Origin: a virus
Virus record (IMG/VR): IMGVR_UViG_3300006868_000058
Coordinates: 1-31,610 of that record
Length of the DNA: 31,610 nt
Strand: one strand, 5' to 3'
Below the pieces are notes generated by a model that was not told where the DNA came from, did no database searches, and saw only the letters and a program-made list of their open reading frames with translations. The translations under genes were made by a program, and so were the position numbers. Below are positions 1-31,610 of the stretch, in pieces (the first letter of the stretch is position 1; each line of letters opens with the position of its first letter).

Positions 1-205
1 CCGCGGCGACCACGTCTTCGGCGACAGTTGTCTGGTTCTGCTGCGCTTGTGCGGCGGCCTGTTCGGTCTCCATGCGCTTGCGGCGCTGCATCTCGCCCAA
101 GACAAGGTACTGCGGGACCGACCCGCTGGGCATCTGCATCTCCTGTGCAAGCTGTTGCTGGGAGTAGTCCTTAAGGCGCTCCTGAAGCTGCAGTACGTTC
201 ATCAT
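1..205 (-). CDS. Partial conserved phage protein, N-terminal 68 codons
   Basis: Only the N-terminus is inside the window; the gene runs off the left edge. The start ATG (205-203) overlaps the stop of the 710-residue gene as ATGA, so the two are probably translationally coupled. The visible part is helical: LQERLKDYSQQQLAQEM, then PSGSVPQYLVLGEMQRRKRM, then a Gln/Ala-rich stretch. I recall short proteins with this LQERLK...YLVLxEMQRRKRM pattern near the virion genes of marine phages, but none with a known function. Being last after the candidate ejection genes, it may be virion-associated (inference). Confidence 0.7.
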   Translation of the reverse strand, partial: MMNVLQLQERLKDYSQQQLAQEMQMPSGSVPQYLVLGEMQRRKRMETEQAAAQAQQNQTTVAEDVVAA

Positions 206-2334
206 GCTGTGAGACCCCTATAGAGACCGACCGCACCGAGACCGGCACCGAGTAGCTGCTGCATCGGGTTATACGGCACAGACAGCGTCTGCGTCGTGTC
301 CGGCGTGACCGGCACCCCGCGCATAATCATGTTCATGTAGTTCAGCTGTTCTTTCGGGAAGTCGCGCTGTGCAAGGAAGTCTTGATACGCGAGGTCCTGA
401 CCACGCTGTTGACGCGCTTCGAGCTGCTGACCGATGGTTTCGAGAAGCTGTGCCGACTGAATGTCGCCTGCACGGGCCATCTCGCCGAGGTTGGCAAGCT
501 GCTGTGCCTGTTCGCTGCTGAAGCCCAGTGCCGCAAGTTGCTGGTCCCGGATACGGGCGTTCTCGTCTGCTTGCGCAGCTTCCACACGGGCGCGTTCGGC
601 GGCGTTAGCGGCTTGAACCCGGGCGGCTTCTTCGACCGAAATGCCCTGCACGCGGGCCAGTTCAGCCGCCTGTGCGGCCTGAACCCGGGCGGCTTCTTCA
701 ATGCTGATACCCTGCACTCTGGCAAGTTCAGCTGCCTGCTGTTGCTGGATACGCGCGAACTCTTCAGCGTTGGCCGATTGTACGCGGAACCGGTCGTCTG
801 CGATCTGCTGCTGCACCCGGGCGGCTTCTTCGATACCGATGCCTTGCGCCCGGGCGAACTCTTGTGCCCGTGCTCCTTGAACCCGAGACTGTTCTGCGGC
901 CTGCGCGGCTTGGACCCGTGCCGCTTCTTCGATACTGATTCCTTGCACCCGTGCGATTTCGGCTGCCTGCTGTTGTTGCACCCGTGCCGCTTCTTCAACA
1001 CTGATACCCTGAACGCGCGCCAGTTCCGCGGCCTGCTGCTGTTGGATGCGGGCAAACTCATCCGCATTGGCGGCTTGGATACGAGAGTTGTCAGAGGCGA
1101 TAGCGGCTTGGACGCGACCCGCTTCCGAGACACTGAGGTTATTAGCGCGGGCAAATTCTTCCGCCTGCGCGGCCTGCACGCGGGCGGCTTCGTCTATGCT
1201 GATGCCTTGAGTCCGTGCCAGCTCTGCGGCTTGCGACTGTTGGAATCTGGCTGCTTCGGCGGCTTCGGCCGCTTGGATACGCGCCGCTTCGGATACGCTG
1301 ATACCCTGTGTGCGCGCCATCTCTTCGGCTTGCGCACGCTCCCGCTGAAACTGAGCAGCGCGGTCGGCTTCGAACTGTTGCGCCGCTTGCGTGTATCCCC
1401 GTTCCAGCCCCTCGGCTTGGATACGTGCCATGCGATCCAGCATGTCTTCTTCAGCAATAGCTTCTTGAACCGCGGCGCGAGACCCGCCAAAGGCTCCAGC
1501 CTGTACAGCCTGCGCTGAACGACCTGCCTTGGCCATCTCGTAGTCCTCGCGGGCCTTATCCTTTTGGATGTCCACTACATTCTGGATGTAGGGACTCATG
1601 TATTGTTCGGCCTCAGCACTCGTGAACTGCCGTGCTGGATCGAACTCATACGCGGCTACGCCTTCGTCTCCGCGCCGAAAGCCCGTGTACTGTTCAAAGT
1701 CAGCGTAGGGATCAGCAGACCCAGCCGAAAAGTCCGTAAATTGCCTCACATCACCTTCAACGAAGTCGGCTGCAGGGCCAAACTCAGACCGTTCAAAACC
1801 AGCGTAGGGACTTACCTGTGTCTCACGAAACCCTGCGTATGGGTCCGCAGCTCCTTTTTGGAACCCGCCATATAACGAGAATTGATCCGCAAACGAATCC
1901 GGTCGTGCTGCTTGGTATCCGCCGAAAGTATCAAATTGGGTGCCTTGAAAACCCATGTAAGGCGAGGCTTGCCCAGACTGGAAACCCATATACGGGCTAA
2001 CGCCCGCCGCTTGAAACGACGATGGCCCGAACTGATACGGTGTTGCTCCTGCAGCGATATTCTGAGCGTTTATGAGGTTTTGCCCCGTAACACCCATGGC
2101 CGTATCAAGCCCCGGTATGCCCCCCGCTGCCGTTTGCCGGGTTAGGTCATACGCAGCAAGCTGATCCGGGGTAATGTCTGCAATCCGCTGACCCGGATAC
2201 GCTTCATAGGGCGTGAGAGATAATCCCTCCGCGCGATCCATCATCCGTTCAAAGTACGGACGTGCATACTCGGGAAGATTAGACGTAGTGGTCTTGCTCT
2301 CGACCTTCTGCGTGCCGCCGCCCTTGCTACCCAT
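202..2334 (-). CDS. Large virion protein with 24 hendecad repeats; candidate ejection protein
   Basis: A 710-residue protein, overlapping the GNAT-like gene by 8 bases. Residues 1-110 form a head with a SNLPEYARPYFE motif. Residues about 111-220 hold eight or nine irregular repeats around PYxGF. Residues 245-295 carry a stretch I recall from marine phage structural proteins (SPYIQNVVDIQKDKAR...AGAFGGSRAAVQEA). Residues 332-595 are 24 consecutive 11-residue repeats such as QGISVEEAARV and QQQQAAELARV, with no gap. The tail (596-710) contains YQDFLAQRDFPKEQLNYM and a glycine-rich hydrophobic end. Hendecads form long, nearly straight helices or coiled coils. Its size, helix content and place beside other late virion genes suit an internal (ejection) protein, but a fibre or tail-shaft part is also possible. 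The virion role is likely; the exact job is inferred. Confidence 0.8.
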   Translation of the reverse strand: MGSKGGGTQKVESKTTTSNLPEYARPYFERMMDRAEGLSLTPYEAYPGQRIADITPDQLAAYDLTRQTAAGGIPGLDTAMGVTGQNLINAQNIAAGATPYQFGPSSFQAAGVSPYMGFQSGQASPYMGFQGTQFDTFGGYQAARPDSFADQFSLYGGFQKGAADPYAGFRETQVSPYAGFERSEFGPAADFVEGDVRQFTDFSAGSADPYADFEQYTGFRRGDEGVAAYEFDPARQFTSAEAEQYMSPYIQNVVDIQKDKAREDYEMAKAGRSAQAVQAGAFGGSRAAVQEAIAEEDMLDRMARIQAEGLERGYTQAAQQFEADRAAQFQRERAQAEEMARTQGISVSEAARIQAAEAAEAARFQQSQAAELARTQGISIDEAARVQAAQAEEFARANNLSVSEAGRVQAAIASDNSRIQAANADEFARIQQQQAAELARVQGISVEEAARVQQQQAAEIARVQGISIEEAARVQAAQAAEQSRVQGARAQEFARAQGIGIEEAARVQQQIADDRFRVQSANAEEFARIQQQQAAELARVQGISIEEAARVQAAQAAELARVQGISVEEAARVQAANAAERARVEAAQADENARIRDQQLAALGFSSEQAQQLANLGEMARAGDIQSAQLLETIGQQLEARQQRGQDLAYQDFLAQRDFPKEQLNYMNMIMRGVPVTPDTTQTLSVPYNPMQQLLGAGLGAVGLYRGLTA
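550..1341 (-). repeat. 24 tandem 33-bp units encoding hendecad repeats
   Basis: These bases encode residues 332-595 of the 710-residue protein, which divide exactly into 24 units of 11 residues. Most units end in ARV or ARI, and two unit types often alternate: QGIS[VI]EEAARV and Q[AQ][AQ]QAAE[LI]ARV. The DNA copies are similar but diverged, as expected of old duplications kept by selection. Confidence 0.9.
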
Positions 2335-2770
2335 CGGTCAGCTCCATTCTGTATGCGATATAGTCTTGCTTCCAGCCATACCGCTCGTTCCACCGAATCC
2401 ACGCGCGGCGGCCGTAGCCTTCCATGTGCGTGCACCCGCAATCCTTGGCAAACTGTTCAATCGTCTTTTGCGCCATAGGCAGCCACTCTTTCATCCGGCG
2501 ACCACCAATCCAGTCAAGTGCCATGGCTTTGCACTGCGGATACTCAATGATCCGGGTAGTTATGGCTGCAACCGGTTTGGTTCCGTCTGTGACAAGCCAC
2601 AGAATAAGATAGCCGGTGTCTAGGTTCTTCTTTACATCATCTAGCGTGAACTTTCCATTGGCAGTTTTCACCGCTCCAACCAAAAGCTCCTTGGCATCCG
2701 GCCAAACAATGTCCACAAAGTCCAGTGGAATAAACCCAAACGTCAGCGATCTATCCTGCGTATCCTTCAT
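2327..2770 (-). CDS. GNAT-like acetyltransferase-fold protein
   Basis: A 147-residue protein whose ATG overlaps the upstream stop (ATGA at 2767-2770). The pattern fits a small GNAT fold: a strand with LWLVTDGTKPVAAITTRI, then CKAMALDWIGG, a helix EWLPMAQKTIEQFAKDCGC, and GYGRRAWIRWNERYGW near the end. The usual acetyl-CoA loop (Q/RxxGxG/A) is not clear: GGRRMKEW stands where it should be, so catalysis is uncertain. I recall similar proteins in marine phage virion clusters annotated as acetyltransferases. It sits between two candidate ejection proteins, so it could be a virion component or a delivered protein (inference). Confidence 0.65.
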   Translation of the reverse strand: MKDTQDRSLTFGFIPLDFVDIVWPDAKELLVGAVKTANGKFTLDDVKKNLDTGYLILWLVTDGTKPVAAITTRIIEYPQCKAMALDWIGGRRMKEWLPMAQKTIEQFAKDCGCTHMEGYGRRAWIRWNERYGWKQDYIAYRMELTDG

Positions 2771-4056
2771 GCCGGTAGCAATCCTCCAGCGGCAACCTGC
2801 TTAGGCTGTCGAGTCATACCGGTGCGTTCCTGCCGCACCCGAGACATCATACCTTCAAGCTCTGCCGCACCTGCGTCGGTAGAGCCATTTCCGAGTCCGC
2901 TGACCACATCCGCCGGGACAATGAACTCTCCATCACTCAGCAGTACGTCCATGGACCCGTCGTCCATTTGTGCGGGAACGAGGTCATCCATACCGTCGCC
3001 GGGGCCGCGAATCTGGCCTTCCATGTCGCCGCCTTCCGTGCGGCCCTCAGACACGTCGTTCACGAGCTTGCGAAGCGCGTCTTCACCGTAGGTCTGCACA
3101 AACTGGGCCAACACGACCGCAGCCTGTTCTTCTGGCAGCTCCTCGCGGACAGCCTTGATAGTCATGGATACCAACTCGCGCTCGTTCATGCGCGGCGCTG
3201 CCGACTCCCGCGGTGCCCGGGGGAACAGCTCGTCTCCTTGGGGCAACTCCGCAATGCCGCCGCCCTGCAACTCAATCGGCCCGCCCATAGCCATGCGAAC
3301 AAGACCACCTTCGGCGTAACCGGACCCAATCGGATACGGATCGAAATACAAGAACTCGCCGCTCCGGCCCGGATCATAGTCAGCTCCGGGGGTATACCGC
3401 TCGCGTTCACGCGGCGTGGCTTGTGGGCGTCCTTTGTATTTCTTGTCGTCGTCCCCTTCGTCCTTCTGAAACAGTCCCGGCATAAGACTGGGAGTCAAAG
3501 CGGAACCGAGACCAGCCCGGGTAAGCACCCCTTGTTTAAGACCTTGTTGGTACATGTCTTTGAAGCTCGAACCGGCGGGTAACTTTGCACCGGCCTCCAG
3601 TCCCGAGGGCATATTCTTCAGGAAGCCAAACATACCTCCATTGCCGCCGAACAGACCCCCACCTGTGGTGGGTGAAGTAGTCGGAGGTGTGACGGGCGGT
3701 GCTACTGCGGGGACACCCGCTGCAGCCTGCTGGGCCAGCGTGGACGTAGTAGCTTGGGTTGCAGCCTGCGTTGCCGCATTTGCTGCGCCCTGCGCCCCGG
3801 CCTGTGTGGCCGCCTGTGTTCCGGCCTTTGCCGCTTCGGCTGCTGCAGTTCCGGCTCCGCCACCAAGTGCGCCGCCAAGAACAGCCCCACCAAGACCACC
3901 AAGCAGACCGGCTTGCAGGCCTTTGCCGATGTCTCCGGTTTCGATTGCTGTACCAAGGCCAGATCCAACTGCGCCTGCGATGAGTGGACTAAGCCCACCA
4001 AGAAGGCCTGCGCCAGCCGCACCCGACCCAAGAAAGCTAAGGATGAGAGGTAGCAT
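2767..4056 (-). CDS. Gly/Ala-rich structural protein, candidate ejection protein
   Basis: A 429-residue protein starting at an ATG with GGAGG a few bases upstream. Residues 1-75 are hydrophobic and rich in Gly/Ala with many GxxxG-type spacings. Residues about 75-115 are an Ala/Thr/Gln helix, followed by a Pro/Thr linker near 120-135. The middle is charged (DEGDDDKKYKG, TPRERERYTPG). The C-terminus has IRGPGDGMDDLVPA, then MDVLLSDGEFIVPADVVSGLGNGSTDAGA, a motif I recall from many marine phage structural proteins, sometimes at the end of tape measures. The hydrophobic, glycine-zipper-like N-terminus would suit membrane insertion during DNA ejection (inference). A structural role is likely; the exact role is unknown. 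Confidence 0.7.
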   Translation of the reverse strand: MLPLILSFLGSGAAGAGLLGGLSPLIAGAVGSGLGTAIETGDIGKGLQAGLLGGLGGAVLGGALGGGAGTAAAEAAKAGTQAATQAGAQGAANAATQAATQATTSTLAQQAAAGVPAVAPPVTPPTTSPTTGGGLFGGNGGMFGFLKNMPSGLEAGAKLPAGSSFKDMYQQGLKQGVLTRAGLGSALTPSLMPGLFQKDEGDDDKKYKGRPQATPRERERYTPGADYDPGRSGEFLYFDPYPIGSGYAEGGLVRMAMGGPIELQGGGIAELPQGDELFPRAPRESAAPRMNERELVSMTIKAVREELPEEQAAVVLAQFVQTYGEDALRKLVNDVSEGRTEGGDMEGQIRGPGDGMDDLVPAQMDDGSMDVLLSDGEFIVPADVVSGLGNGSTDAGAAELEGMMSRVRQERTGMTRQPKQVAAGGLLPA

Positions 4057-4113
4057 GACGCCTCCAGTTCAAAGTTCGTGTGCGTACATTACCACGCAGC
4101 ATAGCGTTTGTAA

Positions 4114-4326
4114 CTACTGACCACAAATACGTTCGTTCGTTTCGTTGTGGACAATCACGTCCACCAGAAAAGTTCTGTCGTTTTGCACAAGCCAATCGAC
4201 GGTTTTCTGACTTTCAAACAGTAACGGCTTCGTGATGTCGCAGTAGCTGTCACTGCTGATCTTTACTCCGCACCCACTTACTAGCGCGGTCAGCAAGGTC
4301 GCTGTCATCCAAGATCTGCACTTCAT
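4114..4326 (-). CDS. Rz1-like o-spanin lipoprotein
   Basis: A 70-residue protein. A longer reading of this frame exists, but the ATG at 4326 has a near-perfect Shine-Dalgarno AAGGAGG six bases upstream, and starting there gives a typical lipoprotein signal: basic start (MKCR), hydrophobic core, and lipobox VSGC with Cys19 as the lipidated residue. The mature part contains SYCDITKPLLF and HNETNERICG, a pattern seen in small proteins downstream of phage lysozymes. It overlaps the Rz-like gene by 77 bases in another frame, the classic Rz/Rz1 layout. The product would sit in the outer membrane and pair with the i-spanin to fuse the membranes at the last step of lysis. Confidence 0.75.
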   Translation of the reverse strand: MKCRSWMTATLLTALVSGCGVKISSDSYCDITKPLLFESQKTVDWLVQNDRTFLVDVIVHNETNERICGQ

Positions 4327-4486
4327 CGTTGACCTCCTTGGCGGCGGCAAAGTTATCCAGCCGCTTTTCGTCAATCTTGCGCTTCGTCCGGTCAATGCCG
4401 CGCTGTACGCCGCTGGCGTATATGCCGAAAATACCGGCGATGAAGGCCAGACCTATCAGAGCATAGAGCTGCAGTCGTCCAAACAT
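4250..4486 (-). CDS. Rz-like i-spanin
   Basis: A 78-residue protein with one N-terminal membrane segment (about residues 6-24, ALIGLAFIAGIFGIYASG) followed by a charged helix (RGIDRTKRKIDEKRLDNFAAAKEV) and ILDDSDLADRASKW. This is the usual shape of an inner-membrane spanin subunit with its helix in the periplasm. The ATG at 4486 overlaps the endolysin stop (TGATG); a GTG one codon earlier is possible. The Rz1-like gene begins inside it in another frame. Its position right after the endolysin supports the call. Confidence 0.75.
   Translation of the reverse strand: MFGRLQLYALIGLAFIAGIFGIYASGVQRGIDRTKRKIDEKRLDNFAAAKEVNDEVQILDDSDLADRASKWVRSKDQQ
4333..4339 (-). promoter_or_regulatory. Ribosome binding site that sets the o-spanin start
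   Basis: On the minus strand this reads AAGGAGG, six bases before the ATG at 4326-4324. It selects this internal ATG over the longer open frame and creates a product with a lipobox 19 residues in. It lies inside the i-spanin coding sequence. Confidence 0.75.
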
Positions 4487-5172
4487 CACTTAATCCCTGC
4501 CGCCCATTTCTTCAGACGCTCACGCATGATCCACAACGTGAACAGCACGCTGACTCCCAAGAAGCCAAGAACAATGTACTGCGACGCGCCATCCAGAGCA
4601 GACAAGGCGGCAATGCCAGCGCCAGCTTTGGCTGCAATATCCATGGTGCTTGCCTGCATAGTCTTGGACTGAGCTACAGACGTGCGCGGTGCCTCTGCTA
4701 CCTCTTCAGTGTCCACTATTTCCATCGGTTTCAGGAAGAGCTTCTTTTCGGCTTCACGGCGGCGTACCAGCCCCTTGAGAACCTTACCGCCTGCCTTGTT
4801 CCATAGAAGCAAAGCCTTGGCAGCGCCAGCCTTGTCACCCTCGTTGAACTTGCGTAGTGCGCTGGACTTCTTGAACGCACCGGGGCCGATGTTATAGGCC
4901 AGACTAATGAACGCGCCGTACTCGTTGTTGTTGATAGGTGCCGTGATGTAGGGCTGTATTTGAAAGCCAAATTTCTCCAGCGTGGCTTCAAGATAGGCTT
5001 CAGCCTCGTCCTCTGTGATGACCATACCCGGCACCGGATCAATGCCGACATTCGCTGCAGCAGTGGTGCCGTAGCCGATAGTCCAGACACCCGCAGGGCA
5101 CTTGTATGCCTTGGCACGGAAGCCCTCGAACTCCTTGATAAGGTCCAGTGTGTCTTGGTTAATCTGCATCAT
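4486..5172 (-). CDS. GH24 lysozyme endolysin with C-terminal membrane segment
   Basis: A 228-residue protein that cleaves the glycan strands of peptidoglycan. The N-terminal 145 residues are a T4/P22-type lysozyme: LIKEFEGFRAKAYKC followed by GVWTIGYGTT. The catalytic triad by spacing is Glu16, Cys25 (in the place usually held by Asp, as in some phage lysozymes) and Thr31. AYNIGPGAF (93-100) and GLVRRREAEKKLF (134-146) complete the domain. A Thr/Ala-rich linker (150-195) leads to a strong hydrophobic helix (about 198-216) and a basic tail RERLKKWAAGIK. No N-terminal signal or SAR segment is seen. The start overlaps the upstream stop (ATGA). The C-terminal anchor may hold the enzyme at the membrane before lysis. 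Confidence 0.92.
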   Translation of the reverse strand: MMQINQDTLDLIKEFEGFRAKAYKCPAGVWTIGYGTTAAANVGIDPVPGMVITEDEAEAYLEATLEKFGFQIQPYITAPINNNEYGAFISLAYNIGPGAFKKSSALRKFNEGDKAGAAKALLLWNKAGGKVLKGLVRRREAEKKLFLKPMEIVDTEEVAEAPRTSVAQSKTMQASTMDIAAKAGAGIAALSALDGASQYIVLGFLGVSVLFTLWIMRERLKKWAAGIK

Positions 5173-5465
5173 TTGCTCATCAACGCCATCTCTAGGTGCT
5201 TGATGGTTGTCTGGGCAGAGGCCAGCTGCGCCTTTAACTCTGCCATCTCAAGCAACAGTTTCTTGTTTTCAGCAGTGACTGCATCCAGCTTTTCAGCCAG
5301 ACGGTCTACCTGCTCCCGGAGGGTGTCGTTAAACTCACCACGCTCCTGCTTATCGGCAATGCGCGCTTCATGCGCTTGCTTTGCCTTGAGGGCGAACAAT
5401 TGCCACATGCCACCAGCGCCGACGAGGGCAATAATAATCGGCGTCAGCATATTAAAGTCGGGCAT
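5169..5465 (-). CDS. Membrane-anchored coiled-coil protein in lysis cassette
   Basis: A 98-residue protein with one hydrophobic segment near the N-terminus (about residues 7-26, LTPIIIALVGAGGMWQLFAL), then a long charged helix with leucine heptads (LREQVDRLAEKLDAVTAENKKLLLEMAELKAQLA). The shape resembles an i-spanin or another lysis accessory protein. It lies between the multi-pass holin candidate and the endolysin, overlapping the former by 14 bases. A true Rz-like gene already follows the endolysin, so this may be a second lysis regulator or a pinholin-type factor. Function not known. Confidence 0.65.
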   Translation of the reverse strand: MPDFNMLTPIIIALVGAGGMWQLFALKAKQAHEARIADKQERGEFNDTLREQVDRLAEKLDAVTAENKKLLLEMAELKAQLASAQTTIKHLEMALMSK

Positions 5466-5913
5466 CGAATCGCATCCTTTCCAGCATCTGGCGATGTACC
5501 AAATTTGCCAAGTACAGGCTCCATAACGCCATCATAACACAAGCAGAAATATGTGACACCTCATCCCACATGGTCATAGGCGTATGGCTCGGCATGTGCA
5601 TCTTCATCTGCTCGGCAGTTCTACTATAGTAGACGAAGCCCTTCGGTGCAGGTTCGTGCATGACGTAGAATGACAGCACGCAGCACGACAGAAAGAAATC
5701 AACGAGCAAGGCCCGTTTCAGCCACCAGCGCGTCAGCCAAATGGTGGCAATCAAAACTGCAGCGGAGCTACCCATCCATGCCCACAAGATTGAATCTGGA
5801 ACCATGCCAGAAAACATTCCGGCATAGGTTAAACCAACCATGGAAATGGCGATGTGTTGGGCTGAACCGTTCGCGCTTCGTATTGCGCGGTATGTATCGT
5901 GAATCCCCGGCAT
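5452..5913 (-). CDS. Multi-pass membrane protein, holin candidate
   Basis: A 153-residue protein with about four hydrophobic segments: near residues 22-38, 42-60, 68-86 and 120-137. A clear Shine-Dalgarno (GGAGAGG) precedes the ATG. It contains many His and Met residues in the third loop (EQMKMHMPSHTPMTMWDEVSH), which is unusual. Its position at the head of the lysis cassette suggests it forms or helps form the inner-membrane lesion. I do not recognise a named holin family, and at four segments it is larger than most holins. Confidence 0.55.
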   Translation of the reverse strand: MPGIHDTYRAIRSANGSAQHIAISMVGLTYAGMFSGMVPDSILWAWMGSSAAVLIATIWLTRWWLKRALLVDFFLSCCVLSFYVMHEPAPKGFVYYSRTAEQMKMHMPSHTPMTMWDEVSHISACVMMALWSLYLANLVHRQMLERMRFDARL

Positions 5914-5921
5914 GACCTCTC

Positions 5922-6149
5922 CTACGGTACGATCTTCAACGTGCCCGCGTCATTCCAGACGGAACCAGATTCAAGACCAGATGCTGATGTCGGCAGCTCT
6001 GTCAAGACCAGCGTTGTATTACGTCCTTCTCCCGGGTTTTGAATCTGTTGCAAAGCCACAGAAAATGCGCGCGTAAGTTCAGCCATGTATTGCTGGCTGT
6101 ACTCGTTTGGTGGAACCGGAAAGTATGGAAGCGGTAGTTTGCTTGGCAT
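5922..6149 (-). CDS. Small conserved phage protein (75 aa)
   Basis: A 75-residue protein whose ATG overlaps the stop of the gp10-like gene (TGATG at 6147-6151). It has a proline-rich start (LPLPYFPVPPNEYSQQY), a helix (MAELTRAFSVALQQIQNP) and a C-terminus LPTSASGLESGSVWNDAGTLKIVP. The SGSVWxDxGxLKIVP ending is one I recall from small proteins next to tail genes in marine phages. Probably a minor tail or structural component; no defined function. Confidence 0.75.
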   Translation of the reverse strand: MPSKLPLPYFPVPPNEYSQQYMAELTRAFSVALQQIQNPGEGRNTTLVLTELPTSASGLESGSVWNDAGTLKIVP

Positions 6150-8011
6150 CAGCGTCTCCCGTCTGTGCGGGCATCAACGCGTGGCGTACCCAAGCGCCAC
6201 TGCACATTCCGCGTATTGGACGAAACCTTAATTCGCATCTGTCGCCCACGAAGACGGAAGAACAACTGCTCCGTTCTGTCTGTAATCGGCGCAGCTTGTG
6301 TCTTTACAAAAGTTTCAGTAGCGGCGTCGTTGTAGGTGCCGTCAGGAAAGTTGCGAATGCTGACTGTAAAGTCTACCTGTGGCACGGTTTCCGTAGACTG
6401 CATGAACGAGACGTCGGGTATCATGCGCGATATGAACATGAACTCATCCCCGTCTCCAATGTCTATAGGGCTAGACTCGATATACGAGTTTATGCCGACG
6501 GTCGGGTTTTGGCTGCCATCATTGATACCGACCTCATGCTCATAAAGGTAATTGTCGGTGCCCGCGGCGATTGGCTGGTCAAATATGCCACGGTCAAACC
6601 ATGCAGTTCGTGCAAGTGTCCCATAAGCCCAAGTGTTCTCTTCGTAGTTATAGATGACGTACTTGTCTACAAATCCACCACCAGCTGTGGATGGGTAGAA
6701 CCACCAGATCTCAGAATGCTCGGAGTTCAGACCAGCAAAGACCTTTTCAAACTGAAGCTGGTCGATGTCATCAAAGACGTAGTCCCGCACCATGCAGGGC
6801 ACCTTCTGCACGGCACCCGTGTACATATAAAACTCAGACTGACCCATCCAGTACACACGATCTTGAACAGCGACAGCGGCGTTCGGAGATGCAATCGTCA
6901 CGTTTTCAGTAAGTGGATTTATACCGAAGATGTACGGCGGTCCAAGGAATTGCATGCCGTACAAGGTCGTGTTCGTGAACACGAGGATCTGCTGGCGTGT
7001 TTCTATGGCGCAGATAATTTCCGACCCGGAACTTAGCGGGAGATCTCCGGCTGTGTTGGTGGTGCTTGTGACATCCCAGTCAGACGCATCTAACTGACTG
7101 GAAAAGCGAATAAGCATGGGGTCTTGGACACCGGGATCAAATTGGCTGTCGCAACCGAAAGCGATTACGTGCCCATCTTGGTCTGACACAAGAACTTGCT
7201 TCGCTATCGTGGGAGGGTTACTTGCGCCAGCGAGGCTGGACAACGGCACTGCCCTAGACGCAAGTCCACTAGATTTGTCCCAGTAATAGATTCCGCCATC
7301 TCGGACGTTAATAATTAGGTCTTCTCCAAAGTTGTCATGGCTCCACAGACGCAAGGTTCCTGTAATCGCAGCCACAGAAGACGCTGACCCCCAGCCGCCA
7401 CTGCCCCATGTGTCTGTGCCCCAGCCGGTGCCTACGACCGTTGTATCAAGGCCGGTGTTGATCTGGTACGCAGCCGTGACGCTACCGCCGTTTCCGGTGT
7501 CAGATGCGTTCGCGGTTACGCTAAGGGTGACTTCGTACTCCGAGGTCGAATTGATCGCCGTGATCTGGTGCTCTGCGTTCAGTACATCTGCGGTCACATT
7601 GCCACCAAGGCCAGTGGCCCCGCTGAAGGTCACGAAGTCGTTGACCACAGCGCCGTGATTCACCTGCGTTACCGTAAGAGTGGCACTGCCGTTGGTCGCG
7701 GAAAACGGCCCTGTGAGGCTGTCTGTAGCACGAATAGGCGTGATGTCGTTAAAGTTGCCACCGGAGGAGATGTAGTACTTCAGATGTGTTCCAACGCCGA
7801 TAAATTTGTCCCCTGCAAGGGAAATCCACGGAAGCAACGCACGGCATGTGCCCAAGAAGGTGCTGTTTGAGTGCTTCTGCCAGCCGCCAATCTGCTCTGG
7901 GAAACCCTTTTGAAACCTGACCTTGTCACAGTCTCTCCAGCCGCCCTCGTTGCTGTACGAGGTGATTTCGCGGTTGATGCCGGGTTTGAACTGGAGCTTC
8001 ATGAAGGGCAT
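6149..8011 (-). CDS. P22 gp10-like tail hub / packaged-DNA stabilisation protein
   Basis: A 620-residue protein with a start supported by GAGG ten bases upstream. The N-terminus (FKPGINREITSYSNEGGWRDCDKVRFQKGFPEQIGGW) and repeated blade-like segments (DKFIGVGTHLKYYI, DLIINVRDGGIYYWD, QILVFTNTTLYGMQFLG, DRVYWMGQSEFYMYTG) fit the beta-propeller hub proteins of P22-type podoviruses. Such hubs plug the portal channel, keep packaged DNA in and hold the tail spikes or fibres. An inserted beta-rich domain is likely at about residues 95-200 (Thr/Val/Gly rich). It follows the second fibre-adhesin pair, consistent with a tail cassette. Confidence 0.8.
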   Translation of the reverse strand: MPFMKLQFKPGINREITSYSNEGGWRDCDKVRFQKGFPEQIGGWQKHSNSTFLGTCRALLPWISLAGDKFIGVGTHLKYYISSGGNFNDITPIRATDSLTGPFSATNGSATLTVTQVNHGAVVNDFVTFSGATGLGGNVTADVLNAEHQITAINSTSEYEVTLSVTANASDTGNGGSVTAAYQINTGLDTTVVGTGWGTDTWGSGGWGSASSVAAITGTLRLWSHDNFGEDLIINVRDGGIYYWDKSSGLASRAVPLSSLAGASNPPTIAKQVLVSDQDGHVIAFGCDSQFDPGVQDPMLIRFSSQLDASDWDVTSTTNTAGDLPLSSGSEIICAIETRQQILVFTNTTLYGMQFLGPPYIFGINPLTENVTIASPNAAVAVQDRVYWMGQSEFYMYTGAVQKVPCMVRDYVFDDIDQLQFEKVFAGLNSEHSEIWWFYPSTAGGGFVDKYVIYNYEENTWAYGTLARTAWFDRGIFDQPIAAGTDNYLYEHEVGINDGSQNPTVGINSYIESSPIDIGDGDEFMFISRMIPDVSFMQSTETVPQVDFTVSIRNFPDGTYNDAATETFVKTQAAPITDRTEQLFFRLRGRQMRIKVSSNTRNVQWRLGTPRVDARTDGRR

Positions 8012-8019
8012 GGTCTACC

Positions 8020-8658
8020 TCACAGTGTAACCGTAGCGTCGCAGTCAAAGTACGTCCCGTCTTGGACTTCGTACAGCCGCCCACGGCCTGTCTTGTCTAC
8101 CATCCAGCCGGAATCAAGGAGACCGTTACCCTGCCGCCCGTAATCAACGCCGCCAGTAAGGGGGTTGTCAAACTCATCGTATCCAGTGGCGCCGGACCCG
8201 TCGTTGTTTTGTCTGGAAAACAGGCGCAGGCACGGCATGGGCGCAGAGTAGTTAATGTTGTTGCTGCTTACCAAGCCGCCTCCAGAGTCCACAACGGTCA
8301 GCACAGGACTGCGTCCAGACACGCGCTTGAAGAAGTGCCAGATGTAATCGTCATATGTTTCACCGCCCCTGTTGAAGGCAAAGGTGGTCTGCCCCTGTTC
8401 AACGGTACATCCCCAAATCTCAACTTCGTAAGACGTGGAGTAGCTTGAAAGCTGCACGGACGGATTCCCCGTTGCGGGACTATGGCTTTGTGCAACACTG
8501 AACAATGTCATAATCAGGACATCCCCCGGAACGGGTAGCGTTCCAGTGGTGGTTTGGATGTCAGAGAGAGTGGGTGTGCGCCCGCCACCTCCCCCGGCAT
8601 ACTCAAGGATGGGGTAGCTGCTTTCACCCATCATCTGCATTTGCTGGATCGCGGACAT
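8020..8658 (-). CDS. Short adhesin-like protein after the second fibre
   Basis: A 212-residue protein. Its ATG at 8658 overlaps the fibre stop (TAATG); the frame is open further upstream but that part lies inside the fibre gene. It starts with a short helix (MSAIQQMQMMGESSYPILEY), a glycine run (AGGGGG), then a beta-rich domain with many aromatic and Gly residues (SYEVEIWGCTVEQGQTTFAFNRGGETYDDYIWHFFKRV). The same plan is found in the 227-residue gene after the first fibre. A small gene right after a long fibre resembles fibre-tip adhesins such as the gp38 type, so receptor binding is the best guess (inference). Confidence 0.7.
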   Translation of the reverse strand: MSAIQQMQMMGESSYPILEYAGGGGGRTPTLSDIQTTTGTLPVPGDVLIMTLFSVAQSHSPATGNPSVQLSSYSTSYEVEIWGCTVEQGQTTFAFNRGGETYDDYIWHFFKRVSGRSPVLTVVDSGGGLVSSNNINYSAPMPCLRLFSRQNNDGSGATGYDEFDNPLTGGVDYGRQGNGLLDSGWMVDKTGRGRLYEVQDGTYFDCDATVTL

Positions 8659-10970
8659 TAGCTGATGTTCCCGGACATTACGCAGACTGTGCCACTGATA
8701 AACAAGATCGTCGCGGTCCCCCGTGTTGCGAGCGTGACACTCGCCTTGTCGAGATTGTTGCCAGCAATATACGCCGTGGTAATGCTGCATGTGATCGTGA
8801 TGTCGCCAGAGGTGTTGTTGAAGATGCTTACAACGTCACCTTCGCTAAAAGTCGCGTCAGGGATTGTGATGCTGCCGCCCGTACCCACTTGGACGTACTT
8901 GCCTACATCCCCTGTCGCCAGCGTGTAGCTGGTGGTCTTGGTGCCGACAGCCGGGACGTTCCGGAAGCCAACCTCGTTGGTCCCGTCAGCAGTAGAGTTC
9001 GAAAGATCAAGTGCCGGCGTGCCGGTAGAGTTCGAAAGATTAAGTGTGGGCGTGCCGGTGCAATTCGACAAATCCCCTGATGTGGGTGTACCAAGAACTG
9101 GCGTCACCAAGGTCGGTGACGTGTTAAACACGACGGCACCCGTTCCGGTCTCGCCGGTAATAAGTGCGGCGAAATTTGCGGTGGTCGGACTGTTTACAAA
9201 CGCGTCAAACCCGGAGGCTCGGCCCACTAACCCCCACGAGGTCAGATTCGAACTGTAGGCCTGCACGTCATAGCCGATAGCCACGCCAAGATTAGTACGA
9301 GCCGCTGCCGCTGTAGAAGCCCCAGTGCCCCCGTCGGCTACCGCAAGGTCGGTGATTCCCGTTATAGATCCACCAGTGATACTGACGCTGGTGCTGTTTT
9401 GGGTAGCCATTGACCCCAAACCCAACGACGCCCGAGCAGTAACACCACTTTCGGCTACCCATGTAGACCCGTTGCCGACGATAAAGTTGCCGTTGGTCTT
9501 AGCGAGGCCCCCCAGTGCGGTAAGGTCTGCATCATAGGCCTGCACATCGGTACCGATAGCAAGACCCAACGAGGCCCGAGCGGTTGCGCCACTTTCGGCG
9601 ACCCAGCCAGCTGCGCTGCCAACAATGATGTTTCCGTCAGCGGAAGACAACGCCGCAATCTTAGTAAGGTCTGCGTCATAGGCCTGTACATCGCTTCCGA
9701 TAGCGAGTCCAAGACTCGACCGGGCTGCGGATGCCGTAGTGCCTCCAGTACCCCCATTGGCGACCCCAAGCGTACCACCGAGCGTCATAGTACCAAACGA
9801 CGTGATGGGGCTTCCTGAGACTGTCAGCCCTGTGGTCCCGCCGCTCAGACCAACCGAGGTAACCGAACCGTCCCCGGAGCCAGTCGAGACAAACTGCAGC
9901 GTGCCATTACCATCCGTGGCTAGAACATAGTTGGCCGTGGAGTCCGCGGTAGGAAGGGTAAAAGTGCTCAAGAACGCAGCGCTGTTCGCGTCGTATGCCG
10001 CTACGTCTACGCCGATTTCGAGGCCAAGATTAGACCGCGCTGCCGCCGCTGTGGAAGCCCCTGTCCCACCGTCTGCGATAGCGAGGTCGGTAATTCCAGT
10101 AATAGACCCGCCAGTGATACTAACACTGGTACTGTTTTGTGTAGCTACTGTGCCAAGGCCAAGCGACGTGCGCGCAGAGCTGGGAGTCTCTAGCGCCCAC
10201 GACGTTCCGGTACCCACAATAAAGTTATTAAGCGTAGGAGCCAACGCAGCGATCTGGTCGAGGTTTACGTCCCACGCCTGTACATTGCTACCAATAGCCA
10301 CTCCGAGGTTAGTACGTGCATCCGCGGCAGTAGATGCTCCAGTTCCACCGTCTGCTACAGCAAGGTCCGTGATGCCAGTGATAGAGCCACCAGTAAACGC
10401 AACACTGCTGCTAGACAGCGTGGCGGCCACCGAGCCACCTGTGATGCTGACGTTATTGCTGTTTTGAGTTGCAATGGTTCCAAGACCAAGGTTTGTTCGC
10501 GCAGTGGAGGCACTGTTGACGTCAGACAAGTTATTGGACGCCAATAGGAAATCTCCGAAATTGGCAGTAAGATCCACAACCTGTGCCGTCGCACCGCCGC
10601 CATCTGCGTATACGACCGCGGCTTTGCCATTGGTAACAGTGACGTTACCCCCCGACCCTTGGGTAAGAACGACAGCCTGCCCGCTGTTGTTCTGGACAAA
10701 GAACAGCTTAGTCTGGTCGTTCGGGCTGATAGTTACAGTATTGGTGCCGGTCGGAGAACCTGCGAACACAAGGACCGCATAGTTGGCGTCAGAAAGGGTG
10801 CCATCTGTTGTCGTCAGCGTGTGTGTGGTGCCAGACAGCGATATTTCCTTGACGCCCTTGGTGGCGGCATCAAGCATCTGCAGGTTCACGTTGGTGTTAT
10901 CGCCCCATGTGCCACTGTCGGCACCTGTGACCATCAAGCGAAGCCCATTGATGTTCGTGTAGCTTGTCAT
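8658..10970 (-). CDS. Tail fibre with Gly/Thr/Ser repeats
   Basis: A 770-residue protein with AGAGG ahead of its ATG. Residues 1-135 form a domain I recall at the start of marine phage fibres (GADSGTWGDNTNVNLQMLDAATKGVKEISL...). The shaft is made of repeats: DGGTGASTAAAARTNLG occurs about four times, SVSITGGSITGITDLA about four times, and IGxDVQAYDADLTALxxL-type units five or six times. Such repeats build trimeric beta-structured shafts. The C-terminus (about 690-770) is a separate beta-rich domain (TTSYTLATGDVGKYVQVGTGGSITIPDATFSEGDVVSIFNNT). It likely attaches to the tail hub and, with the adhesin-like protein encoded next, recognises the host surface. Confidence 0.85.
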   Translation of the reverse strand: MTSYTNINGLRLMVTGADSGTWGDNTNVNLQMLDAATKGVKEISLSGTTHTLTTTDGTLSDANYAVLVFAGSPTGTNTVTISPNDQTKLFFVQNNSGQAVVLTQGSGGNVTVTNGKAAVVYADGGGATAQVVDLTANFGDFLLASNNLSDVNSASTARTNLGLGTIATQNSNNVSITGGSVAATLSSSSVAFTGGSITGITDLAVADGGTGASTAADARTNLGVAIGSNVQAWDVNLDQIAALAPTLNNFIVGTGTSWALETPSSARTSLGLGTVATQNSTSVSITGGSITGITDLAIADGGTGASTAAAARSNLGLEIGVDVAAYDANSAAFLSTFTLPTADSTANYVLATDGNGTLQFVSTGSGDGSVTSVGLSGGTTGLTVSGSPITSFGTMTLGGTLGVANGGTGGTTASAARSSLGLAIGSDVQAYDADLTKIAALSSADGNIIVGSAAGWVAESGATARASLGLAIGTDVQAYDADLTALGGLAKTNGNFIVGNGSTWVAESGVTARASLGLGSMATQNSTSVSITGGSITGITDLAVADGGTGASTAAAARTNLGVAIGYDVQAYSSNLTSWGLVGRASGFDAFVNSPTTANFAALITGETGTGAVVFNTSPTLVTPVLGTPTSGDLSNCTGTPTLNLSNSTGTPALDLSNSTADGTNEVGFRNVPAVGTKTTSYTLATGDVGKYVQVGTGGSITIPDATFSEGDVVSIFNNTSGDITITCSITTAYIAGNNLDKASVTLATRGTATILFISGTVCVMSGNIS
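9293..10400 (-). repeat. Imperfect direct repeats inside the fibre gene
   Basis: Three related blocks begin near 9293, 10030 and 10309. The first two match over roughly 145 bases and the third over about 85; they encode ARTNLG, DGGTGAST and SVSITGGSITGITDLA. They could support recombination that changes shaft length. Confidence 0.75.
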
Positions 10971-10979
10971 GTCGGCCTC

Positions 10980-11942
10980 TTATGCGGCTATGTCGTCCCA
11001 ACCATCACCAGACGGCGGAACTATTTCTGTCCATGTGCCCCCAGAGGGTGGCGTTACTCCAGACCAAGTTACAGGCGGTTCTGGTGCTATTGGCCCCCAA
11101 ACTATCACAGACGGAGTTGCTAGGGTAGCCTCAACACCAAGCAGAGACACAACAGCAGAGCCTATTACAGAGGCTGCGCCAACGGTCCCCGTGGCAGTAA
11201 CACCTGTAACGGGAGCAGTAGCACTGATAGAAATTACAACGGAGCCAATAGCGCCAGACGCTTCAACACCTGTCGGGGAGACGTTGGCGGCAGCAAGTAC
11301 CGTGACACTGCCGACAAAGCCAGTTGCCGATACTCCAGAAGCATTAACATTTGCCGGGACAGAGGCAGTGACAGAGCCGATCTGACCGGACGCAGATACG
11401 CCCGTAGCAGATACGTTTGCCGTCCCCACGACCGCAGCCGTGCCAATCGCGCCGGAGGCGGAAACGCCAACTACGGTCGTGTTGCTGTCAGCGGAAACGG
11501 TCAGGGTGCCTGCCGCGCCAGTCGCGAAGACGCCCGTAACGGGGACGTCTATGTCTATACCCTCAAGGATAGATACAGTGCCGACCTGTCCGGTTGCCTC
11601 AACACCCTCAAGGATGACATCTGGGTTAACGTCAACAATGCCTACATTGCCTGCACCAGAAACGCCTGTTGCCACCACATTGGCCGTGCCAACCATAGTG
11701 ATGGAGCCAACCGCACCGGACGCAGGGACGCCTGTGACTGTGGTATTGCTGTCAGCAGACACCGAGACAGTGCCAGCCGCACCAGTGGCGGCAACGCCGG
11801 TTACAGATACACTGGCCGCGCCTACAACAGATAGGCTTCCTACACTGCCTGTAGCCTCAACGCCGGTTAGAGTAACGGCGGTTTCACCTTTCAGGCCATC
11901 ATCGGCAAGCGGCGCGGCTGATAGTGGGGCGAAGCCAAGCAT
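10980..11942 (-). CDS. Beta-repeat protein with twelve ~22-residue units
   Basis: A 320-residue protein with GGAG eight bases before its ATG. After a 25-residue leader, the sequence is twelve repeats of about 22 residues of the form TGVxATGxVGxVxVxxxxxVxV; most are exactly 22, one is 20 and one 24. The C-terminus changes to VWGPIAPEPPVTWSGVTPPSGGTWTEIVPPSGDGWDDIAA, a Trp/Pro motif I recall at the ends of marine phage proteins. A regular beta-solenoid or beta-sandwich shaft is likely. It lies between the two fibre cassettes, so a third fibre or fibre-linker role is reasonable (inference). Confidence 0.75.
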   Translation of the reverse strand: MLGFAPLSAAPLADDGLKGETAVTLTGVEATGSVGSLSVVGAASVSVTGVAATGAAGTVSVSADSNTTVTGVPASGAVGSITMVGTANVVATGVSGAGNVGIVDVNPDVILEGVEATGQVGTVSILEGIDIDVPVTGVFATGAAGTLTVSADSNTTVVGVSASGAIGTAAVVGTANVSATGVSASGQIGSVTASVPANVNASGVSATGFVGSVTVLAAANVSPTGVEASGAIGSVVISISATAPVTGVTATGTVGAASVIGSAVVSLLGVEATLATPSVIVWGPIAPEPPVTWSGVTPPSGGTWTEIVPPSGDGWDDIAA

Positions 11943-11946
11943 CTAT

Positions 11947-12183
11947 TTACTCCGTAGTAGCAGCATTCCCAGCAGCGATGGCTGCATCAATCGGAGCCAT
12001 GTCCTCGGTCGTCCAGAAATCAGCGCTGCGCATAACCTCAAGATGCTCCACATTGCGCTCGATCACTGTATCGTCGTCTGCATACTGATCAGGGTTGGCG
12101 ATTGCATCGTTTATGATCCATACGCTGTCGAGGCAGGCGCTATAGTGCTTTGCAATGCGTTCTGGTGTCAATTCATCTTCCAT
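11947..12183 (-). CDS. Small conserved acidic phage protein (78 aa)
   Basis: A 78-residue acidic helical protein. A TTG start at 12195 would overlap the upstream stop, but the ATG at 12183 (MEDELTPERIAKHY) is more usual and has a GAG-type site before it. The pattern VERNVEHLEVMxxxDFWTxEDM is one I recall in many phage genomes beside tail-fibre genes. The family has no known function. Position after the tail-assembly-chaperone-like gene suggests an assembly or tail-related role. Confidence 0.7.
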   Translation of the reverse strand: MEDELTPERIAKHYSACLDSVWIINDAIANPDQYADDDTVIERNVEHLEVMRSADFWTTEDMAPIDAAIAAGNAATTE

Positions 12184-12191
12184 TTTATATC

Positions 12192-12629
12192 TCAAAGTTT
12201 AGTGGGCCAAGTGACTTCGTAAGGGAAGCCTGCTTGTCCTGTTATATCACGAAGGGCTTGGCGGTACACTTCCCATTCCAATGGAATGTTGGTGCCTTTC
12301 TCAGTGTGCATAATAACAATCCAATCAGTGTCTTTTAGAAGCCCATCACGTCTATTACGGATGTTGCTCTGGGCCTGTTCTAATGGCAAGGCTTCCAGCA
12401 CATACGATAAAGACCAGTTGCCAACAGAATCTTGTTCGAAATTGCCATCAACAAGTTTCCATGAGAGTGAATCGTACTCACTTGGTGTTGGGCGAGTGTA
12501 CGGATACACATCGTAGCTTGCCAAGAGTGCATCAGGTATCTTCTTGGGAAAGGATGTTTGCGGATTATCACGGCGCAGTTGTCCCAGTGTGTATTTGGCC
12601 GGGACGCCGTTTGTAAGTTTCAGGTACAT
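12192..12629 (-). CDS. Tail-assembly-chaperone-like protein
   Basis: A 145-residue protein with AAGGAGG ten bases before the ATG. The N-terminus (YLKLTNGVPAKYTLGQLRRDNPQTSFPKKIPD) and C-terminus (RRDGLLKDTDWIVI...WEVYRQALRDITGQAGFPYEVTWP) match the pattern of the phage tail assembly chaperone family found next to fibres, with the typical RDxLLxxTDW and YRQALRDIxxQxGFPxxVxWP motifs. Proteins of this type are thought to help fold or assemble tail fibres. It lies between the first adhesin-like gene and the 22-residue-repeat gene, which fits. Confidence 0.8.
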   Translation of the reverse strand: MYLKLTNGVPAKYTLGQLRRDNPQTSFPKKIPDALLASYDVYPYTRPTPSEYDSLSWKLVDGNFEQDSVGNWSLSYVLEALPLEQAQSNIRNRRDGLLKDTDWIVIMHTEKGTNIPLEWEVYRQALRDITGQAGFPYEVTWPTKL

Positions 12630-12650
12630 TATTCTCTGGCCTCCTTAGCC

Positions 12651-13334
12651 TCAGTCAAAAACCGCCGTGACGGCTCTCCAAACGTCATTTCCACCGCCGC
12701 CAAACCCGCCGGGGTCATCTGATGTTTGCTCGGCAATTTTATACGCAATCGCCGTAGACGAAGATTGAGAACCACTACGATCTTCAGCGCCACTAAGTTC
12801 CCAACCGACCGGCGCTGTCATTGTAACCGGGTCGTCGTCTAAATGCCCGGTGGCAATCCACAACCCACCACTTGCAGTTAAGCTGGGGGGATTAGGCATA
12901 CCAATATTAGCGAAAGCAACAGCTGAATTTACAAAGCTGCTCACCCCTCTGAAGACAGACGCAACAACTGATAACCCTTCCCAGTATTCGTCATCGTGAT
13001 CGTTCCACGGATTAGCATCTCCCGCCTGCACAAACCGATAGCCCACGAACCAACCGGGGTCGCTTTGACTAGATTGATTGTAAATGTTGGAAAATGACAT
13101 ACCCTCCCACCGAACATTCCTGCCCCCTCTGGAAAAGCTAAACGCTATAACAACAAGGTCTCCGGGCGAAGCGATTGATAAAACGTCTAACGCCTCAGCG
13201 CTGCTATTCCAAACGCCCACATCCGCACCGCTTTTGGTCACCGACCCAAGATGCTGTATGCCACTACCGCCGCCGCCGCCGCCGCCACCAGCCCCAGCAC
13301 GAGCCATCAACAGCTTCTGTGCAGAAGTAATCAT
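12651..13334 (-). CDS. Short adhesin-like protein after the first fibre
   Basis: A 227-residue protein whose ATG overlaps the stop of the 548-residue fibre (ATGA at 13331-13334). It begins [16 protein letters not shown], then a run of eight glycines, then a beta-rich domain ([58 protein letters not shown]) ending in [19 protein letters not shown]. The glycine run is encoded by a pure triplet repeat. The plan mirrors the 212-residue gene after the second fibre. Concanavalin-like or other sugar-binding function would suit the shape, but I cannot show binding residues. Confidence 0.72.
13267..13284 (-). repeat. Pure (GGC)6 triplet run encoding a polyglycine linker
   Basis: Six perfect GGC codons (CCG on the plus strand), flanked by GGT codons, make an eight-glycine tract near the adhesin N-terminus. 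Slippage would lengthen or shorten the linker without breaking the frame. Confidence 0.85.
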
Positions 13335-14977
13335 GCCATCGCATCCCCAGCGAGGAAGCCATACCAAGTAGTGCCGCCGTCCACTGTCATAAACGTGTAG
13401 ATGTCCTTTTCACCGCTTGCAGGCGCATCAGGAGCCGTGCCACCAGCCCAGTCAACCGATGCAGGCCATGTCAGCGTGTGCGTGCCTCCAGCCGTGATGA
13501 TGAGACTGAACGTGCCGACCTGACCTGACGATGGTGCGCCAGTGAAGGTAAACGTGGTATTGCCAGATGTGGTCAGCGTGTAGGTGTCTCGTGCTCCTAC
13601 GTCCACCGATGGGGTGGTGCCTGAGAGGGCAGCACTGGTGTTGTCGATACCTGCACCCGGAATACGGAAGCGAGTAATGCTCGTATTCCCCAGCGTGATC
13701 TCGTTGGAGACTGTGGCAGAGGATGCGTCAGAGCCTTGGCCGATGACGATCTGGTTAGAGCCTGTAGTGGTGGCGTCACCAGCAGTCTCACCGATGAAGA
13801 TGTTGTCTGTGCCAGAGGTTACGGCGAAGCCTGCTTGATACCCAATGGCGATGTTATCACCAGAAGCATCAGTAGCCACCCCAGACCCCATAGCATCTTG
13901 GCCGATGGCGATGTTACGTCCGCCAGTAGTAGCAGCATCAAGAGCATCAAGGCCAATCGCAATGTTGTAAGACCCAGTTGTAACGGACCGCGCCGCATCT
14001 TTGCCAATAAAGGTGTTTCCTATACCTGAAGTAACGCTTGTTCCGGTTGCAGAGCCTAAAAATGTATTCCAAAAACCCGTTGATACGTTTTCACCAGCTT
14101 GAAATCCGATGGCTACATTTCGTCCAGCCGTAGATGATGCTACACCATACCTCATGGCTCCAGTGCCGACTACAGTGTTTGCCGCGCCAGTTACACTTGT
14201 GTTCAAAGCCCTAGAGCCGACTACAGTATTATCAGCGGCGCTTACTAAATTAGCACCTGCGTTATAGCCCACAAAAACACTATCGTCAGTCGCCGTTGCA
14301 TCCTGTCCCGCATTTCGTCCAACTGCCGTAGTATACCTAGTAGCGCCGAGTGATGGGATTGCGCCCTGCCCAAGGCCAACCGAAAATGCTGGTGTAACAG
14401 CGTCCGACAAGTCACTTAGGCTAGTGGCACCACCAGCCGTAATCCAATCATAGTCACTACCGTTCCACGACAGCACCTCACCAGTCGTAGCTGTGCCAGT
14501 GTTCAGGTGGGTGTCAACGTCACTGTCGGTGTATCCGGGCGTAGCTATTTCAAAATTAGGATACGTTCCGCTGGCAGTAATCGCCCCAGAACCAGTGATG
14601 CTAACCGTCTGATCTGGCGCAGAGTTTGTAATTGTCGAACCAGTGATGCTTATGCCAGTGCCTGCGGTCAGGTCGGCTTGTTGCAAAATATCCTCGGCAG
14701 CAGCCGTAACATACACTACAGCGTCACCCGACAGGTTCAACAAGCTGCCTGTGCTGCTTTCGTCCAGCGTCCGCGACAGGGTGGTGCCGGTCGCCGTGTA
14801 GGTGCCTGTTCCAATCTCCCAAGCCGTACCGTCCTCAATGACATAACGCACGGTCTCCCCGTCAGCCACGCCAGCATCACCAAATGACTGATAGCCGCTT
14901 TCAGCAGAGCCAAGAGTGATGGTCCCTGTACCAGTCGTGGCCGTGGACATCTTGGCGCGGTTGACGAGTTTGACCAT
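13331..14977 (-). CDS. Tail fibre with trimeric-autotransporter-like head repeats
   Basis: A 548-residue protein with AGAGG before its ATG. The N-terminus ([29 protein letters not shown]...) is a virion-attachment domain I recall in marine phages. Residues about 195-420 repeat patterns such as [27 protein letters not shown] and NIAIGLDAL, the left-handed beta-roll repeats of trimeric autotransporter heads, reused by phage fibres. The C-terminal 90 residues ([23 protein letters not shown]...[14 protein letters not shown]) form a separate beta-sandwich. It is followed by a short adhesin-like gene with which it is probably co-translated. Confidence 0.85.
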
Positions 14978-14988
14978 GTTTTAGCCTC

Positions 14989-15438
14989 TTACGCGATGCG
15001 GATGATAGCGTTCGAAGCATCCGCTGTTGGGAACAGAATCTGGAAGTCGCCAGCCGTAGAGGTCTTGTCAGACCCAAAATCAAGCACAGCAACAGTGTCT
15101 GTTGTGCCTGTGCCCCCGCCAGTGGTGGTGTTGTAGATCAACGCGCCACGGGCCGTGATGGTTGCCGACGTGAACGTGATGTCTGCAAAGTCTGCAAATG
15201 CGGTGGTGCCACTGGTAGTGGGCGTGATGTTCGTCAAAGTTCCGCCGCCCGCAGAATACGATCCGGAGTTGCTGACCTCGTTGGTGGAGGTGTAATCTGT
15301 GGTCGCTGCGGTAAAAGACGCACTGTTGGTGTACAGAGCAATCTTGAACGTGTGGCCGGTGGAAGCCGTGAAGTCGTGCTTGGCCTGAAGCAGTTCCTGC
15401 TTGAAGCTGGTGCACATGAAGTTGCCGGTGAACGCCAT
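14989..15438 (-). CDS. Conserved marine phage structural protein (149 aa)
   Basis: A 149-residue protein with AGGAG nine bases before the ATG. The start MAFTGNFMCTSFKQELLQAKHDFTASTGHTFKIALYTNSASF is a pattern I recall from many marine phage genomes. The rest is beta-rich with Thr, Gly and Ala (ITFTSATITARGALIYNTT, DTVAVLDFGSDKTSTAGDFQI). It lies just before the first fibre, so a minor tail or fibre-attachment part is likely. No experimental role is known to me. Confidence 0.75.
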   Translation of the reverse strand: MAFTGNFMCTSFKQELLQAKHDFTASTGHTFKIALYTNSASFTAATTDYTSTNEVSNSGSYSAGGGTLTNITPTTSGTTAFADFADITFTSATITARGALIYNTTTGGGTGTTDTVAVLDFGSDKTSTAGDFQILFPTADASNAIIRIA

Positions 15439-15723
15439 TTAGAGTCTCCTGATAAGTTCGGCCAACTCTGGCTGGCCTGCATCCATAAGGGCATTATACA
15501 CAGTTGTGCGGTCACTGTTAATCGCTTGCTTCAAGTACAGCATTATGAGGTGCTGCACCGTCCCGCGAAACGCTTCTGCCTGCTCTCGGATTGGCGCAGG
15601 AGCAGAGGCGGACACATGCACGATCTTTTGAACGCACTGTTCAGCCAACTCTTCCGGCGTAAACCCACGGCGGTCAGTGGTTCTGACGCCAACGGGGCCT
15701 ATCTCCATCATGCCAAGACTCAT
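15439..15723 (-). CDS. Small conserved helical phage protein (94 aa)
   Basis: A 94-residue protein with its ATG overlapping the upstream stop (ATGA at 15720-15723). It contains GFTPEELAEQCVQKIVHVSASAPAPIREQAEAFRG and SDRTTVYNALMDAGQPELAELIRRL, which is a recurrent pattern in phages with similar neighbours. It is all helical with no catalytic motif. Function unknown; its place among connector and tail genes suggests an assembly role. Confidence 0.75.
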   Translation of the reverse strand: MSLGMMEIGPVGVRTTDRRGFTPEELAEQCVQKIVHVSASAPAPIREQAEAFRGTVQHLIMLYLKQAINSDRTTVYNALMDAGQPELAELIRRL

Positions 15724-16370
15724 TGCTTAGGCCTTATAAGTTGACCGGAGCGATATTCGTCCGTCGTTTCCTTTGCCTCTCCAAGCTGCTTCAGGCCCAT
15801 CAGGCTTTCCTCGAACCGCTTATCATAATAAGACATCAGATCCTGTGCGCCTTTCATAAACACATAAGCCTCGACAAGCGCTCCGTACAGAAGACTAAGC
15901 TCCGCGTTTACACTAAGCCATGTGGTGCCGCTGTCAGCGCCCGCGGTAATACTTGTAGGGCGGTACAAATAGTGAAGCTCGGCGGTGTACGATCCATCTG
16001 CGGACGGGGCCACGATAAAGTTGTCCACATCAAACTGTGCGTAATACCGAGGCACGCCAGTATCAGCCGGGTCTGGGTTCACCTCCTGCACAAAGTTCGC
16101 AGACTTGAACAGCAGAAACTCCTTATCGCCTGACGTACCAGTCAAGCTCAGCGACCAAGGCGCTAGGAAGTCAGACGGGCACGGGAGGTACTGAGAGCTA
16201 GAGGACAGAGTGGCAGTAGCGTTCTTGCGGAACAGACTAAGCTGCACACTCTTCAGTATCCTCTCCTCCGCAGAGCGAATAAACACAGGAAGATTGCTGA
16301 CGAAGGTGCTCTCCGTGTTTTCAGCGTAGTCCTGAATTGCCTGCTTTAGCTCTGCGTAGGTGAAGCTCAT
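15720..16370 (-). CDS. Head-tail connector protein, gp4/gp11-like
   Basis: A 216-residue protein. A helical N-terminus (FTYAELKQAIQDYAENTESTFVSNLPVFIRSAEERILKSVQLSLFRKNAT) leads to a beta-rich middle (QYLPCPSDFLAPWSLSLTG...EFLLFKSANFVQEVNP) and a helical C-terminus (AELSLLYGALVEAYVFMKGAQDLMSYYDKRFEESLMGLKQLGEA). This plan fits the adaptor proteins that join portal to tail in podoviruses. I recall relatives in marine phages beside the same small genes. The family match is by pattern only. Confidence 0.65.
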   Translation of the reverse strand: MSFTYAELKQAIQDYAENTESTFVSNLPVFIRSAEERILKSVQLSLFRKNATATLSSSSQYLPCPSDFLAPWSLSLTGTSGDKEFLLFKSANFVQEVNPDPADTGVPRYYAQFDVDNFIVAPSADGSYTAELHYLYRPTSITAGADSGTTWLSVNAELSLLYGALVEAYVFMKGAQDLMSYYDKRFEESLMGLKQLGEAKETTDEYRSGQLIRPKQ

Positions 16371-16373
16371 GGG

Positions 16374-16736
16374 TTATGCCTTGCTGTACTTGCCACCCTT
16401 GGTGGCTGCGCCCATCCCACGGCACGTGCCGCCGGACTTCTTCTTGACGACGCCGCCGGACTTTTTCTTGACGACACCCCCTTTTGCAAGCCCGGAGGCT
16501 TTCCGTGCATCACGCGTTTTCTGCTTCATATCCTGCATACCCTTTATGCGGTGCGCCTCAGAGACTTTACCGCTCCTCAGTTTTTGCCTGAGACGATTTG
16601 CAGCGGCCTTGTCCAGATCGCCACTAGTCTCTCTAGCATTGATTTTAGAGTTCACCGCTCTTGCAGCTTTGATAATTTTTGACGCTTTCTTTTCGTCGCG
16701 GTTGTACGGACGTGCAGTTGAATTTCCACCGGGCAT
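16374..16736 (-). CDS. Lysine-rich small protein with KKKSGG repeat
   Basis: A 120-residue basic protein. The frame is open further upstream; the ATG at 16736 is chosen because GGAG lies about seven bases before it, although an ATG at 16748 is possible. The N-terminal two thirds are a charged helix (NRDEKKASKIIKAARAVNSKINARETSGDLDKAAANRLRQKLRSGKVSEAHRIKGM). The C-terminus repeats VVKKKSGG twice and ends in CRGMGAATKGGKYSKA, a tail I recall on short proteins of marine phages. The charge suggests nucleic acid binding or a role inside the head, but this is inference. Confidence 0.7.
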   Translation of the reverse strand: MPGGNSTARPYNRDEKKASKIIKAARAVNSKINARETSGDLDKAAANRLRQKLRSGKVSEAHRIKGMQDMKQKTRDARKASGLAKGGVVKKKSGGVVKKKSGGTCRGMGAATKGGKYSKA

Positions 16737-16737
16737 T

Positions 16738-17061
16738 TCATTCTCCATCGGTTGTGGTGACAGTGACAGTTCCAACAGATGCTACCATATACTGGGCAGG
16801 ATTGCCTACGGGATTCCACCCCCACAACGCCCGGCTTTCCTGCAGCGAGGTGTCGGGTCGTGGATCAACGAGCGATTGTGGGTCAAAAATTTTAACTCGC
16901 CCAAGGAAGTTCTGCGGGTGATCGGGGTCCACGACATCCTTACCGACACGCATGCCTGTCTTAACGCCGTCCTTGTATTCCCACACAAGGTCAGCAAGTG
17001 GGTATCGAAACCCCGTTTTGTCACAGTAACCGTATGCGTATTTACCGGCAGCGCGAGGCAT
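16738..17061 (-). CDS. Conserved structural protein (107 aa)
   Basis: A 107-residue protein with its ATG overlapping the upstream stop (TAATG at 17059-17063). It contains YGYCDKTGFRYPLADLVWEYKDGVKTGMRVGKDVVDPDHPQNFLGRV and DPRPD, a pattern common in phages with this gene order. The CDxTGFRY part looks like a small metal-site or knuckle, but only one Cys is seen in it, so zinc binding is not supported. It lies between two connector-like genes and is probably a connector accessory or tail part. Confidence 0.75.
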   Translation of the reverse strand: MPRAAGKYAYGYCDKTGFRYPLADLVWEYKDGVKTGMRVGKDVVDPDHPQNFLGRVKIFDPQSLVDPRPDTSLQESRALWGWNPVGNPAQYMVASVGTVTVTTTDGE

Positions 17062-17732
17062 TAGATGTACCCCATATAAGGAACGAACCTAGACGACGAA
17101 CGATCTTCGTCTTCACTTGCGGCAAGGGCAAACTGTTCGTCATAGTCGGCCTTGAGTGCTGGTACCCGAGGCGCGGCATCCGGCTTCTTCATGGCAATCT
17201 GATAGGCAAGACCAGACACAAGGGCGGGTACAAACCGCGGCGGGATAGCTGCCGAGGTTCCGATACCAGACGCCAAACCATCAATACCTTTCAAGCGATA
17301 GTAGAACAGCGTATACGATGTCGTAGCGTCAGGAACCGGCCATAAAGTAACAGTGACGTCACTGATATTACGCGCCACATAAATCTGTGTCGGGCGTCCA
17401 GTTGTGTTCTTGTTGGTCTGTTGTGCGTACGTGGATACGCTAATCCGCTCCAACGACGTGTCAACCTGATTGACCCCGCTACCAGTACGCAGCTGATGCT
17501 CTATCAGATCAATCGTATCTGTAGGCATCGTGTACGAGGCTGTACCCGCGGTCAGAGCTTGTGTGCCAGACTCAATCGTGAAGAGGTTCAGACCCCGGTT
17601 TTGCCATTCAAGAGTCAGCAAGTTCAGACTGCGTCGGGCGGTCTTCAGGTCGTACCCCGTACGCATTTCGAGGCCTGCGCGCTCGTAGGCCTCCTCAAAC
17701 AGCTCCGCAATATCAGGTACGACTACAGCCAT
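17061..17732 (-). CDS. P22 gp4-like tail accessory / head completion protein
   Basis: A 223-residue protein with a TGATG start-stop overlap at 17730-17734. The helical N-terminus (DIAELFEEAYERAGLEMRTGYDLKTARRSLNLLTLEWQNRGLNLFTIE) followed by a beta-rich part with SYTMPTDTIDLIEHQLRTG and ISDVTVTLWPVPDATTSYTLFYYRLKGID, then a helical end (FVPALVSGLAYQIAMKKPDAAPRVPALKADYDEQFALAASEDEDRS), fits P22 gp4-type adaptors that seal the portal after packaging. Together with the portal and gp10-like hub this completes a P22-type neck. Confidence 0.72.
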   Translation of the reverse strand: MAVVVPDIAELFEEAYERAGLEMRTGYDLKTARRSLNLLTLEWQNRGLNLFTIESGTQALTAGTASYTMPTDTIDLIEHQLRTGSGVNQVDTSLERISVSTYAQQTNKNTTGRPTQIYVARNISDVTVTLWPVPDATTSYTLFYYRLKGIDGLASGIGTSAAIPPRFVPALVSGLAYQIAMKKPDAAPRVPALKADYDEQFALAASEDEDRSSSRFVPYMGYI

Positions 17733-17986
17733 CAGGTCTTCTTCCTATGCCGTGCGGTTTTCTTCGCAACCGTCTTTGGCTGCTTGGAGAACTGCTTTCC
17801 CTTTTTTGTGTCCTCTCGCTTCTTGCGAGACGTCGCCGCGTATTCAGACGCGGACAAGGACTTGATCGCGTTCTCCGGCAAGTACCGCTCGCCAGTCGCT
17901 GTGGGGCCTTGCGTGGAGGGCTGACCAGACTTGGTGCGCCACTTCTGCTTTGTCCACGCGTTCAGAGACTTCTGCGGGGCCTTCAC
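17732..17986 (-). CDS. Small basic phage protein (84 aa), GTG start
   Basis: An 84-residue basic protein starting at GTG (17986), which overlaps the upstream stop as GTGA and has GGAGG ten bases ahead. Motifs KSLNAWTKQKWRTKSGQPSTQGPTATGERYLPENAIKSLS and AATSRKKREDTKKGKQFSKQPKTVAKKT are a recurrent pattern in marine and cyanobacterial phages. It is the first of this basic group when read upward toward the capsid genes. The function is unknown; binding to packaged DNA is a reasonable guess. Confidence 0.75.
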   Translation of the reverse strand: MKAPQKSLNAWTKQKWRTKSGQPSTQGPTATGERYLPENAIKSLSASEYAATSRKKREDTKKGKQFSKQPKTVAKKTARHRKKT

Positions 17987-18300
17987 GACGTGTACCCTCC
18001 GCCCTTGTCCTTGTACTGCTTGGCAAGCATCTGGGCCTTACGAGCAGACCACTGCCCGGGCTTGCCGCCCTTGCCACCCGCCTTGATACTCTCGAACAAG
18101 CTCTTGCGCATCCCGGGATTCGTGTAGTTACCAGACTCGTTGACCCGACTTTCGGTTTTACCTCCAGTCTTCATGGGCTTGGTGCCCTTGTACCCAGACG
18201 CGTACGCGGCACGCCCCTGCCGTTCGGCAGCGGCTTTGGTCTTGTAGACCTTGCCTTTGCTACCCCACTTGTAGCCTCCGGGTACTTTTTTGACCGGCAT
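17983..18300 (-). CDS. Small basic protein with two recurrent phage motifs (105 aa)
   Basis: A 105-residue basic protein with a TAATG overlap at 18298-18302. The first half has VPGGYKWGSKGKVYKTKAAAERQGRAAYASGYKG; the second has SRVNESGNYTNPGMRKSLFESIKAGGKGGKPGQWSARKAQMLAKQYKDKGGGY. I recall both as building blocks of short phage proteins, and they may be two fused small domains. It is very rich in Lys and Gly. Function unknown; it belongs to the basic cluster after the capsid operon. Confidence 0.75.
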   Translation of the reverse strand: MPVKKVPGGYKWGSKGKVYKTKAAAERQGRAAYASGYKGTKPMKTGGKTESRVNESGNYTNPGMRKSLFESIKAGGKGGKPGQWSARKAQMLAKQYKDKGGGYTS

Positions 18301-18614
18301 TACCGCATAGTCCCCTTGGTCTTACCCCGCTGGCAGACACCGTCTCCACGGACCCGGCCGCCGGATTTCATCTTCTTCATGCCCGTCACTTTGCGCATTA
18401 GAGGGGCTGCGTCCTTACGAGGGGCTTTATCCTTCGCCACCGCCATAGCCTGCGCTACGGCCTGTTCCATAGCCTGCTTGCCTGCCTGCGGTGTGGCGGA
18501 GTAGTTGCCCTCAGCGTCAGGCATCATGCCGCCCGCCTGCATCTTCTTGGTGCCTTTGCAGTTCATGCGGTTTCCTTTCATCTGGCTGCCCATCTGGGCA
18601 CGCGAAATAGCCAT
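18300..18614 (-). CDS. Small basic protein sharing the capsid N-terminus (104 aa)
   Basis: A 104-residue protein. A GTG two codons earlier is open, but the ATG at 18614 overlaps the upstream stop (TGATG). It begins MAISRAQMGSQMKGNRMNCKGTKKMQAGGMM; the first seven residues are identical to those of the major capsid protein. The centre is an Ala/Gln helix (AGKQAMEQAVAQAMAVAKDKA), and the C-terminus is basic (MRKVTGMKKMKSGGRVRGDGVCQRGKTKGTMR). It may be a head-associated protein, but this is inference. Confidence 0.72.
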   Translation of the reverse strand: MAISRAQMGSQMKGNRMNCKGTKKMQAGGMMPDAEGNYSATPQAGKQAMEQAVAQAMAVAKDKAPRKDAAPLMRKVTGMKKMKSGGRVRGDGVCQRGKTKGTMR

Positions 18615-18910
18615 CAGCACTTCCAGCGCTTGCGCGCCTGCCTCAGTCGGCTGTTTGGATCTTTGGCCGCTTTGGGAAACTGCTTCATCTGTCCAGCGGA
18701 GCGTGCGCAGAACGACTTACGTCGCTTAGCCCTTTTACCCGTTGGGTTATCTTCGGTCACCGCGGTCTGCAGTTTGGACCCGGGGTTCTTCTTTCGATAC
18801 GCGGCAACGCCTTTTTTGGTCATGCCTGCGCCCTCAGAGGTCTTCCGGTAGTTTGCGCCCTTGCCCTTTGTGGTTCGGGCAATCGGCTTATCGCGTTTCT
18901 CTTTAGCCAT
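18614..18910 (-). CDS. Small basic protein with KSFCAR motif (98 aa)
   Basis: A 98-residue, very basic protein overlapping the upstream gene by 8 bases. Motifs: PIARTTKGKGANYRKTSEGAGMTKKGVAAYRKKNPGSKLQTAV and a C-terminus KRRKSFCARSAGQMKQFPKAAKDPNSRLRQARKRWKC. The RRKSFCAR...RLRxARxRWxC ending is one I recall across many phages, unassigned to any function. Two conserved cysteines in a basic setting could bind a metal or form a disulfide. It is the first member of the basic cluster as transcribed. Confidence 0.78.
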   Translation of the reverse strand: MAKEKRDKPIARTTKGKGANYRKTSEGAGMTKKGVAAYRKKNPGSKLQTAVTEDNPTGKRAKRRKSFCARSAGQMKQFPKAAKDPNSRLRQARKRWKC

Positions 18911-19637
18911 TGCTAATCAGAACCCCCTCAAATGTAGCGGATACCGCGTTGATCTGGTTCTTGTTACAAATAGCACGGACCTCAAGGTCGCTCTTCTCAG
19001 GGAGGCGAAGAGGGTAGGTAAACGGGAACAGAAGCTCCCCACCAGTCACATCGACCTTGACGGTGGTTCTGAACACACCACCGGGCTGACGAACCATGAA
19101 TCGGATCGTCATGTATGCCCCAGCAGTATCTGTTCCGTGCGTGGCCGTACCGCTGGAAAGGTAAAGCGTCTTACCAGCAGGCACAGTATAGACCGCCATT
19201 AGAGTTTGGTTTTCACCAGCCGTAATCTGGGCATACGTTGTGCCGCCATTGGCGACGGTGATATTGCCTGCGGGTGCCGTTGCGCCAGAAACAAAGGCCC
19301 GGAAAACACGCAGGAATGTCTGTGTGGTTGTGGCCGTTCCGCTGGCGTTCAGGGTGACCTCTTCATTCACCTCGACGCAATCCGCATCAAGTCCGTAGAC
19401 CTGAACCTTTACACCAGAATCAGTTGCACCGCTTGCCGATGTAACAGTCATGGCAACAGCGGAACCCGGATAGGTATAGATACCACCACCATCCCATATG
19501 GTCTCTTCGACATTGATGATGTTGGAGTTGTACCCATACTTGAACAACGTGTTGTGCAGATAAATCTGCCCACGCGCAGCTTGAAGCTCGAACGGCTCAG
19601 ACGTGCCGACCCGTGTGATAGAACTTATCTCAGCCAT
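18903..19637 (-). CDS. Conserved beta-rich virion protein (244 aa)
   Basis: A 244-residue protein with AGAGAGG before its ATG. It has LHNTLFKYGYNSNIINVEETIWDGGGIYTYPGSAVAMTVTSAS, VKVQVYGLDADCVEVNEEVTLN and VFRTTVKVDVTGGELLFPFTYPLRLPEKSDLEVRAI, a pattern I recall from marine phage structural genes downstream of the capsid. All predicted structure is beta. It could be a head-decoration or tail part. The call is by pattern and place only. Confidence 0.75.
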   Translation of the reverse strand: MAEISSITRVGTSEPFELQAARGQIYLHNTLFKYGYNSNIINVEETIWDGGGIYTYPGSAVAMTVTSASGATDSGVKVQVYGLDADCVEVNEEVTLNASGTATTTQTFLRVFRAFVSGATAPAGNITVANGGTTYAQITAGENQTLMAVYTVPAGKTLYLSSGTATHGTDTAGAYMTIRFMVRQPGGVFRTTVKVDVTGGELLFPFTYPLRLPEKSDLEVRAICNKNQINAVSATFEGVLISNG

Positions 19638-19648
19638 CCGAGCCTCTC

Positions 19649-19921
19649 TTAGTTGTAGAACACCGTCATCGCAGTGATGTTTGTGAACGCAGAGACGTAA
19701 ATGTCGCTAACGCGCAGTCCATCCGCCGGTATGTTAACCGAATGCGAATCCGACGCCAGAAAATCCAAGTCCAGAACCGTAGCACCGCCGCTGCCATCAG
19801 TAATGGTCAACCGAGGAGTGCCTGTTGTGGTCAAGACCTGAATCTGCCGAATACGGGCAGGGCCAACGGCCACAGAGCCGGTGCCCGTTACCCGCTTTGA
19901 CTGTACGTCAGAGCTTGCCAT
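19649..19921 (-). CDS. Small beta-rich structural protein (90 aa)
   Basis: A 90-residue protein starting three bases after the stop of the 38-residue gene upstream, so probably translated by re-initiation. Sequence features include VTGTGSVAVGPARIRQIQVLTTTGTPRLTITDGSGGATVLDLDF and GLRVSDIYVSAFTNITAMTVFYN, a small beta-sandwich pattern. Likely a virion component; no named family. Confidence 0.7.
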   Translation of the reverse strand: MASSDVQSKRVTGTGSVAVGPARIRQIQVLTTTGTPRLTITDGSGGATVLDLDFLASDSHSVNIPADGLRVSDIYVSAFTNITAMTVFYN

Positions 19922-19924
19922 AGG

Positions 19925-20041
19925 TCAGTCGCCCTTCTTCGTCGCGGTTTTCTTGGTGCTCTTAGGGACCGCAGGCTTTGCTGCGGCCTCCCGTTCAGCC
20001 AGCTCCTCCTTGGAAGGAGCCTCCCATTTGATAACGCCCAT
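19925..20041 (-). CDS. Tiny protein with acidic head and basic tail (38 aa)
   Basis: A 38-codon open frame in the gap between two structural genes. It has a strong Shine-Dalgarno (GAGGTGA) just before the ATG and ends three bases before the next start, which together support translation. The product begins MGVIKWEAPSKEELAEREAAAKPA and ends in a basic tail VPKSTKKTATKKGD. The shape, a short helix with a Lys/Thr tail, recalls other small basic proteins of this region. Function unknown. Confidence 0.7.
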   Translation of the reverse strand: MGVIKWEAPSKEELAEREAAAKPAVPKSTKKTATKKGD

Positions 20042-20049
20042 AGCTCACC

Positions 20050-20310
20050 TCACGATGCCGCGATGGTAGCGCCAGTATCCGAACGCTTCCAGTTGGTGCC
20101 GTCCGAAAACGCGAGAATCGGCGAACCAGCAGCGCCATTAGAAACGTAGATTAGCGTCCCTGCGCCTGCCGAAGCGGCGGAAGGTGCGCCTGCCACAGTG
20201 TAGGTGGGAACGGTGATCGCGCCAACGACGTCACCTGTCACATCGCCCGTCACGTTACCCGTGAAGCCGTTGTTTGAAACAACCGGACCGCTGAAAGTAG
20301 TCGTACCCAT
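20050..20310 (-). CDS. Small structural protein with glycine/valine repeats (86 aa)
   Basis: An 86-residue protein. Two ATGs are in frame; the second (20310) has GGAG six bases upstream, while the first directly abuts it, so the second is preferred. The start GTTTFSGPVVSNNGFTGNVTGDVTGDVVGAI has short repeats (NVTGDVTGDVVG). The C-terminus AGTLIYVSNGAAGSPILAFSDGTNWKRSDTGA is a pattern seen in phage fibre and head-associated proteins. It is the first gene after the terminator following the capsid gene. Confidence 0.75.
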   Translation of the reverse strand: MGTTTFSGPVVSNNGFTGNVTGDVTGDVVGAITVPTYTVAGAPSAASAGAGTLIYVSNGAAGSPILAFSDGTNWKRSDTGATIAAS

Positions 20311-20495
20311 GTGCATCTCCTGTCGTGGGTCAAGTCAGCCACCCTATGCGGCTGTCAGGGATGCACGCAGCATACACTCGTACAGAATAAAAAGAAAGGG
20401 GCCGCCGAAGCGGCCCCAGTTTGGAAGACAGTCATGTCAAACAGGGAGGAGTTTAACAAGACCAGACTACCAAACTTTCACGGTCACGTCACGCT
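20311..20495. other. Intergenic region between capsid and downstream genes
   Basis: A 185-base gap holding the terminator above. Between the terminator and the next start I see no promoter that clearly fits a sigma-70 pattern, so downstream genes may depend on partial read-through or on a phage-specific promoter. Confidence 0.6.
20388..20420 (-). terminator. Intrinsic terminator after the capsid gene
   Basis: On the minus strand an eight-base-pair perfect stem GGGGCCGC/GCGGCCCC closes on a TTCG tetraloop (20398-20417) and is followed by TTTCTTTTT. It lies in the 179-base gap between the capsid stop (20496) and the next start (20310). The extra-stable loop and U-rich tract make a strong terminator. 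It probably limits read-through so that head proteins are made in excess over genes below. Confidence 0.92.
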
Positions 20496-21404
20496 TTATG
20501 CAGCGCCCGGCGAACCATAGATGCCCAGCGGGTCCGAGACGCCGAAGCTGTAACGCTCACGGGCCTTGTAGCGGACGTTGCCGGTGTCGAAGTCACCGTC
20601 CATCGACGTTGCCATCGGCGTACGCACAAAGTGCTTCATACCGTTGGGGATGTCGGTGGTCAGGAACCAAGCATCGTTGTCGGTCAGGTAGTGGTTTACA
20701 CGGTACCCTTCCGGAATCGACCCGTTCGACTTCAGAGCGTTCAGATCGTTGTCGGCGGTGCCAACACGAAGCTCGGTCTGCAGCAGACGAGTTGCAACGA
20801 ACATCAGCGCCGGAGGAACGATCAGCTTACGCGGACGGGCCGCGATCAGCAGACCACGCTCGTCAGTGTACGCAGCGATGTCGATCACTGCCTGTTCGAG
20901 CGAGGTTTCGTTCAGATCCGAAGCTACCGTCGGGCGGTTCGAGTTGTTCGAGCCGGTGACCGTCGGGTGTGAGGTCGAGAACAGGGTAACACCGTCGCCC
21001 GAGTTGAACGAGGTGAAACCGGTGTTCAGCAGCGAGGCTGCTTTGACCTGCTTGGTATACGCCATGGCACGTGCAAGCGCCTTGGTGTAGCGAGCCGAGA
21101 GCGAGTCGTACAGGTTGTCTTCCATCGCCTCTTCGGTGATGGAGAAACCCATAGCGACGGTCTCGTGGGTGTAACGAGCAGTGAATGCTTCCTGCGCGTT
21201 GTCGTAGGAGATCGCCTCACCTTCGGCCTTGGTCGGTGCAGCACCGAAGCCCGAAAGTTTGACTTCTTCCTCGAACGAACGTTCGGAGTTTTCAGTCTCG
21301 TAAATCTCAGCGTGCTCGCCTTCATAGGAGTCATACTCCATGCCGAAGAGCGCGTTGAGGCCGGGAAGCAGCTCTTTAAGGAGCTGGGCGCGCGAAATAG
21401 CCAT
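20496..21404 (-). CDS. Major capsid protein, HK97-type fold
   Basis: A 302-residue protein with AAGGAG before the ATG. Sequence patterns such as LLKELLPGLNALFGMEYDSYEGEHAEIYETENSERSFEEEVKLSGFGAAP, ETVAMGFSITEEAMEDNLYDSLSARYTKALARAM, and the late RKLIVPPALMFVATRLLQTELRVGTADNDLNAL fit the Mu gpT-like branch of HK97-fold capsid proteins. It follows portal, scaffold and a decoration-like gene in the expected order, and is followed by a strong terminator as often seen for capsid genes. The long helix near residues 90-120 would be the spine helix. Confidence 0.9.
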   Translation of the reverse strand: MAISRAQLLKELLPGLNALFGMEYDSYEGEHAEIYETENSERSFEEEVKLSGFGAAPTKAEGEAISYDNAQEAFTARYTHETVAMGFSITEEAMEDNLYDSLSARYTKALARAMAYTKQVKAASLLNTGFTSFNSGDGVTLFSTSHPTVTGSNNSNRPTVASDLNETSLEQAVIDIAAYTDERGLLIAARPRKLIVPPALMFVATRLLQTELRVGTADNDLNALKSNGSIPEGYRVNHYLTDNDAWFLTTDIPNGMKHFVRTPMATSMDGDFDTGNVRYKARERYSFGVSDPLGIYGSPGAA

Positions 21405-21416
21405 CAGTCAGACTCC

Positions 21417-22013
21417 TTATGCTACGCCAAGACCAGCAGTGTACGCATGCGACGACGGGTTAAACTTAACCAGTACGTCGGTGTACGCATCACCAACAGT
21501 CGAAGTAGTGCTGTCCACAAAATCCACGACCTTGAAGGCAATGGTTGCGGTGGTAGCACCGGTTGCAACGTCAAGCGAAATACCCGACACACCGGTCGCC
21601 GTGGAACCCGCGCCCTGATTGACCGCATAGTTCAGGTGAAGACCAGTCTGAGCAATCGACGCATCCGCTTGGATCATGAACAGAGTGTCCGGATCGTCCA
21701 CGACATACGCGACAGCGTCAGAAGCGACAGTGCCCGACGGCCAGTAGTTCTGGGTACGAAGACCCGAAACAGCATCAGTGTAGGCGCAGCCCACAAAGAC
21801 ACCCACTGTACCAGCGGGGAAGGCGTCGGCGGCGGTGCCGACATTGGTCACCTTCGTGATGGTGCCGTCAGTGTGCACTTGCACAATGTCACCATTGAAG
21901 ATGTTGGCTGCATAGCCCGATGCAATCTTGATCTGCCGTGTCGAACCAGCGAAGGGGCGACCACCGATAAGATTGACCGGACGCAGACCATAGGGAGTGG
22001 CAGTGGTAGCCAT
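21417..22013 (-). CDS. Head decoration-like protein
   Basis: A 198-residue beta-rich protein with AAGGAG before the ATG. The start TPYGLRPVNLIGGRPFAGSTRQIKIASGYAANIFNGDIVQVHTDGTI and GTVGVFVGCAYTDAVSGLRTQNYWPSGT is a pattern I recall from marine phages next to the capsid gene. It ends with a Thr/Ala-rich region and LVKFNPSSHAYTAGLG. A capsid cementing role is likely from its place and fold pattern. Confidence 0.75.
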   Translation of the reverse strand: MATTATPYGLRPVNLIGGRPFAGSTRQIKIASGYAANIFNGDIVQVHTDGTITKVTNVGTAADAFPAGTVGVFVGCAYTDAVSGLRTQNYWPSGTVASDAVAYVVDDPDTLFMIQADASIAQTGLHLNYAVNQGAGSTATGVSGISLDVATGATTATIAFKVVDFVDSTTSTVGDAYTDVLVKFNPSSHAYTAGLGVA

Positions 22014-22042
22014 AGTTCTCTCCTTGTTGCGTCAAATGGCAA

Positions 22043-22486
22043 TTACTTGCCAAAGCTAGTCCGCGATGATCGTTCCGGTTTAAGAACGGGCATGCGCGGA
22101 TCAGACTCGCGGAGGTAGTTACGATCCACAGAATCCATCTGCTGCTTGGCCTTTTGAGCCATCTGATCGTTTCTGTCCTCTACGATTTCGGTCGGGATAG
22201 AACACAGAAGCAGACCGCCGACTTCGATGTTGCCTTTAAAACGTGAATCCACGTCCGACATCACCATAAGTTCCGGATGGTCCTCGGCTCTGACTGGTGT
22301 GTAACCCTCACGGAAGCGCATAGACACATTTCGGTTGTCTGCCTCACCAAGCGTCGAGGTGCGAATCCAACGAAAGCTCAAGCCATCTTTGGGTTCGGGG
22401 GTGGGCAGGGCCGAGGGTTGTTGCCATGTCCGCTTACGTTCACCCGATTCACGGGTTTCAGTTGTGCGTGGGGTCCGGTCAGCCAT
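22043..22486 (-). CDS. Conserved head-region protein (147 aa)
   Basis: A 147-residue protein overlapping the scaffold gene by 8 bases. It has a polar, probably disordered start (ADRTPRTTETRESGERKRTW), a core (LSFRWIRTSTLGEADNRNVSMRFREGYTPVRAEDHPELMVM...GNIEVGGLLLCSIPTEIVEDRNDQM), and a charged C-terminus (KPERSSRTSFGK). I recall this pattern between scaffold and decoration genes in marine phages. Function unknown; assembly or minor head part. Confidence 0.75.
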   Translation of the reverse strand: MADRTPRTTETRESGERKRTWQQPSALPTPEPKDGLSFRWIRTSTLGEADNRNVSMRFREGYTPVRAEDHPELMVMSDVDSRFKGNIEVGGLLLCSIPTEIVEDRNDQMAQKAKQQMDSVDRNYLRESDPRMPVLKPERSSRTSFGK

Positions 22487-23405
22487 TTCTCTGGTCCTTC
22501 AGTAGTTGCGCCGCGTACTGTTCAGGTTTCAACCCAAGGCGCTTGGCGAGAGCAACCTGAGTGGAGGTCAGTTTGACTTTGCGTGGATTTGTTGCGCTGC
22601 GAGCAGCAGGGGCCACCACGTTGGCCGTTTTCCGAGGAGTAACGTCAACCTCTTCCGTTACACCGCCGAAGCGTTCGGGGAAACGCTTGCGCATTCCCTC
22701 GTTAATCTTAGCATAATACGTATCAGTGTTTGGATCAACACCACTACGTACCAATCGTTCATGAAGCCCGTAGGCTGCACCGGTCATCTCTTCATCCTTG
22801 CCAAACCAGTCGTTGTCAGCAAGCCATGCACGCTGGCGATCATCCAGCTGCGGAACCGGCGGGTTCTTTTGCTGGTACTGCTGATACGCCTGCTGAAGCC
22901 GTTCCGGGCTATACTCCGGCTGGACAGGCTGCGGACGCCAATTCTGCACGCGAGACAAGCTGTTCTGAGCTTCGACGAGGCGCTGCTGTGCCTCAACAAG
23001 CCCGTCGGAGTCACCGGCTTCGTACGCCATTTTGTAATCGCGTTTGGCCCGCTCTACTTCGGACTGATAGCGCATCTTTGCGCTTTCAACGACACTGTTC
23101 TGTCCCTTAGAAAGACGCTCACTGAGTCGCTGGTTTTCTTCGGCGGCACGCTGTGCGTACTGAATGGCCTCCTCTCGGAGACGGATCGCTTCTTGCTTCT
23201 GTCGTTCGGCTTCATGATACTCGAACTTCAGTTGCTTGATGCGCTTCTGCACGGACTCGCTGTACTTCTCGACTTCATCATCGTCGGGAAGGTCTGCTTT
23301 ATGGTCCTCCGCGAGGCGCGGTCTCTCTTCCGCGGGAACGTCATCTACGACTTCCAACTCGAAATCGTTGTCGTCGCGGTCGATCTGGTCAGTTTGTTCA
23401 GTCAT
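22479..23405 (-). CDS. Capsid scaffold protein
   Basis: A 308-residue protein with GAGGG before the ATG. It starts with a highly acidic stretch (DDNDFELEVVDDVPAEE...DDDEVEKYSE), then a coiled coil at about residues 50-150 (VQKRIKQLKFEYHEAERQKQEAIRLREEAIQYAQRAAEE...), a Gln/Pro-rich hinge (155-190), a WLADNDWFG...YYAKINEGMRKRFPERFGG block, and a basic C-terminal helical end (PRKVKLTSTQVALAKRLGLKPEQYAAQL). That layout, with a basic C-terminal helix to hold the capsid protein, is typical of scaffolds. It lies between portal and capsid genes. Confidence 0.85.
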   Translation of the reverse strand: MTEQTDQIDRDDNDFELEVVDDVPAEERPRLAEDHKADLPDDDEVEKYSESVQKRIKQLKFEYHEAERQKQEAIRLREEAIQYAQRAAEENQRLSERLSKGQNSVVESAKMRYQSEVERAKRDYKMAYEAGDSDGLVEAQQRLVEAQNSLSRVQNWRPQPVQPEYSPERLQQAYQQYQQKNPPVPQLDDRQRAWLADNDWFGKDEEMTGAAYGLHERLVRSGVDPNTDTYYAKINEGMRKRFPERFGGVTEEVDVTPRKTANVVAPAARSATNPRKVKLTSTQVALAKRLGLKPEQYAAQLLKDQRNG

Positions 23406-23408
23406 AGC

Positions 23409-23774
23409 TTATGCCCTCGTGTAGCCGCGAGGGTCGTCAACGACGGCCTCCACAGTATCGTCGTTGATGAGGCGGAACTCTTTTCCGCCAACCTTGAAGC
23501 GGGTTCCGGAGTAAGACCGGAAGATCACGAAGTCTCCCTCCTTACACCACGGCCCGTTCGGAAAACGATCACGGTCTGCGTACGCCTCACTACCGGCCTT
23601 CATCACGAAGCCAATAATGGACGCGGTAGACTCCGCGGCTTTCAACTTGTCGGGCATATAAACGCCACCTTCGGTCTTTTCATCAACCTCTAGCGTGGCG
23701 ATCAGGAGCCGGTATCCTTTCGGTTCCGGCAACTTGTGAACGATACTCTCGTCCACCGCAGTGGGTGTATACAT
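23409..23774 (-). CDS. GroES-like co-chaperonin
   Basis: A 121-residue protein with AGGGA before the ATG. The pattern follows GroES: LPEPKGYRLLIATLEV (strand 1), EKTEGGVYMPDKLKAAE (mobile loop with the GG-hydrophobic contact, residues 33-48), ASIIGFVMKAG, GDFVIFRSYSGTRFKVGGKEFRLINDDTVEAVV (closing strands). It would cap the host GroEL and help fold the capsid protein, as T4 gp31 does. Its place just upstream of scaffold and capsid fits. A 20-residue insert (SEAYADRDRFPNGPWCKEG) between strands is longer than in bacterial GroES. Confidence 0.8.
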   Translation of the reverse strand: MYTPTAVDESIVHKLPEPKGYRLLIATLEVDEKTEGGVYMPDKLKAAESTASIIGFVMKAGSEAYADRDRFPNGPWCKEGDFVIFRSYSGTRFKVGGKEFRLINDDTVEAVVDDPRGYTRA

Positions 23775-23815
23775 GCTTCCCTCTGTTCGCAGTGATTAAG
23801 GCTCACCGTTGCCTG

Positions 23816-23849
23816 CCCCGGCCCATCCGGGGTCGCCTCCGTTAGGAGG
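23816..23849 (-). other. Two adjacent stem-loops between genes
   Basis: The gap before the co-chaperonin gene holds CCCCGG-(5)-CCGGGG at 23816-23832 and CCTCC-GTTA-GGAGG at 23836-23849; the stop codon of the 60-residue gene lies in the loop of the second. No T-tract follows, so these look like mRNA processing or protection hairpins, not terminators. Confidence 0.5.
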
Positions 23850-24024
23850 ATATGTGCCGCTCTATCAACTCGCGGAGATCATCCTCAACCACATTGAACG
23901 CTTCTAGGCGGCCAACGATCCGCTGGTATCCGTCGTAATCTTTGACAGACCCAGCAGCGAGGTAGTCTTTAAGTTGCTCGCGGTATTCAGTCACCTTCTT
24001 TAGAAGGAGTTGTAGTTCGTCCAA
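23842..24024 (-). CDS. Small coiled-coil protein overlapping the portal gene (60 aa)
   Basis: A helical protein overlapping the portal 3' end by 38 bases. No ATG is in frame. The TTG at 24024 has AAGGGAG six bases upstream and is preferred to an earlier TTG at 24054. The product reads DELQLLLKKVTEYREQLKDYLAAGSVKDYDGYQRIVGRLEAFNVVEDDLRELIERH, two helices with a SVKDYDGYQRIVG turn. I recall such two-helix proteins next to phage portal genes; the role is unknown. Confidence 0.7.
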   Translation of the reverse strand: MDELQLLLKKVTEYREQLKDYLAAGSVKDYDGYQRIVGRLEAFNVVEDDLRELIERHISS

Positions 24025-26518
24025 GGTTTGCTCCCTTTGCCAAGTCAGTGGCAATCTTCACGCCCAGCTTCGCACCTTCTGTCTTCTCTTTGCGAGAGTT
24101 GGCGTCCAACTGCGTAGCCATACGGGCGCTGATATTCGCAGCATCACGCTGCATGTCGGCGTCGAGACGCTCCTGCTGAACCGCCAAGTTGCCTGCCTTT
24201 GCGGCGGTGTCCATCTTGAAGCGTTCCAGCTCCATGATGGCGTTGTGCTTCGCTTGATCCTCTTTCAACTTGATCTCGCGGGCTTTCAACTCCAGCTCCG
24301 CACGCTGGATCTGCGTAAGCGGGTCCTGCTCTTGCTGCTGGGCCTGCTGCTGTGCAGCCTCTGCTTGGTTACCCTTGAGCAGCTTGTCTGCGGCCATAGC
24401 CGCCATGCGGGACACTTCAAGCTCCACATCCTCGGGCAGCGGAGCCTCCGGATTAGGCAGTTCGACACCAAGGCGTTTCTGTATCTCCACGCGGTACTGC
24501 AGGGCGATGTGCTCGGTGATATGCGCCGACATAGCGTTCATGATCGCAGGCGCGAAGGGTGACTGTCCGACCATCTGCTGGATCTTCGGGTCTTGAGCCA
24601 TAGCCATATGGACCTGAATGTGTGCTTGGTGGTCCTGATACGCAAAGGCCTTAACCGGCTCCTGCTTGAGGATCGCCATGTTTTCAGTGACCGGATCAGC
24701 AGGCTTGATGTCGTCAGGCAACTTGATGATGTCGTCTGCGTCCTGAATCCCCAGCACCTCCAGCATCTGACGATGTAGCTTACCCATATCATAGAGCTGC
24801 GGAGCCTGCTGAGCCAACTGCAGTGCAGACTGATACTGCACGACTCGCTGCGCCATAGTCGCGGCGTTCGGATCAGACACGGGGATTACGTCCACACGAC
24901 CGTCGAAGTCTTCGATTCGGTTAAAGGTCTCGCCGTCTTCGGCCTCCATGTAGGAGTATTCGGCGGGCATGTAGTCGTGGATTACACGAGCCAACAAACG
25001 AAGCTCGTTCTTCATGGCGGCATGCAGGCGAGCCTGTACACCCGACATGACCTTCAGAGACCGTTCGAGCAGGGCCAGTGTCGTACCGACCGGTGCTTCC
25101 GGGTTCATATTCCCGACCTGAATATCGGCCACGGAGCCAATGCGGCGTCCTTCCTCAACCACATTTCCCAGCAGTTGGTACAAGACACCCGACGGTTCTT
25201 TATACGGTAGGAACGTAATAGAATCGCGAATGGCTCCGCCCGGGATGTCAACGTCTCGGAACTCTCCCGGCATGATAGGCGTATCGTCCCCACGAATACG
25301 CATACCACGGGCTTTAAGACCGCCGGGAAGGTTAGACAATGTGCCTGCGTCGATCAGCTGGCGCATGATAGACGTTGCAGACTTAGCCAGACCACCAATC
25401 AGATGGATCAGACCTGTACCGTAGAACCCAAGGCCCGGCAGATACTTATAATGCACGAAGTGCATCAGCTTCTTTTTCTTCGGGTCGTCTTCGTCATAGT
25501 TGCGACGAATCGACAGCACGGTACGGGACGACTTGTCGATAGTAATAATGTATGGCCGTGCAACACCGTCAGGGTCGTCAAACCCCTCCGGCATGTTCAT
25601 GTCCACGTGCATCTCTAGCAACGTATGACGGTCGTCATCGTCCAGTGTGGCTTCTTCCCCGTCGAGATCATCATACTTCTCTTGGATGTCAGAAATATCT
25701 GCGGTGGGGGCAGGAAGGTCTACATCACGATAGAAGCCGCTGATCTGCAACTTCAAGATTTCGTTGGCGTCCTTCTTCATGACGTGCGTATAGCGCGAGC
25801 AGGTCTGTAGATCAGACGCCCCATACGACACCACAAAGTCCTCTACGGGCACGAACATAGCCACCGGGCGCTCCCGGATCGGATCATAGTAGACTTTCTT
25901 AAACGCAGAACCAGCCAATGGGAGACGGAACAACATCTGCTCCATTTCGTCACGGTATTCTGTCATTTCTTCGGTTAGCTGATAGTTCAGCTCGTTCTGG
26001 ACGCGTTCGGCCTGCTTGAATTTTTCAGGCGTCAACTTGCCGAGAATCTTTGACTTCGCAGGGCCAGAGGCAGGGAATATCTCACCCATAGCTTGCGCTT
26101 GAAACCGCACAACGGCTTCCGTAAGCAGGGGGTGGAACACCCCCGACGCACCCTGCCATGGCTGACTACGATCTTCGACCTTGAAACCCAAAAGGTCCAG
26201 ACCCTTCATGTACGCCGCGGCCCAATCCTTGCGAGACCGACGATCAGCCTCGAACTCCTGAACCAACTCGCTGGCCATCGACTCCAGTATATCTTCGTCA
26301 ATGAAATCAGCGAGGTTCGCGGTATGGTCCGGACCAAGAAGGGCATCACTGACTCCGCCAGTGAAATCAAGGATCATACCACCATCATCGGTTTCGATAG
26401 AGATTGCATCCGGATTGACGATCTCCAGTTCGAGATCGGCTTCATCCAGTTCCATGTCATCATCCTCAAGCGCCTCTGGAGGAATCTGAAATGGTGTTTG
26501 TACTTTATCGACAGCCAT
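23987..26518 (-). CDS. Portal protein, P22 gp1-like
   Basis: An 843-residue protein with AAGGAG before its ATG. An acidic N-terminus (1-75) leads to WAAAYMKGLDLLGFKVEDRSQPWQGASGVFHPLLTEAVVRFQAQAMGEIFP and GSAFKKVYYDPIRERPVAMFVPVEDFVV, a pattern of large podovirus portals. Later parts include FVHYKYLPGLGFYGTGLIHLIGGLAKSATSIMRQLIDAGTLSNLPGGLKARGMRI and NPEAPVGTTLALLERSLKVMSGVQARLHAAMKNELRLLA. Residues about 690-843 are a long Gln/Ala/Lys-rich helical region like the P22 barrel. The dodecamer forms the packaging and ejection channel. It follows TerL and two low-complexity genes, which is unusual spacing. Confidence 0.92.
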   Translation of the reverse strand: MAVDKVQTPFQIPPEALEDDDMELDEADLELEIVNPDAISIETDDGGMILDFTGGVSDALLGPDHTANLADFIDEDILESMASELVQEFEADRRSRKDWAAAYMKGLDLLGFKVEDRSQPWQGASGVFHPLLTEAVVRFQAQAMGEIFPASGPAKSKILGKLTPEKFKQAERVQNELNYQLTEEMTEYRDEMEQMLFRLPLAGSAFKKVYYDPIRERPVAMFVPVEDFVVSYGASDLQTCSRYTHVMKKDANEILKLQISGFYRDVDLPAPTADISDIQEKYDDLDGEEATLDDDDRHTLLEMHVDMNMPEGFDDPDGVARPYIITIDKSSRTVLSIRRNYDEDDPKKKKLMHFVHYKYLPGLGFYGTGLIHLIGGLAKSATSIMRQLIDAGTLSNLPGGLKARGMRIRGDDTPIMPGEFRDVDIPGGAIRDSITFLPYKEPSGVLYQLLGNVVEEGRRIGSVADIQVGNMNPEAPVGTTLALLERSLKVMSGVQARLHAAMKNELRLLARVIHDYMPAEYSYMEAEDGETFNRIEDFDGRVDVIPVSDPNAATMAQRVVQYQSALQLAQQAPQLYDMGKLHRQMLEVLGIQDADDIIKLPDDIKPADPVTENMAILKQEPVKAFAYQDHQAHIQVHMAMAQDPKIQQMVGQSPFAPAIMNAMSAHITEHIALQYRVEIQKRLGVELPNPEAPLPEDVELEVSRMAAMAADKLLKGNQAEAAQQQAQQQEQDPLTQIQRAELELKAREIKLKEDQAKHNAIMELERFKMDTAAKAGNLAVQQERLDADMQRDAANISARMATQLDANSRKEKTEGAKLGVKIATDLAKGANLGRTTTPSKEGD
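24031..24037 (-). promoter_or_regulatory. Ribosome binding site before a TTG start
   Basis: Minus-strand AAGGGAG six bases before the TTG at 24024-24022. It decides the start of the 60-residue protein and lies inside the portal coding sequence. Confidence 0.6.
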
Positions 26519-26527
26519 GATGGCTCC

Positions 26528-27316
26528 TTACCTCATTGCATAGGACGGTGCAGTGCGGGGACCGCCCGACATCTGGTCAGAACGCATTTGCGGGCCACCC
26601 TTGCCGCCCATGCCGCCCATCTGGGGCTGCATAGGCGGACGGCCAAAGCCGCCAAAGCCGCCAAAGCCGCCAAACCCACCAAACCCGCCACCAAACTGCG
26701 GAGGCATAGGCGGACGGCCAAAGCCGCCAAAGCCGCCAAACCCACCAAACCCGCCACCAAACTGCGGAGGCATAGGCGGACGGCCAAAGCCGCCCATCTG
26801 TTGTTGCATCGCAAGCATCTGTGCAAGACCACTGGCCATCGGCGGGCGGGTAAAACCGCCCGGCGGCATCTGCCTCATACTGTCGGGCACGGACCGAACG
26901 TCCGACATTCTAAATGGCAGCCTCTGCCCGCCCTGCATGTTGTTCGTCTGTGGTTGTAATCTTCCCGAGCGGTACTGATCGTATCGCTCCGCGAGAACCG
27001 GATCGACCATCTTGCCTTCGTATTCAACCAGCGGACGTAACTCTTGTGTGGTCGGACCCATCAAAGACGACCTAGAAAACTCGTCTATGGACATAAGCGG
27101 CTGCGCTGGCTGAACTTGCGGTCGGAACGGAGCCATGCCGCCACCCCGTGGACCCATGTCAGGAGCGTAACCGCCCTTTGGCCTAGAACCACCTTTGCCA
27201 CCCATGCCGCGGGCCATCGGCTGGCGTGCAGGCATCACAGCGGGACGAGGGCCGTACATACGATCATTTACAGCGTCCATTGTCGCCTGCGACGTTCCGG
27301 GTGCAAAACTGGTCAT
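26528..27316 (-). CDS. FG-repeat-like low-complexity protein (262 aa)
   Basis: A 262-residue protein with an ATGA overlap at 27313-27316. The first 70 residues are rich in Gly, Pro, Met and Arg (PMARGMGGKGGSRPKGG, MGPRGGGMAPFRP). A short folded-looking stretch is at 75-145 (LMSIDEFSRSSLMGPTTQELRPLVEYEGKMVDPVLAERYDQYRSGRL). Residues 174-238 repeat GGFGRPPMPPQF and GGFGGFGG, encoded by a tandem DNA repeat of 75 and 66 bases plus a partial third copy. Such FG and Arg/Pro sequences favour weak multivalent contacts. I do not recognise a family. It lies between terminase and portal, so a head or packaging role is possible. Confidence 0.75.
   Translation of the reverse strand: MTSFAPGTSQATMDAVNDRMYGPRPAVMPARQPMARGMGGKGGSRPKGGYAPDMGPRGGGMAPFRPQVQPAQPLMSIDEFSRSSLMGPTTQELRPLVEYEGKMVDPVLAERYDQYRSGRLQPQTNNMQGGQRLPFRMSDVRSVPDSMRQMPPGGFTRPPMASGLAQMLAMQQQMGGFGRPPMPPQFGGGFGGFGGFGGFGRPPMPPQFGGGFGGFGGFGGFGGFGRPPMQPQMGGMGGKGGPQMRSDQMSGGPRTAPSYAMR
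26630..26794 (-). repeat. Tandem 75/66-bp repeat encoding GGF/RPPM units
   Basis: Unit one is 26630-26704 and unit two 26705-26770; a partial third begins at 26771. They are nearly identical, differing by one 9-base GGF unit, which suggests recent duplication or slippage. Confidence 0.9.
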
Positions 27317-28194
27317 GCGTAGCCACCTCCAAAGAAGCCACCAACCCCAGCGGCCATGTTGTTACCTTGTCCGCCCCCCTTGCCACCATAGCCATAAGAC
27401 GGCGTGCTATAGGCATTATACTGAGGAGCGATACGAAATCCACTGGCCGACGGTTGCTGCATGCCATAGCCACCGTAGCCGCCGTAGCTGCCGTATGACG
27501 GCTGCTGCATGCCATAGCCACCGTATGACGGTTGCTGCATGCCATAGCCACCGTATCCATAGGAAGGCTGTCCGTAAGCCATAGCAGGTGGCTGCATGCC
27601 ATAGCCACCATAATTGTATGATGTCTGCATCGGCATAACTTGCGGGAGGTAGGACGCCAACATCTCGTTCAGACGAGACACCTGCGAAGAATACGGTGTG
27701 AATGACGGCTGTGTGTAGGAAGGAGTAGAATTAAAAAACTGAGTAACCGCAGGGGAGGGGACATATGAAAATTCAGGGGCTTCGATAGCGATACCACGGG
27801 GAGCGTTAGGATCACCCGCGGCTGAAGAGGGCAGAAAACGGCGTCCTTCAGAGCCTTCACCTTGGCTGACATACCCACCATAGGAACTACCTGCGCCCTC
27901 TCGGCCCGGATCAAAATAGCGGGCAATCCCAGTGGCCCGTATACCCGAGCCGCTCGGCGTGGCTCCTATGGCGTTGGACGTACGCCCAATCCACCCGCCC
28001 GGGCTGCTGGTGTTCTGACGATTCTCGCCCGCGCCTAGAGTACCACCCCCGGCAACATAGTCAGCGTTCGAGCCAGAGTAGAAATAGTCACCCGCGCCGC
28101 CAGCACCGCCGCCGTTGACCATATCCAGCTGCTTGTCGGCAAAATTTATCTTGCCATCGTTGTTTGCGTCGTACCCGCCGTAGCCCGACCCCAT
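27313..28194 (-). CDS. Gly/Tyr/Gln-rich low-complexity protein with EF-hand-type loop (293 aa)
   Basis: A 293-residue protein. The frame is open further, but the ATG at 28194 has AAGGAG eight bases upstream. Residues 9-20 are DANNDGKINFAD, a perfect match to the calcium-binding EF-hand/dockerin loop (D-x-N-x-D-G-x-I-x-x-x-D). The middle (30-190) is Gly/Ser rich with a helix at about 170-185 (SQVSRLNEMLASYLP). Residues 192-248 repeat YGGYGMQQPSYG, a composition close to prion-like [G/S]Y[G/S] domains. The end is GKGGGQGNNMAAGVGGFFGGGYA. It is co-translated with the FG-rich gene. No family recognised; a structural or condensate-forming role is inference. Confidence 0.75.
   Translation of the reverse strand: MGSGYGGYDANNDGKINFADKQLDMVNGGGAGGAGDYFYSGSNADYVAGGGTLGAGENRQNTSSPGGWIGRTSNAIGATPSGSGIRATGIARYFDPGREGAGSSYGGYVSQGEGSEGRRFLPSSAAGDPNAPRGIAIEAPEFSYVPSPAVTQFFNSTPSYTQPSFTPYSSQVSRLNEMLASYLPQVMPMQTSYNYGGYGMQPPAMAYGQPSYGYGGYGMQQPSYGGYGMQQPSYGSYGGYGGYGMQQPSASGFRIAPQYNAYSTPSYGYGGKGGGQGNNMAAGVGGFFGGGYA
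27440..27620 (-). repeat. Repeats encoding YGGYGMQQPSYG units
   Basis: A block containing GTTGCTGCATGCCATAGCCA or close variants recurs several times (about 27452, 27500, 27530 and 27590). They encode the GGYGMQQP units of the Gly/Tyr-rich protein. Confidence 0.75.
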
Positions 28195-28254
28195 ACGCTG
28201 TCTCCTTGCCCTAACACGGTGGACTATACCGTGAAACACCCCAATCTGGCAATG

Positions 28255-29817
28255 TCAGTAATAGTCTGCCTTCCTACGGTAGTTGAAGTCCTCCTCCGGC
28301 TCGTCCGTGGGCAGTCGAATGAACCCGCCCTGACGGAACCGCAGCAGTGCCATAACCGTAGAGTCAACCAAGTCGTCGTGTGACCCGTACGGGAATGACG
28401 CCACTTCTTCAATGACCTCCTCAGCCCACCGTTTAGGCGGTGCCCAGACCATCCCAGAGGCCAAAATGTCCGCAACGGAGTTCAGGCGGGCCAACTTGTC
28501 CCCTGTACCGCGGTGCGGTGTGTACTCCTGCAGCGGGATACCCATCCGGCGCAGTTCTTGATAGATAGCCACCCCCGCACTCTTCTTTTCCACAATGAAG
28601 CTGTCCGGCTCCCACTCTTTCCAGTGCTCTAGGCACAGAGCCTTCAGTTCCGGGAAGTCCAGACGCTCTTTGACAGCATTCAACAATATCAGCCCGGGTT
28701 CCCCCGTGTCCTCGTTGTAGAATACCCCCCACGTCGTCAGTGCGGTGAAGTCGGCACGGTTATGTTTCTCTGCCGCGGCGTCGAGTGACGATATAATGTA
28801 TTCGCACGCGGGGGGTCGTTCCTTACCCCATGTGTTCCACCACTCCCGCTTGACGATTGACGCTTCTTCGGACGTGGGGTTCTGCTGATACTGAGCGTTC
28901 CACTGGAACAGCGGCATCGACGCCTTGGTGCGGTGCAGGGCAGGCAGGTCGAAGAACTCCGGCCAGAGCGCTTTCTCCTTAGTCCGACCCTTCTTGTCCT
29001 CCACCTCCATGATGGCAGGCAGTTCGACAACCTCATATTGATCCGAGCCTTCGTTTTGTACCATATCTCGTACAACGCGTCCGGTGAGATCATCCATGTG
29101 CCAACGTGTCTGCACGACCGCTACGCGCCCCCCGGGCATCAGACGGGTACGGGCACCGAATGTGAACCACTCGTAGGCCTTCTCGAACACTTCGAAGTTA
29201 CCGTTCAGCACGTCCTGTTCTGAGTGGGGGTCGTCGATCAACAACAAGTCCGCACCGCGACCGGCCAAGGCCGACCCGACGCCGCAGGCGAAATACTCGC
29301 CTCCCGCGTTCGTGTTCCACCGACCGGCCGACTTACTGTCTGCAGCCAGCGTCACTGCCGGAAAAACTTTCCGGAAATCCTCAGACGCGATGAGGTTACG
29401 GACTTTGCGACCAAAGTCTACCGCGAGATCCGTGGTGTGCGACACCATCATGACTTTCTTGTTCGGATTGCGACCCAAGAACCACGCAGGGTAATATACT
29501 GAGACCAACTGCGACTTACCGTGACGAGGCGGCATGTTTACGCAGATCCGGTCCTTATCCCCGGCCTCAATAGCCATAAGCTGATCCGCAAGGATGCGGT
29601 GGTGTCGGCCTACCTTATAATCAGGTTGCATGGCCTTGCAGAACTCAATCAGGTCGTCCTGCACCGCCTTTTGGGCGTTTCTACGCTCCAACTCCTCCAG
29701 TTGTTCGCTGATGGCCGCGACTTCCCGGTCCGACAGATTGTCTATATTTTGAAGCAGCAGCTGAAGCTCAGCTTCGCTGAATCCGAGGTCGCTGACTGGC
29801 TCCACAGTGTCTTTCAT
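28255..29817 (-). CDS. Terminase large subunit (TerL)
   Basis: A 520-residue packaging motor. ATPase: Walker A PPRHGKS (96-102), Walker B LLLIDD (191-196), coupling motif QTRW (236-239). Nuclease: candidate metal ligands Asp346 (ISSLDAA), Glu410 (FIVEKKSAG) and Asp481/Asp482 (GSHDDLVDS). The N-terminal 60 residues are helical with LLLQNIDNLSDREVAAISEQLEELERR, perhaps contacting TerS. The ATG overlaps the TerS stop (ATGA at 29814-29817). It cuts concatemeric DNA and drives it through the portal into the prohead. Confidence 0.96.
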   Translation of the reverse strand: MKDTVEPVSDLGFSEAELQLLLQNIDNLSDREVAAISEQLEELERRNAQKAVQDDLIEFCKAMQPDYKVGRHHRILADQLMAIEAGDKDRICVNMPPRHGKSQLVSVYYPAWFLGRNPNKKVMMVSHTTDLAVDFGRKVRNLIASEDFRKVFPAVTLAADSKSAGRWNTNAGGEYFACGVGSALAGRGADLLLIDDPHSEQDVLNGNFEVFEKAYEWFTFGARTRLMPGGRVAVVQTRWHMDDLTGRVVRDMVQNEGSDQYEVVELPAIMEVEDKKGRTKEKALWPEFFDLPALHRTKASMPLFQWNAQYQQNPTSEEASIVKREWWNTWGKERPPACEYIISSLDAAAEKHNRADFTALTTWGVFYNEDTGEPGLILLNAVKERLDFPELKALCLEHWKEWEPDSFIVEKKSAGVAIYQELRRMGIPLQEYTPHRGTGDKLARLNSVADILASGMVWAPPKRWAEEVIEEVASFPYGSHDDLVDSTVMALLRFRQGGFIRLPTDEPEEDFNYRRKADYY

Positions 29818-30437
29818 TCTTCATCCCATGCGTTGTCGAGCGCCACCGAAGACATAGGCTCGACTTCGACCACCTCTGCATCCACGACGTCCTCTCCGAC
29901 AAGTCGGGACAACTTCTGCCGCAGGGAATCCCGCAGCTCATCAGACGTACGATGCGTCACCGTAACCTCGCTACGCTCTGCAAACAGTCCGACATCGCTG
30001 ACCTTACCAAGCAGTTCCAGTGCCTTGATCCGAATACGAGGGTCAGGGTTGTCCGTCTCCTCCAGCAGCTTGTTCGTCACGTAGTTCCGCACCTGCTCGG
30101 CATCATCTACGATCCTATGGCTGAATTGCCGGAGTTGGTGGTCAATCGCACGCAGGGCTGAGGGTGTCATGGTACCTATCCGTCTCTCTGTCATGGCCTT
30201 TGTCGCCGCATCTGGGTCTCTTGCATAATCCATCAGCACCGAGCCTGCCGTTTCGCAGTCGTCCGAACCAAGGACGACCTTTAGTCCGTGAGTCGCCAGC
30301 AGCTCCACCGTTTTCGCAGCTGCGGCCATGTGTTCTGGCAGCGACTCCGTAGGTGGCGCGCTGCCATGCTTAAAGCTCAGCCCATCAGGCATCGGTACGT
30401 CTGACTCAGGCACAAGAGATAGTGTCATGTGGTGCAT
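29814..30437 (-). CDS. Terminase small subunit-like protein (TerS)
   Basis: A 207-residue protein immediately upstream of TerL. It has ATKAMTERRIGTMTPSALRAIDHQLRQFSHRIVDDAEQVRNYVTNKLLEETDNPDPRIRIKALELLGKVSDVGLFAERSEVTVTHRTSDELRDSLRQKLSRL, a pattern I recall as TerS or a TerS-like partner in marine phages. All helix plus an acidic C-terminus (VVDAEVVEVEP). It would recognise the packaging site. Start is ATG at 30437; ATG at 30428 is an alternative, and neither has a strong Shine-Dalgarno. Confidence 0.75.
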   Translation of the reverse strand: MHHMTLSLVPESDVPMPDGLSFKHGSAPPTESLPEHMAAAAKTVELLATHGLKVVLGSDDCETAGSVLMDYARDPDAATKAMTERRIGTMTPSALRAIDHQLRQFSHRIVDDAEQVRNYVTNKLLEETDNPDPRIRIKALELLGKVSDVGLFAERSEVTVTHRTSDELRDSLRQKLSRLVGEDVVDAEVVEVEPMSSVALDNAWDEE

Positions 30438-30692
30438 GGTACCAACAAATATAGGGGTCTGACAATCCGGGACTCTTTATGCACGAAACAGGGGGTCGGC
30501 AGGGGGGTGGGGTGCTCCTTAATGCGCATGCGATTGATACCCCCGGGGGAAGGTCGAATGGTCGGCTTGGACCGAATGTTCCGGTAATGTTCTGAAATGT
30601 GGTGTTGTGGGTGCGGAATAGCATTACTGCCGCAGCGGGCCGCCGCCTCGAAGCAGGGGGGATGCCCCCCGGTGGGGGTCCAGCCCCGGGGC

Positions 30693-30711
30693 GTTATACG
30701 TGCCGTATAAC
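30693..30711. promoter_or_regulatory. Perfect hairpin or operator-like palindrome
   Basis: GTTATACG-TGC-CGTATAAC: eight-base-pair arms and a three-base centre. It lies about 135 bases before the plus-strand gene. It could be bound by a dimeric regulator or form a DNA/RNA hairpin. Confidence 0.6.
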
Positions 30712-30732
30712 AGACCGTGACGCGATATTAAA

Positions 30733-30780
30733 TGACACGTTCCGAAACCAAACCGTGGCAAGGCATGGCAAAACGTGTCA
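30733..30780. promoter_or_regulatory. Spaced 9-bp inverted repeat, operator candidate
   Basis: TGACACGTT (30733-30741) and AACGTGTCA (30772-30780) are exact inverted copies, centres 39 bases apart (close to four helical turns). They lie upstream of the plus-strand gene and could be a pair of half-sites for one protein. Confidence 0.55.
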
Positions 30781-30845
30781 GATATAGGTTATCGGAAGGG
30801 CAATCCCGCCTGACCGAAACCATGTCAACCGAGAAAGGACAAGAC

Positions 30846-31544
30846 ATGACAAACGCAACCGCAACCGCAACCGCCAAGGCAACCGCAACCGCCAAGGCAA
30901 CCGCAACCGCCAAGGCACGCAAGCCGCGCGCTGCAAAGGCGCAAGCCGCCCCCGTCAATTTTTCCGTCAAAGATGCGGCGCTTGCCGCAACGGATGGGCT
31001 GAAAGCGCAAGGGCGGCTCGAAAGCGCGCAAGCTGCGCGCGACAAGGCCGCCCTTGCTTTCCGCGATATGGTCATCGCGGCAAGCCTGACCACGAACGAT
31101 TTTCGTGGTGCGACAAAAGACAAGACGCGTGGTGAAGGCAAGCATTGTCAGGCCTTGCGGCAAGAGGTGGCCTTGTCTTGGTTGAACGCGGCCGAACGCA
31201 AGATTGTCGAAACGGCGAACGATAAGGCGAACGGTTCGCCTTATCACAAGGCCATGACCAAGGTCACGAACGCGGTCAATCGGTTCCTTGACCATGTGGA
31301 TCGCGTGGCCAAGGCTGAGGCTGAGGCCAAGGCCAATGGCGGCAAGGGCAAGGGCAAGGCTAGCCCCGGCGGCCGCACAATCAAGGCCATGTCCGAGGTA
31401 CTGACCGAGGGTTTCGGCACGATGCTGAAACGCCTTGGCAACGACAAGAGGTCGAAAAACCCCAGCGGGGCGAACCACGATACGGTCCGCAGGGTTTTGG
31501 AAAAGGCATTGAGAGATGCCTTGGCGGAAATGGCCAAGCAATAA
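30846..31544 (+). CDS. Divergent basic protein with Ala/Thr/Lys repeat N-terminus (232 aa)
   Basis: The only convincing plus-strand gene. The frame extends upstream, but ATG 30846 has AAGGA seven bases before it. Residues 1-25 repeat ATATAK three times in a histone-H1-like Ala/Lys/Thr tail, followed by KPRAAKAQAA. The rest is helical (VKDAALAATDGLKAQGRLESAQAARDKAALAFRDMVIAASLTTNDFRG...WLNAAERKIVETAND...FLDHVDRVAKAEAEAKANGGKGKGKA), ending with KRLGNDKRSKNPSGANHDTVRRVLEKALRDALAEMAKQ. No family recognised. Opposite direction, its own terminator and a basic tail suggest an early DNA-binding or regulatory protein (inference). Confidence 0.8.
   Translation: MTNATATATAKATATAKATATAKARKPRAAKAQAAPVNFSVKDAALAATDGLKAQGRLESAQAARDKAALAFRDMVIAASLTTNDFRGATKDKTRGEGKHCQALRQEVALSWLNAAERKIVETANDKANGSPYHKAMTKVTNAVNRFLDHVDRVAKAEAEAKANGGKGKGKASPGGRTIKAMSEVLTEGFGTMLKRLGNDKRSKNPSGANHDTVRRVLEKALRDALAEMAKQ
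30861..30914 (+). repeat. Three perfect 18-bp tandem repeats
   Basis: GCAACCGCAACCGCCAAG occurs three times with no mismatch, encoding ATATAK units at the start of the plus-strand gene. In frame, so copy number could change without loss of the protein. Confidence 0.95.
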
Positions 31545-31551
31545 CACGAAG

Positions 31552-31578
31552 GGCGGCGCGAAAGCGCCGCCTTTTTTT
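31552..31578 (+). terminator. Intrinsic terminator of the plus-strand gene
   Basis: GGCGGCGC-GAAA-GCGCCGCC (31552-31571), a perfect eight-base-pair stem with a GNRA-type loop, followed by seven T (31572-31578), seven bases after the stop codon. A strong rho-independent terminator. Confidence 0.95.
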
Positions 31579-31610
31579 GTGCCTTGCGTCCTGCGGGACG
31601 CTGCGTCACC

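Follow-up and report, generated by a model that had tools for sequence, protein, structure and literature searches.

A fast-evolving pair of low-complexity genes, predicted to encode disordered proteins, in the terminase-portal slot of an HTVC023P-type phage

What are two genes for repeat-rich, low-complexity proteins doing between the large terminase gene (TerL) and the portal gene of a phage? The question is raised by a 31,610-nt stretch of viral DNA (IMG/VR record IMGVR_UViG_3300006868_000058, positions 1 to 31,610; hereafter the window), in which an earlier note had likened the repeats of two adjacent proteins, here LC1 and LC2, to FUS-type prion-like and FG-type domains and had suggested that the two might condense together around portal, scaffold or DNA. 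The sequence comparisons reported here indicate that LC1 and LC2 are a real, undescribed and fast-evolving pair in a phage cargo slot, and they allow the possible roles of the pair to be weighed.

Both genes lie in a packaging and head operon that reads, on the minus strand, TerS, TerL, LC1, LC2, portal and GroES, followed by a 308-aa scaffold-like protein, two small proteins and a Mu-gpT-like major capsid protein (Table 1). Specifically, AAGGAG stands 7 nt upstream of the LC1 ATG, and a GTG at 28239 is unnecessary as the LC1 start. The LC1 stop and the LC2 start overlap as ATGA, with GGAGG preceding the LC2 start, and portal begins 9 nt after LC2 with an AAGGAG of its own. The two are genuine genes of this operon, coupled in translation, and the overlap and strong ribosome sites bear out the claim of the earlier note that they are co-translated.

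Table 1 Features of the LC1/LC2 locus and its borders in the window
Feature	Position	Strand	Description	Evidence
TerS	30437-29814	(-)		
TerL	28255..29817	(-)	upstream border of cargo slot	PHROG 38, E 1.5e-103
LC1	27313..28194	(-)	293 aa, Gly/Tyr/Gln/Pro-rich, predicted disordered	ATG start, AAGGAG at 28207-28202
EF-hand-like loop DANNDGKINFAD, LC1 residues 9-20	28135..28170	(-)		Pfam EF-hand_1 E = 0.33, below cut-off
LC1 conserved module, residues 131-178 (EFSYVPSPAVT...PYSSQVSRLNEM)	27661..27804	(-)	candidate docking element	z vs shuffles; pLDDT
LC1 Tyr/Gly/Gln repeats, residues 192-248	27451..27621	(-)		sequence; TRF 30-bp unit, 97%, at 27491-27556
GKGG motif in LC1	27373..27384	(-)		motif enrichment
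LC2	26528..27316	(-)	262 aa, basic, Gly/Pro/Met/Arg-rich, pI 11.1, predicted disordered	
GKGG motif 1 in LC2	27188..27199	(-)		motif enrichment
LC2 RPPMPPQF-GGF repeats, residues 174-238	26603..26797	(-)		TRF 66-bp unit, 100% matches, 26651-26794
GKGG motif 2 in LC2	26594..26605	(-)		motif enrichment
Portal	23987..26518	(-)	downstream border of cargo slot	PHROG 1216, E 2.6e-39

Gene order and protein similarity identify the phage as an HTVC023P-type podovirus, a virus of marine type. TerL, portal, GroES (Pfam E 3.2e-12) and the Mu-gpT-like capsid gene follow the HTVC023P order, and the published core genome of this group includes terminase and GroES (PMC9599517); the PolA-type DNA polymerase and helicases of the core genome lie outside the window. 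The portal protein shares 38-44% identity with the portals of Pelagibacter phage HTVC023P (43.9%), Roseobacter phages CRP-901/902 and Planktothrix phage Pag-Yong1, and the window is 100% identical to IMG/VR contig 3300034374_002231 (64.7 kb) over the 14.6 kb compared. As a scan of genome collections found only two portal relatives, in MAGs of an uncultured Rhodobacterales (the closest, 64%) and an Acidobacteriaceae, no firm host can be assigned. Elsewhere in the window, an Rfam Mu-gpT-DE RNA (RF03012, E 1e-13) lies at 20308-20360 (-), directly downstream of the Mu-gpT-like capsid gene, and two small basic genes stand between capsid and tail genes at 17983-18300 and 18614-18910 (-), one with AGGKGGKPGQWSARKAQM...KGGGY and the other with a DUF6321 domain (E 1.3e-13). 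An open reading frame beside TerS (30732-31544, +) has a ATATAKATATAK-type N-terminal stretch encoded by an 18-bp unit in 3.2 copies at 100%, and a 320-aa protein of VTGVxATGxxGxV repeats near the tail fibre genes (10980-11942, -) had no PHROG match.

The place of the pair was part of its interest, the earlier note having held that phages normally have no such genes between TerL and portal. Among 130 distinct relatives, taken as the best portal and TerL matches rather than as a random draw, the gap measures less than 60 nt in 72, 60-249 nt in 22 and at least 250 nt in 36. The slot is empty or nearly so in 94 of the 130, in keeping with the note, yet the 36 long gaps show that occupancy is no peculiarity of this phage. 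These long gaps hold unrelated genes: small genes on the opposite strand, some with hydrophobic ends, or sense-strand proteins, which in other lineages are often Gly/Lys-rich, overlap or abut portal and often carry a GG-containing tail. The comparison indicates that the TerL-portal gap is a variable cargo position accepting accessory genes in HTVC023P-type phages.

The other occupants of this slot are varied. Many relatives, such as L040, L062, L077 and L103-L105, have cassettes of small genes on the opposite strand, for proteins of about 155-165 aa (these with a hydrophobic C-terminus), 84 aa and 73 aa; in L102, L115, L143 and L169, proteins with three distinct bodies share an almost identical tail, EMPEGYRAGGRTRLI, immediately ahead of portal. 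A portal fusion considered for L221/L222, where an open frame of about 1500 codons surrounds portal, was rejected, a normal portal of about 835 aa starting from its own ATG. The Gly/Lys-rich (KGG/GGG) proteins of HTVC023P (gp30), L067, L070, L088, L218 and L222 share slot, strand, low complexity and GG motifs with LC1 and LC2, and their stop abuts or overlaps the portal start; they differ in being Lys-rich with RGGG or RGxG tails and in carrying neither Tyr or Pro/Met repeats nor the LC1 module. A further C-terminal tail, (C)RGxGxAxxGxK[FY], ends nine otherwise unrelated protein bodies (14 found against 2.7 expected from shuffling): it occurs in the window at 16374-16748 (-), in L001 at 8199-8936 and in L013, L014, L037, L067, L218 and L222, and the gene after portal in HTVC023P is among its carriers. 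This tail may be a targeting or loading tag.

The repeats quoted in the earlier note are present in both proteins: LC1 residues 192-248 contain 17 Gly, 13 Tyr and 8 Gln among 57, and LC2 residues 174-238 contain 29 Gly, 12 Phe and 11 Pro among 65. Scored over 60 residues, LC2 has the lowest and LC1 the third-lowest complexity of the 39 proteins of the window. Since the underlying DNA repeats are nearly exact (30-bp unit at 97% in LC1; 66-bp unit in 2.2 copies at 100% in LC2), their expansion is recent. The repeats are features of the proteins: in diverged alleles the reading frame is still open, the repeats have changed and the composition is much alike. AlphaFold models built on shallow four-row alignments give mean pLDDT values of 48.1 for LC1 and 46.7 for LC2 (pTM 0.18 and 0.12), with every LC2 block below 55; on alignments of this depth, the low values are consistent with disorder and fall short of proof. 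The composition, with about 7% Ile+Leu+Val and no Cys, likewise points to disorder.

Comparison with known proteins places the pair outside described families. Neither protein matched Pfam, PHROGs, NCBIfam or the PDB in sequence searches, apart from a sub-threshold EF-hand, and tblastn against 50,697 phage records returned nothing; across these collections, the remark of the earlier note that it knew no described system of this kind still holds. An EF-hand or dockerin in LC1 was rejected, the match being a single sub-threshold loop of low pLDDT that is altered in L091. A 491-aa protein two genes after portal in L002 (5182-6657; CRP-902 gp76) has an EF-hand-like loop as well, DLNGDGYITNEE, with a GG motif behind it, which recalls the LC1 N-terminus. 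Curli CsgA/B are known in HTVC023P-type phages (PMC9599517); this identity was rejected for LC1 and LC2, neither of which has a Pfam curlin match at E < 1.

The specific kinships proposed earlier fare less well. LC1 resembles FUS-type prion-like domains in local composition, with regularly spaced Tyr in Gly/Gln/Ser-rich sequence, but homology is absent and Q+N amounts to only 11.3% in LC1 and 9.5% in LC2 (at most 11 and 12 per 60 residues, respectively), so that the FUS/prion kinship was not upheld and, with no Q/N-rich stretch, a yeast-type prion domain was rejected. LC2 shares FG dipeptides with FG nucleoporins, again without homology. Its Phe content is 6% in the window against 1%, 3% and 0% in L010, L012 and L014, and the closest allele has GGM or GGY; an FG nucleoporin-like domain was rejected, as the dipeptide repeats are not kept across alleles. 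Low-complexity proteins are, furthermore, not new to phages in themselves, as roughly one sequenced phage in two encodes one or more predicted prion-like domains (PMC5694896). These domains lie mainly in proteins that contact the host, such as those of tail, fibre and baseplate; that paper names neither portal nor terminase.

Could the pair be virion-surface or adhesive material that varies in repeat number, or an ordered Gly-rich fibre of the polyglycine II or collagen-like type? GGX triplets, Tyr and isolated Lys in Gly-rich sequence and a repeat number that differs between L009 and L089 would suit such a material. The triplet runs, however, reach only four to five, the genes stand outside the tail gene block, and there is neither an ordered AlphaFold model nor a Pfam collagen or fibre match, which makes this reading very unlikely. 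A homologue of known fold such as a collagen-like fibre, named in the earlier note as contrary to its proposal, was not found in Pfam or by PDB sequence search; the collagen-like fibre was rejected on the missing Pfam match, the lack of an ordered model and the low block pLDDT of LC2.

The relatives of the pair reveal how quickly it changes. Recognisable alleles or fragments occur in the IMG/VR contigs L089, L091, L010 (duplicate L011), L012, L013 and L014, with LC1 alleles in L013, L091, L014 and L010 and LC2 alleles in L010, L012 and L014; in L013, portal is immediately preceded by just one LC1-like gene. The phage-database search that the earlier note had proposed finds alleles only in a few related IMG/VR contigs, and further IMG/VR scans for alleles of both genes yielded zero new genomes; the sequence evidence places the pair in a small clade of HTVC023P-type podoviruses. 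In comparison with L010-L014, where the genes are present, identity amounts to 94-100% for the capsid protein, 81-96% for GroES and 83-90% for portal. LC1, by contrast, reaches only 27-39%, and LC2 shows 49% identity across one third of the protein or 29% across less than half of it, or else escapes detection. DNA homology with L091 breaks off 11 nt before reaching the LC1 start; with L010, L012 and L013 it sets in at the LC2 stop codon. These alignments show hypervariability bounded at the cassette borders and a divergence far faster than that of the neighbouring genes. The exception is L089, with 99.7% identical DNA and one 66-bp unit fewer in LC2, a difference that may be genuine or an assembly collapse.

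Several features persist through this drift. A module of about 48 residues in LC1 aligns with L091 at z = 13.0 and with L013 at z = 8.4 relative to shuffles. It has the highest pLDDT in LC1 (block means of at most 80), with short helices at residues 148-155 and 171-181, and is the sole part of the protein that AlphaFold models with any confidence; it is proposed as a candidate docking element. The LC1 N-terminus reads MG(SG)YGGYDA in both alleles whose start is known. The LC1 repeat arms are mostly Tyr-rich and their units differ (YGGYGMQQPSYG in the window, YSQPSYG in L014, SPYGG in L010); Tyr makes up 10% of LC1 in the window, 6% in L013, 15% and 8% in the parts available from L014 and L010, and 5% in the L091 part, which lacks the repeat arm. 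The four LC2 alleles all carry a strong positive charge (net +10 to +15, pI 10.3-11.1) and are Pro/Met/Gln-rich, and the LC2 repeat arm aligns with that of L010 at z = 14.7, GGF there becoming GGM or GGY. The pairing of a Tyr-rich with an Arg-rich, basic protein in the earlier note stands in part, LC1 alleles being mostly Tyr-rich and LC2 always basic, while its FG character is private to the window genome.

The motif GKGG is shared more widely. Across 14 low-complexity proteins, comprising the alleles of the pair and five proteins encoded upstream of TerL, 28 copies were observed against 0.34 expected, with a maximum of 3 in 2000 residue shuffles, a count inflated by common ancestry and tandem repeats. 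At least one copy occurs in 12 of the 14 proteins and none in the other two; elsewhere, among about 2000 open reading frames, GKGG is found almost only in one small type of head-region protein (GGKGGxPGQWSARKAQ). Are LC1 and LC2 nonetheless largely neutral, repeat-expanded reading frames with little function? The exact recent repeats, the weak sequence conservation and the small clade would be expected of such frames, but they are open in several diverged alleles, and the module at z = 13, the GKGG enrichment and the constant basic charge of LC2 render this idea highly improbable.

The same features bear on the condensate proposal, in which Tyr-rich LC1 and basic LC2 would co-condense and concentrate portal, scaffold and DNA for assembly. 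Its elements are there in the window: 30 Tyr in LC1, 23 Arg and a net charge of +13 in LC2, repeats, predicted disorder and co-translation. A viral precedent exists in adenovirus L1-52K, a disordered protein that organises packaging through IDR-driven condensates and for which phase separation was shown (PMC12090768). As a disordered, packaging-linked viral protein it offers a possible working analogy, which makes the idea of the earlier note a reasonable one; it belongs to a different virus world and has a charge-patch IDR. Against a condensate stand the loss of FG among LC2 alleles, the range of Tyr in LC1 (5-15%, from partly incomplete alleles) and of Arg in LC2 (5-9%), and the absence of both proteins from most relatives. 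On balance, an assembly condensate is unlikely.

A second family of low-complexity proteins cautions against reading function from such arms. This undescribed family is defined by a core, NPFEGNEQYQALMEYQKS...FEGTGGYKDYRI, and occurs in 44 IMG/VR loci, among them L017, L018, L020, L023 and L076, where it lies upstream of TerL, and L171-L212; one member, when searched, matched no annotated phage record. Like LC1 and LC2, these proteins have Gly/Tyr/Gln/Pro/Met-rich arms with YGGYGM-like repeats (YGGYGM/PYQPQQ), and most members near TerL carry GKGG. Kinship of LC1 and LC2 with this family (core NPFEGNEQYQAL...KDYRI) was rejected, hmmsearch giving 2.3 and 1.7 bits (best single domain 4.2) against up to 9.1 for shuffles. 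In another lineage the family lies away from TerL and is without GKGG, and in three other genomes the gene is on the strand opposite TerL and portal, so similar arms need not mean a role in packaging.

This observation, together with the variety of slot cargo, brings up the alternative that LC1 and LC2 are host-directed accessory proteins (morons) in a permissive late-operon slot, binding for example host RNA, ribosomes or a defence factor. That the slot of relatives carries unrelated cargo, minus-strand membrane-type genes included, that fast divergence fits an arms race and that one lineage has the look-alike family away from its structural operon would all agree with it; LC1 and LC2 are, however, sense-strand and tightly coupled to portal, and sense-strand slot cargo in other lineages is repeatedly Gly/Lys-rich. 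A host-directed role is unlikely, if slightly less so than an assembly condensate.

The model that best suits the available data is one in which LC1 and LC2 are a fast-evolving, disordered accessory pair that serves head assembly, packaging or the virion, with the module docking and the arms binding multivalently; this reading is plausible and tentative, short of probable. Because the pair is co-translated with portal, it presumably acts where heads are built. There, the LC1 module would dock on a partner such as portal, scaffold or TerL, and the LC1 arms, with their Tyr and GKGG, and the basic LC2 repeats of Pro, Met and Gly could engage in many weak interactions, with one another, with DNA or with portal, a very acidic protein (net -51). 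The two proteins might thereby aid assembly or packaging, or ride in the virion as minor head components. In this model, function would need only composition, short motifs and the module, so the arms could expand and contract freely.

A head role gains from the sense-strand slot occupants of other lineages, often Gly/Lys-rich and overlapping or abutting portal. Counting against it are the many relatives without a slot gene, the partly similar family upstream of TerL or on the strand opposite TerL and portal, and the two of 14 proteins that lack GKGG. As most relatives have an empty slot, any role would be dispensable or replaceable, and since genes on the opposite strand and other diverse cargo fill the slot elsewhere, the position of the pair says little in favour of a role in packaging. 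A more specific version is quite unlikely: Tyr-rich LC1, with its conserved module for docking, and the basic repeat protein LC2 would form a fast-evolving disordered system of two components, each with GKGG as a recognition motif, that collects portal, scaffold and DNA where heads are assembled, perhaps in a condensate.

In the ocean, HTVC023P-type phages rank among the most abundant (PMC10149686), and the proteins of their TerL-portal slot are unnamed. The pair, furthermore, constitutes a clean natural test of which features of disordered proteins matter, as its sequence drifts while charge, GKGG and one module are kept. A literature search for low-complexity virion proteins of phages or phage packaging condensates found nothing direct. 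If the pair does organise head assembly or packaging, it would extend condensate-type organisation to the assembly of tailed phages, for which that search found no described case.
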